DNA of 64,000 nt from Bacillus sp. es.036 (GTDB lineage: Bacteria; Bacillota; Bacilli; Bacillales; Guptibacillaceae). Positions 1-64,000 of the stretch are shown here, piece by piece. The stretch lies in assembly GCF_002563635.1 (NCBI RefSeq), contig NZ_PDIZ01000001.1, positions 124,001 through 188,000 of the forward strand, written 5' to 3'. The notes below the pieces were generated by a model. That model searched no databases. It saw only the letters and a program-made list of their open reading frames with translations, and was not told the origin of the DNA. A program made the position numbers and the translations under genes. Position 1 is the first letter of the stretch. Each line of letters starts with the position of its first letter.

Positions 1-1029
1 ATTGCCCCTATTGAAGAAATCGGTTTTTATCAGCGTGTTGTGGTGAAAGCCATCTATGAAGGGCGGACAATGGGGTATCTCTGGGTACAAGAAACAAATA
101 GTCCGCTTACGGAAGAAGAGGTTGATTTTCTTACTGAAATCACCCCTCACGTTGGCAAGCTTATTCATGATTCGTATCAAAAAGGGAAAGAGCATGAGGG
201 GAAGCAGGAGAAATTGCTTTGGAACGTGCTTCTTCATGAATATGAAAGTGAAAATCAAATGAGGCGTAAAGCCCAGGTGGCAAGCTTGCCATTGCCTGAG
301 CGCTTTTCTGTACTTGTTATGTCCATTGCAGAGCCATCTCAAGAATCGCTTTTGAATGAAGTGCTCGAGCTTCTATCTCGGTTTAAGCGTCATAAAATTC
401 AGGTGCTGAAAACCGAGCTTCAAGTGGTTGCTGTCATTTCTGGTGATAAAAGTATGAAGGGATCTGCCATTGAGCATACCCGCGAGCTTGTAGAGTACGT
501 GAAAAGTGCGTTAACGCACGAAGAGTTTTATTCTTTCTTGATTGGAATTGGAAAAGAATACGTGGAACTCATTGATATGAGGAAAAGTTTTCTAGAAGCA
601 CTGGAAGTCATTGAGACAGCTGACTTTATTGGTCCAAGGCCAGATGTGATGCCGCGAGAGTTCTCGAAGCTTGGCGTATACCGGTATCTTGCCGCTCTTT
701 ATGAGAAAAACAATACGGAGCATTACTTTAATCAAAATTTACTTAACTTGATGGAAAAAGACTCGGTTAGCCATTCTAGTTTGTTGAAGACGCTAGAGGT
801 GTATTTATCGAACAATGGTAAGGGTAAAAGCACCGCCGCTGAACTGTTTATTCATCCCAATACGCTGAATTATCGCATGAAACAGATACAGGATTTAACC
901 GACATTGATTTTGATGATTTTAATATGAAAAGTCATATTTATATTGAGTTGTTGTTGTTAAACAACATACCGTCTTACTATAACCGGTACCTTTCGGCTG
1001 TAGAGGAGCAGAAAAGTACGACGAAATAG
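1..1029 (+). CDS. putR: PucR-family regulator of proline use (PutR-like), 5' truncated
   Basis: The reading frame is open from base 1, so the gene starts upstream of the window; the first internal GTG at 40 is not a convincing start. The last 60 residues form the PucR-type C-terminal helix-turn-helix (AELFIHPNTLNYRMKQIQDL), the DNA-binding part of this family; the middle resembles the GGDEF-like region of the same family. In Bacillus the PucR relative PutR activates the proline operon, and here proline dehydrogenase and P5C dehydrogenase genes follow on the same strand, so control of proline catabolism is inferred from family plus context. A strong terminator follows, so it is not co-transcribed with putB. 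Confidence 0.85.
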   Translation: MAPIEEIGFYQRVVVKAIYEGRTMGYLWVQETNSPLTEEEVDFLTEITPHVGKLIHDSYQKGKEHEGKQEKLLWNVLLHEYESENQMRRKAQVASLPLPERFSVLVMSIAEPSQESLLNEVLELLSRFKRHKIQVLKTELQVVAVISGDKSMKGSAIEHTRELVEYVKSALTHEEFYSFLIGIGKEYVELIDMRKSFLEALEVIETADFIGPRPDVMPREFSKLGVYRYLAALYEKNNTEHYFNQNLLNLMEKDSVSHSSLLKTLEVYLSNNGKGKSTAAELFIHPNTLNYRMKQIQDLTDIDFDDFNMKSHIYIELLLLNNIPSYYNRYLSAVEEQKSTTK

Positions 1030-1070
1030 CCGTTTTGAGTGGGTATCTGGCAAGTTTATGGCACAAATTG

Positions 1071-1099
1071 AGAAGCTGCACAAGGTGCAGCTTCTTTTT
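1071..1099 (+). terminator. Rho-independent terminator of the PutR-like gene
   Basis: The inverted repeat GAAGCTGCAC / GTGCAGCTTC with a 3-nt loop is followed by TTTTT. Confidence 0.85.
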
Positions 1100-1182
1100 C
1101 GTAGTTAAAAAGGAGAGAAGTGTGCGTAGTAGCTGGTGTGAGTGTGGGAGGGAGTGGTAAGAGAGTAGGAGGAGAGTGGTTT

Positions 1183-1234
1183 ATTGGCCAAAACTTAGAT
1201 TTATTGGCCAAAATCAGAATATATTGGCCAAAGT
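1183..1234. repeat. Three TTGGCCAA motifs at 20-bp spacing
   Basis: ATTGGCCAAA occurs at 1183, 1203 and 1223, exactly two helical turns apart, with diverged sequence between. The core TTGGCCAA is a perfect palindrome. It lies in the gene-free stretch between the PutR-like gene and putB, just before the larger hairpin repeats. Function is unknown. Confidence 0.75.
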
Positions 1235-1251
1235 GGAAAATCAGTGACGGC

Positions 1252-1990
1252 CGTCTCCGCTTTTCCAAGATCCAGCTGCAGTGGGCAGACACTTGGTCAC
1301 TTCACCATTTCATCCGAACACAAAAAGCGTGTTCAAATGAAATGGCTCCAGTGCCTGTCGTGTCTAAACGGCCACTTCCGCTTCTCCTGAGATCCAGCTA
1401 CGACTCGCAGAAACTGCGATATTTCACTCTTTCACCAGAACACAAAGGGCGTGTTCCAGTTCAAGAGTTCCAATATCTCCGTTACTAAACGCTCGTCTCC
1501 GCTTTTCCCTGATCCAGCTGCAGTGGGCAAACACTTGGTCACTTCACCATTTCATCCGAACACAAAAAGCGTGTTCAAATGAAATGGCTCCAGTGCCTGT
1601 CGTGTCTAAACGCCCACTTCCGCTTTTCCCAGATCCAGCTGCGACTCGCAGAAACTCCGATATTTCACTCTTTCACCAGAACACAAAAAGCGTGTTCTAG
1701 TTCAAGAGTTCCAATATCTCCGTTTCTAAACGCTCGTCTCCGCTTTTCCCTGATCCAGCTGCAGTGGGCAAACACTTGGTCACTTCACCATTTCATCCGA
1801 ACACAAAAAGCGTGTTCAAATGAAATGGCTCCAGTGCCTGTCGTGTCTAAACGCCCACTTCCGCTTTTCCCAGATCCAGCTGCGACTCGCAGAAACTCCG
1901 ATATTTCACTCTTTCACCAGAACACAAAAAGCGTGTTCTAGTTCAAGAGTTCCAATATCTCCGTTTCTAAACGCTCGTCTCCGCTTTTCC
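1252..1990. repeat. Tandem array of about 241-bp units, each made of two imperfect hairpins
   Basis: Three direct copies begin at 1252, 1494 and 1735, and a short stub of a fourth runs 1976-1990. Copies 2 and 3 appear identical over 241 bp; copy 1 differs by scattered changes. Each unit has two related halves that start CCGCTTTTCC..GATCCAGCTGC and share the loop GAACACAAAAAGCGTGTTC. In copy 2, half A (1523-1617) pairs GTGGGC with GCCCAC, CCATTTCAT with ATGAAATGG, and GAACAC with GTGTTC. Half B (1650-1727) pairs AGAAAC/GTTTCT, GATAT/ATATC, ACTCTT/AAGAGT and AGAACAC/GTGTTCT. Reading frames across it are by-products of the repetition. This fills most of the 1.1-kb gene-free stretch. Confidence 0.9.
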
Positions 1991-2041
1991 TATTGTGTTT
2001 AAACCACAAAATCTCTGCTAAACTATTGTGCTTTGACCACG

Positions 2042-2071
2042 TTGCCAGATGGCCCTTAAAATCGATATAAT
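2042..2071 (+). promoter_or_regulatory. SigA-type promoter for putB
   Basis: TTGCCA (2042-2047), an 18-nt spacer and TATAAT (2066-2071) lie about 90 nt before the chosen putB start. An upstream in-frame ATG at 2049 falls inside this promoter, which argues against using it as the start. Confidence 0.65.
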
Positions 2072-2159
2072 TTTCACAAGAAAACAAAAACTTTCTTTGG
2101 AGTATTACACAAGCTTGATGAATGATTGGAGATATAGGGTGAAAAGGAGCGTGGTAGAG

Positions 2160-3077
2160 TTGGAAGCCATCAACAAGAGTTTTTTCCTTTTTCTCGCTAG
2201 TAGGCCCTCGCTTGATCGGCTCGCGAAACGATGGGGTAGTAAGTTTGGGGCAGACAAGATAGTAGGGGGTGAGACCTTTGAGCATGCGGTGCCTCTTATT
2301 CAGAACTTGAATAGTCAGGGGCTTCGGGTCACGGTGGATCATCTTGGGGAATTTGTTTCTTCTGAAACAGAAGCGAAGGAGCGGACCCAGGAGTGCATCG
2401 ATACAATCCGCATGATTAGTGCTCATCAACTAAATTCTCAGATGTCTTTGAAAGTCACTTCACTTGGTCTTGATATTAGCCATGATCTCGTCTGGCGTAA
2501 CATGATTGAGATAATGGAAGAAGCGGTGAAACATGATGTGTTCGTTACGATCGATATGGAAGATTCCACACGAACAGAGGCAACGCTTCAGCTTTACAAA
2601 GATCTGAAGAGAAAGTACGAAAATATTGGAACGGTTGTTCAGTCTTATTTATACCGATCCGACCAAGATTTAGATGATTTAAATGAAGTTAACCCTAATT
2701 TACGTCTTGTGAAAGGGGCGTATAAGGAAGCCGCGAAGGTTGCTTTTCCAGCGAAATCAGATGTCGATCATAATTTGAAGCAGCTGATTAAGAAGCATTT
2801 ATTGAATGGGAATTTTACAGCCATTGCTAGTCACGATGATGCCATCATTAACTTTACGAAAGAATTCGTGAAAGAGCATGATATTCCGAAAGACCAATTT
2901 GAGTTTCAAATGCTGTACGGCATGCGAAGCCAGAGTCAGCTCGATCTTCTAGCTGAAGGTTATACGGTTAGAGTATACCTACCTTATGGGAACGATTGGT
3001 ATGGGTATTTTATGCGGCGGTTGGCGGAACGACCTGCGAACATCGCCTTTGCTTTTAATGGAATCTTTAAAAAATAA
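2160..3077 (+). CDS. putB: Proline dehydrogenase
   Basis: FAD-dependent oxidation of L-proline to delta-1-pyrroline-5-carboxylate (P5C), the first step of proline catabolism. The protein matches the monofunctional Gram-positive PutB family over its whole length (about 305 aa): TSLGLDIS and VTIDMED near the start of the barrel, RLVKGAYKEA, FQMLYGMRSQ, and the C-terminal RVYLPYGNDWYGYFMRRLAERP. I start it at TTG 2160, ten bases after AAAGGAG; the frame is open further upstream but those extra residues have no family counterpart and cross the promoter. The P5C dehydrogenase gene follows after 30 bp, forming a put operon. No putP proline permease is seen nearby. Confidence 0.93.
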   Translation: MEAINKSFFLFLASRPSLDRLAKRWGSKFGADKIVGGETFEHAVPLIQNLNSQGLRVTVDHLGEFVSSETEAKERTQECIDTIRMISAHQLNSQMSLKVTSLGLDISHDLVWRNMIEIMEEAVKHDVFVTIDMEDSTRTEATLQLYKDLKRKYENIGTVVQSYLYRSDQDLDDLNEVNPNLRLVKGAYKEAAKVAFPAKSDVDHNLKQLIKKHLLNGNFTAIASHDDAIINFTKEFVKEHDIPKDQFEFQMLYGMRSQSQLDLLAEGYTVRVYLPYGNDWYGYFMRRLAERPANIAFAFNGIFKK

Positions 3078-3107
3078 ACTTCTTATATTTGAAAGGGGAA
3101 TTTACTC

Positions 3108-4655
3108 ATGGTAGTACCATACAAACACGAACCGTTTACTGATTTCACTGTTAAGGAAAATAAGAAGGCTTTCGAAGAAGCACTGAAACTAGTAAAAGAA
3201 GAGCTCGGAAAAGATCACGATCTTCTCATCAATGGTGAACGTGTCAGCACGGAAGATAAAATTGTTTCCATTAACCCTGCGAACAAAGAGCAAATCGTTG
3301 GCCGCGTATCGAAGGCAACGAAAGAGCATGCGGAACGCGCGATTCAGTCTGCAGATGAAGCGTTTGAAGGATGGAGAAAATGGTCGGCTCGCTCTCGTGC
3401 TGAACTTCTGTTCCGCGCAGCTTCGATTGTTCGTCGCCGTAAGCATGAATTCTCTGCTTATCTTGTCTACGAAGCAGGTAAGCCATGGAAAGAAGCGGAT
3501 GCAGATACAGCTGAAGCGATCGACTTCATGGAATACTATGCGCGTCAAATGATTGAGCTAGGTGAAGGCAAAGCGATTGAAAGCCGCCCTGGTGAACAAA
3601 ACCGTTACGTTTATACGCCAAGTGGTGTTGCACTCGTTATTCCACCATGGAACTTTGCATTTGCGATTATGGCAGGTACGACGGTAGCTCCTCTTGTAAC
3701 AGGAAACACAGTTCTTCTTAAGCCAGCAAGTGCAACTCCGGTTGTTGCAGCAAAGTTTGTTGAAGTGCTTGAAGAAGCTGGTCTTCCTAAAGGTGTCTTG
3801 AACTTTGTGCCAGGTAGCGGAGCTGAAGTAGGGGACTATCTAGTTGATCACCCGAAAACATCGATCATCACATTCACAGGTTCACGTGAAGTCGGTACAC
3901 GTATTTATGAGAGAGCTGCGAAAGTACAGCCAGGTCAACAACACCTGAAGCGAGTGATCGTTGAAATGGGTGGTAAAGATACGATCGTTGTGGATAAAGA
4001 TTCAGATCTAGAACTTGCTGCTCAGGCAATCGTTGTCTCAGCATTCGGCTTCTCAGGTCAGAAATGTTCTGCAGGCTCTCGTGCGGTCATTTTGAAAGAG
4101 GTATATGATCAGGTTCGTGATCGCGTTGTTGAACTAACAAATGAGCTTACACTAGGTGAAACGACAGGTCCAGATGTGTACATGGGACCAGTTATTGATC
4201 AAGCATCATTTGATAAAATCATGAGCTATATTGAAATTGGGAAAGAAGAAGGCCGCCTAGTTGCTGGTGGAGAAGGCGATGATTCGAAAGGGTTCTTCAT
4301 CAAGCCAACTGTATTTGCAGACCTTGCTCCTAAATCACGCATGCAGCAGGAAGAAATTTTCGGACCGGTTGTTTGCTTAACGAAAGCAGATAACTTCGAT
4401 GAAGCGATTGAAATTGCGAATAATACAGAGTACGGCTTAACTGGTGCTGTGATCACGAATAATCGTGCACACATTGAGCAAGCGAAAATGGACTTCCATG
4501 TAGGTAACCTATACTTCAACCGTAACTGTACGGGCGCAATTGTTGGGTACCACCCATTTGGAGGATTCAAAATGTCTGGTACAGATTCAAAAGCAGGTGG
4601 ACCAGATTACCTTGGACTTCACATGCAGGCAAAAACAGTTTCTGAAATGTTTTAA
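3108..4655 (+). CDS. pruA: L-glutamate gamma-semialdehyde (P5C) dehydrogenase
   Basis: NAD-dependent aldehyde dehydrogenase that oxidises glutamate-5-semialdehyde/P5C to glutamate, completing proline breakdown started by PutB. At 515 aa it has the length of Bacillus RocA/PutC. The catalytic cysteine lies in [14 protein letters not shown], the general base in VIVEMGGKD, the cofactor-binding [11 protein letters not shown] in the middle, and the C-terminal [16 protein letters not shown] typical of P5C dehydrogenases. The ATG follows GAAAGGGGAA. It is the second gene of the putB operon and is closed by a strong terminator. The names putC and rocA are used for equivalent genes; operon position favours the proline rather than arginine role. 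Confidence 0.95.
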
Positions 4656-4668
4656 TCGGATAGGCTAA

Positions 4669-4706
4669 AAAGGCTGTCACCTTAAGTGGGTGACAGCCTT
4701 TGTTTT
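4669..4706 (+). terminator. Terminator of the put operon
   Basis: AGGCTGTCAC pairs with GTGACAGCCT around a short loop, followed by TTTGTTTTG. Confidence 0.85.
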
Positions 4707-4751
4707 GTTCTAAAGTAGAAGGGAAAGTGATGAGAAAGGAAGTGGTTTTAT

Positions 4752-4934
4752 ATGGGAATTTGGGCGGCTGTTGTGATCATGATTGGGACTATTTTGGTTC
4801 GCGTGATTGGTTTCTTTTATCCATCTTTCCTTGAGATAAAAGGAAAACCGTTAACGGAAGGGCAAAAGTATGTTATCGACGCATTAGCGATTGGAATTTT
4901 GCTCGTTACGTTTATCATTGTATGGACGTTGTAA
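4752..4934 (+). CDS. Small two-helix membrane protein, unknown function
   Basis: A 60-aa protein with two hydrophobic segments (about residues 3-22 and 42-59) separated by a charged linker (EIKGKPLTEGQKYVID). AAAGGAAGTGG precedes the ATG by a normal distance. It stands alone between the put terminator and a convergent sensor kinase. I do not recognise the family; it looks like one of the many small Bacillaceae inner-membrane proteins. Confidence 0.7.
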   Translation: MGIWAAVVIMIGTILVRVIGFFYPSFLEIKGKPLTEGQKYVIDALAIGILLVTFIIVWTL

Positions 4935-4951
4935 GAGGTAGGAAGAGAGAC

Positions 4952-6544
4952 TTAGCTCTCTTCCTTGTGAAGTGGGAGAAAGAGGTTGGCCATTGTACCG
5001 GCACCTTTATCAGAATCAATGACGATTTTTCCGTGATGAGCTTTCATAATATCAAAGCAAATCGAAAGTCCAATTCCAAGCCCACTGCTTTTCGTACTAA
5101 AAAAGGGCGTTCCGAGCTGTTTCACCTCTTTTTCACTCATCCCCTTGCCATTATCCTTAACTGCAATGATGGCGTGTTGATCTTTTTTAGACAAAGAAAC
5201 CGAAATTTCTCCACCCTGAGGCATTGCTTCAATAGCGTTTTTGATGAAATTAATAAGCACTTGTTTAATTTGAGAAGCATCCATCCAGACGGTTATTTGT
5301 TCCTCTTCGGCATGAAAGTTAATCTCAACATTATGTAGGTGAGCATTGCTTTTCATTAATTCAACCGTTTCACATATGAGAGGATATAATTGGCTGGATT
5401 TTCGTTCACTAATTGTTTGTTTTCCCATCATAACGAATTGGTTGACGAGGTTTTTCATTCGTTCAAGCTCAGTTCTAATAATATCGATATAATGGGTTTG
5501 TTTTTTATCCACATCCAATAGCTGTGTAAAGCCGATGATGGATGTGAGAGGATTGCGGATTTCATGTGCTAATCCAGCCCCTAATTTCCCGATAGCAGAA
5601 AGTTTCTCAGATTGAATGACCTGTTCTTGTAGTTGATAATAAGAGGTCATATCGCGGAACTGAGCAAAAGCACCGCTTAGCCGCTGATTGTGATCATATA
5701 GAGGTAAAATATCAAGTAAACACTTGCGTTCATCAAGCCTTGAGAAGGTGATTTCGATATCCTCGATTCCTTTTTCTTTCGTAAGCACATGATCGAAAAA
5801 TGGTTTAAGAGCAGAAACCTCTGAAATATGAGACCCGATCATGTTTCGCTTATTCATGCCTGTTAGTTGAGCGGCGCTTTGATTAAATTCTCTTATATGA
5901 CCAGTCTGATCTGAAATAACAATGCCAATTGGCGTGGTGCTCATCAGCATTTGATTGTAGAGATGAAGCTGTTCGTTTTGTTCATGAACCCGAATTTCGC
6001 GTTCAATGGTGTCGATTGAAGATGAAAGCAAGCCAAGGTGTAACGGTGAGGCGTGCTCTTTTGGTGTCATAATTGAAATGGTGCCGATCACTTCACCGTT
6101 ACGATAACGATACGGTGCCGAGTAGCACGCCACCTCGCTAAAACAATAATGGTAATGATCCTCTCCAATTAAATGAAAGGGCCTGTTGTGTTCTAGTGCA
6201 AGGGTAATAGCATTCGTACCTGCCGTTTCTTCATCGAATTTAACACCGTTTTGAATGCCGAGTGACGTTGTCATTTGTTTAAGATGCTCGTCTCCATAGG
6301 AATCTAATACATACCCCTGGTCATCGGTTGTTACGATAACAGTAGGGATATCGGTTAGAAAGCTTAAAAGCTTTGTCATGAATGTTTGAATAATGGAAAG
6401 CGCACGTTCGTAATGGTGCATGCGCTGATTTAACTCTTCTTCCGTTAATAAAACGTGAAGAACAGGAACTGAGTTTGGATCCATATGGTAAACATGCTCG
6501 CAGGTGGTTTTTGAGTTTTTGATGTACGTTTCACGTTGCGTCAT
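4952..6544 (-). CDS. GAF/PAS sensor histidine kinase
   Basis: About 530 aa. A GAF-like module (about residues 50-195) carries ETAGTNAI, a pattern seen in AcoR/DhaR-type sensors. A PAS domain follows (about 215-330), then HisKA with the phospho-acceptor in GAGLAHEIRNPLTSI, and an ATPase domain with NFIKNAIEAM (N box), VKDNGKGM (G1) and STKSSGLGIGL (F/G2). No transmembrane segment is visible, so it is probably cytosolic, like KinA-type kinases. No response regulator is adjacent, so it is an orphan that could feed the sporulation phosphorelay or another regulator. The start is ATG 6544, after AGAGGATG; an upstream in-frame extension lacks an RBS. Confidence 0.88.
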   Translation of the reverse strand: MTQRETYIKNSKTTCEHVYHMDPNSVPVLHVLLTEEELNQRMHHYERALSIIQTFMTKLLSFLTDIPTVIVTTDDQGYVLDSYGDEHLKQMTTSLGIQNGVKFDEETAGTNAITLALEHNRPFHLIGEDHYHYCFSEVACYSAPYRYRNGEVIGTISIMTPKEHASPLHLGLLSSSIDTIEREIRVHEQNEQLHLYNQMLMSTTPIGIVISDQTGHIREFNQSAAQLTGMNKRNMIGSHISEVSALKPFFDHVLTKEKGIEDIEITFSRLDERKCLLDILPLYDHNQRLSGAFAQFRDMTSYYQLQEQVIQSEKLSAIGKLGAGLAHEIRNPLTSIIGFTQLLDVDKKQTHYIDIIRTELERMKNLVNQFVMMGKQTISERKSSQLYPLICETVELMKSNAHLHNVEINFHAEEEQITVWMDASQIKQVLINFIKNAIEAMPQGGEISVSLSKKDQHAIIAVKDNGKGMSEKEVKQLGTPFFSTKSSGLGIGLSICFDIMKAHHGKIVIDSDKGAGTMANLFLPLHKEES

Positions 6545-6749
6545 GGGGCATCCTCTTTTCCTGGTAATAATGATATTAGCTTTATATAAAAAGTATTGAA
6601 AGTGTGTTTTTTTATAGATTATCATACTTTTGTATGGGTTGGTTCGTTTTTACCATAAATAAGGATGAATGAAAATCAGGTGAAGGGTGATGGCTCCTTA
6701 AAAAAGGATGACAAGATAAGCCAAACATTTACGAAGGAGGAGATAGTGG

Positions 6750-7070
6750 GTGAGGACAATTCTCTTATTTACTTTAGCAGGTCTTGCTGAAATTGGAGGA
6801 GGCTATCTAATATGGCTTTGGCTTCGAGAAGGATATTCAAGCTTACTAGGTTTAGCAGGAGGGCTTGCATTGGTTCTATATGGTGTCATTGCCACCTGGC
6901 AAGTTTATCCTGATTTCGGAAGGGTGTATGCGGCATATGGAGGGGCGTTTGTCGTGATGTCCGTTCTTTGGGGATGGGGAATTGATAAAAAGGTTCCTGA
7001 TCTTTATGACATACTTGGAGGTGCGATTTGCCTTATAGGGGTAGCTGTTATGCTCCTCCCCCGTCACTAG
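6750..7070 (+). CDS. YnfA/UPF0060 family membrane protein
   Basis: A 106-aa, four-helix membrane protein with the UPF0060 signatures [18 protein letters not shown] near the start, RVYAAYGG in the middle and [11 protein letters not shown] near the end. The family belongs to the drug/metabolite transporter fold and resembles small multidrug pumps; the substrate is unknown. The start is GTG 6750, nine bases after AAGGAGG. It is upstream of, and possibly co-transcribed with, two methyltransferase genes. Confidence 0.9.
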
Positions 7071-7147
7071 AGGTTATAAATGAGAAAAGGAATTTCATCA
7101 CATGAAGAAGAATGAAAGAAAGGGGGATGAAAGGAGAGTAAAGATCG

Positions 7148-7924
7148 ATGAAAACCAATGAGCACAATCGCATTGTATGGGATAAAAAAGTGGCCGATGG
7201 CGTTTCATATACAAAGCCTGTCACAAGTAAAATGATTGAAGAAAGTAAGAAAGGAAATTGGCACATCACCGTAACGACGGAAAAGCCTGTCCCACGTGAG
7301 TGGTTTCCCACTACGCTAAAAGGGGTTAAGATTCTTTGTCTCGCTTCTGGCGGTGGGCAGCAGGGACCGATTCTTGCCGCTGCAGGAGCTGAAGTAACCG
7401 TTGTTGATCTTTCTGAGAAACAATTGGAGCAGGATCGTTTTGTTGCTGAAAGGGATCATTTGCAGCTTTCGATCGAAAAAGGAGATATGACGGACTTATC
7501 ATTTATTCCTAATAACACCTTTGATATGATTGTTCATCCAGTTTCGAATGTATTTGTGGAACATATTTGGCCCGTTTGGAAAGAGGCAGCTAGAGTACTA
7601 AAAGACGGCGGCACGCTTATTTCAGGATTTACAAATCCTTTGCTTTACCTTTTCGATGATGAGCAGGAAGAGAAAGGGATTCTTGACGTAAAAAACAGCA
7701 TTCCGTATTCCCCGCTCGATCAATTAAGTGAAGACGAGCTTCAACTATACAAGGAAAGCAATCAAGCACTTGAATTCGGCCATACGCTAGAAAATCAAAT
7801 TCAGGGACAGATTGATGCCGGATTTCTGATCGCTGGTTTCTATGAGGATGATTTTGGGGGAAGGCGCCTAATCGATCGCTATACTCAAACGTTTATTGCA
7901 ACAAAGGCGATAAAAACAAAATAA
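7148..7924 (+). CDS. Class I SAM-dependent methyltransferase
   Basis: A 258-aa protein with the Rossmann SAM-binding motif I VKILCLASGGGQQG (about residues 60-73), acidic motif II VTVVDLSEKQ, and MTDLSF plus FDMIVHP further on. The substrate cannot be read from sequence. AAAGGAGAG precedes the ATG. A second, unrelated-looking methyltransferase follows after 39 bp on the same strand, so they probably share a transcript. Confidence 0.9.
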   Translation: MKTNEHNRIVWDKKVADGVSYTKPVTSKMIEESKKGNWHITVTTEKPVPREWFPTTLKGVKILCLASGGGQQGPILAAAGAEVTVVDLSEKQLEQDRFVAERDHLQLSIEKGDMTDLSFIPNNTFDMIVHPVSNVFVEHIWPVWKEAARVLKDGGTLISGFTNPLLYLFDDEQEEKGILDVKNSIPYSPLDQLSEDELQLYKESNQALEFGHTLENQIQGQIDAGFLIAGFYEDDFGGRRLIDRYTQTFIATKAIKTK

Positions 7925-7963
7925 AGTTGCGAGTCAGATACAATGGACAAGGGGTGATTTAAA

Positions 7964-8689
7964 ATGGAATACGGTGGATCATCGGTGTACGATCATAATG
8001 ATTTCTATGAGCAATATATGGCCAGGCGCCATCGAGAAGAAAGCCCAAATAAGGTGATCGAATATCCTGCGCTAATGTCTTTACTCGGAGATGTTACCGA
8101 TCAGACAATTCTTGATCTCGGTTGTGGAGACGCCTCGCTTGGAGAATCATTACTAAGCAAGCAGTGTGAAGAATATGTCGGTGTGGATGGCTCTCAGAAC
8201 ATGGTGAAGCAAGCGGAATTAAAGCTACAAGGGACGAAAGGAAGCGTCGTGCACACATCCTTAGAAACCTATTCTTATCCAGCAGGTGCTTTTGATCGGG
8301 TTGTTTCCCAATTAGTCCTACATTACATAGAAGATCTAGAATTGATTGTTAAGAACGTATATGAGACGTTAAAACCTGGAGGGAAGTTCGTTTTCAGCGT
8401 TCTTCATCCGGTTATGACGGCTTCTTTCAAAAGCATGACGGGAAAACGAACGGATTGGATTGTTGATGATTATTTTGACACAGGGAAGAGAATTGAACCA
8501 TGGATTGGGGAACAAGTGGTGAAATACCATCGGACGATTGAAGACTATTTTCTTATCCTTCAGGGCGCTGGATTTACGATACAGGGCTTAAAAGAAGGAA
8601 CGCCAGAACGAGAGCATTTTCAAAATGAAGAAGAGTTTAAAAGAAGACAGCGTATTCCGTTATTTTTAATCATTTCCTGCATAAAATAA
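7964..8689 (+). CDS. Class I SAM-dependent methyltransferase
   Basis: A 241-aa protein with motif I ILDLGCGDASLG, motif II YVGVDGSQNMV, and the later VSQLVLHYIEDL and LKPGGKFVFSVLHP typical of the UbiE/ubiquinone-methyltransferase-like group acting on small molecules. The RBS is AAGGGGTGA. It is the second of a methyltransferase pair and probably the last gene before the riboswitch region. Substrate unknown. Confidence 0.9.
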   Translation: MEYGGSSVYDHNDFYEQYMARRHREESPNKVIEYPALMSLLGDVTDQTILDLGCGDASLGESLLSKQCEEYVGVDGSQNMVKQAELKLQGTKGSVVHTSLETYSYPAGAFDRVVSQLVLHYIEDLELIVKNVYETLKPGGKFVFSVLHPVMTASFKSMTGKRTDWIVDDYFDTGKRIEPWIGEQVVKYHRTIEDYFLILQGAGFTIQGLKEGTPEREHFQNEEEFKRRQRIPLFLIISCIK

Positions 8690-8740
8690 CAATTGACAGC
8701 GATGAAGAATTGAATTATGATCATCTCAACTAATTAAATA

Positions 8741-8910
8741 ACGCAACTCCTAAAGGGGAGTAGCTTTTACAGCAAAGTCGTCATTCCAGAGCTTGTTAGC
8801 TCTCGGCTTTGTTGGCAACATTCGTGTTGTTAGCAAGACCTTTACTTTTACGGTAAAGGTCTTTAATTGTTTCAATAGACCTTTTTGCCAAGCGGCAGAG
8901 GTCTTTTTTT
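8741..8910 (+). ncRNA. yybP-ykoY manganese riboswitch with terminator
   Basis: The yybP-ykoY core is visible: AAAGGGGAGTAGC at 8752-8764, a central AGCAAAGTCG arm and the closing AGCAAGACCTTTA at 8832-8844. P1 forms between TAAAGG (8751-8756) and CCTTTA (8839-8844). Downstream, AAGACCTTTAC (8835-8845) can instead pair perfectly with GTAAAGGTCTT (8853-8863). AAAGGTCT (8855-8862) can pair with AGACCTTT (8877-8884), and AGACCT (8877-8882) with AGGTCT (8899-8904), the last forming a terminator ending in seven T. Bound Mn2+ should stabilise P1, free the antiterminator and switch the downstream TerC-family gene on, as known for this class. Confidence 0.93.
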
Positions 8911-8950
8911 ATGCAAGATCATTTATTTGAAAAATAAGGGGGATTCAGTA

Positions 8951-9730
8951 ATGGATGTGTCAATGTTGTTGGAATACGGATGGGTTTTGTTACTTCTCAT
9001 TGCACTTGAAGGGTTGCTTGCGGCAGATAATGCTCTCGTATTGGCGATTATGGTAAAACATTTACCAGAAGAAGAGCGTAAGAAAGCATTGTTTTACGGG
9101 CTAGCTGGTGCCTTTGTTTTTCGCTTTGCCTCCCTATTTGCGATTTCTTTTCTCGTTGGTGTATGGCAGGTGCAAGCGATCGGTGCGCTTTACCTTTTAT
9201 TCATTGCCATCAATCATATCGTTCGAAAGCAGCTGATGAAGAAGGGGAAAAGTGATGTTGAGAAAAAATCCAAAAAGCAGTCAGGGTTTTGGGGAACAGT
9301 CATTAAAGTGGAATTAGCAGATATTGCTTTTGCGGTCGATTCTATATTAGCTGCCGTTGCTTTAGCCGTTACGCTTCCCAACACACCTCTTCCACAAATC
9401 GGTGGACTAGACGGTGGGAAATTTCTTGTTATCTTTGCAGGTGGGCTAATCGGATTAATTGTGATGCGATTCGCGGCCAATTATTTTGTGAAACTTTTAA
9501 AAGCAAAGCCAGGGTTGGAGATTGCTGCTTTCATGATTGTTGGTTGGGTAGGTGTGAAATTGTCTGTTTACACTCTTTCTCACCCAGAATTAAGCATTCT
9601 ACCTGAATCATTTGCGAAATCACCCGAATGGAAAGTAACGTTCTATGCGGTATTGCTACTCATTGCAATCGGAGGTTGGTTTTTATCTAGTTCGAAAAAA
9701 TCAGAAGTGTCAAAAGGAGAAACAATGTGA
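8951..9730 (+). CDS. ykoY: TerC-family integral membrane protein (YkoY type), Mn export
   Basis: A 259-aa TerC-family membrane protein. Paired acidic motifs lie in EGLLAADNALVLAIMVKHLP (about residues 18-37) and VELADIAFAVDSILAAVALA, where transport-type TerC proteins carry metal-ligand Asp residues. Related Bacillus proteins export Mn2+, partly to metallate secreted enzymes, and the preceding riboswitch fits that role. The start is ATG 8951 after AAGGGGGA; the frame is open back into the riboswitch terminator but nothing there looks coding. Confidence 0.9.
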   Translation: MDVSMLLEYGWVLLLLIALEGLLAADNALVLAIMVKHLPEEERKKALFYGLAGAFVFRFASLFAISFLVGVWQVQAIGALYLLFIAINHIVRKQLMKKGKSDVEKKSKKQSGFWGTVIKVELADIAFAVDSILAAVALAVTLPNTPLPQIGGLDGGKFLVIFAGGLIGLIVMRFAANYFVKLLKAKPGLEIAAFMIVGWVGVKLSVYTLSHPELSILPESFAKSPEWKVTFYAVLLLIAIGGWFLSSSKKSEVSKGETM

Positions 9731-9818
9731 TTTACGAGCGCTTTCTCCCAAATCAAGCAGAGAACCTGGTAAATTAGATAAGTAGAAAATGGTAACGATT
9801 CAGATGAGGAGGAAGCAA

Positions 9819-10226
9819 ATGATTAGAGTGGACGTGGTGTATACGCTTCTTTATAACGAAAGGGACGATCAAGTGTTAATGGTTCAAAATAAGAAGCATG
9901 ACAATTGGTCACTCCCTGGTGGAGCTGTCGAAGAAGGAGAGACGCTCGTGCAGGCGGCTAGTCGTGAAATGAGAGAAGAAACGGGATTAACGGTGGAAGT
10001 GGGAGGCGTGTTGAGTGTAAATGAAGCATTTATAGGAAATCATCACGCTCACTTCTTTACCTTTCAAGGCAAAATCACGAACGGCACGATCGTCATTCAA
10101 GACACAGAAACGATTGCGGATGCAAAGTGGATGAATCGAACTGAAGCGGATGAGTGGATGCCTTATTATCAAGGGGGGGTTCAGACGTTACTTAAAGCGT
10201 CTGTACCATACGTCTTTCAAGGTTAA
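9819..10226 (+). CDS. NUDIX hydrolase
   Basis: A 135-aa protein with a complete Nudix box: GGAVEEGETLVQAASREM followed by REETGL (about residues 33-56), which binds the metal that hydrolyses nucleoside-diphosphate-linked substrates. The start is ATG 9819 behind GAGGAGG; upstream in-frame codons look non-coding. The substrate is unknown. A bidirectional-looking terminator separates it from the convergent hisS. Confidence 0.9.
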   Translation: MIRVDVVYTLLYNERDDQVLMVQNKKHDNWSLPGGAVEEGETLVQAASREMREETGLTVEVGGVLSVNEAFIGNHHAHFFTFQGKITNGTIVIQDTETIADAKWMNRTEADEWMPYYQGGVQTLLKASVPYVFQG

Positions 10227-10230
10227 ATGG

Positions 10231-10266
10231 AACAGCGGTAAGGGCAAAACCCTTACCGCTGTTTTT
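10231..10266. terminator. Terminator between the NUDIX gene and hisS
   Basis: AACAGCGGTAAGGG pairs with CCCTTACCGCTGTT around CAAAA, then TTT. It can serve both convergent genes. Confidence 0.85.
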
Positions 10267-10276
10267 ATATAAAAGT

Positions 10277-11557
10277 TTAAAAACGGAAGGAGATGCTTTC
10301 TTCTTTTCCTTCATTTAATGACTTCACGATAATCTTGTTATTCGTTACTTCTTCGTTTCCAATAAGAATGACTTTTTCGATTCCTCTTTTACTCGCTCGT
10401 TCAAGAGATTTCCCAATTCTCTTTTCACTCATATCAACTTCAATTCGATAACCTAATTTCCGATAAGTGGAGGCAACCATTAGGGCTTCACGATTGGCAT
10501 CGATCGGTATGATCATATAATCGGGTTGTGAATCTCTAACGAGTGATGATTCCTTTCCTTTTAATGCTGTGAAAATCACATCAAGACCGAATGAAATGCC
10601 AACGGTTGAAAAGGAGTCTTCACTGCCTAGTAAACCAGCAATAGCGCTGTCATAGCGACCGCCACTGCCTATGCTGGATGAGATGGACTGATCACTGAGG
10701 AAAATCTCATAAATGGTTCCGGTATAAATATCAAGACCTCTTGCAAGAAATGGGTTAAAGGAGCAATTCTTTAGAACGTTAAGTCCATCCAAATAGGAAG
10801 TTAGTTCAGAAAGCTCATTTACTCCTTTTTGCACATTCTCATTCTCGGAGGCAAATTGTTGGAAATAAGTGAGGTCTTGACCGCTCCAGTCTTGCGCGTA
10901 GCGCTCAACGTTCCGAATGGCGTCTGCAGAGATGTCTTTTTGTTGAAGTTCTTTTTTAACACCTTCTATTCCAATTTTCTCGAGTTTATCCATTGTCAGG
11001 ATAACATCGTTTAATCGCGAGGAAGGGATCGATAGGGTCTGTAGCATGCCGGCAAGAAGCTTGCGATTGTTATATTGAATCGTTACGTTAAGTTCAAGTT
11101 GATTGAAAATATCAAGTGCCATTTCCATTAATTCAGCTTCTGCCATTTGGGAACTTACGCCGGTGATATCGACATCACATTGAGTAAATTCGCGGAATCG
11201 TCCCGGTTTCACAGGTCCATCTCGAAAAACTTTTCCAATTTCATATCGCTTGAATGGCATACGTAAACCTGGATTCATTGCCACTACTTTTGCAAATGGA
11301 ATGGTAAGGTCGTAACGAAGGGCAAGCTCTCTTTTCCCACGATCGCTAAGTGTGTACATTTCTTCTAGGATTTCATCGCCGCCGGCGTATTTGGAAGCCA
11401 TTAGTTTTTGTTCATTTAGAATAGGTGTTTCTAGCGGAAGACAGTTATATTGGATAAATGTATCTTCTAGGGTTCGCCTCACTTTTCTACGTATTTGCTC
11501 ATCCTCCGGTAAATAATCCATTGTTCCTTTTACATTTTGATTTTTTAGCTTTTTCAA
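10277..11557 (-). CDS. hisS: Histidine--tRNA ligase, eukaryote/archaea-like type (HisS2-like)
   Basis: Class II synthetase that charges tRNA-His. About 426 aa with motif 1 region VKGTMDYLPEDEQ, RYDLTIPFA, motif 2 VKPGRFREFTQCDVDI, the histidine-binding ARGLDIYTGTIYE, and motif 3 SIGSGGRYDSA. The RYDLT..GRFREFTQCDVD pattern resembles eukaryotic HisRS more than canonical bacterial HisRS (which reads RPEGTA..GRYRQFYQ), so this may be a second copy as found in some bacilli. I prefer TTG 11557, nine bases after AAGGG; the ATG at 11566 directly abuts that RBS. It is preceded by a leader ORF rich in His codons and a strong terminator. Confidence 0.92.
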   Translation of the reverse strand: MKKLKNQNVKGTMDYLPEDEQIRRKVRRTLEDTFIQYNCLPLETPILNEQKLMASKYAGGDEILEEMYTLSDRGKRELALRYDLTIPFAKVVAMNPGLRMPFKRYEIGKVFRDGPVKPGRFREFTQCDVDITGVSSQMAEAELMEMALDIFNQLELNVTIQYNNRKLLAGMLQTLSIPSSRLNDVILTMDKLEKIGIEGVKKELQQKDISADAIRNVERYAQDWSGQDLTYFQQFASENENVQKGVNELSELTSYLDGLNVLKNCSFNPFLARGLDIYTGTIYEIFLSDQSISSSIGSGGRYDSAIAGLLGSEDSFSTVGISFGLDVIFTALKGKESSLVRDSQPDYMIIPIDANREALMVASTYRKLGYRIEVDMSEKRIGKSLERASKRGIEKVILIGNEEVTNNKIIVKSLNEGKEESISFRF

Positions 11558-11590
11558 AACGCTCATCCCTTCGTTTTTTGAATACAAAAA

Positions 11591-11633
11591 AACCGCATGA
11601 ATGGGAGAAGATTTCTTCTCAATTCATGCGGTT
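11591..11633 (-). terminator. Attenuator terminator before hisS
   Basis: On the minus strand AACCGCATGAAT pairs with ATTCATGCGGTT (12 bp), with an inner GAGAAG/CTTCTC stem, and is followed by TTTTTTT. It lies between the leader peptide and hisS, so it must be read through for hisS expression. Confidence 0.9.
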
Positions 11634-11641
11634 ACGAGTAA

Positions 11642-11686
11642 TAGCCTTCCTATACGCGATTTTTTATCAATCGGATAGCAAGGCTA
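11642..11686 (-). promoter_or_regulatory. Hairpin directly after the His leader ORF
   Basis: TAGCCTTGCTAT pairs with ATAGGAAGGCTA (11 of 12), with an inner CGATT/AATCG stem. Its first three bases are the leader stop codon, so a ribosome in the leader would cover its 5' arm. I read it as the sensing hairpin of the attenuator; I did not find a convincing strong antiterminator pairing. Confidence 0.6.
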
Positions 11687-11725
11687 ACTGTGATGATGAA
11701 GTTGTACGATGAATAACTGTTTCAT
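11684..11725 (-). CDS. Histidine leader peptide (MKQLFIVQLHHHS)
   Basis: A 13-codon ORF with the RBS AAGAGGTGA five bases before its ATG. Codons 10-12 are CAT CAT CAC, three histidines in a row, followed by Ser and TAG. It is followed by a hairpin and then a factor-independent terminator in front of histidyl-tRNA synthetase. This arrangement is the hallmark of ribosome-mediated transcription attenuation, as in enterobacterial his leaders: slow decoding of His codons when charged tRNA-His is scarce would permit hisS transcription. The logic is inferred; ORF, RBS and His run are seen directly. Confidence 0.85.
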   Translation of the reverse strand: MKQLFIVQLHHHS

Positions 11726-11749
11726 ATCGCTCACCTCTTATTGTCAAAT

Positions 11750-11778
11750 ATAGTAGCATACGAAAATTATTAAGGCAA
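11750..11778 (-). promoter_or_regulatory. SigA-type promoter of the his leader-hisS transcript
   Basis: On the minus strand TTGCCT, a 17-nt spacer and TACTAT lie just upstream of the leader RBS. Confidence 0.6.
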
Positions 11779-11837
11779 TCTTTCTTTTCTTCTGAATATT
11801 TGATAGGATAATATTTCCTTTAGAAAGGTGGGGGAAA

Positions 11838-12761
11838 ATGCAAAACCTTACAAAAGAAAAAATCATCACAATGATCCCTGGGTTAACTGCAGCGACACTG
11901 ATTCCAATAACAAAAGGGTATTCGTTTGATTTAAAATACATCACACAATGGAATGGAAAACGAGTATTGCTTCGAATTTATGAGCTGGCTTTAAGTGAGC
12001 GCGTACAAGAAAAAGTAGCAAAGATGCGTGCGTTCAGGGAGCGTGGTGTTCGATGTCAGGAAGTGTATGCCTTTGGTGTGATACCGGAAGAAAATTTCTG
12101 TTACACGATTTTTTCTTTTCTTGAAGGAGAAGATGGCGAGGTGGCGTTACCTAGCTTAACGGAGGCTGAACAATACAGAGCAGGGTATGAAGCGGGAGTA
12201 GATCTTTTGAAAATGCACGAATTGCCCATCGTTTCCTCTAAATCCGAGCATATAGCTTTTTTGAAAACGAAGTTTGAGAAGGCGGTAGAGCGGTATTTGA
12301 AGCTCGAAACACGTATTCCACATGATCAAGAGATAATTGATTATGTAAGAAGAAACTTGTCACTTATTGGAGAGAGTAAGCTTGTATTTGCGCATCATGA
12401 TTATCATGCAGGAAACCTGATTATTCAGCATGGAAAGTATGCTGGTGTGATTGATTTTAACCGATGTGGTGTAAACACAGCTTATTCTGAGTTTGATAAG
12501 CTTGAATTGTTTTCGAGTCGCTTGAGCATTCCTTTTTCAAAAGGGATGATTCAAGGATACTTTTCTGATGAAGTTCCTGATCTTTTCTGGAAAATTCGTT
12601 CCGTACATATGGCCCAGCTTCTGATCTATCATATGAATTGGGCAACGGATTTCTTTCCGCAAGATCTTTCACTTGCCGAAGAAGCAATAGAATATGTTTT
12701 AGAGACGTATAATGGTTTTCATCGAATGGTTCCAAAATGGTATGAAGAAAGCCAGGCATAG
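11838..12761 (+). CDS. Aminoglycoside phosphotransferase (APH)-fold kinase
   Basis: A 307-aa protein of the APH/choline kinase fold. The catalytic loop is FAHHDYHAGNLI and the metal-binding segment GVIDFNRCG (about residues 182-212). The substrate is not recognisable; resistance kinases, sugar kinases and choline-type kinases share these motifs. The start follows AAAGGTGGGGG. It is transcribed alone, divergent from hisS and convergent with the DUF4396 gene, with only ten bases between stops. Confidence 0.85.
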   Translation: MQNLTKEKIITMIPGLTAATLIPITKGYSFDLKYITQWNGKRVLLRIYELALSERVQEKVAKMRAFRERGVRCQEVYAFGVIPEENFCYTIFSFLEGEDGEVALPSLTEAEQYRAGYEAGVDLLKMHELPIVSSKSEHIAFLKTKFEKAVERYLKLETRIPHDQEIIDYVRRNLSLIGESKLVFAHHDYHAGNLIIQHGKYAGVIDFNRCGVNTAYSEFDKLELFSSRLSIPFSKGMIQGYFSDEVPDLFWKIRSVHMAQLLIYHMNWATDFFPQDLSLAEEAIEYVLETYNGFHRMVPKWYEESQA

Positions 12762-12771
12762 GCCTGGCTTA

Positions 12772-13443
12772 TCACATCGCTTCTTTTATCCCCTTTTTAA
12801 CGAGCCACCAATTTGCTGGATAGCTTGTTGCAAATCCAAGAATCATCGCAATTTGCATCATAAACCAGTATACGGCTGAGTTAGGTTTTGGAGGTTCGGC
12901 AAAGAGGACGAAGTGTACGATGGCCATCCAGCCAAACATTCCAACTTCAAAAGCAATTAAGGAAAGCGTGTCTGCTTTGGTGGCTTCTTTAATCGCACTC
13001 CACGCGCCATCTTCTTTGTTCATTGGATAAATCGCATAAAATTGAAACAGGATACCGAATCCATATGCCAGTATAAATTCAACGAGATAGTGAGTGTAAA
13101 GAATAGAGCCCAGGAGAGCAAATCCAGTTAAGGCAACGATCGGAACGCCGACGGCATCTCCTAATGTGCAACCTGCTGAGCAATGACTCGTAGACATAAA
13201 AACTTTTGCAGGTTCACCTCGATGATCGTCATAATCCAGATTTTTTGCTTTCAAGCGTCCCCATTTAAAATATGACCAGATGGCAAATGGACCAAGAAAC
13301 CACCCGTTAATTGGCCAAACAACGTTCATAATTCGCATCATTTGTGGGTGACGGATAATATCAACAAGAATCACGAGCGATGAGAGTAATCCAATGGAAA
13401 GAGCAAGAATTGAAATAAGCTGAAGTGTATTCAAATCAATCAT
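12772..13443 (-). CDS. DUF4396 membrane protein
   Basis: A 223-aa protein with about six hydrophobic segments matching DUF4396. It contains the cysteine/histidine cluster STSHCSAGCTLGD (about residues 85-97) and the helix GVPIVALTGFALLG. The biochemical role is unknown; the Cys/His cluster and a CsoR-type operator in front hint at copper or sulfur response. Start uncertain: the ATG at 13443 abuts AAGGGG, so TTG 13434 nine bases further on may be used. Confidence 0.85.
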   Translation of the reverse strand: MIDLNTLQLISILALSIGLLSSLVILVDIIRHPQMMRIMNVVWPINGWFLGPFAIWSYFKWGRLKAKNLDYDDHRGEPAKVFMSTSHCSAGCTLGDAVGVPIVALTGFALLGSILYTHYLVEFILAYGFGILFQFYAIYPMNKEDGAWSAIKEATKADTLSLIAFEVGMFGWMAIVHFVLFAEPPKPNSAVYWFMMQIAMILGFATSYPANWWLVKKGIKEAM

Positions 13444-13475
13444 CCCCTTGGAGTATTAAGTCTATATACAAACTT

Positions 13476-13490
13476 TACCCACTAGGGGTA
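13476..13490 (-). promoter_or_regulatory. CsoR/CstR-like operator before the DUF4396 gene
   Basis: The G/C-tract palindrome TACCCACTAGGGGTA resembles the TACCC..GGGTA operators of copper-sensing CsoR and persulfide-sensing CstR repressors. It lies 33 bp upstream of the start. No csoR or copZ gene is seen in the window. Confidence 0.55.
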
Positions 13491-13523
13491 TTTACAAAAC
13501 AGGGGTTATCCTAATGAATAAAA

Positions 13524-13555
13524 AAACCGCTCTCGAGACAGTGAGAGCGGTTTTT
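13524..13555 (-). terminator. Terminator of the quinone oxidoreductase-like gene
   Basis: On the minus strand AACCGCTCTC pairs with GAGAGCGGTT, followed by a run of T. Confidence 0.85.
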
Positions 13556-13564
13556 GAGAGCGAA

Positions 13565-14548
13565 TTATTCGCTAACTTTCGCAACAATCTTACCAGTTAC
13601 ATGACGCTTCGATAACTCAACTAAAGCTTGTGGCACCTCTTCAAGAGATATGGTTTTTGAAATCATCGGATCAAGATGGCCACCTAGAAGAAGTTGAATC
13701 ATTTCATCCCCCATCATAGCAAGATCAGCTTGTTCTGCTAAGTTAGAGGATTGATACACGCCTCCAAGAGCGATCTGATGGAAAGAGAGGGGTCGAGCGA
13801 AAGAGACACCCTGTTGAAAATCTGGGGCACCGGCAATATAGGCAATTTGCCCGTTAAATGTTAAGGTTTCAAGTGATTTTGTCGCATTATCTCCGCTTAC
13901 AGCATCAAGAACAGCGTGAACGCCAATACCGTTTGTTAGTTCGAGCGTACGTTCCACGAAGTCTTCTTCTTTGTAGTCAATTGCATAGTCAGCACCAAGT
14001 TTTTTTACAAAATCGTGATTATGACTTGACGCTGTTGTAATGACGGTTAATCCCATATACTTCGCCATCTGAATCGCAAAGCCACCTACACCACCAGCAC
14101 CAGCATGAATCAGAATCGTTTGCCCCCGATGAATATGTAGCTTACGGAAAAGGGCCTGGTAAGCAGTGTATCCTGCTGTTGGGAGTGCTGCAGCATCAAC
14201 GAAAGAAATCGCTTCAGGAAGCTTAGCAATCGTGTGAGCTTGTGCAATCGCATATTCGGCAAATGTTCCCTTTTTCATGAGGTCGCCATGGTACACAACA
14301 CGATCACCTGGCTTCCAATCCGTTACTTCTTCGCCTACTTCCTCGATCACACCAGCGCCGTCAAGGCCAAGGATATGAGGGTATTCCCAGTTAGGATTTC
14401 CGTTAGTAGCGGTCTTATAATCAACGGGGTTTAATCCCGCAGCATGAATGTTAACAAGAACTTCACCTTTTTTGGGTGATGGGGCTTCCATTTCTTGCAC
14501 TTTCATGGAATCCCATTGATTTTTATCTTTAAGTAAAAGAGCTTTCAT
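13565..14548 (-). CDS. Zinc-less MDR oxidoreductase, NADPH:quinone reductase-like
   Basis: A 327-aa medium-chain dehydrogenase/reductase. The GroES-like N-terminal part has NIHAAGLNPVDYKTA and LGLDGAGVIEEVG; the Rossmann domain has ILIHAGAGGVGGFAIQMAK (about residues 148-166). The catalytic-zinc cysteine and histidine of alcohol dehydrogenases are absent, pointing to quinone/enone reductases. ATG 14548 follows AGGAGGAATT. It is transcribed alone and ends at a strong terminator. Confidence 0.9.
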   Translation of the reverse strand: MKALLLKDKNQWDSMKVQEMEAPSPKKGEVLVNIHAAGLNPVDYKTATNGNPNWEYPHILGLDGAGVIEEVGEEVTDWKPGDRVVYHGDLMKKGTFAEYAIAQAHTIAKLPEAISFVDAAALPTAGYTAYQALFRKLHIHRGQTILIHAGAGGVGGFAIQMAKYMGLTVITTASSHNHDFVKKLGADYAIDYKEEDFVERTLELTNGIGVHAVLDAVSGDNATKSLETLTFNGQIAYIAGAPDFQQGVSFARPLSFHQIALGGVYQSSNLAEQADLAMMGDEMIQLLLGGHLDPMISKTISLEEVPQALVELSKRHVTGKIVAKVSE

Positions 14549-14733
14549 CTTAATTCCTCCTCTAGTATGAATATGGATATGATTCACCTGAATTCGTTTT
14601 TGTAAACCTAAGCGTTTTGCCATTATAAAACAGATGATTTTTTTTGATAAGTAGGCACTTTTTAGTAACTATGTGAAACAAAACAGCTTGCACAATCGTA
14701 GAAAGAGTAGAGAGTTCAATAAGGAGTGAGTAG

Positions 14734-14904
14734 ATGACACTGATCGGATGGGTATTTTGGGGAACAATTGCAGCGTTTCTAGTGGTTGGCTTTCTCTTCC
14801 AAAAAGTTTTTGGAACAAAAGCACCGAATCGAACGAATCACGAACTAGCACAAGAAGAAGTGAAAAGCCATACAAGTCAATACGTTCATAATGATTTAAA
14901 CTAA
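14734..14904 (+). CDS. Small single-span membrane protein, unknown function
   Basis: A 56-aa ORF with AAGGAGTGAG before the ATG. The first 25 residues form a hydrophobic segment (LIGWVFWGTIAAFLVVGFLF) and the tail is polar and charged (NHELAQEEVKSH). It directly precedes a NUDIX gene, with 13 bases between its stop and the chosen NUDIX start, so the two are probably co-transcribed. Family not recognised. Confidence 0.65.
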   Translation: MTLIGWVFWGTIAAFLVVGFLFQKVFGTKAPNRTNHELAQEEVKSHTSQYVHNDLN

Positions 14905-14917
14905 AGGGTGAATGTTC

Positions 14918-15316
14918 ATGCGAGAATGGATTGGAGCAGCGGCAGTTTGTACAAATGATCAGGGGGATTTGCTGATGATTCAAAATGAGAAGGAGAAATG
15001 GGCCGTTCCTTCTGGAGAAGTAGGAAAAGATGAAACCCCTGAGATGTGTTGCATTCGTGAAGTGAAAGAAGAAACAGGCTATGATGTTGCGATTGAAAAG
15101 CCACTATTTGTGAAAGATCAGGATGTGAATGGCGTTCATGTCACGACTTATTATTATGAAGTAAATGTGGTTGGAGGCATGATTTCTCTTCCGAAATCTG
15201 AACAAGACGTAACTGAAATTGAGTGGAAAACAGTGGAAGAAATGGAAGCGTTAGCTCATGCTTATCCTGAAGACGCTTCTTATTTAACGAATTTCTTATA
15301 TGAAAAGACTCCTTAA
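14918..15316 (+). CDS. NUDIX hydrolase
   Basis: A 132-aa protein with the Nudix box SGEVGKDETPEMCCIREV followed by KEETGY (about residues 32-56). Gly at the first position and the REVKEETGY core are intact. The start is ATG 14918 after AAAGGGTGA; an ATG six bases earlier is too close to that RBS. Substrate unknown. It is distinct from the NUDIX gene at 9.8 kb. Confidence 0.88.
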   Translation: MREWIGAAAVCTNDQGDLLMIQNEKEKWAVPSGEVGKDETPEMCCIREVKEETGYDVAIEKPLFVKDQDVNGVHVTTYYYEVNVVGGMISLPKSEQDVTEIEWKTVEEMEALAHAYPEDASYLTNFLYEKTP

Positions 15317-15336
15317 CATGGTTTAAGGAGTTTTTT
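15308..15336 (+). terminator. Terminator overlapping the NUDIX stop codon
   Basis: ACTCCTTAA pairs with TTAAGGAGT, followed by TTTTT. Confidence 0.8.
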
Positions 15337-15373
15337 ATGTTTCAACCTCATTTTATAAAAGGATGTGAACGAT

Positions 15374-15871
15374 TTGAAGTGGATGATTCCTTTAGTGACC
15401 TTCTTTTTAGTGATTGATCTTATAACAAAACGTTGGATTGACTCTGTCCTAACTATCAATGAACGGATTGAAGTGATTGATGGTATTTTAGGGTTCCAGC
15501 TTTACTATAACGCTGGTGCCACGATGGGGTTATTAGAAGGATACACGGGCTTACTCCTCTTTCTACAAACAGGGATCATTCTTCTGTTGATTTACGGTTA
15601 CATACGTGCAACGCCAAAACGTTTTGCCATGCAAATAGCTTTTAGCTTTTTGATTAGTGGTGGGATTGGAAATTTGGTTGATCGTATTCAATATGGTCAT
15701 GTCATTGATTTTCTTTCCGTGAAGTGGAGTTCAGGTATTTTTAATGTAGCTGATATGTTTATTCGATATGGGTTTATTTTAATCGTTATTCTTTACTTTA
15801 TGAAGAAATTTAAGATCCAGGGGTTGGATGAAGATCCAAATCAAGAGCCACAAAAAAGCGAGAGAGGGTAA
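15374..15871 (+). CDS. lspA: Signal peptidase II-like aspartic protease (LspA family, divergent copy)
   Basis: About 165 aa with four membrane segments. Both catalytic aspartates are present, in SGGIGNLVDRIQYGHVIDF and FNVADMFI (about residues 95-130). The family cleaves signal peptides of diacylglyceryl-modified prolipoproteins. The usual DQxTK and RNxGAAFG motifs are altered to DLITK and YNAGATMG, and the gene is not beside rluD/pyrR where the main bacillar lspA sits, so I suspect a second paralogue. The start is probably TTG 15374, eight bases after AAAGGATG; GTG 15365 abuts the RBS. A terminator hairpin overlaps its end. Confidence 0.85.
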   Translation: MKWMIPLVTFFLVIDLITKRWIDSVLTINERIEVIDGILGFQLYYNAGATMGLLEGYTGLLLFLQTGIILLLIYGYIRATPKRFAMQIAFSFLISGGIGNLVDRIQYGHVIDFLSVKWSSGIFNVADMFIRYGFILIVILYFMKKFKIQGLDEDPNQEPQKSERG

Positions 15872-15886
15872 TCCTCTCTCGCTTTC
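15855..15886. terminator. Terminator shared by the lspA-like gene and spx
   Basis: AAAGCGAGAGAGG pairs with CCTCTCTCGCTTT; it overlaps the lspA stop and faces the 3' end of the convergent spx gene. Confidence 0.8.
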
Positions 15887-15888
15887 AT

Positions 15889-16284
15889 TTATTGCGCTTC
15901 TTGAAGAATTTGTTCAAGTTGAAATGCGCGAACTTTCCTCGGTAGGAAGCTTCTTATTTCATCTTCATGGAAACCAACCTGAAGACGTTTCGTATCAAGT
16001 AAGATCGGTCGCTTCAAAATGCCAGGGTTTTCTTTAATTAAGCTATAAAGTTCCTGAAGCGTCAGTTCATCGAGCTCTTTATCAAGTGATTCAAACGCTT
16101 TTGAGCGCTTTGAGATGATTTCTTCTGTTCCTTTTTCAGTCATACGTATAATCGCTTTAATTTCATCCTCAGAGAGTGGCTTTGCAAACATGTTCCGCTG
16201 TTCATAAGGAAGATTGTGCTCTTCAAGCCATGCTTTCGCCTTTCTGCAAGATGTACAGCTTGGTGACGTATAAAGTGTAATCAT
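15889..16284 (-). CDS. spxA: Spx-family RNA polymerase-binding regulator
   Basis: A 131-aa ArsC-like protein of exactly the length of Bacillus Spx. Spx binds the RNA polymerase alpha C-terminal domain and redirects transcription during thiol stress. The redox switch CxxC is present (SPSCTSC, Cys10 and Cys13), as are the conserved [15 protein letters not shown] segment and the C-terminal tail. ATG 16284 lies eight bases after GGAGG. It could instead be the paralogue MgsR or a second Spx; the intact CxxC fits either. Confidence 0.9.
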
Positions 16285-16472
16285 GTGTTTGACCTCCAAA
16301 CGGATTTTACATGGTTCATCTCCATGTTAAGTATACTAAAAAAGTGGTTCGCTGACTGTAAGTTATGTTACACATTTTTGACGATTATCTATGTTTGGTT
16401 TCATTTCCTAATAATAAAATAGCGAAGTTGATGTAGGAGTAAATGTTGTTTCATTATAGCCAGGTTTTACTA

Positions 16473-16482
16473 GGGTATACCC
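16473..16482. promoter_or_regulatory. GGGTATACCC palindrome before the MFS gene
   Basis: A perfect 10-bp palindrome 56 bp upstream of the MFS start codon, in an otherwise AT-rich region, is a candidate operator. The cognate regulator is unknown. Confidence 0.35.
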
Positions 16483-16537
16483 ACTAACAAGAGCAGGCAA
16501 ACTACATATGAAGTAGAGATCTTAATGGAGGATGCTC

Positions 16538-17734
16538 ATGGACAATAAAAAGAAGTGGGATTTGATTTCTCTTGCTTCAATTCCACTTGTGATGACGCTG
16601 GGGAATTCAATGCTTATACCCGTTCTACCTCTTATTGAAAAAAAGCTAGGCATCACATCCTTTGAAGTATCGATGATCATCACGGTCTACTCAATTGCAG
16701 CTATCTTATTAATTCCGATTGCCGGGTATTTATCTGATCGATATGGAAGAAAAAAAGTGATTATCCCTAGTTTATTTATTGCAGGAGCTGGGGGACTGGT
16801 GACGGGTTGGGCATCATGGTCTCTAGAAGATCCGTATAGCATGATTCTCATTGGAAGAGTTCTTCAAGGGATTGGGTCTTCAGGAGCAGCCCCAGTTGTC
16901 CTTCCGCTTGTAGGAGATTTATTCAAAAGTGATAAAGATGTAAGTGCAGGACTTGGTTTGATTGAAACTTCGAATACAATCGGTAAAGTACTTAGTCCTA
17001 TACTTGGAGCGCTTCTTGCTTCTTTTCTATGGTACTTACCATTCTTAGCCATTCCGGTTTTCTCACTTATTTCAATATTGCTTGTTATTTTCCTTGTGGA
17101 GTCACCAGAGAAAAATGAGAAGCCGCAAACATTTTCATGTTTTTTGTCGTGTTTAAAGAACATTTTTCATAACGATGGAAAATGGCTGACAGCGATATTT
17201 GCGATCGGTGGCGTAATCATGTTTGTTCTATTTGGAATTTTATTCTACCTCGCCGGATTTTTGGAAAAGGAGTTTCAAATTGTAGGTGTCAAGAAAGGAG
17301 CAATCATTGCCATTCCGCTAGTGGCCCTATCTTTGACTTCTTATATCGCTGGAAAACGAATTGGTGAGAACAAAACGACGATGAAATGGTGTATCTTTGC
17401 AGGTCTTTCCTTGCTCGCTGCTGCTACAATAGGTGTATCTTTTACGGAAAGACTGTGGTTCATGTTACTAATATTGTTTGTAGCTGGGATCGGGATAGGG
17501 ATGTCGCTTCCATGCCTTGATGCGCTTATAACAGAAGGCGTGAAAAAAGAAGAGCGTGGCACGATTACATCGCTTTACAGTTCAACGCGTTTCCTTGGGG
17601 TAGCGGCAGGACCACCGATCTATGCCATTCTTATGAAGCAATCGCATGAAATCGTCTTTTATACCTCTGCAGCTGTAGCTGTAGCGGCCATTCTACTTTG
17701 TTTTGTTTCGATAAAGCCTGAAGCGGATGTTTAG
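16538..17734 (+). CDS. MFS transporter, drug-efflux type
   Basis: A 398-aa protein with 12 predicted membrane segments. It carries the MFS loop 2-3 motif GYLSDRYGRKKVI (about residues 65-77) and the antiporter motif C region GSSGAAPVVLPLVGDLF. These are typical of DHA1 proton-coupled exporters; the substrate is unknown. ATG 16538 follows TGGAGG. It appears monocistronic, with a tiny membrane ORF about 90 bp downstream on the same strand. Confidence 0.88.
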   Translation: MDNKKKWDLISLASIPLVMTLGNSMLIPVLPLIEKKLGITSFEVSMIITVYSIAAILLIPIAGYLSDRYGRKKVIIPSLFIAGAGGLVTGWASWSLEDPYSMILIGRVLQGIGSSGAAPVVLPLVGDLFKSDKDVSAGLGLIETSNTIGKVLSPILGALLASFLWYLPFLAIPVFSLISILLVIFLVESPEKNEKPQTFSCFLSCLKNIFHNDGKWLTAIFAIGGVIMFVLFGILFYLAGFLEKEFQIVGVKKGAIIAIPLVALSLTSYIAGKRIGENKTTMKWCIFAGLSLLAAATIGVSFTERLWFMLLILFVAGIGIGMSLPCLDALITEGVKKEERGTITSLYSSTRFLGVAAGPPIYAILMKQSHEIVFYTSAAVAVAAILLCFVSIKPEADV

Positions 17735-17821
17735 AGTGCCGAAATAACGGGTAACTATATAATCCCCCACTAAATCCTAAAAAGGGAATCGAAACAAGAG
17801 TACAAAGAGAGGGATGAAAGA

Positions 17822-17986
17822 ATGTCATTAGAATTAACTTTACAATTTTTAATGTTAAGCATAGGGTTCATTGCAGTAGCAGCGCTATTTCTAAATGTCG
17901 ATAAGAAACGAACTCAGAAACGTTTGGAAGTCGAGCTAGCTGAATATGAACAACAGCATGAACAAAATAACCAGAAGCATAAATAA
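17822..17986 (+). CDS. Small single-span protein with charged tail, unknown function
   Basis: A 54-aa ORF. A hydrophobic N-terminal helix (FLMLSIGFIAVAALFL) is followed by a charged, Gln/Glu/Lys-rich tail predicted helical (RLEVELAEYEQQHEQNN). AGAGGGATG precedes the start. A terminator hairpin starts at its stop codon, supporting that this is a real transcript end. Family not recognised. Confidence 0.6.
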   Translation: MSLELTLQFLMLSIGFIAVAALFLNVDKKRTQKRLEVELAEYEQQHEQNNQKHK

Positions 17987-18021
17987 GATGGAGACTCTGA
18001 AATGGGTTTTCATCTTTTTTT
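17985..18021 (+). terminator. Terminator after the 54-aa protein gene
   Basis: AAGATGGAGA pairs with TTTTCATCTT (two G-U pairs), followed by TTTTT. Confidence 0.7.
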
Positions 18022-18143
18022 GTGCTTTCAAATGCGATAATAAATTCAAGCAGAAAAGTTTGATATTTGAGTAGGGTGGAATGTAAAGGTTAGCTAACCA
18101 ATTCCGCATCGGAACAACTTAATGATAAAGGAGAGTATTCGCT

Positions 18144-19268
18144 ATGAACGATACAGACCATTACTTTGCTAAAAATTACGATGAGTCAAGAGTAACATTC
18201 CGCAGTCTTCTCGATAAAATTCAAAAGAAGTGGCCGGATGCAACCTTAACAACAAAAGCGATTGGAAAAGAAGAAAATAACACAATTGATATGATTTATT
18301 CAGAAGCGCTAACTTCAAATGATCAGGTGCTTTTTTTTACAACTGGTGAACACGGAATTGAAGGCTATGCAGGTGCAGCCGTTATTCAACTATTCGTGGA
18401 AAATTATCTTGACCAAATTGATGCATCCAAAACAGGTATTTGCTTGATTCATGCCATTAACCCGTGGGGAATGCGCCACTTTCGCCGTGTAACCGAAAAC
18501 AACGTTGACCTTAACCGAAATTATTTCTATGATGAAAATTCCATTCGCAGAGACGTGAATAAAAATTATGCAAAAGAAAGTGACTTATTTTTACCGGATG
18601 GAAAAATCACTGATTTAAAAGAAGAAAGGCATAAGTTGTATGCCCAGTTAATGAAAGGTCTAGCAAAAGAAGGATACGCCGGACTGAAAAAGGCAAAGGG
18701 AATGGGGCAATTTGAATTTGATCGAGGGGTCTACTATGGCGGTTCTACAGCTGAAGAGTCAGCTGTCTTCTTAAAAAGTATTCAAGAAAAGTTGCTAGGC
18801 ACTTACCCGAGCGTGATTCATATGGATTGGCATACGGCACTAGGGCCAACGAATGAAATTACGATGGTTATCTCTGAGAATGACGGCAGAAGCATAGATG
18901 AACTGAAAGAAGCTTATCAACTTAAAAATGTTGAAACCTATACCCCTGAGAAAGTAAAAGGTGACTCAACAAACCATTTCTATAAGCTCAAAAAAGAAGC
19001 GTATCCGGAAACATACCTTCTTTCCGCTCTCTTTGAGTTTGGAACGTTTGGAACGGACAAGCAGGCGGAACTTCGTGAATTTATGACGATTATTTTAGAA
19101 AATCACTTGTATCATGAAGGTGCAGAGTCTGTCGATGACATCCAGTGGATTCTTGGAGAGTTTGAAGCGATGTTTTATCCAAATGACGAAGAGTGGAAGA
19201 AATCAGTTCTAAATGAAGCGCGTAAAGGTATGGAAGGTGTATTAAAGAAAGAAGGTATCTTAAAATAA
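18144..19268 (+). CDS. M14-type zinc carboxypeptidase-like protein (DUF2817)
   Basis: A 374-aa cytosolic protein of the DUF2817/M14 peptidase group. Likely zinc ligands are in TTGEHGIEGYAG (His/Glu, about residues 66-77) and HMDWHTALGP (second His); the catalytic Glu would be in ALFEFGTFG. LNRNYFYDE matches the substrate-binding DLNRN loop of M14 enzymes. It probably removes C-terminal amino acids or acts on amide-linked small molecules; the substrate is unknown. The RBS is AAAGGAGAG. Monocistronic with its own terminator. Confidence 0.85.
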   Translation: MNDTDHYFAKNYDESRVTFRSLLDKIQKKWPDATLTTKAIGKEENNTIDMIYSEALTSNDQVLFFTTGEHGIEGYAGAAVIQLFVENYLDQIDASKTGICLIHAINPWGMRHFRRVTENNVDLNRNYFYDENSIRRDVNKNYAKESDLFLPDGKITDLKEERHKLYAQLMKGLAKEGYAGLKKAKGMGQFEFDRGVYYGGSTAEESAVFLKSIQEKLLGTYPSVIHMDWHTALGPTNEITMVISENDGRSIDELKEAYQLKNVETYTPEKVKGDSTNHFYKLKKEAYPETYLLSALFEFGTFGTDKQAELREFMTIILENHLYHEGAESVDDIQWILGEFEAMFYPNDEEWKKSVLNEARKGMEGVLKKEGILK

Positions 19269-19271
19269 ATG

Positions 19272-19305
19272 AAGGAGGTAGCAGATGATCCGCTACCTCC
19301 TTTTG
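19272..19305. terminator. Terminator between the M14-like gene and the YqgV-like gene
   Basis: AAGGAGGTAGC pairs with GCTACCTCCTT, followed by TT; placed between convergent genes. Confidence 0.8.
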
Positions 19306-19310
19306 CATGT

Positions 19311-19610
19311 TTATCCAATTGAACTTCGAACTTCATTTACTTGCCCATCAATTGTAAGTGCCTTGTCTTCTCGATCCTCAATCTTAATATTCGTGATTAC
19401 GCGATCTGACCCTTTCCGAAGCGCACTCGTATGAATGTCTCTCGCCAATTCAAAAAGTTCATCTACGTTTCCTTCAAAAACGGTTGAAGTGGGTCCAATA
19501 TGGTAAGTGAAGCCTTCTTTTTCAGCGATTTGAATGGCTTCTGTTACAAAATGACTCATACTCGTCTGACTTGTTCCTACAGGTGTTACGCTGATTTCTA
19601 AAAGTGCCAT
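19311..19610 (-). CDS. MTH1187/YqgV-family thiamine-binding protein
   Basis: A 99-aa protein of the MTH1187/YkoF-like fold: ALLEISVTPVGTSQTSMSHF at the start, and the conserved YHIGPTSTVFEG in the middle. Family members bind thiamine or related compounds in the cytosol. The start is ATG 19610, nine bases after GGAGG; GTG 19616 is too close to it. Precise role not established. Confidence 0.88.
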   Translation of the reverse strand: MALLEISVTPVGTSQTSMSHFVTEAIQIAEKEGFTYHIGPTSTVFEGNVDELFELARDIHTSALRKGSDRVITNIKIEDREDKALTIDGQVNEVRSSIG

Positions 19611-19785
19611 ATACACTCGCCTCCAGTTTATTCATGATAGTAGACTATTGACTGATCTGGCATTTTTTAAACATTTATTGTTTAAGATCACGTCGAAAGT
19701 GCTAAATTCCTTATTTTACAAAAAAATTGAAACGTCATAGGTTTCTTCTTCGTATTAAGAATATAAGCTACAGGAGGGATGCTAT

Positions 19786-20079
19786 ATGTGGAACTTTTTT
19801 CTTATGATCGCTGTTATTGTTGCTTCTTTAACTGGATTCAATTGGCTGATGGGGTATCGGAAAAACCATCTCCAAATCGATTTGGACGATCGCTATATGG
19901 ATTACAATGAATACGTGAGAGCCTTAAAAAGTGAACTGAGATCTCAAGGGAAAGACGTGGCCTATTTAGGTGACCGAACGTTTAAAATTGATGGGAAACC
20001 GTATATGTTTATTGAACGGAACGTAACAATGGGTGGGGTGCCACTACAGAGAGCAATCTTCAAACCGATAAAATCCTAG
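19786..20079 (+). CDS. Hypothetical protein with N-terminal membrane anchor
   Basis: A 97-aa protein: one N-terminal hydrophobic helix (about residues 3-22), then a soluble part with LDDRYMDYNEYVRALKSEL and a beta-rich C-terminus (TFKIDGKPYMFIERN). CAGGAGGG precedes the ATG. I do not recognise the family. It stands between a convergent and a same-strand gene with its own upstream space. Confidence 0.7.
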   Translation: MWNFFLMIAVIVASLTGFNWLMGYRKNHLQIDLDDRYMDYNEYVRALKSELRSQGKDVAYLGDRTFKIDGKPYMFIERNVTMGGVPLQRAIFKPIKS

Positions 20080-20158
20080 CAAGCAAAAAAATTGCTTTGA
20101 TAAGTTCTTGCCACTATGCTTATCCTATTCGTAAACGAGCATTGGAGGTAAGAAACAG

Positions 20159-20446
20159 ATGGAGCAAATTGCAGTTACCGCTATTTTAAAGCCAAAAGAA
20201 GGACAAGAAGAAGCCGTTTTACACGTTCTTCAGGAAGTGTTAGTAGGCTCACGAAATGAAGAAGGAAACATTCAGTATGACGTGCATCAATCAATAGAAG
20301 ATTCAACGTTCGTGATTTATGAAGTGTGGAAAGATCAACAAGCCATTGAGACGCATATTAAATCGGCTCATTATGAAAAGTATCGGCAGGATATTGGTTC
20401 TTTGCTTGAGAGTAGAGAAGTATATAAAATGAAAAAGCTCGACTAA
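20159..20446 (+). CDS. ABM-domain putative quinol monooxygenase
   Basis: A 95-aa protein of the dimeric alpha-beta barrel 'antibiotic biosynthesis monooxygenase' fold. The diagnostic run GNIQYDVHQSIEDSTFVIYE (about residues 37-56) and WKDQQAIETHIKSAHY match the YgiN-like group. Family members oxidise quinols or degrade haem; the substrate here is unknown. GGAGGTAAG precedes the ATG. Confidence 0.88.
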   Translation: MEQIAVTAILKPKEGQEEAVLHVLQEVLVGSRNEEGNIQYDVHQSIEDSTFVIYEVWKDQQAIETHIKSAHYEKYRQDIGSLLESREVYKMKKLD

Positions 20447-20471
20447 CTTCAATATTGTCTCTTTTCATTTC

Positions 20472-20559
20472 CGCGGAAATAACTGTGAAATCGTGGATAA
20501 CTTTCGATTTTCGCGGAAAAAATATCGAGATTCGCGGAATAATCTTGATTATCGCGGAA
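20472..20559. repeat. CGCGGAA motif array at 20-21-bp spacing
   Basis: CGCGGAA occurs at 20472, 20512, 20533 and 20553, with a degenerate CGTGGAT at 20492, so five positions step by 20-21 bp. The first copy sits in the palindrome TTTCCGCGGAAA. Intervening sequence is AT-rich and not conserved. It occupies the space between the ABM gene and the arsC terminator. Confidence 0.7.
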
Positions 20560-20579
20560 TGAACGACTTATTTCATACA

Positions 20580-20616
20580 AAAAAGCACGCTGGATGGTGA
20601 TCCAGCGTGCTTTTCT
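20580..20616 (-). terminator. Terminator of the ars operon
   Basis: AAAAGCACGCTGGAT pairs with ATCCAGCGTGCTTTT around GGTG, placed 3' of arsC. Confidence 0.85.
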
Positions 20617-20622
20617 TCTAAA

Positions 20623-21045
20623 TTAGCGTCCTTCTTTCGCAAAACGAGCAATACGTTCTTCGATTTCATCGCGTACGCGCTGAAAGAAGGCCCATTTTTC
20701 TTCTTCTGTTCCTTCTGCTTTCGCAGGATCATCAAATCCCCAGTGATCACGTTTAACATGAGGAGGAGTCATCGGACATTTGTCGTTTGCATCACCGCAA
20801 AGTGTGACAACGAAATCAGCATTGTTTAACAATTCCATATCAATTTTATCTGATGTTTGCGTTGTGATATCAATTCCTGATTCGTTCATCGCCTTCACAG
20901 CATTAGGATTAAGGCCATGTGCTTCAATACCTGCGGAATAAACATCGTACGTGTCACCGAGGTGTTTTTTGCCAAACCCTTCCGCCATTTGGCTTCGGCA
21001 TGAATTACCTGTACATAAGAAATAGATTGATTTTTTAGTAGACAT
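20623..21045 (-). CDS. arsC: Arsenate reductase, thioredoxin-coupled
   Basis: Reduces As(V) to As(III), using thioredoxin. A 140-aa low-molecular-weight phosphatase fold: P-loop CTGNSCRSQ (Cys at about 11 and 16), the redox pair CGDANDKC (about 83 and 90) and the aspartate of [11 protein letters not shown]. Third gene of a minus-strand arsR-arsB-arsC operon, ending at a strong terminator. Arsenite made here is exported by the ArsB protein encoded just upstream. Confidence 0.96.
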
Positions 21046-21069
21046 AGTGAGCTCCTTTTGAATCGGAAT

Positions 21070-22362
21070 TTAAAGTATAAGTAGCCAGAAATAGAGGCCA
21101 AGTAACGTAATAAGTAACGTTGGTACAGTTAAGATAACGCCAATTTTAAAGTAGTAACCCCACGATATTTTGACACCTTTTTGCGAAAGGACATGAAGCC
21201 ATAATAACGTTGCCAGCGATCCAATTGGAGTGATTTTTGGACCTAAGTCAGAGCCGATAATATTGGCATAAATGAGCGCTTCCCGAAGCGTACCTGATGT
21301 GGTAGTCGCTTCAATAGCAAGAGCGTCAATCATAACCGTTGGCATATTGTTCATGATCGATGACAAAATCGCTGCGATAAAGCCCATTGAAAGGGTACCA
21401 ACAAGTAATCCCTGGTCAGCAGCAGCTTGAATCACGTTTGCGAGAATATCAGTTAGTCCTTGATTACGGAGACCATAAACAACCACGTACATGCCGATTG
21501 AGAAGAAAACAATCGCCCATGGCGCCCCTTTAATGACCTTCTTTGTTTCTACAGCTTTGCTACGTCTTGCCATTAAAAGAAAGAAGATCGCAACGATTCC
21601 GGCTATGATTGAAACTGGAACACCGATAAACTCACTTGCGAAGTAGCCGATCAGAAGTACAGCTAGAACGATCCAAGAAAGTTTAAACATGTGAATGTCC
21701 TTAATGGCCTGCTTCGGAATGCGAAGCTCATTGACGTCATAGTTCTCTGGAATATCTTTACGGAAGAAGAGATAGAGCACTAGTATGCTTGCACCAAGTG
21801 AGAAGAAGTTCGGCACGATCATTCGCGAAGCATACTCAACGAATCCGATGTTAAAGAAATCAGCCGAGACGATATTAACCAGGTTACTAACAACAAGTGG
21901 TAGTGACGTAGTATCAGCGATAAAACCACTTGCCATAATAAACGGAAAAATCATTTTTTCTTTAAAATTTAAATTTCGCACCATTGCGAGAACGATTGGT
22001 GTCAAAATAAGTGCGGCTCCGTCGTTGGCGAATAATGCTGCGACAATTGCTCCAAGCAATGAGACGTAGATAAACATCCGAAGCCCATTTCCTTTTGCAG
22101 CTTTCGCCATGTGAAGAGCAGCCCATTCAAAGAAACCAATTTCATCAAGAATAAGAGAGATGAGGATAATCGCAATAAATGCAAATGTGGCATTCCATAC
22201 AATGCCTGTTACTGTGAGAACATCTTGAAAGTCAACAACTCCCACAAGCAAAGCGAGTATAGCTCCCCCGCATGCAGACCAACCAATGCCAAGGTTTTTA
22301 GGTTGCCAAATAACAAGCACTAAAGTTAAAACAAAAATAAGTATAGCTAGCGTAACGGTCAA
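21070..22362 (-). CDS. arsB: ArsB-family arsenite efflux transporter
   Basis: A 430-aa polytopic membrane protein of the ion-transporter (ArsB/NhaD) superfamily. It carries [20 protein letters not shown] (about residues 110-129), [15 protein letters not shown], and the related [13 protein letters not shown] and [20 protein letters not shown] in the second half. Exports arsenite/antimonite. It lies between arsR and arsC in one operon, with 24 bp to arsC and 13 bp to arsR. Confidence 0.95.
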
Positions 22363-22375
22363 ACAAATTCCCCCA

Positions 22376-22720
22376 TTAATCGCAACAAATGCGCAATCCT
22401 TTTTTTTCTAGATCATTCAGTTTTTCCATTTGGTCAGGAATGATGGTTAAAATACGCTCAATCAGTAATATAGCTTCATGATCTGGATTTAACGAATAGA
22501 ATACCCACTGCCCTCTTTTACGCTCCTTGACTAACCCAGCGTCTCTTAGTTTCCTTAAATGCTGACTGATCGCAGGCTGGCTCATTTGAAGAACTTCTAC
22601 AAACTCGCACACACAGCATTCGCCATCTTTTAATAGTCCCATAATCGTTAAACGAGTTTTATCTCCAAGCAGTTTAAGAACAGAAGCTGCGGGTTCTAGT
22701 TCGATCACTGATTTCTCCAT
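22376..22720 (-). CDS. arsR: ArsR-family arsenic-responsive repressor
   Basis: A 114-aa winged-helix protein. The metalloid-binding cysteines are in GECCVCEF (helix alpha3, about residues 34-41) and the recognition helix in [19 protein letters not shown]. It represses the ars operon until As(III) binds. An ideal palindromic operator lies just upstream. First gene of arsRBC. Confidence 0.95.
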
Positions 22721-22742
22721 CGCTTCACCTCCCTGAATCAGT

Positions 22743-22762
22743 ATATAAGCATACGCTTATAT
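22743..22762 (-). promoter_or_regulatory. ArsR operator
   Basis: The inverted repeat ATATAAGC..GCTTATAT with a 4-nt centre lies 22 bp upstream of arsR, with the spacing and AT-rich arms typical of ArsR/SmtB sites. Confidence 0.75.
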
Positions 22763-22925
22763 ATGCAAGGGGTTTTAATCAGATCAATACCACAAGGAAG
22801 AGTTTATGGTCCTTATGAGAAGAAGGAATTGAAAAGTATCGATCAAAACTAAACAAACGCCCATCCATCAGATTGGTTTTTGCATAGTATGTATTAAATC
22901 CATGATGGAAAGGAGGTCATACTCC

Positions 22926-23021
22926 ATGGGATACGGTTACGGCAGTGGGTTTGCTCTAATTGTAGTGCTGTTTATTCTCCTTATCATCGTAGGTGCAGCT
23001 TTTGTTGGAGGAGGCTACTAA
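22926..23021 (+). CDS. YjcZ-family sporulation peptide
   Basis: A 31-aa ORF with an excellent RBS (AAAGGAGG). Gly/Tyr-rich ends (MGYGYGSGF and VGGGY) flank one hydrophobic helix ([17 protein letters not shown]), the pattern of the YjcZ family of tiny Bacillus sporulation-associated peptides. Precise role unknown. Confidence 0.85.
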
Positions 23022-23093
23022 TTCTCAAAACATAAGCTGTATTTGACAGAACAACTCTGTTGAAAAAGCACGGGTTGATAAATAAACGCGCAA

Positions 23094-23126
23094 GAAGGCT
23101 GATATCATTCGAGTCAGCCTTTTCTT
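23094..23126. terminator. Terminator overlapping the desaturase stop
   Basis: AAGGCTGA pairs with TCAGCCTT, then TTCT; it lies between the YjcZ peptide and the convergent desaturase gene. Confidence 0.65.
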
Positions 23127-24202
23127 GTAGGATTTTTTAGGACAGCCTCTTTTAATCGCTCACTGTTTCTAGAAATAGATTTCAAACTTAAGTTATTTCC
23201 AAGCGAGCCATAGGTTTTGCGGTTTTTTGGATCAATTAGGTTTGTGTGCCTTTGATAAACACGAGGTGTTTGCCAGAGTGCAATCAATGCTTTCGTCATT
23301 GGCATTTCATGGTAACGTTCTGGCCACATTGCTTTAATATGTTGTTTTACCTTTGGATAGTATTTAGGATTCATGCCAGGGAAAAGGTGATGTTCCGTGT
23401 GATACGAGAAATTAAAGTGCAGGATATCCACAATTTTCGGCACCGTTACTGTGAGACTGTTAGCAAGTGGATCATTGACAGGAGTCAATGGATTTAATCG
23501 ATGATTGGTTGAAATGTAAGCCATCACAATAAAGTTCGCGATTAGAAGGGGGACAAGATAAGCGAATAGCCAGTTCCGAAAACCAATGACAAAGATGAGA
23601 CTAAGCCAAGAGATCCATGGCAAAATCATTTGCATCCAGATATCACGTTGTTTTTTACGATTGAATTCTGTTACATAAGTAAAAAACATTTTCAAAGAAT
23701 GAGCGCTAAATTGAACTGTAAGTGATGCAAAAGCAAAGAACGACCGGATAAACAGGGGAAGACCATAAATCCACTTAAACATTCTCATTTTTGATATACG
23801 CTCGAGTGTTGGCCAGGCGTCAGGATCGTTTTCTTCATGCTGTGTATGGACATGGTGATTGAGGTTGTGCCATTTTCTCCAAAGCGTTGGTCCGGTGTTT
23901 AGAGGCCAAAAAGCCATCGCTCCCAAAAGGTCTCGAAGCCACGCTTTTCGTACGACAGTTCCATGTAAAATTTCATGACCAAGAAAACCTAGGCCGGCAA
24001 AACAGGCACCAAGGATAAAAGAGAAAATCAGCAAAACGAGTGGATGAAAATCGTTCAAACCAATGAGAGAAATAACAGTAATCGTGATGATGAGATATGT
24101 AAGTCCACCGAATAATCTAGTTGGAACGGGCTTAAAGGCTTCGGGTGGAAGAAGCTTTTTAAGTTTAGCAGCATACCAGCTAAATGAATGCAGGTCGTCC
24201 AT
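23114..24202 (-). CDS. Fatty acid desaturase
   Basis: A 362-aa membrane di-iron desaturase. All three histidine boxes are present: HEILHGT (about residue 88), HNLNHHVHTQH (about 124) and SYHTEHHLFPG (about 277), with hydrophobic segments between. It introduces double bonds into membrane lipid acyl chains; regiospecificity cannot be read. ATG 24202 follows AGGAGGATTAAG; an upstream in-frame extension lacks an RBS. No DesKR thermosensor pair is adjacent. Confidence 0.92.
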   Translation of the reverse strand: MDDLHSFSWYAAKLKKLLPPEAFKPVPTRLFGGLTYLIITITVISLIGLNDFHPLVLLIFSFILGACFAGLGFLGHEILHGTVVRKAWLRDLLGAMAFWPLNTGPTLWRKWHNLNHHVHTQHEENDPDAWPTLERISKMRMFKWIYGLPLFIRSFFAFASLTVQFSAHSLKMFFTYVTEFNRKKQRDIWMQMILPWISWLSLIFVIGFRNWLFAYLVPLLIANFIVMAYISTNHRLNPLTPVNDPLANSLTVTVPKIVDILHFNFSYHTEHHLFPGMNPKYYPKVKQHIKAMWPERYHEMPMTKALIALWQTPRVYQRHTNLIDPKNRKTYGSLGNNLSLKSISRNSERLKEAVLKNPTRKG

Positions 24203-24456
24203 CTTAATCCTCCTAACAATTGTTGAATTGGTGATGTTGTTCTTTTGAATAAAAAACATGTGAGATAAACTAACGTTCTGATGCATGTCTTTTACATTTA
24301 TTAAGCATGCCCAATTTATTTTGAAATAGCCTTTTTTCATTGATTTGTGGGATATTTCACCAGGGGATCAACCATTATGAAGGTGTAACTTTGTGATATG
24401 ACTAATTTTAAAGAAGAATAGTATCGAAAAATCATACTTTTTCTCAAATTTCAATA

Positions 24457-24484
24457 TTGTTATTATAAAAGCGTTGTGTATAAT
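24457..24484 (+). promoter_or_regulatory. SigA-type promoter of the amino-acid ABC operon
   Basis: TTGTTA, a 16-nt spacer and TATAAT, 45 bp before the ATG. The rest of the 325-bp gap (24203-24528) shows no gene or clear structure. Confidence 0.6.
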
Positions 24485-24528
24485 TTAAAATATTAGAATA
24501 TTAAAAAAATAGTTCAGGGGGGAATTTG

Positions 24529-25362
24529 ATGAGAATGTTCACGAAAGGGTTATTGATTACGGTATTAGCGTGCTTGTTAGCGATCATGACGGCATGTGGT
24601 CAGAATGAAAGTAGTTCGACAAGCAATTCTGAAGGGGATAGTGAGAAGAAAGAGAAGTTAATTGTTGGGACAGACGCTGCGTTTGCGCCATTCGAATACA
24701 TGGATAAAGGCGAGATTGTTGGCTTTGATATGGACTTTCTTGATGCTGTGATGAAAGAAGCTGGTTATGAATGGGAACCGAAAAATATAGGTTGGGATCC
24801 ACTATTTGAAGCTGTGCGCCAGGGGAAAGAAGTAGACATGGCAATCTCAGGAATCACGATTAATGAAGATCGAGAAAAAACATTTGATTTCTCGAACCCA
24901 TATTTTGAATCAACGCACATGGTGATGTTCAAAGAAGGAACAGATATTCAAACGGCAAAAGATATTGAAGGCCTGACTGTAGGTGTTCAAAACGGAACAA
25001 CTGGACAAGCAGCAGCAGAGAAGATTATGGGAGATAAGAGCTCTAGTATTAAAAAGTTTGAAAACAACGTTGTTGCCATTATGGCACTGAAAAACAATGA
25101 TGTTGAAGCGGTAGTAACGGATAATACGGTCGTCAATGAATATGTGAAGAATAACCCGGATGATAATTTCCAAACAATCGAAGATCCGGAAAACTTTGAA
25201 TCTGAATTCTATGGCTTGATGTTCCCTAAGGACAGTGAATTGAAAGCAGAATTTGATGAAGCGATTAAAAAAGTAATCGAAAGTGGAGAATACGCTAAGA
25301 TTTATGAAGAGTGGTTTGGAAAAGAGCCCAATACAGATACGTTGCTTGAGCAAGCAAAATAA
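24529..25362 (+). CDS. Polar amino-acid ABC transporter, substrate-binding lipoprotein
   Basis: A 277-aa family-3 solute-binding protein. The N-terminal signal ends in a lipobox (LAIMTAC, lipidated Cys about residue 22), so it is anchored outside the membrane. LIVGTDAAFAPFEYMDKGEI, GFDMDFLDAVM and VGVQNGTTGQAA are family hallmarks for glutamine/cystine/arginine-type binders. First of three genes with permease and ATPase. ATG 24529 follows AGGGGGGAA. Exact substrate unknown. Confidence 0.93.
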   Translation: MRMFTKGLLITVLACLLAIMTACGQNESSSTSNSEGDSEKKEKLIVGTDAAFAPFEYMDKGEIVGFDMDFLDAVMKEAGYEWEPKNIGWDPLFEAVRQGKEVDMAISGITINEDREKTFDFSNPYFESTHMVMFKEGTDIQTAKDIEGLTVGVQNGTTGQAAAEKIMGDKSSSIKKFENNVVAIMALKNNDVEAVVTDNTVVNEYVKNNPDDNFQTIEDPENFESEFYGLMFPKDSELKAEFDEAIKKVIESGEYAKIYEEWFGKEPNTDTLLEQAK

Positions 25363-25454
25363 ACGACTAAATCGACTTACTACGGCTTAAGTGATACACC
25401 GGCCGTAGTTCATTGTCGGTTAATCATCGCAGAAAATCATAAAGGAGATCGAAT

Positions 25455-26114
25455 ATGGGCGTATTTTCATTTGAAATTGTTCGTGAGTATCTTCCTTTCT
25501 TTCTGAAGGGAGCTATGGTTACGGTTGGGGCGTCTTTAGCTGGGATACTAATTGGAAGCATTTTAGGATTATTTATGGGAATTGGACGAATCTCAAAATC
25601 ATGGTGGATTCGCTATCCATTTATCTGGTACATCAATGCTTTTAGAGGAACGCCGTTATTCGTTCAAATACTCCTCATTCATTTCGGCTTAATTCCGTTA
25701 ATTATGGAGTCAGTTAATCCACTTGTTTCTCTTATTGTTACGTTATCCTTGAATGCCACCGCATATATTGCTGAAATATTCCGCGCAGGAATTCAATCAA
25801 TCGATCGAGGGCAAATGGAAGCAGCAAGATCGCTTGGCATGACGCATGTCCAGGCGATGCGACATGTGATTCTGCCACAAGCATTTAAGAGAATGATCCC
25901 TCCACTTGGCAATGAATTCATTGTGCTATTAAAGGACTCTTCTCTTGGAGCAATCATCGCAGCACCAGAATTAATGTACTGGGGTAGAGCCGCTCAAGGA
26001 CAATATTATCGCGTTTGGGAACCATACTTAACTGTAGCAATCATTTACTTAATCCTTACCCTTTCGTTGACGTATTTATTGAATTACATCGAAAGGAGAT
26101 TGGATACAGCATGA
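25455..26114 (+). CDS. Polar amino-acid ABC transporter, permease
   Basis: A 219-aa, HisM-type permease with five hydrophobic segments, [16 protein letters not shown] and the EAA loop [20 protein letters not shown] (about residues 134-153), which contacts the ATPase. The last bases overlap the start of the ATPase gene (ATGA), indicating translational coupling. RBS AAAGGAG. Confidence 0.94.
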
Positions 26115-26833
26115 TTAAAGTCGAACGTCTGAAGAAATCATTTGGTGATTTAGAAGTTTTGAAAGAAATTAATGTCGAAATTAAACCACAAGAAGTTGTC
26201 GTTGTGATTGGTCCATCTGGCTCGGGCAAATCTACTTTTCTAAGATGTTTAAATCTTCTAGAATCGATCACTGGTGGCAAAGTGACGATTAAGGATCAGG
26301 ATTTAACAGCGAAGGGGACAAATATCAATCAAGTGCGGACGAATGTAGGAATGGTTTTTCAACAGTTTAATTTATTTCCTCACAAAACCGTTCTTGAAAA
26401 CATCATGATGTCTCCCATGAAAGTGAGAAAGTGGCAACGCAAGCAAGCTGAAGAGAAGGGACTTGCTCTTCTTCGTAAGGTAGGTCTTTATGAAAAGGCA
26501 CATGTTTATCCTGACTCTTTATCTGGAGGACAAAAGCAGCGCGTTGCCATTGCGAGAGCACTGGCGATGGAGCCTGAAATTATGCTGTTTGATGAACCTA
26601 CTTCTGCTTTGGATCCAGAGATGGTTGGAGAAGTGCTTGAAGTGATGAAAGATTTAGCCAAAGAGGGGATGACAATGGTCGTCGTCACCCACGAAATGGG
26701 ATTCGCAAAAGAAGTAGGGGATCGCGTTTTGTTTATGGACGGGGGATACATCGTCGAGGAAAATGTACCAATTGAACTATTTGAACATCCTAAGGAAGAG
26801 AGAACAAAAGCCTTTTTGAGTAAAGTGCTTTAA
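26111..26833 (+). CDS. Polar amino-acid ABC transporter, ATP-binding protein
   Basis: A 240-aa GlnQ/HisP-type ATPase: Walker [10 protein letters not shown] (about residue 32), Q-loop [14 protein letters not shown], signature [15 protein letters not shown], Walker [17 protein letters not shown] and the H-loop VTHEMGFA. The start at 26111 follows AAAGGAGATT and overlaps the permease stop. Energises uptake of the amino acid bound by the upstream lipoprotein. Confidence 0.95.
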
Positions 26834-26897
26834 CTAACACAATATTTGTGAAAAAAGACTTGCTCTTTTGTTCAGTAAGATTTAAGATAAGAAAAAA

Positions 26898-27174
26898 ATA
26901 ACGTTGCGATGAGGAAGAAGAGTAATCTTCAGTGACACTTTAGAGAGCTGATGGTTGGTGGGAATCAGCGTGTGCGACAGATGAATGGGCTTCTGAGCTT
27001 CCGGAACTGAACAATTTAGTATAGGATTCGGCGGAGCGTCTTACCGATACAAGAGACACCTTATCGAAATAGGTTTCTGTAGGGATAAGTGCGTTTACGT
27101 CTGTAAACGAATAAAGGTGGCACCACGGGGTCTCTCGTCCTTTTTTTAGAGGATGAGGGGCCTTTTTGTGTTGT
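26898..27174 (+). ncRNA. T-box leader of trpS (tRNA-Trp sensing)
   Basis: The conserved T-box element AAAGGTGGCACCACGG lies at 27113-27128, followed by a terminator (GTCTCTCGTCC with GGATGAGGGGC, then TTTTT, to 27174). In stem I the specifier region reads GAA-TGG-GCTTCTGAG, giving UGG (26986-26988) for tryptophan. The UGGC of the T-box leaves C to pair with the G discriminator expected of tRNA-Trp. Uncharged tRNA-Trp should stabilise the antiterminator and switch trpS on. Confidence 0.95.
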
Positions 27175-27194
27175 ACTTAAATGGAGGGGATCTT

Positions 27195-28199
27195 ATGCGG
27201 AAGACGATCGTAACAGGAATTAAACCAACAGGACGTGTGCATTTAGGCAATTATATTGGTGCCATTAAACCTGCGTTAGAGCAAGCACGAAATGAGGAGC
27301 TAGACCCAGTCTATTTTGTTGCCGATTATCATGGATTAACGAAAGTTCGAGATCAGAAACAGATGCAAGAATTATCATATGGGATTGCGGCCACATGGCT
27401 TGCACTCGGGCTCGATCCGGATAAAGTTATTTTCTATCGCCAGTCAGATGTACCAGAAATTTTTGAACTATCATGGGTTCTGGCCTGTTTTACACCTAAA
27501 GGTTTGATGAATCGGGCTCATGCGTATAAAGCCATTGTCGAAAAGAATCGTAAGGAAGATCGTGAAGAGGACGAAGGAGTAAACATGGGGCTATTCACTT
27601 ACCCGATCTTAATGGCTTCAGATATATTATTGTTTCAATCCCAATACGTTCCTGTAGGCAAAGACCAAATCCAACATGTAGAGATTGCACGTGATTTGGC
27701 ATCAGCTTTTAACCATCAATTTGGAGAAATATTTACAATGCCGGAGCACATCGTCGATGAAAACACATCGGTGCTCCCTGGACTGGACGGTAGAAAGATG
27801 AGTAAAAGTTATCATAATACGATACCACTGTTTGAAGAGCCGTCTAAGCTTAAGAAGTTAATTAATCGTATTACAACGGATTCAACCGGGCCAACGGATC
27901 CGAAAAATCCAAACGACTCGACTGTTTTTACACTGTATAAGGAGTTTGCAAGTGAAGAACAGACGGTTAAAATGAGAAAGAGATTTGAAGAAGGAATAGG
28001 ATGGGGTGAAGCGAAAAAAGAGCTTTTTCTCGTAATGAATGATTTCCTTACCGAACCACGCGAAACGTTCCGCTATTATATGTCTCACAAGGATGAACTT
28101 GACCGCATCCTTGAAGAAGGTGCAAAGAAAGCAAGGGCAAAAGCGCAACCGTTATTACATGAAGTGAAAAGAAAGCTTGGTATTCGGGGGCACACTTAA
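27195..28199 (+). CDS. trpS: Tryptophan--tRNA ligase (proteobacterial-like type)
   Basis: A 334-aa class I synthetase that charges tRNA-Trp. The HIGH-like motif is GRVHLGNYIG and the KMSKS motif LDGRKMSKSYHNT. The central segment WVLACFTPKGLMNRAHAYKA differs from the canonical Bacillus TrpRS, which has a GELERMTQFKDK-type sequence there, and resembles the TrpRS of many proteobacteria and Bacteroidetes; this may be a second, inducible copy. ATG 27195 follows GGAGGGGA, past the T-box terminator. Confidence 0.95.
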   Translation: MRKTIVTGIKPTGRVHLGNYIGAIKPALEQARNEELDPVYFVADYHGLTKVRDQKQMQELSYGIAATWLALGLDPDKVIFYRQSDVPEIFELSWVLACFTPKGLMNRAHAYKAIVEKNRKEDREEDEGVNMGLFTYPILMASDILLFQSQYVPVGKDQIQHVEIARDLASAFNHQFGEIFTMPEHIVDENTSVLPGLDGRKMSKSYHNTIPLFEEPSKLKKLINRITTDSTGPTDPKNPNDSTVFTLYKEFASEEQTVKMRKRFEEGIGWGEAKKELFLVMNDFLTEPRETFRYYMSHKDELDRILEEGAKKARAKAQPLLHEVKRKLGIRGHT

Positions 28200-28263
28200 C
28201 CTCTGTTTCGTTTATGCCGATAAATAGACTGAACAGATTTTTTAAAGTCGGAGGCACAGAATC

Positions 28264-28873
28264 ATGATTGAAATGTCAGGACAGTACAATTGGTGGATCG
28301 TTTTACTGTCTTTAATAAAAGTAAAGAAACATACGGTTAAGAGCTGGGAGCATTTTGCTGATTTAGCACTAGAGGGGAAAACATTAACAAAAGAACAGGC
28401 TTTAACGATTTTATCATCATCAGACGAGCAGTTATTACCCCTTTTACATGCGGCTTTTAGAGTACGAAAGCGCTTCAAAAGAAGCGATGCATCGTAAAGC
28501 AGGCACTTACTGTATCGTTATGAGTGGACGCGGTGCAACTAGATAACGTGATAAGTGCCGTCGAGCATATAAAGTCAGAAATGCCGCTAAAGATTTGTGC
28601 GTGTCTCGGTATTCTCTCTGAAGAACAAAAAGAGCGGTTAAAACAGGCAGGGGTCGATCGTTATAATCATAATGTTAATACAAGTATAGGGTACCATGAG
28701 AAGGTTACCTCAACACATACATATGGTCATCGTGTAAAAACGGTAGAAAATGTGAAAAGATCTGGGCTCTCACCTATGTCATACACATCCTCAACTGTTT
28801 CTCCCATGCCAATAATGCAACCCGAGCCGATCATCAGATGATAGAGGATCTTGGATTTGAAATTGAATCATAG
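28264..28873 (+). pseudogene. bioB: Decayed biotin synthase (bioB) remnant
   Basis: Four BioB-like pieces survive in order but in shifting frames. The N-terminal WEHFADLALEGKTLTKEQAL..LHAAFRVRKRF (to 28497) is followed by KAGTYCIVMSGRG, then IKSEMPLKICACLGILSEEQ..AGVDRYNHNVNTS..HTYGHRVKTVENVKRSGLSP, and finally the C-terminus ADHQMIEDLGFEIES ending at TAG 28873. The segment with the radical-SAM CxxxCxxC motif and a large later part are deleted. About 0.6 kb remains of a gene normally near 1 kb, so it cannot make active biotin synthase. The first 25 codons of the 28264 frame have no BioB counterpart. Confidence 0.88.
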
Positions 28874-28875
28874 AC

Positions 28876-28911
28876 AAAAAGGACTGCCTTTACTTACGGG
28901 CGGTCCTTTTT
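28876..28911. terminator. Terminator between the bioB remnant and the STAS gene
   Basis: AAAAGGACTGCC pairs with GGGCGGTCCTTTT (with a wobble), followed by T. It can act on both converging transcripts. Confidence 0.75.
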
Positions 28912-29752
28912 AGTGCTTAATAAGCTCGTATCCAATCCAATTTAAGGCCTGTTGAAGGTTTGATTTCACTACAATTTGATCGAAATCACTCGTGGCATGA
29001 ACCGCTTTAATCGCAAGTTCTGGACGAATACCGGTTACAATCATCTGAACACCGATCAACTTAAGAGATTGTCCAATCTTTAGCAAGTTTGTTGCACTTT
29101 CAGTATGAATATTGACCAGCCCTGATAAGTCGAAGATCAAGTAGTCAAGCTGATTTTTTGCACTCTCAGCAAGTGCTCTTTCCATTAATCGTTCCGTTCG
29201 TATCTCGTTCACGTCACCAATAATTGGAAGAATCGCCACTTCCTCTGAGATAGGAACAACAGGGACAGAAAGGGACTCTATTTCTGTATTCGCTCTCTCT
29301 AATTCAAGAACATTCCCTAAAAGATTGGCCATCGCTTTAAATAAATCAATATGGTCCTGGGTATAGTGAAATGGTTTTAAATCAAGTCCGCATAACGTAC
29401 CGTAATTATCGCCATTTCGGTAATAAATTGGTGCTCCGATTAACGAGCCACCACCAAGGTTTTTCGTTACTTCCATATCTTTTGTTGAATCGTGAGTAGC
29501 TAAATCATCAATGATAAGGGGTTCACGACCGCCTTTCACAATGAATTGTCAGTAAGAATCTCGATATAGGGTTTCAAAACCTGATTCGAGAACCATTTCA
29601 TCTCTGTTAAAAGAAGAAATAATATCGACATCCGTTTTATCATTTTTTGCTATAAAAAAAGTATTAACACCTACAAATTTACTGATAACCTCTAGTACAT
29701 CTCTCGAAGCATCCTCGATCGAAGTATAGGTAGGAGTATTTGACTGAATCAC
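28910..29752 (-). pseudogene. GAF-STAS (RsbR-like) regulator interrupted by an in-frame UGA
   Basis: One continuous frame of about 280 codons encodes a GAF domain (residues 1-150, TYTSIEDASRDVLEVISKFV..NYGTLCGLDLKPF) and a C-terminal STAS domain (LIFDLSGLVNIHTESATNL). It is split only by TGA at 29549-29551, between RDSY and QFIVKGGREPL. Relatives, as I recall them, have Cys at that site, so a single change of TGC/TGT to TGA explains it. Such proteins tune the stressosome/SigB pathway. Either a recent nonsense mutation, an assembly error or readthrough. The start is probably GTG 29752 after AGAGGTGA; GTG 29761 is an alternative. Confidence 0.8.
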
Positions 29753-29912
29753 TTCATTCACCTCTCTTCATAAGACCTTATAACACTTATGTCTCTATAG
29801 TATCGTATCATTGATAGGATAGATATGAAAAAATAAATCACTATTAATGGAAAACGATTCTTATTAGAAAGAATTGTGCTTGAAATAAATTTTCATTCAT
29901 TTTAAATTTATA

Positions 29913-29937
29913 GCTTAAATGTTGATGAATAGGGTAA
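29913..29937 (+). promoter_or_regulatory. SigB-like promoter of the BCCT gene
   Basis: GCTTAA, a 13-nt spacer and GGGTAA approach the SigB consensus (GTTTAA, 12-15 nt, GGGTAT). It lies about 130 nt before the BCCT start, in a 316-bp gap that otherwise shows only a TTTTCGCGAAAA palindrome near 29980. Confidence 0.45.
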
Positions 29938-30068
29938 AAGAAGAAAAGAGAATTTAGAACTTACATAATGGTAGACGAAATTTTCGCGAAAAATGAAGAG
30001 AGATCTGAATGTTTTCAATCTGCTTCGTTCGTTATACATAGGAAGTTCATTTTTTGAGAGGTGAGTTA

Positions 30069-31586
30069 ATGAAAAAAGCAACACTTGTTTTTTGGTATAG
30101 TCTCATTGTTTGTACGTTAGTTGTGTTATGGGGAGCGATCTGGCCAGAGCATTTACAGTCAGTAACGTCCACAGCAACAGCTTTCATATCAAGTCGATTT
30201 GGATGGTATTATCTCCTTATCATCATGGGGATTCTTGTTTTTTGTGTGTACTTGATTTTTTCCAGATTTAAAGACATTAAACTTGGCGGCAAAGATGATC
30301 AACCTGAATTCAGCTTACCTACATGGTTTGCGATGCTGTTCAGTGCAGGCATGGGAATGGGAATGGTATTCTGGACGACGGCAGAGCCAATATCCCATGC
30401 GTTTAAAAGCAGCCCCAGTGGCGAATTAGGAACGGATAAAGCGATTGTCGAATCACTTCAGTACTCCTTTTTTCACTGGGGTGTTCACGCCTGGGCTGTC
30501 TATGCCCTTGTTGCGCTTGTATTAGCTTATTTTAAATTCCATAAAGGGTATCCGGGATTAATTAGTGCTACACTAACGCCTTTGTTTGGAGAAAAACGAA
30601 TGCAAGGGTCGCTCGGACACATGATCGACACGCTTGCTGTTGTTGCGACAGTTATAGGTGTTGCGGCAACGCTTGGCTTCGGATCAGCACAAATTAATCA
30701 AGGACTGAAGTTTTTATTTGATGCTCCAGCAAACTTCTCAGTTCAGCTGCTCATTCTCGTGATTTCAACCGTGTTGTTTATTGCTTCGGCATGGTCTGGG
30801 TTAAAAAGAGGAATTAAATATTTAAGTAATATTAATATGATTCTCGGCTTTGCTCTTATGATTCTTCTCCTTATTGTCGGACCAACGCTATATATTATGA
30901 ATATGTTTACTGGATCTTTAGGTGGTTACATATCGAACTTTTTCGATATGAGTTTTCACATTGAACCCATCAACAACGATCAGCGCTCATGGGTTGATAG
31001 TTGGACGATTTTTTACTGGGCATGGTGGATTTCATGGTCCCCTTTCGTTGGAATCTTTATTGCGAGAATTTCAAGGGGGCGTACGATAAAAGAATTTATG
31101 CTTGGTGTATTATTTGTTCCTTCGATCGTCTGCTTCATTTTCTTTGCGGTCTTTGGAGTCTCAGCTCTCGACTTGCAACAAAGTGGAATTGCAACGATTT
31201 CCGATTATTCGATTGAGACGGCAACATTTGCTGTTTTACAAGAGTACCCTCTTGGTACATTAATGTCGTTTATTACGATTTTTGTTATCGCGATTTTCTT
31301 TATTACATCAGCAGATTCGGCAACATTTGTATTAGGAATGCTTAGTACATCAGGATCATTGAATCCTTCAGCAGTGATTAAGATTGTATGGGGCTTATCG
31401 CTTTCTGCCATGGCAGCAATCATCGTCTACTTCGGTGGAACGCAAGGCTTGCAAAATATGCTAATCCTTGCCGCTTTACCATTTTCAGTCGTTGTCCTAA
31501 TGATGGGTTATTCCTTCTATCGAGCGGCGAGTAAAGAAGTATTATCGAAAAGAAAAAGAGCAAAAACACAAAAAGAAGCGGTGTAA
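30069..31586 (+). CDS. BCCT-family compatible-solute transporter (OpuD-like)
   Basis: A 505-aa, 12-helix sodium-coupled carrier of the betaine/choline/carnitine family. The glycine-rich unwound helix GMGMGMVFWTTAEP (about residues 98-111) and the tryptophan-rich WTIFYWAWWISWSPFVGIFI (about 318-337) mark the substrate and sodium sites. In Bacillus these import glycine betaine during osmotic stress, which fits the SigB-like promoter. ATG 30069 follows GAGAGGTGA. Exact solute inferred, not proven. Confidence 0.92.
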   Translation: MKKATLVFWYSLIVCTLVVLWGAIWPEHLQSVTSTATAFISSRFGWYYLLIIMGILVFCVYLIFSRFKDIKLGGKDDQPEFSLPTWFAMLFSAGMGMGMVFWTTAEPISHAFKSSPSGELGTDKAIVESLQYSFFHWGVHAWAVYALVALVLAYFKFHKGYPGLISATLTPLFGEKRMQGSLGHMIDTLAVVATVIGVAATLGFGSAQINQGLKFLFDAPANFSVQLLILVISTVLFIASAWSGLKRGIKYLSNINMILGFALMILLLIVGPTLYIMNMFTGSLGGYISNFFDMSFHIEPINNDQRSWVDSWTIFYWAWWISWSPFVGIFIARISRGRTIKEFMLGVLFVPSIVCFIFFAVFGVSALDLQQSGIATISDYSIETATFAVLQEYPLGTLMSFITIFVIAIFFITSADSATFVLGMLSTSGSLNPSAVIKIVWGLSLSAMAAIIVYFGGTQGLQNMLILAALPFSVVVLMMGYSFYRAASKEVLSKRKRAKTQKEAV

Positions 31587-31593
31587 TAAGATG

Positions 31594-31630
31594 AAAAAGC
31601 TGTGTTCCTCTAGGGGGACGCAGCTTTTTT
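31594..31630 (+). terminator. Terminator of the BCCT gene
   Basis: AAAGCTGTGTTCC pairs with GGGGACGCAGCTTT (with wobbles), followed by TTT. Confidence 0.7.
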
Positions 31631-31676
31631 GCAGGAAAAAAGGAGAAGATCGGGAATTTCTTAATGAAAGGTGACT

Positions 31677-32402
31677 ATGGAAGGAATGAGGAAGTTGAAG
31701 CAAATTATCGCGATGGGTGGCGGAGGTTTTTCAATGGAACCCGACAACCCGCTATTGGATCGCTATATCTTAAAGCAAGCTATCAGCAAGCAACCGAAAA
31801 TCTGTTTTATCCCGACTGCTAGCGGTGATGCAGATGGATACATAACAAAATTCTATACCTTTTTTGAGAAGCAGATATGCGTGCCGTCTCATCTCTCCTT
31901 ATTTAAACCACATGTGAAAGATATCGAAGGCTTCTTGTTAAGTCAGGATATTCTGTATGTAGGGGGAGGAAACACAAAAAATCTTCTCGTCCTCTGGAAA
32001 GAATGGGGACTTGATCAAGTAATGAGGAAAGCATGGGAGCAAGGCATTGTTTCAGCCGGAATAAGCGCAGGGGCGATCTGCTGGTTTGAAGAAGGGGTCA
32101 CGGATTCATTTGGAGATGAGCTTCACGCGCTGGATTGTCTTGGCTTTCTACCAGGGAGTAGCTGTCCTCACTTTGATGGAGAAGAGAAGCGACGATCTGC
32201 CTATCATGATTTGATTGATTCAGGTCACTTGCAACCAGGAATAGCGCTCGACGATGGAGCAGCTGTTCATTATGTGGACGATTCGATGAAGGTGGTCGTA
32301 AGTTCACGAAAAGAAGCGTATGCCTATAAAGTTGAGAGACTGCAGGTGGGTGAAGAGCGGTTGAAGACAGTTTATCTCGGAAATGAAAAGGAGAATACAT
32401 AA
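31677..32402 (+). CDS. Peptidase E-like (S51 family) hydrolase
   Basis: A 241-aa protein of the S51 family (dipeptidase E/cyanophycinase fold). The catalytic serine is in SAGISAGAICWF (about residues 122-133), the nucleophile-elbow SAG of this family. FIPTASGDADGY, ILYVGGGNTKNLLVLW and SSCPHFDGE are further conserved blocks. Dipeptidase E cleaves Asp-X dipeptides. ATG 31677 follows GAAAGGTGA. A kinase-like gene starts two bases after its stop, so they form a transcription unit. Confidence 0.88.
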   Translation: MEGMRKLKQIIAMGGGGFSMEPDNPLLDRYILKQAISKQPKICFIPTASGDADGYITKFYTFFEKQICVPSHLSLFKPHVKDIEGFLLSQDILYVGGGNTKNLLVLWKEWGLDQVMRKAWEQGIVSAGISAGAICWFEEGVTDSFGDELHALDCLGFLPGSSCPHFDGEEKRRSAYHDLIDSGHLQPGIALDDGAAVHYVDDSMKVVVSSRKEAYAYKVERLQVGEERLKTVYLGNEKENT

Positions 32403-32404
32403 AG

Positions 32405-33493
32405 ATGAAATTCCTTGCTACACAAAATGTTTCAGAAGTTGATCTGATGAATCAAGCTTTAGCAAATGAAGGGTTACGTCCTTTATCGGATCACGGTGAA
32501 ATCCAACTCTTGGGAGAAGGTGCCTGGCACTTTGCCTTTTTTCTGGAGAAGGAACAGCTCGTTCTCCGGATTCCTAAGAAAGTGGCCTATGAGAAAGAGG
32601 TCCATTTCCAACAAAAAGAGTTAACGACAGAGTATGCTGCAACAAAAGCTTTTTATCAACATGCTAATCGAGCAAAAGAAGGCGTATGTCCTGAGTTCTT
32701 TACATTTTTCGTTCAACCAGAATTAACGTATACGTTAGAATCGTACTTGGGGAAATCTGATAAACTTAGTGATTTGACAACAAACCAATCACGTCAATAT
32801 GGAAGGGAATTAGGAGACTTTTTTCTCGCTCTAGCATCGATGGAATCTCCCTATAATGGGATTGGGTACTTGAAGTGTGATCAGAATGGTAAGTTAAAAG
32901 GTGAGCTAGATATGGATCAAAAAGAGTTCGTTATGGAAGAGACGAGGGAGTATGTTGAGGAGTTAAATCTTTTGCTTGCAAGCGACTATATTTTTGATAA
33001 GCAAAGAGTTGAAGCAGTTGGAAGAGAGCTGATCTCTGCTCGTTCCTTAAGCGGTGAAAAAATAACGTTTACGAATCAAGATACATCTCCTGAAAACCTG
33101 ATCTTTTCAGAAGGTGGCCTTAAGATGCTTGATCCGTATCCCCTTCTTTCTCCAGGTGTTTCGCTAGCTGCGAATCACGTTTTCAATTACCATTATCTCT
33201 TTCCTTCTCTTCATAACACGCTTAGATACCGGAAAGGGAATTATCTTCAATCTCTTCCGCAATTAAGAGCTAACGCTGAAGGGTTTAAAAAAGCCTATAC
33301 TGTCCGTTCGAACCAGGATAACCTGCACATTGAAGTTTTCTTAAAGCTTGTTACGATGACTTATACTCATTATCAGTTAATAAATGAAACATCATTACGT
33401 CGTGAACAGGTGATTCGTTATGGTACGCAAGCGCAAATTGAAGAGCGATTCTTCTATTTTTTAAAACAGCTTGAGCAATTTCCTGAATGGTAG
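32405..33493 (+). CDS. Kinase-like (APH-fold) protein of unknown substrate
   Basis: A 362-aa protein with APH-like organisation: an N-terminal lobe LLGEGAWHFAFFLEKEQLVL..RIPK, and a catalytic-loop counterpart FTNQDTSPENLIF followed by GLKMLDPYPLL. The loop keeps Asp and Asn (QD..EN) but replaces the usual His before Asp, and DP stands where DFG/DxD is expected, so activity is uncertain. It is coupled to the peptidase E gene (2-bp gap). I do not know its substrate. Confidence 0.75.
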   Translation: MKFLATQNVSEVDLMNQALANEGLRPLSDHGEIQLLGEGAWHFAFFLEKEQLVLRIPKKVAYEKEVHFQQKELTTEYAATKAFYQHANRAKEGVCPEFFTFFVQPELTYTLESYLGKSDKLSDLTTNQSRQYGRELGDFFLALASMESPYNGIGYLKCDQNGKLKGELDMDQKEFVMEETREYVEELNLLLASDYIFDKQRVEAVGRELISARSLSGEKITFTNQDTSPENLIFSEGGLKMLDPYPLLSPGVSLAANHVFNYHYLFPSLHNTLRYRKGNYLQSLPQLRANAEGFKKAYTVRSNQDNLHIEVFLKLVTMTYTHYQLINETSLRREQVIRYGTQAQIEERFFYFLKQLEQFPEW

Positions 33494-33522
33494 AGCAAAG
33501 AGGAAAACCTTTCTTTTTTAAA

Positions 33523-33564
33523 CTCAAATTTAAAAACCACACCGAAGTGTAGTTTTAATTTGAG
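33523..33564. terminator. Long hairpin between convergent genes
   Basis: CTCAAATT pairs with AATTTGAG, and inside AAAAC.ACAC pairs with GTGT.GTTTT around CGAA. No strong T run, but the position between converging transcripts suggests a bidirectional terminator. Confidence 0.55.
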
Positions 33565-33595
33565 GGTATGATCTCATGTCAGTCGAATAGGTGAT

Positions 33596-34420
33596 CTATC
33601 CTTCCAACATTCCAAGAGATTTTAAAGCGCCTTCTAAATTCTGTTTAATTGTAAGGGATTGCAAATCAATTCCCAATGAGACAACGCCGATTGCAACTTC
33701 AGAACTAACCCCAGTTACAATGATATCCACACCCATTACTTCTAGTGAATCAACGATTTTGAAGAGGTGTTGGGTCATCATTGTATCAAGTGTTGCGACA
33801 CCCGATAGGTCAAGAATAAGAGAGCGAATCTTTTTTGCACTGGATTCCATTAATGTTCGTTCAAGAATAAGATTTGCGCGTTTTTCATCAATTTCTCCGA
33901 TGATTGGGCAAATCGCTACACGAGAAGATAGTTTAATAATTGGTACAGATAATGCATCATCTTGATAGTATTCTGATCGAAGGCTATTTGTTTTTTGTGT
34001 TAAATAGCTTTCGGTAAAATGATGAATGAAATAATCAATCAACGGATCGACGATTTTTGTAATGGCAATGATGTCTGAAACCGTAAGCGAGAAAGTATGC
34101 TGATTCTCTTCTATATAACTAAGAAGCGATTGTTTAACGGTTGAAATGCTCATTAACACCGTATCCAAATAAGCGGGAATAGCATCCATTTCTTTAAAGC
34201 TTGAAATGTGCTCTGTTGGATAAGAAACTTCTTCAGCTTCAATCGATTCACCTAATGGTACGATGATCTGTTCGGTAAATGTGTAAGGCACAATGTCTGG
34301 AAGACCCTGTTCTTTGACGGAAATTTCGATTTGATGCCGAGCGTTTGCTGCGATTTGATCTATGTTTTGTAGGATGGATTGCCCTATAGATTGGACATTG
34401 TGTGATATGTTTTCGGACAT
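33596..34420 (-). CDS. STAS-domain RsbR-like co-antagonist
   Basis: A 274-aa protein. The N-terminal 150 residues are helical without a recognised motif (RsbR-type non-haem globin-like sensor is likely). The C-terminal STAS domain has ICPIIGEIDEKRANLILERT, RSLILDLSGVATLDTMM with conserved Thr/Ser positions phosphorylated by RsbT in stressosomes, and DIIVTGVSSEVAIGVV. A STAS paralogue, interrupted by UGA, lies 4 kb upstream. GAGGGGAG precedes the ATG. Confidence 0.88.
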   Translation of the reverse strand: MSENISHNVQSIGQSILQNIDQIAANARHQIEISVKEQGLPDIVPYTFTEQIIVPLGESIEAEEVSYPTEHISSFKEMDAIPAYLDTVLMSISTVKQSLLSYIEENQHTFSLTVSDIIAITKIVDPLIDYFIHHFTESYLTQKTNSLRSEYYQDDALSVPIIKLSSRVAICPIIGEIDEKRANLILERTLMESSAKKIRSLILDLSGVATLDTMMTQHLFKIVDSLEVMGVDIIVTGVSSEVAIGVVSLGIDLQSLTIKQNLEGALKSLGMLEG

Positions 34421-34543
34421 AGAAACTCCCCTCTAACTTTGTAGTTAACTTATGATAAAATAAGGTTATTATATGCTATCTTACTACAATGAACGTTTTT
34501 GTGAAGAAGTATATTACTATATACCTGGAGGTGCAGGGGGAAT

Positions 34544-34873
34544 TTGAACAAATCCGTGGAGGATATGAAGACGACGCTTGATGTAGTCTGTGGGAAGTGG
34601 AAAGCCGTTTTGCTGCTAGAATTAGTGGAGGAGCCTCTTCGATTTAGTGAGATAAAAAAGGCGATCCCACGCATTCCTCATCAAACGTTAATTAAACATC
34701 TCAAAGAACTGGAGCAGGATGGATTAATTAACAGAGTAGAATCGGATGATGTACCGCCAAAAGTCGAGTATTCGTTAACTTCATATGGTTATGCTCTTGA
34801 ACCATTGCTTCAAGAAATGGAAAAATGGGGAAGAGTTCACCGCTCTCGTTCCGAAGAAACGATTGCAAACTAA
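34544..34873 (+). CDS. HxlR-family winged-helix regulator
   Basis: A 109-aa protein of the HxlR/MarR-like family: VVCGKWKAVLLLELVEEPLR at the start, FSEIKKAIPRIPHQTLIKHL as the recognition region, and VEYSLTSYGYALEPLLQEM at the C-terminus. The start is TTG 34544 after AGGGGGAA. HxlR regulators often respond to electrophiles or quinones and control adjacent genes; no obvious partner is next to it. Confidence 0.9.
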   Translation: MNKSVEDMKTTLDVVCGKWKAVLLLELVEEPLRFSEIKKAIPRIPHQTLIKHLKELEQDGLINRVESDDVPPKVEYSLTSYGYALEPLLQEMEKWGRVHRSRSEETIAN

Positions 34874-34901
34874 AAGGAACGTGCAGATGCACGTTCCTTT
34901 T
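34872..34901. terminator. Bidirectional terminator between the HxlR gene and prfC
   Basis: AAAAGGAACGTGC pairs with GCACGTTCCTTTT around AGAT. Confidence 0.85.
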
Positions 34902-34907
34902 GTATGT

Positions 34908-36482
34908 TTATCTTGACTCTCTTAGAGGAATATCTGGATTTTTATCCTGGAACCATCTAAGCGCAAAGTCGTTTTGGAACAGAAGAACAGGACGCTTAAG
35001 CTGATCGTAAACAAGCATATTACGAACGCTGTCTACTTTCTCTTCTGGATTATCCGTTTCAATCCATCTTGCATGCTGATGCGGCATTGTATCAAATTGA
35101 ATATCGACGTTGTATTCACCTTTCATGCGATATTCAAAAATCTCAAACTGTAGACGTCCTACTACACCAATGACGATCTCATCCCAGTGAGCGGTACGAT
35201 AGACTTGGATAGCACCTTCTTCTGAAAGCTGCTGAACCCCTTTGTAGAAATGCTTCTGCTTCATCGCTTTTTGGGCACGAACCTTCGCGAAATGCTCTGG
35301 TGGGAAAGTTGGTAGGGCACCGAAGGAATAGACGTTTTTCGAACCAACAAGTGTGTCACCGATTTGATACGTTCCTGAATCATAGAGTCCAACAATATCA
35401 CCAGGGTATGCTTTTTCTACATTGCCTCGAGAGGAGGCGAAGAAAAGTTGACCTTGTGATAGCTTCAAGCTTTTTGCTGTACGCTCAAGCCAAGCTTCCA
35501 TTCCTTTTTCAAATGTACCTGACACGATACGTAAGAATGCCACGCGGTCACGGTGAGCCGGATTCATGTTTGCTTGAATTTTAAAGATAAACCCTGAGAA
35601 CGTTTCGTCATCTGGCTTTACTTCCCCTTCAGAGCTCTCACGAGGTGCTGGAGAAGGAGCTAGATCAAGAAAGTGGTTTAAGAATGTAGGCACACCAAAG
35701 CTTGAGATCGCACTTCCGAAGAAGACAGGCGTTTGCTTACCAGATTGAAGGGCTTCTTCGCTATATGTTGCGCCAGCTTCGTCAAGTAGCATCACGTCTT
35801 CTTGTAGCTGATTCACAAGTTCTTCACCGGCTTTTTGTTTAAGGACAGGGTCATCAAGATCTGAAATTTGGATCGCCTGTTTGTTGTCGCCTTCTGTATC
35901 ATAAAATTCGACTGCTTTTTGATGACGATCATAAACCCCCTGGAACGATTGACCGATACCAATTGGCCAGTTCATCGGATAGGACTCAATGCCTAGAACA
36001 TCTTCAATTTCTTCAAGTAGCTCAAGCGGTTCGCGACCCTGCCGATCCATTTTATTAATGAAGGTAAAAATCGGAATGCCGTGCTCACTAACAACTTTAA
36101 AGAGCTTCTTTGTTTGTGACTCCACCCCTTTAGCAGCATCGATAATCATGACCACGCTATCAACGGCAAGGAGGGTGCGGTACGTATCTTCACTAAAATC
36201 TTCGTGTCCTGGTGTATCTAGAATGTTAATGGTATGACCTTTGTAGTTGAAGTTCATTACACTGGATGTAACGGAAATACCACGCTGTTTCTCGATTTCC
36301 ATCCAGTCAGATGTGGCATACTTAGATGATTTTCGAGATTTAACGGTTCCGGTTGAGCGAATCTGTCCACCTAAAAACAACAGTTTCTCAGTTAATGTTG
36401 TTTTACCAGCATCGGGGTGAGAGATGATCGCAAAGGTTCGTCTCTTCTTTATTTCTTCTTGTAATTCTTTATGGTTACTCAT
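34908..36482 (-). CDS. prfC: Peptide chain release factor 3
   Basis: A 524-aa translational GTPase that removes RF1/RF2 from the ribosome after termination. G1 is AIISHPDAGKTTLTEK, G2 region SSVMNF, G3 DTPGHEDFSEDTYR, G4 FINKMDR; the RF3-specific C-terminal domain follows (LQFEIFEYRMKGEYNV). ATG 36482 is the first plausible start; AAAGGA lies 12 bases before it. Monocistronic with a shared terminator. Confidence 0.95.
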   Translation of the reverse strand: MSNHKELQEEIKKRRTFAIISHPDAGKTTLTEKLLFLGGQIRSTGTVKSRKSSKYATSDWMEIEKQRGISVTSSVMNFNYKGHTINILDTPGHEDFSEDTYRTLLAVDSVVMIIDAAKGVESQTKKLFKVVSEHGIPIFTFINKMDRQGREPLELLEEIEDVLGIESYPMNWPIGIGQSFQGVYDRHQKAVEFYDTEGDNKQAIQISDLDDPVLKQKAGEELVNQLQEDVMLLDEAGATYSEEALQSGKQTPVFFGSAISSFGVPTFLNHFLDLAPSPAPRESSEGEVKPDDETFSGFIFKIQANMNPAHRDRVAFLRIVSGTFEKGMEAWLERTAKSLKLSQGQLFFASSRGNVEKAYPGDIVGLYDSGTYQIGDTLVGSKNVYSFGALPTFPPEHFAKVRAQKAMKQKHFYKGVQQLSEEGAIQVYRTAHWDEIVIGVVGRLQFEIFEYRMKGEYNVDIQFDTMPHQHARWIETDNPEEKVDSVRNMLVYDQLKRPVLLFQNDFALRWFQDKNPDIPLRESR

Positions 36483-36628
36483 TATGTCATTTAGTCCTTT
36501 CAAAATCACTTCTTATGTAATATAACATATTCTTACGGTTGTTCCTATTGCTTAAAGGGTACGAAAAGAGAGAGAAGGGATTCCGCGAACGGAGCATGAA
36601 TATGTAAGAGAAAGGAGAGGGAAATAGT

Positions 36629-37051
36629 ATGAGTGGATTTCAAGAATTTTTGGATGATTTTCTATCAAGCTGGCAGAACTCTTCATTAGATGAAATGAAG
36701 GTTAAAATAAGCGATTCGTATCAGGCGAGAGAGATCTCCAGTCAATCTGAATTATACGATTTTGGATATGATGAATCGATTGAAGGCTGGGATCAAGCGT
36801 TTACGTCCTTTCAAAAAGATGGGACGAAGTGGATTCTAAAGAAGCTGGCCGTTACCCCACTTCGAAGAAATGAAATGCTTGCGATTATCTTTGCTTCTAT
36901 TGAAGTAGATGGCAAACAAAGTGAAACGGGAAATGTCTTTTTTAATACATTTCGAAAAGAAGTACAAGGAAATTGGAAGCTGGTTAGAAGTTACATTGAA
37001 GCCGGGATTCCAGGTGAACATGTAAACGCGTTTGATTTAAAAAAAGAATAG
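36629..37051 (+). CDS. Hypothetical NTF2/SnoaL-like protein
   Basis: A 140-aa soluble protein: an N-terminal helical part (FQEFLDDFLSSWQNSSLDEM) followed by a strand-rich half (WILKKLAVTPLRRNEMLAII and GNWKLVRSYIEAGIPG), which together suggest an NTF2-like cone fold. AAAGGAGAGGG precedes the ATG. No catalytic motif recognised; function unknown. Confidence 0.7.
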   Translation: MSGFQEFLDDFLSSWQNSSLDEMKVKISDSYQAREISSQSELYDFGYDESIEGWDQAFTSFQKDGTKWILKKLAVTPLRRNEMLAIIFASIEVDGKQSETGNVFFNTFRKEVQGNWKLVRSYIEAGIPGEHVNAFDLKKE

Positions 37052-37064
37052 AACACGAACTTAG

Positions 37065-37097
37065 AACCTCTCGCTAAAATTTAGTGGGAGGTTTTTT
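37065..37097 (+). terminator. Terminator after the NTF2-like gene
   Basis: AACCTC.C.CTAAA pairs with TTTAG.G.GAGGTT, followed by TTTTT. Confidence 0.8.
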
Positions 37098-37145
37098 GGT
37101 GTGCAGCTCTTGATTTGAGCCATTAGGAACTTGTAGGTGCCTATA

Positions 37146-37172
37146 TTACAACAAAGTACGTACTTCTATTAT
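37146..37172 (+). promoter_or_regulatory. Promoter with embedded palindromic operator for the MFS gene
   Basis: TTACAA (37146) and TATTAT (37167-37172) flank the perfect 12-bp palindrome AAGTACGTACTT (37154-37165). A repressor bound there would block RNA polymerase. Confidence 0.5.
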
Positions 37173-37202
37173 TGTCTAGAAGATTGCATAATCAGTTGTA
37201 CC

Positions 37203-37236
37203 GCCGAAAAGGGAGGCGCCTCCCTTTAATCTCGGC
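37203..37236 (+). promoter_or_regulatory. Leader hairpin before the MFS gene
   Basis: An outer stem GCCGA/TCGGC encloses AAGGGAGGC/GCCTCCCTT. The CCTCC arm could alternatively pair with the GGAGG ribosome binding site at 37251-37255, so the structure could affect translation of the pump. Confidence 0.5.
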
Positions 37237-37265
37237 ACTAAAAAATTCAAGGAGGAATTCGCTTT

Positions 37266-38471
37266 ATGAGTTCTGAAACACATACAATGTCACATTCGAA
37301 AGAAAAATCAAGTGGTACTCTTGCTCTTTTAGCCCTCGCTATTAGTGCATTTGGAATTGGAACAACCGAGTTTGTTCCTGTTGGTCTTCTTTCTTCTATT
37401 GCAGATGACTTATCGATTTCAATTACACTGGCTGGCCTGCTGATTTCAGGCTACGCCATAGGGGTAGCCATTGGAGCTCCGGTTCTAACGGCTTTAACTG
37501 GAAAAATGAATCGAAAAACGCTCCTTATGTCCTTAATGGTCGTCTTTATCATCGGTAACCTTGTAGCGGGGATATCCACATCGTTCGGTTTATTACTCGT
37601 CGCCAGGTTTATTACCGCTTTTTCACACGGAATCTTCTTTTCAATTGGTTCAACAATTGCAGCAGACCTCGTTCCAGAAAATAAGCGCGCAAGTGCGATT
37701 GCCTTTATGTTTACAGGATTAACCGTTGCCACAGTGACGGGAGTTCCACTTGGTACGTTTATTGGACAAGCGTTTGGTTGGAGAGCAACATTTCTTGGCG
37801 TTGCCTTACTAGGTGTGATTGGGATTATCGCGAGTGCGATTCTCGTTCCAAAAGATTTGAAAGAAGCACCACCAGCGAAATTTAGTGAACAGGTGAAGAT
37901 CTTAACGAACGGAAAACTACTATTAGCTTTTGCAATTACAGCACTAGGTTACGGTGGTACGTTTGTTGCCTTTACGTATTTAGCGCCGCTCCTTGAAGAT
38001 GTGACAGGGTTTAGTGCGAAATTTGTTAGTGTCATTTTACTTGTGTATGGTGTGGCCGTTGCGATTGGGAATATGATTGGCGGTAAAGCGTCGAATAAAA
38101 ATCCATTAAAAGCGTTATTCTGGATGTTTGTCCTGCAAGCGATCATTCTTTTCGTAATGACATTTGCACTCCCATTCAAAGTGGCGGGGATTATATCAAT
38201 CTTCTTTATGGGATTGTTTGCTTTTATGAACGTTCCTGGATTGCAAGTACTTGTTGTTAACCTTGCTGAAAAGTATGTTCCTTCAGGGGTAAACGTAGCA
38301 TCCGCACTTAATATCGCAGCATTTAACGTTGGGATTGCGATTGGGTCATTTGTTGGTGGGGTCATCGTTGATTCAATTGGGTTAATCCACACCCCGTGGA
38401 TTGGTGGCATTATGGTTGTAGGAGCGGTCGCTCTTACAGGTTGGCTTCGTGCGAAGGAAAGAAAAGCGTAG
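37266..38471 (+). CDS. MFS transporter, AraJ/PbuE-like efflux type
   Basis: A 401-aa, 12-helix DHA1 family exporter. The start region has SAFGIGTTEFVPVGLL; TALTGKMNRKTLLMS is the loop 2-3 motif; GVPLGTFIGQAFGWRATFLG is the motif C region. Related proteins export sugars, nucleosides or drugs; the substrate is unknown. ATG 37266 lies behind AAGGAGG. An operator-like palindrome and a leader hairpin precede it, suggesting induced expression. Confidence 0.9.
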   Translation: MSSETHTMSHSKEKSSGTLALLALAISAFGIGTTEFVPVGLLSSIADDLSISITLAGLLISGYAIGVAIGAPVLTALTGKMNRKTLLMSLMVVFIIGNLVAGISTSFGLLLVARFITAFSHGIFFSIGSTIAADLVPENKRASAIAFMFTGLTVATVTGVPLGTFIGQAFGWRATFLGVALLGVIGIIASAILVPKDLKEAPPAKFSEQVKILTNGKLLLAFAITALGYGGTFVAFTYLAPLLEDVTGFSAKFVSVILLVYGVAVAIGNMIGGKASNKNPLKALFWMFVLQAIILFVMTFALPFKVAGIISIFFMGLFAFMNVPGLQVLVVNLAEKYVPSGVNVASALNIAAFNVGIAIGSFVGGVIVDSIGLIHTPWIGGIMVVGAVALTGWLRAKERKA

Positions 38472-38578
38472 AAAGGCTAAATGCTTTTTTTAATTAGTTA
38501 ATTTTTTGTTGCGTTCCATATGAAGGAATTATGGATGATTTCGTTTCGTTAATTAATGAAAGCCGTTAGGGAATCTCC

Positions 38579-40612
38579 TTAACGGCTTTTGTTGTGTAAC
38601 TTAAGCTGAGCTAAATACTGCTCGCCTTCCAATGTAATTTGTGTTCCTGTACGTCCACGTCCTTTTACAATATACCCCTTGTTTTCCAGATCGTTTAATC
38701 GCAGTCTGATTTGCTGAGGAGAGAGAGGGTGAGATAAAGTAGCGCTTTCTTTAGAAAGTAAATCTCGACTTGCTGTTTTGCCTTCATCATTTCGGTCTTT
38801 CATGATCTGCAAGATGACGTAATGATCCTTCGCATCGATGCTACTTACTGGAAGTGTCGCTGGCTTCTCGTTCATTGGTTCTAAGCGATGATGAGGGAGG
38901 TCATCAAGTGTAATCGTAGAGCCGCCTGAGACCACAAGCGCGTAATCAATCATGCTTTTCAGCTCGCGAATATTTCCTGGCCAATGATGAGCCATAAACG
39001 CTTCAATCACTTGTTGGTCCACTTTCATCCACGTGCCGCTTTTTGTAACAAAATAGTTTGTGAGTGATTGAATGTCGCTCAAACGTTCACGAAGTGGAGG
39101 GATCGCAAGTTGAAGGACATTTAATCGGTAAAATAAATCCGAGCGAAACGTACCTTCTGTAATTTTTTGTTCAAGTTTTTTATTTGTAGCGGCAATGACT
39201 CTTACATTAATCGGCGTAATTTTTCTACCACCAATCCTTCTAATTTCTTTTTCCTGAAGAACGCGCAGTAAGTGGGCTTGGACCGTTGGACTAATATCAC
39301 CAATCTCATCGAGGAAAATCGTTCCGTTATCTGCAAGCTCAAATAGTCCTTTCTTTCCACCGCGCTGAGCTCCTGTAAATGTGCCTTCCTCATACCCAAA
39401 TAATTCACTCTCTAAAAGACTTTCCGTCAAAGCGCTACAATTAATCGCGATAAACGGTCCGTTTTTTCGAAGAGAGTTACGGTGAATCGCATGCGCGAAA
39501 AGTTCTTTACCAACGCCTGTTTCTCCGTTAATCAAAACAGGGTGCTCAGCGATGGCGAGCTTTTTTGCGATACGAACGCGTTCAAGAAGGAGGGGGTGCT
39601 CACCAAGAATATCTTCGAAGTCATATTTTGCAGCGAATCCTTTCTTGTGCTGCTCTCGCTGTGCCGTTTTTTCAATTTCAAACGCCTGGTTGACGCTCTT
39701 AAAAGTAACAACTGTGGTATGTTCCTCTGGGATTGATTGACGAAAGGCGACAACATCTACCCCGTTCATTGAAACGAATTTATTTTCCTCTAATCCATTA
39801 ATGATAAAATCTTGAAGATCGGTATCCACTACATATGAAAGATCACGACCAATGACAGCTTTGGCGGGCATCTGGAAGAGTGCCTCAAGTCGGTGGTTAA
39901 ACAAGGTAATCTCTCTTTCTTTATTGATGGCTAGAATACCATCATCGACGGTATTAACGACATTTTGATAATGTTCTGTTGTTTGAAGCGCCTCTTTCTC
40001 AGCACCAAGAATCTTGCGGTGTAAGACGATCATACTTCGAATGTAGCGCTCGGAAACTTTGGAAGAAACGGAATCGTCCAGTTGAAAATAATCCATTACT
40101 TTAATAATCGTCGCCATATCAAAAGGTCTTACTCCGATATCAATGATTTGAGGAATATAAGATGGGCATAAGTGCGTTTCGCCAGGAGAAACGGCTACGT
40201 GAATATTGTCGTAAAACATTTGTCCTCGTTTAAATGGAAGAAACGTCACGTGGTTAATGCCAAGTTGGTAGAGTGATTCAATAACATCAACTGTGGACGG
40301 ATCGTCATCATTCACCATTAAGACTCTTTCGCCATGCGGAATCGTAAGGAGACGATCGATATAGTCATGGCGAATGGTTCGTTTGCCTACAATGGATTCT
40401 TTTCCTGAGATGTTACTTATCGTAGCAGCTTCCGTTTTAGTTGCTTCGGAAGAATACAAGATAACGTGATCTTCAAGTTGATGTGGTAACGATTCGTCAA
40501 TCGCAAAAGCTCTTACGACGATGTAATCGCCGGCCAACTGATGCAATTGATCATAGAGTACTTTTTTCGTTTGGGTACTTCCGGCAATTAGCGTTAAGGT
40601 AGGTCGCTCCAA
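38579..40612 (-). CDS. Sigma-54-dependent transcriptional activator (PAS-AAA+-wHTH)
   Basis: About 677 aa. An N-terminal sensor of unfamiliar type (about residues 1-190) has VGKRTIRHDYIDRLLTIPHG. A PAS-like segment (about 210-310) contains VVNTVDDGILAINKEREITL. The AAA+ domain has Walker A INGETGVGKELFA, the sigma-54-contacting loop EEGTFTGAQRGG and Walker B GTIFLDEIGDIS. The C-terminus is a winged-helix type (LSPQQIRLRLNDLENKGYIV) instead of the usual Fis-type HTH. The start is probably TTG 40612; GTG 40621 is an alternative. It is divergent from a sigma-54-promoted YfcC-iadA operon, which it presumably activates. Confidence 0.92.
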   Translation of the reverse strand: MERPTLTLIAGSTQTKKVLYDQLHQLAGDYIVVRAFAIDESLPHQLEDHVILYSSEATKTEAATISNISGKESIVGKRTIRHDYIDRLLTIPHGERVLMVNDDDPSTVDVIESLYQLGINHVTFLPFKRGQMFYDNIHVAVSPGETHLCPSYIPQIIDIGVRPFDMATIIKVMDYFQLDDSVSSKVSERYIRSMIVLHRKILGAEKEALQTTEHYQNVVNTVDDGILAINKEREITLFNHRLEALFQMPAKAVIGRDLSYVVDTDLQDFIINGLEENKFVSMNGVDVVAFRQSIPEEHTTVVTFKSVNQAFEIEKTAQREQHKKGFAAKYDFEDILGEHPLLLERVRIAKKLAIAEHPVLINGETGVGKELFAHAIHRNSLRKNGPFIAINCSALTESLLESELFGYEEGTFTGAQRGGKKGLFELADNGTIFLDEIGDISPTVQAHLLRVLQEKEIRRIGGRKITPINVRVIAATNKKLEQKITEGTFRSDLFYRLNVLQLAIPPLRERLSDIQSLTNYFVTKSGTWMKVDQQVIEAFMAHHWPGNIRELKSMIDYALVVSGGSTITLDDLPHHRLEPMNEKPATLPVSSIDAKDHYVILQIMKDRNDEGKTASRDLLSKESATLSHPLSPQQIRLRLNDLENKGYIVKGRGRTGTQITLEGEQYLAQLKLHNKSR

Positions 40613-40724
40613 GTGGTTCACATCTTTTCTATTTTTGGTTTTATTGTAACACCGATAAGAACTTAAAAGAACCAATTCCGATCTTTATTTAATGATTTTT
40701 CGGACAATTCATATCTTCATCAAG

Positions 40725-40740
40725 TTGGCATGAAACTTGC
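40725..40740 (+). promoter_or_regulatory. Sigma-54 (-24/-12) promoter of yfcC-iadA
   Basis: TTGGCATGAAACTTGC has GG and GC exactly ten bases apart and fits TTGGCAC-N4-TTGC with one mismatch. It lies 49 bp before the YfcC ATG. The same element recurs before the cyanophycinase gene. Confidence 0.85.
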
Positions 40741-40788
40741 TTCTCTATAGAGTAGGTAATGATGATTAAATCGGAAAGAAGGGGAAGT

Positions 40789-42300
40789 ATGGAACAAGAA
40801 AAGAGAAAAAAAGAAATGAAGATGCCTCATACGTTTGTGATTGTATTTTTTGTCGTACTTGCTGCTGCTGCTTTAACGTACTTTATTCCAAAAGGAACGT
40901 TTGAAACGGAGGATGTAACGTATGTACAGCAGGGAGAGGAGCAAACGAAAACGGTTCTTGTCCCGGACAGTTTCAAGTATGTAACGGACGATGGTGGAGA
41001 TGCGGTCCGAGAAGGGGTTTCACTATTTGAGCCTTATGGTGGTGCGGGTTTTCTTAATTATGTGTTCGAAGGGCTAGTATCAGGAGATAAATGGGGATCT
41101 GCTGTAGGTGTTGTCGCTTTTATCTTAATTATTGGTGGTGCATTTGGGATCATCATGCGCACAAAGGCGATTGATCAAGGAATTCTCTCCATTATTGATA
41201 AAACAAAGGGTCGAGAAGTGCTTATTATTCCGATTATGTTCTTTTTATTTTCGCTTGGTGGGGCAGTTTTTGGTATGGGGGAAGAGGCGATTGCCTTTGC
41301 GATGATACTCATACCACTTGTCGTAGCTCTCGGGTATGACGCTATTACAGGGGTAATGATAACGTATGTTGCAACACAAATTGGATTTGCCACTTCGTGG
41401 ATGAACCCGTTTAGCGTAGCGATTGCTCAGGGAGTATCCGGCATTCCAGTTTTGTCAGGGTCACCATTCCGAATGGTAATGTGGGGAGTTTTTACGATTA
41501 TAGGTATTGCGTACACAATGTGGTATGCGAATGGTGTTCGTAAGGATCCAAGGAAATCGCTTAGTACAGATGCGAATCGCTACTTTAGGGAGTACAATCA
41601 GAATCAAGACCTAGCTACCAAATTTACGCTTGGCCATGGACTTGTTGTCCTCACCCTTGTAGCAGGAATTGGCTGGATTATATGGGGTGTTATTGAACAT
41701 GCTTATTACATTCCGGAGATTGCAACACAGTTCTTTACAATTGGGATCATTGCTGGTGTGATTGCTGTGATCTTTAAGTTAAATGGCATGACAGTAAATG
41801 ATATTGCAGAGGGCTTTACAGACGGTGCAAAAGATTTGCTTCCGGCCGCGTTAATCGTTGGGATGGCCAAAGGAATTGTGATTATTCTTGGTGGCGATGC
41901 TGCTGGTGAACCTTCTGTATTAAATACAATGTTATATAGTGCAGGAAATTTAGTTGATGATTTTCCAGCTGCGCTATCAGCGTGGTTTATGTTTGTCTTC
42001 CAGTCTGTCTTTAATTTCTTTGTCGTTTCTGGAAGTGGGCAAGCGGCCCTCACAATGCCTCTTATGGCCCCACTCTCTGATATTGCAGGGGTTACGCGTC
42101 AGGTTGCTGTTCTAGCTTTCCAGCTAGGGGACGGACTGACAAACATTATTGTTCCTACATCAGCGGCGCTAATGGGTACACTTGGTGCAGCTAGAATGGA
42201 TTGGGGTACGTGGTTTAAATTTATTATTAAGTTTCAAATTGTGCTGTTTGTTCTCGCGTCTGTCTTTGTGATTACAGCTTCGCTCATGAACTTCCAGTAA
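40789..42300 (+). CDS. YfcC-family membrane transporter
   Basis: A 503-aa membrane protein of the YfcC/ArcD-like carrier family, with about 12 hydrophobic segments. The N-terminal helix HTFVIVFFVVLAAAALTYFI is followed by an extracellular loop, and SGSGQAALTMPLMAPLSDIA (about residues 406-425) is a family hallmark. Members are linked to uptake of basic amino acids, peptides or dicarboxylates. As first gene of an operon with isoaspartyl dipeptidase behind a sigma-54 promoter, I infer import of beta-aspartyl dipeptides. ATG 40789 follows AAGGGGAAG. Confidence 0.88.
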   Translation: MEQEKRKKEMKMPHTFVIVFFVVLAAAALTYFIPKGTFETEDVTYVQQGEEQTKTVLVPDSFKYVTDDGGDAVREGVSLFEPYGGAGFLNYVFEGLVSGDKWGSAVGVVAFILIIGGAFGIIMRTKAIDQGILSIIDKTKGREVLIIPIMFFLFSLGGAVFGMGEEAIAFAMILIPLVVALGYDAITGVMITYVATQIGFATSWMNPFSVAIAQGVSGIPVLSGSPFRMVMWGVFTIIGIAYTMWYANGVRKDPRKSLSTDANRYFREYNQNQDLATKFTLGHGLVVLTLVAGIGWIIWGVIEHAYYIPEIATQFFTIGIIAGVIAVIFKLNGMTVNDIAEGFTDGAKDLLPAALIVGMAKGIVIILGGDAAGEPSVLNTMLYSAGNLVDDFPAALSAWFMFVFQSVFNFFVVSGSGQAALTMPLMAPLSDIAGVTRQVAVLAFQLGDGLTNIIVPTSAALMGTLGAARMDWGTWFKFIIKFQIVLFVLASVFVITASLMNFQ

Positions 42301-42321
42301 CAACCGTTTGGAGGAAAGACA

Positions 42322-43488
42322 ATGTTTACAGTCATAAGAAATGCCGAGATTTATGCGCCGGATCATATAGGTAAGAAAGATATGCTAATCGCGTTTGATA
42401 AAATCGCGATGATTGAGGATCAAATTAAACTACCTGATTCGATTCCACATGAAGTAATCGATGCGATTGGGAAGATGATCTTTCCGGGATTCATTGACTC
42501 TCACGTTCACATTACAGGTGGTGGCGGTGAAGGAAGTTATCGAACAAGGACACCGGAATTAACGTTATCGAAAGCGACGAGTGCTGGGGTAACGACGATT
42601 GTTGGAGTGATTGGAACAGATGGCACAACACGTACAATGCCTGACCTCATTGCAAAAGCGCGAGGACTAGAAGAAGAAGGCATTACGTGCTATGTGCATA
42701 CAGGAAGTTATCAAGTACCGGTAAAAACGTTAACTGGAAAAATTGAGGATGACATTATCCTGATTGATCGCGTGATCGGAGCGGGAGAGATTGCGATTAG
42801 TGATCATCGCTCTTCTCAGCCAACGGTAGAAGAAATGGCCAAGATCGCTTCGGCTGCAAGAATTGGTGGAATGCTTTCTGGAAAAGCGGGCATCGTCAAT
42901 ATTCATCTTGGGGACAGTCCGTCTAAACTATCGCTCCTTGAGCAAGTGGTGGAGACGACGGATATCCCGATTAAGACGTTTCACCCAACGCATATCAATC
43001 GGACAGAAGAACTTTTCGAAGCCGGGGTCGCCTATGCGAAAAAAGGTGGGAACATTGATTTCACGACAAGTACCATTCCTCAATTTCTTGAAGAAGGCGA
43101 AGTGAAATGCAGTACGGGGTTGAAGCGTGCTCTTGAGGCTGGTGTTCCCGTTGAGCGGATTACGTTTACATCAGACGGACAAGCAAGTTTACCTGCTTTT
43201 AATGCTTCAGGTGAGTTTGAAGGGCTACAGATCGGTTCTGTGGCTTCACTTTATAAAGAAGTGCGAGATGCTATTGTTGAAGATGGCGTACCGATTTCGG
43301 ATGCGATTAAAGTGATAACGAAAAATCCGGCATCGCTATTGAAGTTAAGTCAAAAAGGTGAGATTGCGGTGGAGAAAGATGCGGACCTTGTGATCGTAGA
43401 CTCGGATTTTCAGATTGATACTGTTTTTGCGAGAGGACGGAAGATGGTTGAAGCACAAGAGTGTCTTGTAAAAGGAACATTTGAATAG
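42322..43488 (+). CDS. iadA: Isoaspartyl dipeptidase (beta-aspartyl peptidase)
   Basis: A 388-aa amidohydrolase that splits beta-aspartyl dipeptides. Metal ligands appear as HxH in FIDSHVHITGG (about residues 59-69), His in NIHLGD and FHPTHINR, and the catalytic Asp in ITFTSDGQAS (about 280-289). GGGGEGSYRTRTPEL is the IadA substrate loop. It starts 21 bp after yfcC with GGAGGAAAG and ends at a strong terminator. The enzyme is also known to act on beta-Asp-Arg from cyanophycin. Confidence 0.95.
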   Translation: MFTVIRNAEIYAPDHIGKKDMLIAFDKIAMIEDQIKLPDSIPHEVIDAIGKMIFPGFIDSHVHITGGGGEGSYRTRTPELTLSKATSAGVTTIVGVIGTDGTTRTMPDLIAKARGLEEEGITCYVHTGSYQVPVKTLTGKIEDDIILIDRVIGAGEIAISDHRSSQPTVEEMAKIASAARIGGMLSGKAGIVNIHLGDSPSKLSLLEQVVETTDIPIKTFHPTHINRTEELFEAGVAYAKKGGNIDFTTSTIPQFLEEGEVKCSTGLKRALEAGVPVERITFTSDGQASLPAFNASGEFEGLQIGSVASLYKEVRDAIVEDGVPISDAIKVITKNPASLLKLSQKGEIAVEKDADLVIVDSDFQIDTVFARGRKMVEAQECLVKGTFE

Positions 43489-43501
43489 AATCGGAACGAA
43501 G

Positions 43502-43533
43502 CGATCCCCCTCATTTCTAAGTGAGGGGGATCG
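43502..43533. terminator. Terminator of yfcC-iadA
   Basis: CGATCCCCCTCA pairs with TGAGGGGGATCG, then TTT; also faces the convergent DUF2202 gene. Confidence 0.85.
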
Positions 43534-43538
43534 TTTAT

Positions 43539-44057
43539 TCATTGATACTGACTTAAGCCTTGCTTGAATGCAGCCAGATGGTTTTTTGAAGCGTCTCCAA
43601 GCCTGACCATGACGGATTGTACATCCTGCGGCAGATCAGGCAAATTAGCTAATTTTTGGTACATGGCAATGTTATCAATTTCTCCTTGTACGCCAGCTTC
43701 GAACGCTTCTTTGAGCGTTTTTGGTGTTGTTGTATACTGACTAGCCTTATTTTCTGGAACGCTAATGTTGTACCTTGTAAATAAGGGAAGAAGTGCAGTG
43801 ATGTGCCTTTGTTCTGCCACTTTTATTTGCGTAAAGGGTCTAATCTCGCCATATTCTTTAATAATGTCATCGTATCGCGCCTGAGCGAGGTATTCATCTT
43901 CCAATGCATAAGTTAATGCTTCTTCAAGCGTAATAGAAGAGTCTTGTAATGCTCCTTTTGCACCGTAGTTTTCTGGAAGTGCTTCTGCCTTGACTTCAAG
44001 AAGATTGAAGTTGAAGAAAATAAAGCTGATGATCGCAACAATCGCAACTTTTTTCAC
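43539..44057 (-). CDS. DUF2202 ferritin-like secreted protein
   Basis: About 172 aa. An N-terminal signal peptide (KKVAIVAIISFIFFNFNLL, cleavage near VKA-EA) is followed by a DUF2202 ferritin-like helical bundle. EDEYLAQARYDDIIKEYG and VAEQRHITALLPLF carry the Glu and ExxH-type di-iron positions, and GEIDNIAMYQKL and ASKNHLAAF the second pair. Probably an extracellular metal-binding protein; role unknown. The start is probably GTG 44057 after AAGGTGAG; longer starts lack a good RBS and would bury the signal. Confidence 0.85.
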   Translation of the reverse strand: MKKVAIVAIISFIFFNFNLLEVKAEALPENYGAKGALQDSSITLEEALTYALEDEYLAQARYDDIIKEYGEIRPFTQIKVAEQRHITALLPLFTRYNISVPENKASQYTTTPKTLKEAFEAGVQGEIDNIAMYQKLANLPDLPQDVQSVMVRLGDASKNHLAAFKQGLSQYQ

Positions 44058-44209
44058 TTTACTCACCTTGCCTTTTTGTTGATTAACCTTCCTATAAAGG
44101 TGGAGTTTTATGTAATTTTTATCAGTCGAAGTCATTTTGTTTGATTTCCCTTTAAGAACAGCTTATGATCTTAACTGTAAAGTTCATAATTACAGTAGGA
44201 GGAACAGTC

Positions 44210-44875
44210 ATGAGCAAACGTATATTAATGGTTGTTACAACCGCAGATACAATGAATGAAGGACATAAAACAGGTTTATGGTTATCGGAGTTTGGGGAAG
44301 CGTATGTCGAATTTGAAAAGCGTGGTTATCAAATCACAGTGGCAAGTCCTCTTGGCGGAAAAGCGCCTGTTGATGAACGGAGTCTTGAAGGTGGAGAAAC
44401 ACCTCAAAAAATTCTAGATACTGCGAAATACCTTGAAGATACAGAGAAGCTAGAAAAAATTGTTGGTGCATCTACTTTTGATGCGATCTTTATGCCTGGT
44501 GGACATGGCACAATGTTCGATCTTCCAGAAAATGATAAGCTCCAGCACTTGATTCGTGAATTTTATGAGTCCAACAAAATTGTTGCTTCTGTCTGCCATG
44601 GTCCTGCTGGGCTTGTTGGTGTTACTCTCTCTGATGGTACGCCATTAGTTTCAGGTAAAACAATGACGGCGTTCACAGACGATGAAGAAAGAGAGACAAC
44701 TCTTGATCAATTCATGCCTTTCTTGCTTGAATCACGCCTTCGTTTACTAGGTGCCAATGTTGTGACGAAAGAGAACTGGGCTGAGCATATGCAGATTGAT
44801 GGAAATTTAATTACTGGTCAAAATCCTCAATCTACCACAATGGTTGCAAAGGAAGTTACAAAAAAACTAAGTTAA
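44210..44875 (+). CDS. DJ-1/PfpI-type glutamine amidotransferase-like protein (Hsp31/glyoxalase III-like)
   Basis: A 221-aa protein with the nucleophile-elbow Cys in IVASVCHGPAGLVG (about residues 126-139), a family Glu near GLWLSEFGEAY, and IFMPGGHGTMFDLPEN. Hsp31-type members detoxify methylglyoxal or act as stress chaperones. ATG 44210 lies behind GTAGGAGG. Monocistronic, with its own terminator. Confidence 0.9.
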   Translation: MSKRILMVVTTADTMNEGHKTGLWLSEFGEAYVEFEKRGYQITVASPLGGKAPVDERSLEGGETPQKILDTAKYLEDTEKLEKIVGASTFDAIFMPGGHGTMFDLPENDKLQHLIREFYESNKIVASVCHGPAGLVGVTLSDGTPLVSGKTMTAFTDDEERETTLDQFMPFLLESRLRLLGANVVTKENWAEHMQIDGNLITGQNPQSTTMVAKEVTKKLS

Positions 44876-44900
44876 CTTATTAATGATTAGCAAGATAAGC

Positions 44901-44929
44901 GAAAAGGACTCCAATATGGAGTCCTTTTC
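44901..44929. terminator. Terminator of the DJ-1/PfpI-type gene
   Basis: GAAAAGGACTCC pairs with GGAGTCCTTTTC around AATAT. Confidence 0.85.
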
Positions 44930-44939
44930 GTATTTATTC

Positions 44940-45221
44940 TTACTCTTTCTCTTTTTTCTTTCCAAATACTTTTTTAGATGCGCCTTTCATAATATTTGAA
45001 GCCGTATCCACTGACTTTCCAACTACTTTATTCCCTGTTTTACTTACATTTTTGACAAAGTCAGTGGAAGCATCAGCGGCTTTACCAACAAGGCCACCTT
45101 CTCCGCTTACTGACTTTACAATATCGTTCGCTGTGTCAGCGGATTTATTCACAAGATCACTTGCGGCTTTAGATGTCTTCTTTACGAGGTTTTCTTCCTT
45201 CGTTGAATTTTTTTCAGACAT
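44940..45221 (-). CDS. Repeat-built amphipathic protein (LEA-like), unknown function
   Basis: A 93-aa lysine-rich protein without Cys, Trp, Tyr or His. Three near-repeats of about 22 residues are visible: KSADTANDIVKSVS, KAADASTDFVKNVS and KSVDTASNIMKGAS, preceded by a shorter KTSKAASDLVN. They predict an amphipathic helix like LEA/desiccation or lipid-binding proteins. GGAGGGG precedes the ATG. Function inferred only from composition. Confidence 0.7.
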   Translation of the reverse strand: MSEKNSTKEENLVKKTSKAASDLVNKSADTANDIVKSVSGEGGLVGKAADASTDFVKNVSKTGNKVVGKSVDTASNIMKGASKKVFGKKKEKE

Positions 45222-45333
45222 CGCAATCCCCTCCCTAAGCGAATTTGATACATCTCTATGCTTATGAAATGGATTGTTCGAATATGTAATGGATTTTTCA
45301 GATAGGAGTTATTTAGGAGCGAAAAAAAGAAAT

Positions 45334-45356
45334 AAACCCGCATATGCTGCGGGTTT
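45334..45356 (-). terminator. Terminator of the MBL-fold gene
   Basis: AAACCCGCA pairs with TGCGGGTTT; on the minus strand a T-rich tract follows. Confidence 0.75.
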
Positions 45357-45361
45357 GTGCT

Positions 45362-46120
45362 TTAAAATGACAGGGTTTGACCGTCGTCAGGAATGAGAAC
45401 TTTATTAAGAAGATCTTTTTCTTTGATGAATTGCTTTAATTCGTCCCGTGTTAACAGACAGTGATTGAGTGACTCCATATGCACGGCAATGATCGTTGCA
45501 TCTGGCGCTTCTTGATACGTTTGCACGACGTTTTCTTTTGTCATTGTAATGGGACCACCTTCAAGAAATTGGGCAGCACCAGCATTCACTACAATGATTT
45601 CTGGTTTATGTTTCTGAATCGCTTCTTGAACATCTTCGTTGAAAAGAGTATCTCCAGCAATATAAACGGTTTTTTCATTTGGATGTGAAAATGATAGTCC
45701 GGATACTTTTCCCGTCTGCTTTAAAATTTCACCTGCTCCGTGCTTCCCGTCTGTACGTGATATAGTAACATCTGCAAAAGAGGATTCTATCTCAAGGGAA
45801 ACGACGTTTGGAAAACCTTCTTCTTTTATCACTTCGACATCTTCTTGGTTTTGCGCATAGATCAGGATCTCTTTTGGAAGAACCTGTTTCGCTTTCTCGT
45901 CAAAGTGGTCAGGATGCAGGTGAGTGACGATCACTGCGTCAACATCAACGATTTCATTGATTGATGTTGGTAAATCGACAGTAGGGTTTGAAAGGTGCTG
46001 GTTTGCTGTGTTTGGGAAAGGCGGCATTGCTCCTTTATCAGATAGGAATGGATCAATTAGAAATTTTTTATCAGCATAATGAAGAACGATTGTTGCGTTA
46101 CGAACAAATTGAATTTTCAT
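45362..46120 (-). CDS. MBL-fold metal-dependent hydrolase (UlaG-like)
   Basis: A 252-aa protein with the metallo-beta-lactamase motif VIVTHLHPDHFDEKA (about residues 64-78), a second His region TDGKHGAG, Asp in VYIAGDTLF and the closing AVHMESLNHCLL. The UlaG-like subgroup hydrolyses lactones or phosphodiesters; the substrate is unknown. An AGGAGG-type RBS lies just before the ATG. Single gene. Confidence 0.9.
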   Translation of the reverse strand: MKIQFVRNATIVLHYADKKFLIDPFLSDKGAMPPFPNTANQHLSNPTVDLPTSINEIVDVDAVIVTHLHPDHFDEKAKQVLPKEILIYAQNQEDVEVIKEEGFPNVVSLEIESSFADVTISRTDGKHGAGEILKQTGKVSGLSFSHPNEKTVYIAGDTLFNEDVQEAIQKHKPEIIVVNAGAAQFLEGGPITMTKENVVQTYQEAPDATIIAVHMESLNHCLLTRDELKQFIKEKDLLNKVLIPDDGQTLSF

Positions 46121-46239
46121 TGTATCTTCCTCCTTTTGATCTGGGTCTCTTATAGGATAATATAGATGTGGACAAGGAATACATAGATGAATTCAAGTCT
46201 TTAAGATAAGATACTTGAATTGTGAAAGGAGTTGATGGA

Positions 46240-46692
46240 ATGATCGATCAAACGGACCTACGGATTATTAAAGAATTAACGAAGAACGGTCGCATCACAA
46301 TGAAAGAGCTTGGTGAAAAAGTTCATTTAACGGGTCAGGCCGCTTCATCTCGAGTGTTGAGATTAGAAGAAGAAGGTATTATAGAAGGTTACTCAATTAA
46401 AGTAGATAAGTCGAAAATGGGTTACGCTGTGCACTGTTTTCTGACGATCTACACCCGAAACATTCCTCACACCACATATCTTTCTTATATCAAGACAAAA
46501 GAAGAATATGTTCTCAAAAACTATAAAATCAGTGGTGATGGATGTTATTTGCTAGAATGTCGTTTTCCTTCCAATAAAGAACTTGATGAATTTCTTGTTC
46601 AATTAAATGAGCACGTGAATTATAAACTGTCGATTGTGATTAACGAAGCAGCCGCTAGTCTTGATAATCTCCAAATTAAATGGAAACATTAA
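46240..46692 (+). CDS. Lrp/AsnC-family transcriptional regulator
   Basis: A 150-aa protein with the N-terminal HTH IIKELTKNGRITMKELGEKV..LTGQAASSRVLRLEEEGII and a C-terminal ligand-binding (RAM) domain. Family members sense amino acids. ATG 46240 follows AAAGGAG by eight bases; an upstream GTG precedes that RBS. Its target is not evident; the DUF2254 gene follows on the same strand. Confidence 0.92.
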   Translation: MIDQTDLRIIKELTKNGRITMKELGEKVHLTGQAASSRVLRLEEEGIIEGYSIKVDKSKMGYAVHCFLTIYTRNIPHTTYLSYIKTKEEYVLKNYKISGDGCYLLECRFPSNKELDEFLVQLNEHVNYKLSIVINEAAASLDNLQIKWKH

Positions 46693-46763
46693 AAAAAGGT
46701 TTGTTTACTTCTTTCCAGGGTAGTAAGAAGAAGTATTTAAAACTTTGAGGAACGGTGGCTACT

Positions 46764-48170
46764 ATGGGGTTCATTTACTATATAAAGAAATATTTAAAAA
46801 TGTCGAGGCGACAGCGGAAAAGCGAATTGAACTCAACCATTTGGTTTATGCCGTTTTGGTATATTGTTGGAGCGATCGCTCTTTCTGCTTTTACCTATTA
46901 TCTCGATTATGTGGTGGATGTTAGCTTATATTTACCGATCGGGATCGGTTTCAGTGGACAGACACTGCAGGTGCTTCTAAGTGCACTCGTTGGAGGGGTG
47001 CTAACGTTAAGTGCCTTTACACTTAACTCTTTGCTCGTCGCACTCACGACGTTTAGCGGTCAGTTCTCTTCCAAAATGCTAGTAAACTTCGTCAGTGACC
47101 GGGCAACCCAACACGTACTTGGTATCTTTAATGGAAGTTTTATTTATGTACTCTTAAACTTTTTATATGTGACACATGGGGAAGAGGAATACGTTGTTGC
47201 GACACCGGTATTATCCATTCTGACAGCTATTACAGCTGCGGTAACCTTTATTTATTTTATCAACCATACAGCAACCTGGATGCAAGTTCATAACATCAGT
47301 TTTAATATGAATGTTAAGTCGAAATCCGTGCAGGCTTCCCTAGAAAAAGAATTAAACTCTTACCATCTTGAGAAGGAAGTGGAAAGTGAATCTCTTCCTC
47401 TTGAGTCTGATGGAAAGGTAATGAAAACAAGTCAATCTGGTTATTTTCAAGTCGCTGACTTTGCGAAACTTATTAAACAAGCGAATAAAGACAACTGCCT
47501 TTTAAGGTTTGATGTTAGAATTGGCGAATTTGTAGTAGAAGGAACGCCGCTACTTACTTATTGGGAATATGGACAAAGCATAAATCCTGAACGCTACGTT
47601 AAGTCTATTGAGATCGGAGTAAAACGTACAGAAATTCAAGATTTGGAGTATGGATTAATGAAGCTTGCCGAAGTAGCGATCAAGGCTTTAGGCCATAATG
47701 ACCCGCTTACGGTTACGAATACAATTCATCAAATTGCTGATTTGTTGAAAAGCATTGGACAGTCTACGAACTTTTCTCCCTATCTTTTCGATCAGGAAGA
47801 GGAGCTTCGCGTTATCTTAAATCAAAAGAATTTTCCTTATTACCTTCATAAGGGATTCGCATCTATTCGTGAGTATGCAAATCAAAATTCTACAGTGATG
47901 ACGGAGCTTTTAACGATGATCTCCCTTCTAAGTAAAACGTTGGATAAGGATGTACACGAAGATCTATGGGAATTTGCCCGCCAGACGATTTTAGGATTTG
48001 ATAACTATAGTCTGTATGAAAATGATTGTTTGTATATTTTAGAGCAACTGTCCGATCTTGCTAAAAACACAGGCAATCAGGAGGATTATCTTTTCTTGCT
48101 TGAATATATGCTCCAGAGAGTTAGTTCAAAGAGTGCCTCTAAGGTGCTGAATAATCCTAATAAGGAATAA
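46764..48170 (+). CDS. DUF2254 membrane protein
   Basis: About 468 aa. Four hydrophobic segments in the first 180 residues include LLSALVGGVLTLSAFTLNSLLVALTTFSGQFSSKML, the DUF2254 signature. A large cytosolic C-terminal part follows (ADFAKLIKQANKDNCLLRFD, GHNDPLTVTNTIHQIADLL). Function unknown. GTG 46755 and ATG 46764 are both possible starts relative to TGAGG. Confidence 0.85.
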   Translation: MGFIYYIKKYLKMSRRQRKSELNSTIWFMPFWYIVGAIALSAFTYYLDYVVDVSLYLPIGIGFSGQTLQVLLSALVGGVLTLSAFTLNSLLVALTTFSGQFSSKMLVNFVSDRATQHVLGIFNGSFIYVLLNFLYVTHGEEEYVVATPVLSILTAITAAVTFIYFINHTATWMQVHNISFNMNVKSKSVQASLEKELNSYHLEKEVESESLPLESDGKVMKTSQSGYFQVADFAKLIKQANKDNCLLRFDVRIGEFVVEGTPLLTYWEYGQSINPERYVKSIEIGVKRTEIQDLEYGLMKLAEVAIKALGHNDPLTVTNTIHQIADLLKSIGQSTNFSPYLFDQEEELRVILNQKNFPYYLHKGFASIREYANQNSTVMTELLTMISLLSKTLDKDVHEDLWEFARQTILGFDNYSLYENDCLYILEQLSDLAKNTGNQEDYLFLLEYMLQRVSSKSASKVLNNPNKE

Positions 48171-48209
48171 CCATAGGCTATTTTAGCAATATGGCGGTAA
48201 CATACATGA

Positions 48210-48245
48210 TGAGCATTTTCCTATAAGGAATTTGCTCATTTTTTA
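48210..48245 (+). terminator. Terminator of the DUF2254 gene
   Basis: TGAGCA..TTCC pairs with GGAA..TGCTCA, followed by TTTTTT. Confidence 0.75.
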
Positions 48246-48322
48246 GGTTGTTTTTGGGTCGGTTAAACAACCAGATAAACGTGACCAAAAGAAACTGGCC
48301 TTTACATTACGGTGTTCCTCAG

Positions 48323-48338
48323 TTGGAATGAAACTTGC
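48323..48338 (+). promoter_or_regulatory. Sigma-54 (-24/-12) promoter of the cyanophycinase gene
   Basis: TTGGAATGAAACTTGC differs from the yfcC promoter by a single base (A for C at position 5). GG and GC are ten bases apart. Transcription should start near 48350. Confidence 0.82.
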
Positions 48339-48376
48339 ATAATAGTTTGATAACAATGAAAAAGGGAGTGTGGAAG

Positions 48377-49705
48377 TTGGGAAAATGGAAGCATGTTATC
48401 GCTGTTACAGCAATGCTCGCAGTTTGTATGGTGTTAGTCATCCTAGGGAAGCAGTTGGAAACGAATGCCACTGGCGCAAATGAAACAAAAGGATCACTGG
48501 TAATAGTAGGAGGGGCTTTAAGCCCGGATAATGAAGAAGTATATGACTCGTTTCTTTCATTAGGGATGGATTATCGAAACAAGACAAAGGATAAATTGAA
48601 AATTGGCATTATGCCAACTGCCAGTGCAACGCCAATAGAAAGTGCATCTTCTTACAAAGCAGACTTCGTACGCTATGGTGTTAGTGAGGAGAATATTGAT
48701 ATTCTACCTATTGCTGTAAGTGATGATCCGTCTACAGAAGAAGATGAATCGAAGTGGAATGATGGTGCATACAATGAAGATCTTGCTGACAAAGTGAAGA
48801 AGTATGATGCAATTTGGTTTGTAGGGGGGAATCAGTTAGATTATACGAAGACTCTTATAAATGATGGGGAGGACACTCCTGTCTTAGCTTCAATCAGAGA
48901 GACCTATCAAGATGGTGCCGTTTTAGGTGGTTCTAGTGCTGGGGCAGCGATTATGAGTGATCCGATGATTGGCGCAGGGACAAGCTCTGGTGCGCTAAAT
49001 GAAGGGGTCACCTATGAAGATAACTATGGTGATGCTGATGACAATCGCGTTTTCCTTACACAAGGGCTTGGTTTCTTTGAGGGGGGTACGGTTGATCAGC
49101 ACTTTGTGAAGCGTGGCCGCTTTGGGCGACTAATCGTTGGGGCATGGGATGCTGGTAACGAAATGGGCTACGGTATTGACGAAAACAGTGCAATGATTGT
49201 TCATAATGACGATCAATCAATTGAAGTTGTTGGAGAAAGTGGGCTTGTCGTCGTTGATCTTTCTAATGCTAAGAAAACAACAGATTTTCCGACGGCGATG
49301 AAAGATGTGAACATTAGCTACATTGAAAAAGGAGATCGGTATTTCTGGGAATCAAAAACGTATGAGATCAACGAGGACAAACCGCTTATCGAACTACCTT
49401 ATTATCCGGAAAGCGCTACGAATACAGGGATTTTTGGTGAAGATGCACTAAAACAAGTTCTTACGTATGATCTCGTTGATAGTGACTCCAATGAAGCGAT
49501 CGGCCTCGCTTATGAACTGACTGGCGACAAGAGAGGAGAAGGGTTTAAGCTTGTCTTCTCAGAAACGAGACAAACGAAAGGGTACTGGGGGAAAATCAAC
49601 GGCGAAGAATCTTATGCGGCGATTAACGTTTCCCTTGATGTAACACCAATGAAAGTGAAGTTAAAAATCGATAAAGTAAATGAAAAGAAAATGGAAAAAT
49701 TTTAG
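48377..49705 (+). CDS. Secreted cyanophycinase-like S51 peptidase (CphE type)
   Basis: About 442 aa. An N-terminal membrane/signal segment (VIAVTAMLAVCMVLVILG) implies export. The peptidase domain has LVIVGGALSPDNEEVY, IMPTASATP, AIWFVGGNQLDYTKTL and the catalytic serine in VLGGSSAGAAIM, followed by VDQHFVKRGRFGRL, all standard for cyanophycinases. These release beta-Asp-Arg dipeptides from the storage polymer cyanophycin. The extra C-terminal 130 residues have no recognised motif. The start is probably TTG 48377 after AAGGGAG: ATG 48356 would leave only about 6 nt of leader after the sigma-54 start site. Confidence 0.9.
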   Translation: MGKWKHVIAVTAMLAVCMVLVILGKQLETNATGANETKGSLVIVGGALSPDNEEVYDSFLSLGMDYRNKTKDKLKIGIMPTASATPIESASSYKADFVRYGVSEENIDILPIAVSDDPSTEEDESKWNDGAYNEDLADKVKKYDAIWFVGGNQLDYTKTLINDGEDTPVLASIRETYQDGAVLGGSSAGAAIMSDPMIGAGTSSGALNEGVTYEDNYGDADDNRVFLTQGLGFFEGGTVDQHFVKRGRFGRLIVGAWDAGNEMGYGIDENSAMIVHNDDQSIEVVGESGLVVVDLSNAKKTTDFPTAMKDVNISYIEKGDRYFWESKTYEINEDKPLIELPYYPESATNTGIFGEDALKQVLTYDLVDSDSNEAIGLAYELTGDKRGEGFKLVFSETRQTKGYWGKINGEESYAAINVSLDVTPMKVKLKIDKVNEKKMEKF

Positions 49706-49720
49706 AAGTTCGTTTATGAA

Positions 49721-49753
49721 AAGAAGGATGTGCCAACGCACATCCTTCTTTAG
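49721..49753. terminator. Terminator between the cyanophycinase gene and guaD
   Basis: AAGAAGGATGTGC pairs with GCACATCCTTCTT; overlaps the guaD stop and can serve both genes. Confidence 0.85.
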
Positions 49754-50220
49754 TATTCTACTCGTTCGCCATGTTTTTGCCAGTTTTGAAAAGGCTCGTT
49801 CTTTTCTTTCATCTCAATATGATGGAACGGGATGGTTCTATGTTCAGGTTTTTTCTCGATTTCATCATAGATGACAGCATCATCAAATCCGGCATCGGCA
49901 GCTTCGTGTCTTGAAGCTGCGAAGTAAACGCGATCAGGCCGTGACCAGTAAATGGCGCCAAGGCACATTGGACATGGTTCACAGCTTGCGTAAATGACAC
50001 AGCCGTCAAGCTGATGCGTCCCGAGTTTTTGGCAGGCGTTTCGAATAGCGACAACTTCTGCATGAGCAGTTGGATCGTGGTCGCTTGTCACTTGATTGAA
50101 CCCTTCCCCAATCACAACGCCATCTTTTACAACGATAGCCCCAAATGGACCACCACGATAATCTGTAACACTTTTTGATGCTAACTGAATGGCATGTGTG
50201 AGCCAATCTTTCTCTGTCAT
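49750..50220 (-). CDS. guaD: Guanine deaminase
   Basis: A 156-aa zinc deaminase that converts guanine to xanthine in purine salvage. The CDA-fold motifs are DPTAHAEVVAIRNAC (zinc His, catalytic Glu; about residues 49-63) and SCEPCPMCLGAIYWSRP (zinc Cys pair). The C-terminal ERVEY and AGFDDAVIYDEIEK match Bacillus GuaD closely in sequence and length. Single gene. Confidence 0.93.
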   Translation of the reverse strand: MTEKDWLTHAIQLASKSVTDYRGGPFGAIVVKDGVVIGEGFNQVTSDHDPTAHAEVVAIRNACQKLGTHQLDGCVIYASCEPCPMCLGAIYWSRPDRVYFAASRHEAADAGFDDAVIYDEIEKKPEHRTIPFHHIEMKEKNEPFQNWQKHGERVEY

Positions 50221-50404
50221 TTCACCACACTCCTATCTAATAGGTATTAGACATATCTATCATCATTCCCTTTCAGCTTAGAAAATTTCAGGGAAAGAGC
50301 CGAAAAATAATAAATCGGTAGTCTCGTTTATAAGTAGTGATATGCTAAAATCAGTTTTAGGCTATCGCTGTCTGTGATAGACCTTCATTCAACAGGAGGT
50401 TTAT

Positions 50405-50770
50405 ATGATTTCCTTTCTTCTGACGTTAAAGAGAATGCTATCCGCATTATGGTGGGCTATTAAAGATAAAGAATTTCAGGTGCTATTCTTTTTAACAACG
50501 ATCACCCTCGTCTCAGGAACGATTTTCTATCACACGGTAGAGAGTTGGTCTGTGTTAGATTCGCTGTATTTTAGTGTTGTTACTCTAACGACCGTAGGCT
50601 TTGGTGATTTTAGTCCACAAACCGATTTTGGTAAGATTTTTACTATCTTATATTTGTTTACTGGAATTGGCCTTATTTTAGGATTCATTAATAAGCTTGC
50701 TTTACATATGGGAAGAAGTAAATCAAGAAAACAAGATGAACGTGAAAGGAAGGGCTTAAACAAAAGGTAA
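50405..50770 (+). CDS. Two-helix potassium channel
   Basis: A 121-aa protein with two membrane segments flanking the pore loop SVVTLTTVGFGDFSPQ (about residues 58-73); TVGFGD is the K+ selectivity filter. It lacks a cytosolic RCK domain, so it is a minimal KcsA-like channel. ACAGGAGG precedes the ATG. Single gene. Confidence 0.92.
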   Translation: MISFLLTLKRMLSALWWAIKDKEFQVLFFLTTITLVSGTIFYHTVESWSVLDSLYFSVVTLTTVGFGDFSPQTDFGKIFTILYLFTGIGLILGFINKLALHMGRSKSRKQDERERKGLNKR

Positions 50771-50822
50771 TCTCTTCCGAAGTTCTCTTTCTTGCGTTAT
50801 AACGAATAGAGGCTTATAATAC

Positions 50823-50843
50823 AAAACGTAATTATTACGATTT
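50823..50843 (+). promoter_or_regulatory. Zur box before the alternative S14 gene
   Basis: The core ACGTAATTATTACGA matches the Bacillus Zur consensus TCGTAATnATTACGA at 14 of 15 positions. It lies 88 bp before the gene, as expected for zinc-starvation control. Confidence 0.82.
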
Positions 50844-50930
50844 ATGAAAAGTGATTGATCATTATAAGTTGTGGATAACTGCTTAGTGCTCAAATCGCAA
50901 CGATTATAATAGAGAAAGGAATGCATTTAT

Positions 50931-51200
50931 TTGGCTAAGAAGTCGAAAGTAGTAAAAGAACAAAAGCGTCAGGAGCTCGTCTTGAAATATGCTGAGCTTC
51001 GTCAGGAGTTGAAAGCGAAAGGTGATTATGAAGCTATGCGTAAATTGCCACGTGATTCTTCACCAACTCGGTTAAATAATCGCTGTGAAGTGACTGGTCG
51101 TCCGAAGGGGTACTTACGAAAATTTAAAATGTCTAGGATTGCGTTTCGTGAATATGCTCATAAGGGGCAGATCCCTGGAGTGAAGAAGTCAAGCTGGTAA
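50931..51200 (+). CDS. rpsN2: Zinc-independent 30S ribosomal protein S14 paralogue
   Basis: An 89-aa S14 of the C-minus form: it has a single Cys in [19 protein letters not shown] instead of the two CxxC zinc pairs. [20 protein letters not shown] and the final KKSSW match Bacillus YhzA/RpsNB. It replaces zinc-containing S14 when zinc is scarce, and the upstream Zur box fits. The start is TTG 50931 after AAAGGAATG. An unknown HTH-like gene follows after 18 bp. Confidence 0.93.
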
Positions 51201-51218
51201 AAGGGTAGGGGAAGATGA

Positions 51219-51560
51219 ATGGAGTGCAATGAATATTTATTGAAGATGCTCGTTCGTGATATCGTGGCAAAACTCCCGGAGAAGGAGAAAGCCCTCTATC
51301 AGTTCATTGATGAATTAGAAGTAAGGTTGATTGAAGCGGCTGCAACACCCGATCAATACCTGAACCTTCTAAAAAAATATTCTCCTTATCATGAAGCAGC
51401 GAATCAATTTGACATCTCTCCATATAAGGCGAGAACAATGATGCATCGAATTGAATGGAAAATTGCCGCGAAATTGGAAGAGAAACTTCAGCATATCAAG
51501 TGGTTGGAGCACCCTTCTCACGGAAAAAGAGTGAAAAAAGGATATCTAGTGTTTAAATGA
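51219..51560 (+). CDS. Unknown HTH-like protein linked to rpsN2
   Basis: A 113-aa protein. PDQYLNLLKKYSPYHEAANQ and ISPYKARTMMHRIEWKIAAK (about residues 43-81) look like a helix-turn-helix of the sigma region 4/LuxR kind. AGGGGAAG precedes the ATG. It starts 18 bp after the zinc-starvation S14 gene and ends at a strong terminator, so it likely shares Zur control. Function not recognised. Confidence 0.7.
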   Translation: MECNEYLLKMLVRDIVAKLPEKEKALYQFIDELEVRLIEAAATPDQYLNLLKKYSPYHEAANQFDISPYKARTMMHRIEWKIAAKLEEKLQHIKWLEHPSHGKRVKKGYLVFK

Positions 51561-51599
51561 AAAGAGCTGCGAATCATTGATGTATTCGCAGCTCTTTTT
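51560..51599 (+). terminator. Terminator of the rpsN2 operon
   Basis: AAAAGAGCTGCGAAT pairs with ATTCGCAGCTCTTTT, then T. Confidence 0.87.
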
Positions 51600-51738
51600 A
51601 AGTTCACAATCACGCTGTTTTTTCATCAATACCCTTATAACACAGTGAACGGATCAAAAAACGAAGAGGAAGTATAACGTTCTACTGTACAGTTCACGCA
51701 TTTTAACTTAAAATGATGGTGAGGTGATCAATCTTGGG

Positions 51739-52152
51739 GTGTTGTTAAAAATAGGGGAGTTAGCTGAATTGTGCCATGTTTCGAAACGGACAGTTGACTA
51801 TTATACCAAAATGGGATTATTGCAGTGTGAGCGCTCGGAAACGAATTATCGCTTCTATGGGGCAGATGCGATTGATGATATTAAATTCATTGAACAATGC
51901 AAAGAAATGCAAATGACGTTAAATCAAATCCAACAACGTCTAACGGTAAAAAAGTCTAGTCAAGTTGATACAGAAATGATTCATAGTCAGGTGAAACAAG
52001 TAATTGATAAAATGGAATATTTAGGGGCAGAATTAAAGGACATTTACGAAAATGTTGAGAAATTAGATGAAGAAGCTCAAACGAAGATTAAGAAAAATCT
52101 TTCGCCTCAAACTGTCGCACTTATTCAATCGTTACTTCTTTACTCAACTTGA
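51739..52152 (+). CDS. MerR-family transcriptional regulator
   Basis: About 137 aa. The N-terminal winged helix has LLKIGELAELCHVSKRTVDY and YTKMGLLQCERSETNYRFY; a long dimerisation helix follows. Effector unknown; no conserved metal-binding Cys. Start uncertain: GAGGTGATC at 51721 is a perfect RBS, but in-frame starts are GTG 51724, GTG 51739 and TTG 51742. It precedes the CNNM/CBS gene by about 70 bp and may control it. Confidence 0.85.
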   Translation: MLLKIGELAELCHVSKRTVDYYTKMGLLQCERSETNYRFYGADAIDDIKFIEQCKEMQMTLNQIQQRLTVKKSSQVDTEMIHSQVKQVIDKMEYLGAELKDIYENVEKLDEEAQTKIKKNLSPQTVALIQSLLLYST

Positions 52153-52221
52153 CCGGGTGAAAAGTAGAAATGCAATTTTAAAAAAGTTAGGATAAACAAC
52201 AACTCAGGAGAGTGAAATTTT

Positions 52222-53505
52222 TTGAATGATATACCACTGGATTCGATTCTTTTATTAGGTTCCTTATTACTGTTATCTGCTTTTTTCTCATCAGCTGAAA
52301 CAGCCTATTCGAGTGTTAACAAGATTAGGTTAAGAAATTTCGCAGATGAAGGAAGGCGTGGAAGTAAAAGAGCTTTAGCCATTGCTGAGAACTTTGATAA
52401 AGCCTTATCAACGATTCTTATCGGAAACAATATAGTCAATATTGCTGCTGCTAGTATTTCAGCTGCTGTAGCAACTGAAATATTTGGCGGGAATGCTGGC
52501 CTCGTGATTAGTACGGTGTTCATGACTATTTTAGTCTTGATCTTTGGTGAAATACTTCCTAAATCGTTAGCAAAGGAACACGCAGAATCTTATTCATTAA
52601 TGATCGCAACGGTGTTATATGTTCTCATTAAGCTGCTTGCACCTCTCAATTTCTTTTTTGTTAAATTGAAAGTGTGGGTATCAAGTCTTTTTGCGAAAAA
52701 CAGCACAATGCCATCTGTTACAGAAGAAGAGTTAAAAGTAATGTTAGACATTAGTGAAGAAGAAGGGGTCATCGATAAAGAGGAAAGAGACCTCATTCAT
52801 CGATCGATGGATTTTGATGATACGCTTGCAGGTGAGGTTTTAACACCGCGAATTGACATTGTGGCCATTGATATTGATCAATCCGTAGAAGAAATGAAAG
52901 AAATCTTCTTTGAAGAGAGGTTTTCAAGAATACCTGTCTATCAAGATAGTATTGATAATATTATTGGGATTTTAACGGAGAAAGAATTTTTTACTCACTT
53001 GATTAAGTATCAAACTGTTGATATTAAAGAATTAATTCGAGAGCCTCTGTTTGTGGTAGAATCAATGAAGATTTCCACTCTGTTACCAAAATTGCAAAAG
53101 GAAAAGGTACACATGGCCATTGTGCTAGATGAATTTGGTGGTACGTCAGGAATCGTTACATTAGAAGACGTACTAGAAGAGATTGTGGGAGAAATCTGGG
53201 ATGAGCAAGATGAGAAATTCAGTACGATGCAGCGAATCTCTGATAGCAACTATCGTTTTGATGCTCAATTTCAGCTAGATGATTTCTTCGATTTAATGGA
53301 GGCGGCTACACCTGAAAGTTCTTATCACACGATAGGTGGATGGGTCATTGAGAATCTCGGAACAGTTCCTAGTAACGGGGATTCCTTCTATTATGAAAAT
53401 CTTAAAATTATCGTCGAACAAGTTGAAGAGCGTCGCGTAAGAAAAATACTGGTAGAAGTGCTTCCAAAAGATCAAACATACGAAGATATGATGGTAAGAG
53501 TTTAG
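52222..53505 (+). CDS. CNNM/CBS-domain (hemolysin-family) ion transporter
   Basis: A 427-aa protein. The N-terminal CNNM/DUF21 membrane domain has SAFFSSAETAYSSVNKIRLR and LSTILIGNNIVNIAAASISA. Two CBS domains follow (LTPRIDIVAIDIDQSVEEM, VHMAIVLDEFGGTSGIVTLED), then a CorC/HlyC domain (YHTIGGWVIENLGTVPSNGD). Bacterial members export Mg2+ or support Mg/Co homeostasis. The start is TTG 52222 after CAGGAGAG. Confidence 0.92.
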   Translation: MNDIPLDSILLLGSLLLLSAFFSSAETAYSSVNKIRLRNFADEGRRGSKRALAIAENFDKALSTILIGNNIVNIAAASISAAVATEIFGGNAGLVISTVFMTILVLIFGEILPKSLAKEHAESYSLMIATVLYVLIKLLAPLNFFFVKLKVWVSSLFAKNSTMPSVTEEELKVMLDISEEEGVIDKEERDLIHRSMDFDDTLAGEVLTPRIDIVAIDIDQSVEEMKEIFFEERFSRIPVYQDSIDNIIGILTEKEFFTHLIKYQTVDIKELIREPLFVVESMKISTLLPKLQKEKVHMAIVLDEFGGTSGIVTLEDVLEEIVGEIWDEQDEKFSTMQRISDSNYRFDAQFQLDDFFDLMEAATPESSYHTIGGWVIENLGTVPSNGDSFYYENLKIIVEQVEERRVRKILVEVLPKDQTYEDMMVRV

Positions 53506-53534
53506 ATTCTTATTCATCTCACATAAAAAACAAC

Positions 53535-53567
53535 AAGAGCAGCTGATCCAAATGGCTGCTTCTTTTA
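53535..53567 (+). terminator. Terminator of the CNNM gene
   Basis: AAGA.GCAGC pairs with GCTGC.TTCTT, followed by TT. Confidence 0.55.
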
Positions 53568-53579
53568 ATGGGGTAAGGT

Positions 53580-54380
53580 ATGAATAACTGGAGAAGGCGA
53601 TTGAAACACCTTTATCGTTTTTTTATCGATCGACCCTACAAGCCGCAGTTTCTTATTGCTAATCAATATGACGTGAAGCGTGTTATTGGGATGGGAAGTT
53701 ACGGAATAACTTATCTCTGTAAAAATAAAAAAACGAGAGAGCGATGTGTCGTAAAGCAAATACGTCCAAGTAAACTGAAAAACAGTGACACTTCTTTCTA
53801 TCAAATGGAGGCAGAGATACTGGCTTCTTTAGACCATATTAGTATTCCTAAGCTTCATGATGCTTTTCATTTTAACAGGAATCAATTTTTAGTAATGGAC
53901 TACATTGAGGGTGTGAATCTAGAAGACGTCCTGTTTGATCAGTACAATCAATTCAATGAACTGGAATCTCTGGAGTTTCTTAAAGGTTTGATTGAGAGTG
54001 TCGTTTATCTACATACGCACGGAATAACTCATGGTGATCTACGAATACCGAATGTGATGGTGAAAAACGCTCAGATTTATGTTATTGATTTTGGATTAGC
54101 AGTCTCATTGAAAGATAAGTCAGATCAGGAGGCGCTTGAGCTCATTCAAAAGGATTTATACGATCTAGGTGATTTTCTACTCTTCTTGCTTTACTCTTCT
54201 TACGATCCCATCAGTAGAAAAGACCGTCCATGGACAGAAGAACTAACCATTCATCCCGCTACGGAACATTTCATAAAGCGACTGCTACAGATTGAGACTA
54301 GATTTGAAAGTATCGATCAGGTTCGCGATCACCTTCATAAAACAATAAGTATCATTCCTAATAATAAAACCAGCACCTGA
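53580..54380 (+). CDS. Hanks-type serine/threonine protein kinase
   Basis: A 266-aa soluble kinase. The glycine loop is IGMGSYGITYLC, the VAIK-like lysine in CVVKQIRP, the catalytic loop THGDLRIPNVMV (HGD in place of HRD) and the metal loop YVIDFGLAVS. No transmembrane segment or PASTA repeat, so it differs from PrkC and resembles the small Bacillus YrzF-type kinases. Targets unknown. A perfect hairpin overlaps its stop. Confidence 0.9.
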   Translation: MNNWRRRLKHLYRFFIDRPYKPQFLIANQYDVKRVIGMGSYGITYLCKNKKTRERCVVKQIRPSKLKNSDTSFYQMEAEILASLDHISIPKLHDAFHFNRNQFLVMDYIEGVNLEDVLFDQYNQFNELESLEFLKGLIESVVYLHTHGITHGDLRIPNVMVKNAQIYVIDFGLAVSLKDKSDQEALELIQKDLYDLGDFLLFLLYSSYDPISRKDRPWTEELTIHPATEHFIKRLLQIETRFESIDQVRDHLHKTISIIPNNKTST

Positions 54381-54407
54381 TCAATTAACCAGGTGCTGGT
54401 TTTATTA
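54362..54407. terminator. Terminator between the kinase gene and the Ser/His-rich peptide gene
   Basis: An 18-bp perfect stem, TAATAAAACCAGCACCTG with its complement, around a 10-nt loop; serves two convergent genes. Confidence 0.88.
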
Positions 54408-54572
54408 TTAGCTACTACTACTTGAGCCTTTACGCTTATAACGATGACTGCCGCCATAAGGCGAATGTTTCCGCCCGCTTGAGCTGCTTCTATGATAATG
54501 TTTTCTTTTGTGGCTACTCCCACTCGACTTCTTGATTTGTTTTTCGACTCGTTTTAATATTTTTTTAAACAT
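54408..54572 (-). CDS. Small basic Ser/His/Lys-rich protein, unknown function
   Basis: A 54-aa protein: a lysine-rich helix (FKKILKRVEKQIKK) followed by low-complexity sequence (HKRKHYHRSSSSGRKHS) ending in five serines. AAAGGAGACC precedes the ATG at 54572. The composition suggests nucleic-acid, membrane or spore-surface binding, but I do not recognise it. Confidence 0.6.
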   Translation of the reverse strand: MFKKILKRVEKQIKKSSGSSHKRKHYHRSSSSGRKHSPYGGSHRYKRKGSSSSS

Positions 54573-54775
54573 GATCCTTGGTCTCCTTTCAGTTTCAAAT
54601 CGTGTTCGCATACAGAAAAGAAAGATAGACTAGATTCTTTATAGCTTATCATAGAGTTACTAAAATCCATACAACGAATATGGGCGTTTATCCTAACGGT
54701 GAAATAATTTCATCAAATTTTCATATAACCTACTTATACTAAATTCTTAGATACAGTTAAATGGAGGAACGACGG

Positions 54776-55432
54776 ATGGTGAATGCAAGCAAATTAATAT
54801 CAATTGGCATCTTTAGTTTAAGTCTAATGATCGGACTTGGAACCTTCTATGTGATAAGTGATCTATCGAAGCAAAAGAGAAGAGAACATATCGAAGAAAT
54901 CGTGTCACAACTGATTAATTTTATTCTCTACATTTGGATGGGGAAAATTATTTTGAATTTTTCTCTGTTTATTAAAGATCCACTGGCAATATTAGCTTAC
55001 CCGAGTAATTCACATGCTTTTTATTTTGCGATTCTACTTAGTACACTTGTCAATCTCTTGAAATCCAAGTACCCGTCTAAAAACAAGCCCCACTTTATAG
55101 AATCTCTTGTATTTGTTTTATTAGTAATGACATTTGCATATGAATTTATCCAAATGTTTTGGAATAGTAATGCCTATACTTATGAAACCTTAATTGTTGT
55201 TGGTTTTCTCCTCGTCTTATTCATTAGCTTGCGGGAAAAAATAGCATCCTCTACGCTACTCATCGTGACGATAACGGCGTGGTCAGGAGGAATGGTGTTA
55301 CTAGATTTCATTCAACCAATAGTAACTTTGTTTGGTTATATAATCACTCCATGGTTTGTTGGATTATATTACTTAATTAGTATGTTCATCATCATAAATA
55401 AGAGAAGGAGGGAAAGACGTGGTAGGAATTGA
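54776..55432 (+). CDS. Polytopic membrane protein of the ccdA cluster, unknown function
   Basis: A 218-aa protein with about seven hydrophobic segments and a basic C-terminus (NKRRRERRGRN). ATG 54776 follows GGAGG by eight bases. Its end overlaps the ccdA start by 14 bases, so it is translationally coupled to the thiol-redox genes. It might be a membrane partner of that pathway; family not recognised. Confidence 0.78.
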   Translation: MVNASKLISIGIFSLSLMIGLGTFYVISDLSKQKRREHIEEIVSQLINFILYIWMGKIILNFSLFIKDPLAILAYPSNSHAFYFAILLSTLVNLLKSKYPSKNKPHFIESLVFVLLVMTFAYEFIQMFWNSNAYTYETLIVVGFLLVLFISLREKIASSTLLIVTITAWSGGMVLLDFIQPIVTLFGYIITPWFVGLYYLISMFIIINKRRRERRGRN

Positions 55433-56177
55433 AGCAGATACAGCTCTACTTGTAGGTCTGTTCCTCGCAATGGGAGCAGGAGCTTTATCTTTTTTATCTC
55501 CCTGTGTATTACCAATTTTTCCAGCCTACCTGTCGTACATAACTGGAATAAGTGTGAATGAGTTGCAAGGAAATAAGAATTCGAAGATTCGTAGTCAATT
55601 AATGAGCCATTCGTTATTTTTCTTATTAGGGGTATCACTTGTCTTTATTAGTTTAGGTGCTAGTGCATCATTATTAGGTCAATGGGTTCAAAACTTATTA
55701 CTAGGTGACTCTGGTTTATTAATTCAGCGTTTTGCGGGAATTTTTATTATCCTCATGGGATTTTTTGTTGCAGGATGGATAACGATTCCAGCTTTAATGA
55801 AAGAAAGACGTATTCGCTACTCTAAAAAACCGGTTGGATACCTGGGCACTTTTTTTGTAGGGCTTGGTTTTGCTGCTGGTTGGACTCCTTGTATCGGCCC
55901 TATTTTTGGATCAATTCTATTATTGGCAGCAAGTAATCCAGGGCATGGCATCGTTTATACGGTGATGTATGTAATTGGATTTTCTCTACCTTTTATTGTT
56001 TTAACATTCTTTCTCGGTTCTACCAGATGGATCGTTCGACATAGTGAGGTCATTATGAAGTTCGGTGCTGTGATCATGATTCTTATGGGAATGGTATTAT
56101 TTTTTGGGCTATTGCCGCGAATAACCGGCTTTCTGCTTGATTTAGTACAAAATACATGGTTATCAGAATTAGGATAA
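55419..56177 (+). CDS. ccdA: CcdA-type thiol-disulfide transmembrane electron carrier
   Basis: A 252-aa, six-helix DsbD-core protein. The redox cysteines lie in SFLSPCVLPIFPAYLSYITG (about residues 22-41) and FAAGWTPCIGPIFGSILLLA. It moves reducing power from cytosolic thioredoxin to extracellular thioredoxin-like proteins. The start is GTG 55419 after GGAGGG. A membrane-anchored TlpA/ResA-like protein, its probable partner, is encoded 14 bp downstream. Confidence 0.92.
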   Translation: MVGIEADTALLVGLFLAMGAGALSFLSPCVLPIFPAYLSYITGISVNELQGNKNSKIRSQLMSHSLFFLLGVSLVFISLGASASLLGQWVQNLLLGDSGLLIQRFAGIFIILMGFFVAGWITIPALMKERRIRYSKKPVGYLGTFFVGLGFAAGWTPCIGPIFGSILLLAASNPGHGIVYTVMYVIGFSLPFIVLTFFLGSTRWIVRHSEVIMKFGAVIMILMGMVLFFGLLPRITGFLLDLVQNTWLSELG

Positions 56178-56190
56178 AGGGGGATGAGGA

Positions 56191-56787
56191 ATGAGAAGAA
56201 CACTTCTTATTATCGTTGTTATAGGTATGGTTGGTTGGGCGGTATATGATTCTACTAGCTCTACTGATGACGCTGAAGGAGAAAATAGCAGTAGTGATCA
56301 GGTAGCCGACTCTCAATTTTCAACTCAAGCGGTTGAAGGTGATGATTTAGTAGAATCAAATGATGTTGGGATAAATAAAGGGCAGATTGCTCCTAACTTC
56401 AAACTGCAAACGTTAAATGGAGAAGCGGTGCAATTATCTGATTATAGAGGGAAGCGAGTAATCGTGAACTTCTGGGCTACCTGGTGTCCTCCTTGTAGAG
56501 CAGAAATTCCTGATTTTCAAAAACTGTACGAGAAAAAAGATGTCGAGATCTTAGCCGTAAACCTCACAGAAACAGAAGAGAGCACTGAAGGAGTGGAAGA
56601 ATTTGTAAAAGAATTCGAAATGACCTTTCCAGTTGTGATGGATGTGAATTCTGATGTTTCTAATACGTATCAAGTGAGTGCATATCCAACTTCATATATG
56701 ATCGATTCAAATGGTCGAATCCAATTCGTTGCAATGGGTGCATTAAATTATGACCTCATGATACAGGAATATGAAAAGATGAAATAG
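56191..56787 (+). CDS. Membrane-anchored TlpA/ResA-like thiol-disulfide oxidoreductase
   Basis: A 198-aa protein: one N-terminal membrane anchor (LLIIVVIGMVGWAVY), an acidic Ser/Asp-rich linker, then a thioredoxin fold (about residues 65-198) with active site FWATWCPPCRAE and cis-Pro loop SAYPTSYMID. It would be reduced by the adjacent CcdA and act on extracellular disulfides, as ResA does in cytochrome c maturation or StoA in spores. Target here unknown. Confidence 0.92.
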   Translation: MRRTLLIIVVIGMVGWAVYDSTSSTDDAEGENSSSDQVADSQFSTQAVEGDDLVESNDVGINKGQIAPNFKLQTLNGEAVQLSDYRGKRVIVNFWATWCPPCRAEIPDFQKLYEKKDVEILAVNLTETEESTEGVEEFVKEFEMTFPVVMDVNSDVSNTYQVSAYPTSYMIDSNGRIQFVAMGALNYDLMIQEYEKMK

Positions 56788-56823
56788 TCTTTCATATAGT
56801 ACAATAGCCAAGAGGTGAGTTTG

Positions 56824-57507
56824 GTGAAACAGACAATTTTAGTCGTAGAAGATGATCAAATGATTCGAAACCTTATCGCGATCTATCTGAAAAATGCTGG
56901 CTATGAGGTAGTAGAAGCTGCAAACGGTGAATTAGCGAAAAATGTTTTCTTAGAACACCACCCGTGTCTAGTCGTTCTTGATTTAATGTTACCCCTTTTA
57001 CCTGGTGAGGAATTTTGCAAGTGGGTACGGGAGCAAGAACGGAATGAGGTTTCGATTATTATGCTATCAGCCAAAGCGCGAACAGAGGATAAAATCAAGG
57101 GATTAAAAATAGGAGCAGATGATTATTTGACGAAGCCGTTCGATCCAGAAGAACTTCTTGCTCACGTTGAGGCCGTTTTGCGACGTACGGGACAGTTTTG
57201 TCAAAAAGTCACTTACAAAGGGTTATGTATCAAACCTCGAAACGGTGAGGTATTTCTTTACGATAAACAGATAAACTTAACAAAACACGAATTCAATCTA
57301 CTCTATCATTTTATGGAAAACCCAAATGTTGTTAGATCAAGAGAAGATTTGATTTTACAATTATACCCCTATGTCGATAAAACGGTTATGGATCGGACGA
57401 TTGATGCCCATATTAAGAAACTACGAGCGAAAATTGAGGTTAATCCTGGTATTCCTGAACGTATTCAAACAGTTCGAGGAATGGGGTATAAATTTGTTGT
57501 GGAATAA
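56824..57507 (+). CDS. OmpR-family response regulator
   Basis: A 227-aa protein. The receiver domain has ILVVEDDQMIRN, the phospho-acceptor in LVVLDLMLPLLPGEEF (about residue 51) and the switch Lys in LTKPFDPEELLAHV; the C-terminal winged helix has LTKHEFNLLYHFMENPN and VRGMGYKF. The start is GTG 56824 after AGAGGTGAG. It overlaps the kinase gene start by 14 bases. Signal unknown; likely linked to the redox genes upstream. Confidence 0.93.
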   Translation: MKQTILVVEDDQMIRNLIAIYLKNAGYEVVEAANGELAKNVFLEHHPCLVVLDLMLPLLPGEEFCKWVREQERNEVSIIMLSAKARTEDKIKGLKIGADDYLTKPFDPEELLAHVEAVLRRTGQFCQKVTYKGLCIKPRNGEVFLYDKQINLTKHEFNLLYHFMENPNVVRSREDLILQLYPYVDKTVMDRTIDAHIKKLRAKIEVNPGIPERIQTVRGMGYKFVVE

Positions 57508-58585
57508 TAAACGAGCAAAGACCTTCCTTCCAAATAAACTTTTATTACGTCTGACATTTGTTAATGTCATTGTCGTTGGTATATTTATCGCATTAAGCAG
57601 TTGGGCGATCTATCATACTGCCTGTTCTTTGGCTAATGGATTGGGATCGTGGAATGACCAGAAACAACAACTATTTAACTCCATTCTTTTTCAATATTTA
57701 TGGATATTTAGTATAGCTGCCATTTTAATTGGAAGTTTAATACATTATCGCTTGGTAAAGGAAATCATACGACCGTTAAAAGAGCTAATTGAATCAACGA
57801 AAAGAATGAAAGCAGGTCATTATCCCAACCCCATTATTGTGAATACGAGAGATGAAGTTGGAGAATTAATTGGTCATTTTAATGATCTGGTGAAACAATT
57901 AAAAGAGATGCAACAACATAGAAAAGAGCTGGTTTTGGATTTTTCACATGAATTTCGTACCCCATTAGCTAATTTGAACGGTTATTTGGGCGCTTTGAAA
58001 AATGGTGTGATTGAAGGAGATCAACAAATATACCATTCTCTTCAGAAGGAATCGGAACGACTTATTCACATGGTGGAACAGCTTGAACAAGTGAAGGAAT
58101 GGGATTATCTATCTAAACAGACGTATACCGAGAAAGAACCAATCGATATGCAATTTCTAATACATCAATCGGTTGCAATGTTTCGTTGGTCATTAGAAAA
58201 TGCAGGAATTAACGTGGAGGTACAGACTGAATCTGGTGCAGTGAATGTTTCTACTGAGGGGATTTCGCAGGTGATCAGTAATTTAATTGATAATGCAATT
58301 AGATACTATCAAGGAACAGGACCAATAATGATAAAAGGAGAATTAGTAGAAAGTCACTATAGGCTATCGATCTCCGGTCCTGGACAAGCAATTCCTATTC
58401 AAGAAAAAGATAGAATTTTTGAAAGGTTCTATCGTGCAAATTCTTCACGCGAAAGAGATAATACAGGCGGAACAGGACTTGGACTTGCGATATCCAAAGA
58501 AATTATTGTACACCATCAAGGGCAGATTGGATTAAAGTCAGAGGGAGAGACTCACACCTTTTGGATTACACTACCGCTTATCTAG
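57494..58585 (+). CDS. Membrane sensor histidine kinase, partner of the OmpR-type regulator
   Basis: About 363 aa: two membrane helices (about residues 15-35 and 70-90), HAMP (EIIRPLKELIESTKRMKAGH), HisKA with phospho-His in LDFSHEFRTPLANLNG, and ATPase with N box QVISNLIDNAIRYY and GGTGLGLAISKEII. The G1 box is unusual (SISGPGQAIP, without the usual Asp-Gly). The extracytoplasmic loop between the helices is about 30 residues and holds one Cys (HTACSL). The start is probably TTG 57494 or 57497 after GAGGAATGGGG. Confidence 0.9.
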   Translation: MLWNNKRAKTFLPNKLLLRLTFVNVIVVGIFIALSSWAIYHTACSLANGLGSWNDQKQQLFNSILFQYLWIFSIAAILIGSLIHYRLVKEIIRPLKELIESTKRMKAGHYPNPIIVNTRDEVGELIGHFNDLVKQLKEMQQHRKELVLDFSHEFRTPLANLNGYLGALKNGVIEGDQQIYHSLQKESERLIHMVEQLEQVKEWDYLSKQTYTEKEPIDMQFLIHQSVAMFRWSLENAGINVEVQTESGAVNVSTEGISQVISNLIDNAIRYYQGTGPIMIKGELVESHYRLSISGPGQAIPIQEKDRIFERFYRANSSRERDNTGGTGLGLAISKEIIVHHQGQIGLKSEGETHTFWITLPLI

Positions 58586-58650
58586 TTGGTCAATTTAAAA
58601 GACGGAGATCCTGATGACCTTGGCGAAAATTAACTAAGTTAAGAATGAAC

Positions 58651-58700
58651 ATAAGCGGCATCTCAACTCCTGCGTAAGGGAGGAAGGTGCCGCTTATTTT
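58651..58700 (+). terminator. Terminator of the ccdA/two-component cluster
   Basis: ATAAGCGGCA pairs with TGCCGCTTAT at the ends of a 50-nt hairpin, then TTTT. Confidence 0.75.
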
Positions 58701-58774
58701 AAAATCATTATAGTAATACTAGTGTATTTAAACGTGGCATGAACATAAGTTTGACGATAGCGTATGAAAAGCCA

Positions 58775-60127
58775 CTATGAAAGTGACTTGAAATAAGTAC
58801 AAACGGTTTCGATGCCTTTTGTGAAATTATCAATATGAAAATGTTCATTAGGCGCATGTAAATTTTCTGATGGGAGTCCGAAGCCCATGAGCACAACAGG
58901 CGCTTCAAGAACACGAGCAAATACTTCAACGATTGGAATCGATCCACCCTCTTTAGGAAAGAGAGCACGCACGCCATATACCTTTTCATAAGCATCAGCC
59001 GCTTTTTGAATCATCGGATCGTTTGAATCAAGCGAGACGGGACGGGCCTGAATAAATTGATTTATGGTTATGGTTGTACCGACTGGTTGATGATCAAGAA
59101 GGTGTTTTTCGATACGTTCATAAATTTGTTGTGGATCTTGATCTCCGACGAGACGACAGCTAATTTTACCTGTGGCTTCTGAGGGGACGATTGTCTTAAT
59201 GCCGTCACCCTGGTATCCTCCTGAAATCCCGTTCAATTCAAGCGTTGGACGAATACCCGTCTGTTCCTTGAAAGTGAATCCTTTTTCTCCAAATAAAGAA
59301 GTTAATCCGAGCTCTTGCTTCATTCCTTCATCATCGGACGGAATCTGAGCGATTTCTTCTTTCAATTCCTCTGTAAGTTCTGGCACACCTTCGTAAAATC
59401 CATCCACGGTAATGGCGCCATCTTCGCTGTGAAGACTATCGAGTAGACGAACAAGGGAATGAACTGCGTTTGGAACCCCACCGCCGTACACGCCAGAATG
59501 GAGATCCGTATTCGCTGTTTTCACCTTCACCTCCATCGCAAGGGCCCCACGTAAAGATGTACAAATCGCAGGTAAGCCTTCTTTAATAAAGGAAGTATCT
59601 GAAATCACAACAGCGTCAGCAGAAAGTTTCTCAGTATTTTTTTCAATAAAAGGTCCAAGGTGTGGGCTGGCAATTTCTTCTTCCCCTTCAATACAGAACT
59701 TCACATTAACGGGGAGCTTGCCACCTTCTTGCATCAAGAGTTCCATCGCCTTGATATGAATAAACAGCTGACCTTTATCATCTGTTGCACCGCGCGCATA
59801 GATTTTGTTGTCGCGGATAATAGGTTCAAATGGTGGCGTTTCCCAGAGGTCGAGTGGATCAGCGGGCTGCACATCATAATGGCCATAGATCAGAATCGTT
59901 GGTTTACCTTCTGCATGAAGCCAATCAGCGTAGACGATCGGATGACCGTCTGTTTCGATAACTTCAATGTTTTCCATGCCGGTCTTTTCCAAAGAGTTGG
60001 CTACCCATTTAGCTCCTTTTTGAACATCTGATTTATGGGCAGGTACGGCTGAAATGCTTTGGATTTTCAGAAATTCCTCTAGTTCTTTCAGGTAAGAATC
60101 TTTATGTAATTCGATGGTATTTTTCAT
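58775..60127 (-). CDS. M20-family dipeptidase
   Basis: A 450-aa metallopeptidase of the M20 family (carnosinase/CPG2-like). Metal ligands and catalytic residues appear in LIYGHYDVQPAD (His), RGATDDKGQ (bridging Asp), CIEGEEEIASPH (catalytic Glu-Glu) and VVISDTSF. The dimerisation insert lies about 180-330. It probably hydrolyses cytosolic dipeptides. ATG 60127 follows TAAGGAGG; an upstream extension lacks an RBS. Monocistronic. Confidence 0.92.
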   Translation of the reverse strand: MKNTIELHKDSYLKELEEFLKIQSISAVPAHKSDVQKGAKWVANSLEKTGMENIEVIETDGHPIVYADWLHAEGKPTILIYGHYDVQPADPLDLWETPPFEPIIRDNKIYARGATDDKGQLFIHIKAMELLMQEGGKLPVNVKFCIEGEEEIASPHLGPFIEKNTEKLSADAVVISDTSFIKEGLPAICTSLRGALAMEVKVKTANTDLHSGVYGGGVPNAVHSLVRLLDSLHSEDGAITVDGFYEGVPELTEELKEEIAQIPSDDEGMKQELGLTSLFGEKGFTFKEQTGIRPTLELNGISGGYQGDGIKTIVPSEATGKISCRLVGDQDPQQIYERIEKHLLDHQPVGTTITINQFIQARPVSLDSNDPMIQKAADAYEKVYGVRALFPKEGGSIPIVEVFARVLEAPVVLMGFGLPSENLHAPNEHFHIDNFTKGIETVCTYFKSLS

Positions 60128-60310
60128 AAGTATAACCTCCTTAGTTAGGTTGTCTTTATTATAATCCAGAGACGAAGATTTGCACATGAAACGCGCGATT
60201 TATATTGGGAAATTAAGGCGATTTAATATCAGGACATTAACTTTTATATTAAAATTATGACATTGCAGTTAAGTGGTTGTCATATAAGGTGGGTCTAAAT
60301 GCCTCTGTGT

Positions 60311-60322
60311 GGAATCGATTCC
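60311..60322. promoter_or_regulatory. LacI-type palindrome before the levansucrase genes
   Basis: GGAATCGATTCC is a perfect 12-bp palindrome of LacI-family operator style about 200 bp before the first levansucrase. In the 397-bp gap 60128-60524 I see no gene and no convincing SacY-type antiterminator/terminator leader; two CcpA-site-like sequences near 60360-60400 are weak. Confidence 0.45.
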
Positions 60323-60524
60323 TGATTCTAAAGAACTATTTATTTTTGCGATGAAAGCCTTTTCGATAACCAGTTGATAACCGCTTTCTTGATTGACAGA
60401 ATAAGGTTTTCCTATCTAAAGACCTGCAAGATTTCTGCTTTTTCGGGCGTGTTGACGGGTTCACATATTTTCCATACAGTTATGGCGAATGAAACATTTT
60501 ACTAAATTTTGAGGAGTGTGGCAG

Positions 60525-61832
60525 ATGGGGAACGTGAAAAAGTCTTCTGTTTTTAAGGGGATTGCACTATCGACAATTATGCTTGTAAGTGGATTTGCAG
60601 GCATGCCGTTATCTACGAATGCGGCTGAGGAAGCTGAGACAGCAGTTTGGTCTCGTCAAGATGCACAGGGTTATGATTTATCGAAAGACAACACTGCACC
60701 TAACATCGACAACGTGGATGAAGTGGCTCCAGATTATTGGGTTTGGGACACATGGCCACTACGTAATCGTGATGGATCGATTGCACAGATAAATGGTTAC
60801 CAGGTTGTCTTTGCTCTTACAGCTTCTAAAGAATATACATGGAGCGGTCGTCACGACGAAGCTCAAATTCGCTACTTCTACTCGAAGAACGGAAAAGATT
60901 GGAAAATGGGCGGACTTGCATATGAATCAGAAGATGCACTAGGCGCTCGCCAATGGGCAGGATCAGCAATGATGGATGACGATGATAAGGTTCACCTTTT
61001 CTATACAGCAACTGGACGTAAAGGTGAAGAACAAACAACATTTGAACAACGTCTTGCGAAAACAACGTTTGATATTGAAGCAGATAAGAAATCTAAATCT
61101 GTTGAGCTAAGCAACTTTGGTGAGCATGAAATCCTTGCTGAAGCTGACGGTGAGTACTATGAAACGCAAGAACAAAAAACAGGAAATATTATTTATTCAT
61201 TCCGTGACCCATGGTTCTTCCAGGATCCTAAAACAGGAAAAGAATACTTAATCTTTGAAGGAAATACAGCAGGAGACGATAAGTCACTAGACCCAGAAAA
61301 CATTGGTGATGCTGATTTCCGTGAAACTCACAATGTACCAGCTGGCGCTGAAGATTACAATGGTAACGTTGGAATTGCTGAAGCACAGAATGAAGATCTA
61401 ACAGACTTTGAATTGCTTCCACCACTACTTGAAGCAAATGGTGTCAACCAGCAGCTTGAGCGTCCACACATCCTTGTTAAAGGTGGAGAGTACTACCTCT
61501 TTACAATCACACATAAATTTACGTTCGCTCCTGGATTAACGGGCCCTGATGGTCTTTATGGCTTTACGAATGATTCTCTTCGCGGTGATTACGAGCCACT
61601 TAACGGCAATGGTCTTGTTGTAGCAACCCCTGAAGATGATCCATTTATGACATACTCTCACGCAGTTATGCCGAATGGTACAGTGATCAGCTTTGTGAAC
61701 GAGTATCGTGATGAGAACGGTGAGCTTCAGTTTGGCGGTACGTTTGCTCCGACGCTTAAACTTTCGATTCATGGTGATGAAACAAAAGTAACTGGCGCAC
61801 TTAAGCCAGGCCAAATCATGCCTTCACACTAA
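60525..61832 (+). CDS. sacB: Levansucrase (GH68), copy 1
   Basis: A 435-aa secreted enzyme that transfers fructose from sucrose to growing levan. The signal peptide is SVFKGIALSTIMLVSGF..STNAA. GH68 catalytic residues: nucleophile Asp in WVWDTWPLRN (about residue 72), transition-state Asp in YSFRDPWFF and acid/base Glu in QLERPHILV. The start is ATG 60525 after GAGGAG. A homologous levansucrase follows after 34 bp and a GH32 fructanase after that, giving a fructan synthesis/degradation operon. Confidence 0.93.
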   Translation: MGNVKKSSVFKGIALSTIMLVSGFAGMPLSTNAAEEAETAVWSRQDAQGYDLSKDNTAPNIDNVDEVAPDYWVWDTWPLRNRDGSIAQINGYQVVFALTASKEYTWSGRHDEAQIRYFYSKNGKDWKMGGLAYESEDALGARQWAGSAMMDDDDKVHLFYTATGRKGEEQTTFEQRLAKTTFDIEADKKSKSVELSNFGEHEILAEADGEYYETQEQKTGNIIYSFRDPWFFQDPKTGKEYLIFEGNTAGDDKSLDPENIGDADFRETHNVPAGAEDYNGNVGIAEAQNEDLTDFELLPPLLEANGVNQQLERPHILVKGGEYYLFTITHKFTFAPGLTGPDGLYGFTNDSLRGDYEPLNGNGLVVATPEDDPFMTYSHAVMPNGTVISFVNEYRDENGELQFGGTFAPTLKLSIHGDETKVTGALKPGQIMPSH

Positions 61833-61866
61833 AACTGGGAAACCAGACTAAAGGAGACTTACCCAC

Positions 61867-63195
61867 ATGAATAAGTTTTCAAAAACAGTAGCGACTTCCG
61901 TTCTCGGATTCGCTACCCTGTTTTCAAGTTTTGCCCCTGCAACAAGCTTTGCAGCAGAGAGTGAAACATCGAACTGGACAAGAGAAGATGCATCTAAAAT
62001 TGTTCAAAACAAAGATAATACGGCTCCAGAAATTAACACAAAAGACCTTGAACAAATTGCGCCAGAGTACCATATCTGGGATACGTGGCCACTACGTAAC
62101 AAAGATGGTTCGATCGCAACATTAAACGGTTATAAAGTGATTTTCTCGCTAACAGCTCCAAGTGATGTATTACCTGGTAAGCGTCATGATATCGCTGAAA
62201 TTCGCTACTTCGTTTCAAAGAACGGGAAAGATTGGAAGCTTGGCGGTACCGTTTTTAATGAAGAGCAGGCACTAGGTTCCCGTCAATGGGCAGGTTCAGC
62301 TATGATTGAAGATGGCGAGATTAATTTCTTCTATACGGCAACAGGTCGCAAAGGCGAAGAACAGCTAACTTATGAGCAGCGTCTCGTAAAGGCTTCTGCT
62401 GATGTGGATGCTTCAAATAAGGGAATCGAATTCAATAACTGGTCTGATCATGAAGTGATTCTTGAGCCAGATGGCGAATACTACCAGACAATGGAACAAA
62501 GTAAGCAGGGAGACATTGCTTATGCATTCCGTGATCCGTGGTTCTTTGAAGATCCTAAAACAGGCGAAGATTACATCTTGTTTGAAGGGAACTCTGGCGG
62601 TACACCTGCCGAACGCTCTGTTGAACAGGAGCACATCGGTTCTGAAGACTTCGCTACAGTAGACGAAGTACCTGAAGAATCAAAACTCTTTAACGGTAAT
62701 ATCGGAATCGCAAAAGCTGAAAACGATGATTACACAGAGTTTGACATCATGCCTCCACTGATGGAAGCGAACAGCCTCAATCAGGAGCTTGAACGTCCGC
62801 ATATCGTAACAAAGGGAAATAAATATTATCTTTTTACTGATACGCACAAAAACAAGTTTGCTCCAGGAATAACTGGTCCAGATGGTCTTTATGGCTTTGT
62901 ATCGGATTCTCTAACATCAGACTATGAGCCTCTTAACGGAAGTGGTCTTGTTGTTGCAAATCCAGAGAATGAGCCTTATCAAACCTATTCATGGATGGTT
63001 ATGCCGAATGGTACAGTGATTAGCTTTGCTAACTTCTATGACCTAAACGGTTTAACAATCAATGAACTTGGCGCGCAGTCAGAGCAATATCAATTTGATC
63101 ACTTTGGCGGCACATTAGCTCCATCTCTTAAACTTTCGATTCACAATGATGAAACGAAGATTACAAAAGAAATGGATGCTGGCGTATTTAAATAA
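61867..63195 (+). CDS. sacB: Levansucrase (GH68), copy 2
   Basis: A 442-aa paralogue of copy 1 with the same order of motifs: signal peptide (VATSVLGFATLFSSF..SFAA), nucleophile in HIWDTWPLRN, YAFRDPWFF and ELERPHIVT. Clearly a tandem duplication, but well diverged. It carries an extra stretch near the C-terminus (NGLTINELGAQSEQYQFDHF) absent from copy 1. Product (levan versus short fructo-oligosaccharides) cannot be predicted. Confidence 0.92.
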   Translation: MNKFSKTVATSVLGFATLFSSFAPATSFAAESETSNWTREDASKIVQNKDNTAPEINTKDLEQIAPEYHIWDTWPLRNKDGSIATLNGYKVIFSLTAPSDVLPGKRHDIAEIRYFVSKNGKDWKLGGTVFNEEQALGSRQWAGSAMIEDGEINFFYTATGRKGEEQLTYEQRLVKASADVDASNKGIEFNNWSDHEVILEPDGEYYQTMEQSKQGDIAYAFRDPWFFEDPKTGEDYILFEGNSGGTPAERSVEQEHIGSEDFATVDEVPEESKLFNGNIGIAKAENDDYTEFDIMPPLMEANSLNQELERPHIVTKGNKYYLFTDTHKNKFAPGITGPDGLYGFVSDSLTSDYEPLNGSGLVVANPENEPYQTYSWMVMPNGTVISFANFYDLNGLTINELGAQSEQYQFDHFGGTLAPSLKLSIHNDETKITKEMDAGVFK

Positions 63196-63203
63196 GAGTG
63201 ATG

Positions 63204-63240
63204 GTAACTGTCGAGGATAAGCTTCGACAGTTACTTTTCT
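63204..63240 (+). terminator. Hairpin between levansucrase 2 and the GH32 gene
   Basis: GTAACTGTCGA pairs perfectly with TCGACAGTTAC, followed by TTTTCT. It may partly terminate or set the stoichiometry of the downstream gene. Confidence 0.65.
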
Positions 63241-63284
63241 ATTTAGAGGCATTATTCGTTTGACAGACAGGAGAGCTGGATACT

Positions 63285-64000
63285 ATGAGAAAATGGTTGC
63301 TAGCTGTAGGCGTTTTTGTCGTGATTGGCATTCTTATCTTTGCGAGCTTTAATGGCAAAAATGAATCGCCACAACAAGAAGAGAAAGAGCCTGAGATACC
63401 AAAAGAATACAATCAGTCGCTACGTCCCCAGTTTCACTATACGCCAGAACAAAATTGGATGAACGATCCAAACGGGATGGTGTATGTTGAAGGGAAATAC
63501 CATTTGTTTTACCAGCATAATCCTACAGGAAATGAATTCGGAAACATGGGTTGGGGTTATGCGGTCAGTGAAGATCTTTATCACTGGGAAGAAAAACCGA
63601 TGGCGCTAGAAGCGGATGATCAGGGGATGATTTTCTCTGGTGGCGCGATTTATGACAAAACCAATACGAGCGGCCTTTTTGCAGAAGGAAAAGCGGGTCT
63701 TGTGGCTTTTTATACAATAGCGGGCGAAGAACAAACGCAGGGTCTCGCTTATAGTGAAGATGGTGTAGAAACGTGGAAGAAATACCGGGGGAACCCGATC
63801 CTTCCGAACCCTGGGATAAAAGATTTTCGAGATCCTAAAGTGGTCTGGCACGAGGAGTCTGAAAAGTGGATCATGCTTCTTGCAGCAGGAAATAAAGTCA
63901 TTTTCTATGGCTCAGATAATTTGATCGACTGGGAGAAATTAAGTGAATTCGGCGTTGATCAGGGCGCACAAGGTGGCGTTTGGGAGACGCCAGAACTTTT
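63285..64000 (+). CDS. GH32 fructan hydrolase (levanase/beta-fructosidase), 3' truncated by window
   Basis: At least 238 codons, running off the window end. An N-terminal membrane anchor or signal (WLLAVGVFVVIGILIFASF) is followed by a GH32 catalytic domain: nucleophile in NWMNDPNGMVY (about residues 62-72), GAIYDKTNTSGLF, KDFRDPKVVW and the acid/base Glu in GVWETPEL at the edge. It would release fructose from levan or sucrose outside the cell. ATG 63285 follows CAGGAGAG. Confidence 0.9.
   Translation, partial: MRKWLLAVGVFVVIGILIFASFNGKNESPQQEEKEPEIPKEYNQSLRPQFHYTPEQNWMNDPNGMVYVEGKYHLFYQHNPTGNEFGNMGWGYAVSEDLYHWEEKPMALEADDQGMIFSGGAIYDKTNTSGLFAEGKAGLVAFYTIAGEEQTQGLAYSEDGVETWKKYRGNPILPNPGIKDFRDPKVVWHEESEKWIMLLAAGNKVIFYGSDNLIDWEKLSEFGVDQGAQGGVWETPEL

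Follow-up and report, generated by a model that had tools for sequence, protein, structure and literature searches.

The genes for a YfcC-type carrier, an isoaspartyl dipeptidase (IadA) and a cyanophycinase-like S51 peptidase in Bacillus sp. es.036 are likely to form, together with a sigma-54 activator (bEBP), a two-promoter regulon for cyanophycin scavenging, composed of the activator, a carrier-iadA unit and an exported cyanophycinase. A single dedicated regulator probably activates the gene set from two promoters that lie apart, and the activator encoded divergently to the carrier gene is proposed as the regulator of both transcription units. Genes, motifs, conservation and co-occurrence were observed directly in the window (the whole stretch of 64,000 nucleotides that was analysed) and in further genomes, and comparable arrangements are found again in many related bacteria.

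Features of the proposed regulon, with positions in the window
Feature	Position	Strand	Remarks
Sigma-54 activator (bEBP)	38579..40612	-	PF00158 1.6e-66, PAS 1e-8; start codon chosen by eye
Palindrome TTGGTT-N9-CACCGA, carrier promoter (putative operator)	40635..40655	+	90 nt before -24 box
-24/-12 promoter of carrier-iadA unit, TTGGCATGAAACTTGC	40725..40740	+	conserved in genus
YfcC-type carrier, DcuC family	40759..42300	+	PF03606 2.1e-127; NF008611 783.4 bits
iadA, isoaspartyl dipeptidase	42322..43488	+	TIGR01975 579.1 bits
Palindrome TTGGGTCGGTTAAACAACCAG, S51 promoter (putative operator)	48254..48274	+	69 nt before -24 box
-24/-12 promoter of S51 gene, TTGGAATGAAACTTGC	48323..48338	+	conserved in genus
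S51 peptidase, CphE-like cyanophycinase, 442 aa	48377..49705	+	TIGR02069 168.7 bits

The names which the earlier note had given to the three genes are borne out, as all three products exceed the cut-offs of their family models: the carrier that of YfcC (NF008611, cut-off 500 bits), IadA that of TIGR01975 (331.25 bits) and the S51 peptidase that of the cyanophycinase model TIGR02069 (126.6 bits). All nine PDB sequences matching IadA at E <= 1e-20 are named isoaspartyl dipeptidase (best 6.4e-109), and the carrier would be an importer of beta-aspartyl dipeptides. The end of iadA and the start of the S51 gene are separated by 4,888 bp with other genes between them. The gene for sigma-54, rpoN, is present in the genome (TIGR02395, 429.9 bits; cut-off 277). 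A second S51 protein exists in the window (31671-32402); it is nearer to PepE, yet far under the PepE cut-off.

The mechanical open reading frame of the cyanophycinase-like gene begins at 48335, i.e. within the promoter, and the likely start codon, picked by eye, is the TTG at 48377 preceded by AAGGGAGTG. From a hydrophobic segment at the N-terminus (judged by eye) it is predicted that the enzyme is probably exported. The triad residues S187, H242 and E269 are kept, His and Glu being assigned by the spacing in CphEal (D222, H224, E251; passages of PMC3235067). Also kept are Q153, D240, Q241, R246, R248 and R251, corresponding to the CphB substrate residues Gln101, Asp172, Gln173, Arg178, Arg180 and Arg183, which the same passages give beside Ser132 (PMC3235067). 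The residue before the catalytic His is Gln in the window enzyme and in CphB and Thr in CphEal (passages of PMC3235067). The secreted CphE of Pseudomonas and of Bacillus megaterium BAC19, the latter a secreted cyanophycinase already known from a Bacillus, are likewise S51 enzymes with a triad of GxSxG, His and Glu (passages of PMC3235067). Cyanophycin is the predicted substrate. Some S51 peptidases use other aspartyl compounds (PMC9239234), and the enzyme could act on another Asp-rich peptide or a peptide-nucleotide; however, this is very unlikely in view of the conserved CphB substrate pocket and of the best PDB matches, which are cyanophycinases (7uqv, 6.8e-22; 3en0, 1.7e-13), while it is the other S51 protein of the window that lies nearer to PepE.

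The two near-identical -24/-12 boxes reported in the earlier note were found again, both on the + strand. By themselves they are not significant in the window, because a scan allowing up to 3 mismatches yielded 2 sites at 1.98 expected. The whole genome contains three exact sites (two of them here) and two more with one mismatch; with up to two mismatches 16 sites were counted, compared to 9 for the reversed pattern. Of the three similar sites elsewhere in the genome, one comes after a sigma-54 activator gene, another is located between a sigma-54 activator gene and an arginase/agmatinase-type gene, and the third precedes an ornithine aminotransferase-like gene (all gene names by reading). Since three more near-identical sites adjoin other genes, the likeness of the boxes proves little, and as proof of co-regulation it was rejected. 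That the promoter elements are real follows from their conservation upstream of both genes, as a -24/-12 element precedes the S51 gene in 9/9 and the carrier gene in 9/9 genus genomes holding the genes. Among 68 Bacillota loci, 37 have such an element directly before the S51 gene (control: 12 of 867 other ORFs) and 54 have it either there or divergent to the activator, leaving 14 with neither promoter by the strict pattern. Transcription from both promoters of the window would depend on sigma-54 (sigL).

Common to the upstream regions of both promoters is the palindrome TTGGKT-N8-10-AMCCAA, accompanied at the carrier promoter by an extra half-site near 40670. The motif was derived from the promoters of the genus, so its match there is given by construction, and each genus promoter on its own matches modestly: out of 200 shuffles, 0-14 match equally well for the S51 promoters, 1-36 for the carrier promoters and 15 for the carrier promoter of the window itself. 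Each of the 9 gene-bearing genus genomes contains exactly two instances of palindrome plus promoter and the other 5 contain none, whereas the reversed-pattern control gives none in all 14; in the host genome (4.34 Mb) the combination is confined to these two sites. These distributions speak against two unrelated sigma-54 units with different activators, the boxes of which would be alike only as both are near the consensus. Although the three other near-identical boxes adjoining other genes would fit such an arrangement, no palindrome above chance was detected at them (equalled by 90, 189 and 187 of 200 shuffles), and we regard it as highly improbable. The co-regulation claimed in the earlier note is weakly founded on promoter likeness, but it gains support from the adjacent activator and the common palindrome, both of which had been missed.

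Of 19 non-redundant S51 promoters outside the genus, 18 have a half-site (1000 shuffles: mean 5.45, maximum 13), as do 10 of 17 activator-divergent promoters (shuffles: mean 3.27, maximum 8), compared to 2 of 14 other -24/-12 sites of the same loci; these tests are independent of the origin of the motif, though the genomes are still related. A narrow half-site lowers the counts to 14/19 and 8/17, respectively. The right-hand half-sites concentrate near -44, -54 and -64 with a period of 10.6 bp, a phasing reached by 0 of 2000 random sets. At several non-genus promoters (G082, both; G094; G100; G065; G097) the complete palindrome does not outperform shuffles. TTGGKT/AMCCAA is the putative binding site of the activator.

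The activator consists of an N-terminal domain of about 208 aa, a PAS domain, the AAA+ sigma-54 interaction domain and a C-terminal end. For the N-terminal domain no known relatives were found in Pfam or the PDB, with matches at chance level only (0.072 in Pfam; one profile-search match of 0.87 in the PDB). A Fis-type DNA-binding end was not found by domain searches, and the C-terminal end shows a weak winged-helix likeness; a PDB profile search with it gave 19 weak matches, the best being ribosomal eS19 (0.0042), with transcription regulators weaker. At the GAFTGA position the loop reads GTFTGA in the host genus and in L082 and L083, and GAFTGA, GSFTGA or GAFSGA in the remaining rows of the alignment (A3). 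The best NCBIfam match is the PrdR model NF041552, which covers the PAS and AAA+ parts; at 355 bits it is far below the cut-off of 795, ruling out PrdR itself.

Nine of the 14 genus genomes encode all four proteins (carrier, dipeptidase, cyanophycinase-like peptidase and activator), and the remaining 5 encode none of them. With this all-or-none pattern, both promoters in 9/9 genomes and the common palindrome, the regulon proposed in the earlier note largely stands, and the association of its three genes with the -24/-12 element holds within the genus as well as in many other Bacillota. In 7 of 8 loci of Gammaproteobacteria carrier, IadA and S51 genes are clustered. In many clusters outside the genus the carrier is only 30-35 % identical, and one such carrier that was scored with the YfcC model reached 353.7 bits, under the cut-off. 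In five Brevibacillus loci and one further genome the place which carrier and IadA have elsewhere is taken, beside related activators, by a peptide-type ABC transporter and an asparaginase-II-family protein. Over their N-terminal domain the activators of these ABC-type loci show 29-34 % identity; orthology, for these activators as for the carriers, is putative.

An activator match at E <= 1e-150 is present in 18/18 searched genomes with a long S51 protein and in 7/83 others. The latter 7 of 25 activator-bearing genomes all possess IadA, and IadA of cyanophycin clusters is described as promiscuous and not specific for beta-Asp-Arg (passages of PMC10206079). Both points would suit a regulon of broader scope, for isoaspartyl (beta-aspartyl) peptides of any kind, for example damaged-protein fragments or peptides of the medium; the S51 enzyme would then add to the supply, with cyanophycin as only one source. 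This is unlikely, considering the CphB catalytic and substrate residues, the TIGR02069 score over cut-off and the common regulator site at the S51 gene in 9/9 genus genomes.

Cyanophycin scavenging is also likelier than storage, because cphA1 over the cut-off is absent from the 14 genus genomes; it was found in 3 of 101 genomes overall and in 1 of 14 control genomes, the cut-off alone separating these from the weak matches that the model gives in all 101 and all 14. Recycling of the cell's own cyanophycin, from a storage or spore matrix, has been put forward for Bacillus horikoshii 20a (passages of PMC5532821). Here it is hardly credible and was rejected on the absence of cphA1; moreover, in the three cphA1-bearing genomes the S51 protein encoded beside cphA1 is short, with an open frame of 265-282 aa.

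In the scavenging regulon, of which inducer, DNA binding, sigma-54 dependence, export, substrate and transport are predictions, the activator would bind at TTGGKT/AMCCAA, some 50-90 nt ahead of each of the two -24/-12 promoters, and, on sensing a beta-aspartyl dipeptide, allow the sigma-54 polymerase to transcribe carrier-iadA and the cyanophycinase gene. The secreted enzyme would cut extracellular cyanophycin to beta-Asp-Arg, the carrier would import the dipeptide, and IadA would split it, with the resulting Asp and Arg serving as sources of nitrogen and carbon. More tentatively, a joint generalization is conceivable but somewhat doubtful: sigma-54 activators of a family not yet described, equipped with a novel sensory domain for beta-aspartyl dipeptides, might govern the use of cyanophycin and beta-aspartyl dipeptides across Bacillota via a helically phased TTGGKT/AMCCAA operator, YfcC-type DcuC carriers might import beta-aspartyl dipeptides, and the asparaginase-II-family protein replacing IadA in Brevibacillus might be an unrecognised isoaspartyl dipeptidase. 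The isoaspartyl dipeptidase of Firmicutes is called undiscovered (passage of PMC10206079), and a candidate for the missing enzyme of some of them would be at hand if this were true. Furthermore, cyanophycin scavenging in Gram-positive heterotrophs would be given a control circuit along with a probable importer, and YfcC, vaguely named 'putative basic amino acid antiporter' in NCBIfam, would become a testable dipeptide transporter. The operator is short and patterned, and therefore the regulon can be looked for in new genomes by sequence.

In the open-licence PMC literature no report on a regulator or operator of cyanophycin scavenging was found among the matches listed; cyanophycinase is missing from the 12 of 1,202 matches listed in one search, and YfcC from the 15 of 162 listed in another. 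No paper was found that links sigma-54 to isoaspartyl dipeptidase in 'Bacill-', and cyanophycin combined with sigma54 gave two papers, one dealing with Flavobacterium psychrophilum and the other with biosensors.

Catabolic sigma-54 regulons of Bacillus (RocR, BkdR, AcoR type) combine a dedicated activator and -24/-12 promoters with amino-acid catabolism. The proposed regulon likewise combines all three; it differs in an activator in which no Fis-type end was found and the N-terminal domain of which is without known relatives, and in the TTGGKT/AMCCAA operator. Scavenging loci as such are known from the cyanophycin utilization locus (Ben Hania et al., via passages of PMC10206079) and from a Flammeovirga cluster mentioned in the same passages. 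Like these, the window contains a cyanophycinase, iadA and a transporter without cphA1, and it agrees with the definition given there in that the genes are clustered and the gap before the S51 gene is within the 5-kb rule (passages of PMC10206079). In contrast to these systems as described in the passages, where no regulator is mentioned, the window has two promoters with genes in between, a sigma-54 activator and a putative common operator.

The sigma-54 regulon proposed in the earlier note for the use of cyanophycin or beta-aspartyl peptides comprises two units; the two −24/−12 elements and the three genes, for carrier, IadA and S51, all lie at the positions it reported. The gene content was right, but a divergent gene encoding a sigma-54 activator had been overlooked. 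By eye, a TTG is the better S51 start, with enough space ahead of it for both promoter and ribosome site. Furthermore, rpoN is present in the genome.

Coordinates of the regulon and of neighbouring features in the window
Feature	Position	Strand	Remarks
S51 protein, other	31671–32402	+	nearer PepE, yet far below the PepE family cut-off
Sigma-54 activator	38579–40612		~677 aa; divergent to carrier gene; PAS and AAA+ sigma-54 domains
−24/−12 box, carrier	40725–40740		
YfcC-type DcuC carrier	40759–42300		
iadA	42322–43488		
Small DUF2202 protein	43539–44135	−	between the two units
DJ-1/PfpI-type gene	44165–44875		near S51 in the genus
−24/−12 box, S51	48323–48338		
Cyanophycinase-like S51	48377–49705		TTG start

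The likeness of the two −24/−12 boxes had been taken as a ground for co-regulation. The boxes are real but not strong evidence alone, since 1.98 sites are expected by chance in the window with three mismatches allowed, and 16 sites with up to two mismatches exist in the genome (4.34 Mb) versus nine for the reversed pattern. Three further near-identical sites lie outside the two units: after a sigma-54 activator gene, between a sigma-54 activator gene and an arginase/agmatinase-type gene, and before an ornithine aminotransferase-like gene (gene names by reading).

A conserved association of the three genes with the −24/−12 element, suggested earlier as a check, held in the genus. Nine of 14 genus genomes have matches to S51 at E ≤ 0.001, to full-length IadA at E ≤ 1e-90, to the carrier at E ≤ 1e-100 and to the activator at E ≤ 1e-150, together with both boxes, and the other five match none of the four at these limits; weak amidohydrolase matches to IadA, found in every genome, were left out. 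A long S51 (open frame of at least 429 aa, a post hoc division) is present in 18 of the 101 genomes searched. The activator is found in all 18 versus 7/83 others (Fisher 1.3e-14) and full-length IadA in 17/18 versus 22/83 (Fisher 8.6e-8), the genomes being related and the trials not independent; the more distant activators (42–46% identical), putative orthologues, were counted by match. All seven genomes with the activator but without a long S51 contain IadA; therefore, the regulon may centre on dipeptide use, to which the cyanophycinase is an extension. Three further genomes have a short S51 match only, in each case beside cphA1, and no cphA1 exceeded the cut-off in the 14 genus genomes.

In these nine genomes the S51 box is located 52–55 nt ahead of the start used, and one of them (G010) keeps both boxes although its S51 gene lies only ~175 bp after iadA. 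A putative palindromic operator, TTGGKT-N8-10-AMCCAA, is found 68–69 nt (S51) and 89–91 nt (carrier) upstream of the boxes, a difference of about two helical turns. A right-hand half-site stands at −54 or −55 in 8/9 S51 promoters; 8/9 carrier promoters have one at −54 to −56, there as an additional half-site farther downstream. Singly the palindromes are modest, 0–14 (S51) and 1–36 (carrier) of 200 shuffles being equally good (1 and 15 in the window), compared with 90, 189 and 187 at three sigma-54 promoters elsewhere in the genome. Palindrome and promoter together match twice in the 4.34 Mb genome (reversed control: none). With a pattern one position looser (MMCC for MACC) they match twice in each of the nine genomes and never in the five that lack the genes, while the reversed control matches in none of the 14. 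Because the pattern was derived from the genus promoters, a match there is built in, but the lack of matches elsewhere is not.

By eye, the inner sequence in the carrier promoter also looks like an extended −10 for the activator gene, read on the opposite strand, which would suggest self-repression. The N-terminal domain of the activator (~208 aa) gave chance-level matches only in Pfam and PDB, and its C-terminal end weak ones, winged-helix domains among them. A relative is encoded on the Priestia megaterium plasmid pBM-Cp-1-1 (L185, 8000–12809), adjoining aspA and a gene annotated as cyanophycinase; its start is in a different frame from the remainder and it is absent from the gene listing.

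A scan of named genomes with an S51 alignment, from which the best 80 of the 492 confirmed were listed, left 77 loci, a set biased towards enzymes closely related to that of the window and presumably comprising 68 Bacillota, eight Gammaproteobacteria and one Thermotogota. Among the Bacillota loci listed, a strict −24/−12 site lies within 350 nt upstream of S51 in 37/68, versus 12/867 ORFs of the same loci other than those for S51, carrier and activator, and divergent to the activator in 27/68; 54/68 have at least one of the two. Where the activator is not nearby (34 loci), S51 has its own promoter in 27; where it is nearby (34 loci), in 10, and the activator-divergent promoter is present in 27. 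Neither was found by the strict pattern in 14/68 (L109, L116, L117, L118, L121, L128, L131, L132, L140, L145, L160, L167, L168, L171); among these, such a site precedes the carrier in L131 and L171, and in L145 it precedes an S51-like gene adjoining S51.

Half-sites were sought from −110 to −30 in promoters outside the genus, among the loci listed, against 1000 shuffles. They occur in 18/19 non-redundant S51 promoters (shuffles: mean 5.45, maximum 13) and 10/17 activator-divergent promoters (3.27, 8); TTGGTT/AACCAA alone in 14/19 (3.20, 11) and 8/17 (1.92, 7). AACCAA is the commonest 6-mer of the S51 set (15/19) and occurs in 9/17 activator-divergent promoters, there outranked by A-rich words. 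Other −24/−12 sites of these loci have half-sites in 2/14, both in L131, one being its carrier promoter. In several promoters outside the genus, shuffles matched the whole palindrome as well as the real sequence did. Right-hand half-sites (n = 31) show a period of 10.6 bp (vector 0.82; 0/2000 random sets as strong); left-hand ones (n = 24) are clustered too, but their best period is 8.9 bp, and clear helical phasing is therefore confined to the right-hand half-sites.

Gene order differs among relatives. A compact arrangement, activator divergent to carrier, iadA and S51, is found for example in Cytobacillus (L109), Psychrobacillus (L112) and Neobacillus (L114), and a split one with a detached S51 under its own promoter in L103–L105 and L107. 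In five Brevibacillus loci and genome G018, among the loci listed, activator and S51 are accompanied by a peptide-type ABC transporter and an asparaginase-II-family protein (in L160 the available stretch starts past the activator's place). Since the carrier is here swapped for a peptide-type system and IadA for another amidase-like enzyme, the carrier's cargo is argued to be a dipeptide. The asparaginase-II-family protein (PF06089, checked on L160), lying between transporter and S51 in L150, L155, L159, L160, L161 and L181, is a candidate for an unrecognised isoaspartyl dipeptidase; the L181 solute-binding protein belongs to family 5 (Pfam), and other members were assigned by BLAST clusters. 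In other genera the carrier is frequently distant (30–35% identity), and the one tested was below the YfcC cut-off. An aspartate ammonia-lyase gene follows iadA in genome G078, as expected if Asp is released. In 7/8 gammaproteobacterial loci listed, carrier (50–57% identity), IadA and S51 occur without the activator, with a TonB-receptor-type gene upstream (clustering; Pfam on one). Four Clostridia-type loci listed (L116, L118, L168, L171) have a chemoreceptor-type gene after S51, with a family-3 amino-acid-binding domain in the one tested (L118, Pfam), as if cells swam towards the product. A DJ-1/PfpI-type gene directly follows S51 in one Metabacillus and one Peribacillus locus (L163, L165).

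The cyanophycinase-like S51 of the window exceeds the cyanophycinase family cut-off and, by eye, has a hydrophobic N-terminus. It keeps all the residues given as critical for CphB in excerpts of PMC3235067: Gln101, Ser132, Asp172, Gln173, Arg178, Arg180 and Arg183 correspond to Q153, S187, D240, Q241, R246, R248 and R251, and the triad His and Glu to H242 and E269. In many Bacillaceae a single protein of ~840 aa contains two S51 domains. S51 proteins above 600 aa number 43 among the loci listed (e.g. L147:10001–12514); in the 41 with both motifs found, the second domain has Lys at the Arg178 position and the first keeps Arg. A second, divergent S51 type occurs in 13 loci listed (e.g. L156:9641–10666, L182:11876–12940); its two tested members fall short of the cut-off in their match to the cyanophycinase model. 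A Natronosalvus plasmid (NZ_CP101160.1, 248582–249838), presumably haloarchaeal, encodes an S51 protein that aligns to 95% of the window enzyme at 39% identity.

Activator, putative operator and co-occurrence thus support and extend the regulon idea, and the sequence-based case for a predicted regulon is strong; cyanophycin is the likely substrate, judged from conserved residues and gene context. Scavenging clusters were reportedly described by Ben Hania et al., as a citing paper has it. No regulator of cyanophycin scavenging was found in the open-licence PMC literature searched, and the available parts of two sigma-54 studies (PMC12316311; PMC4428206) contain no word starting with cyanophyc or aspartyl ("isoaspartyl" not covered). 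According to excerpts of the respective papers, cyanophycin scavenging clusters are known and IadA is promiscuous (PMC10206079), secreted cyanophycinases include that of B. megaterium BAC19 (PMC3235067), and Bacillus horikoshii possesses both a cyanophycinase and IadA (PMC5532821).
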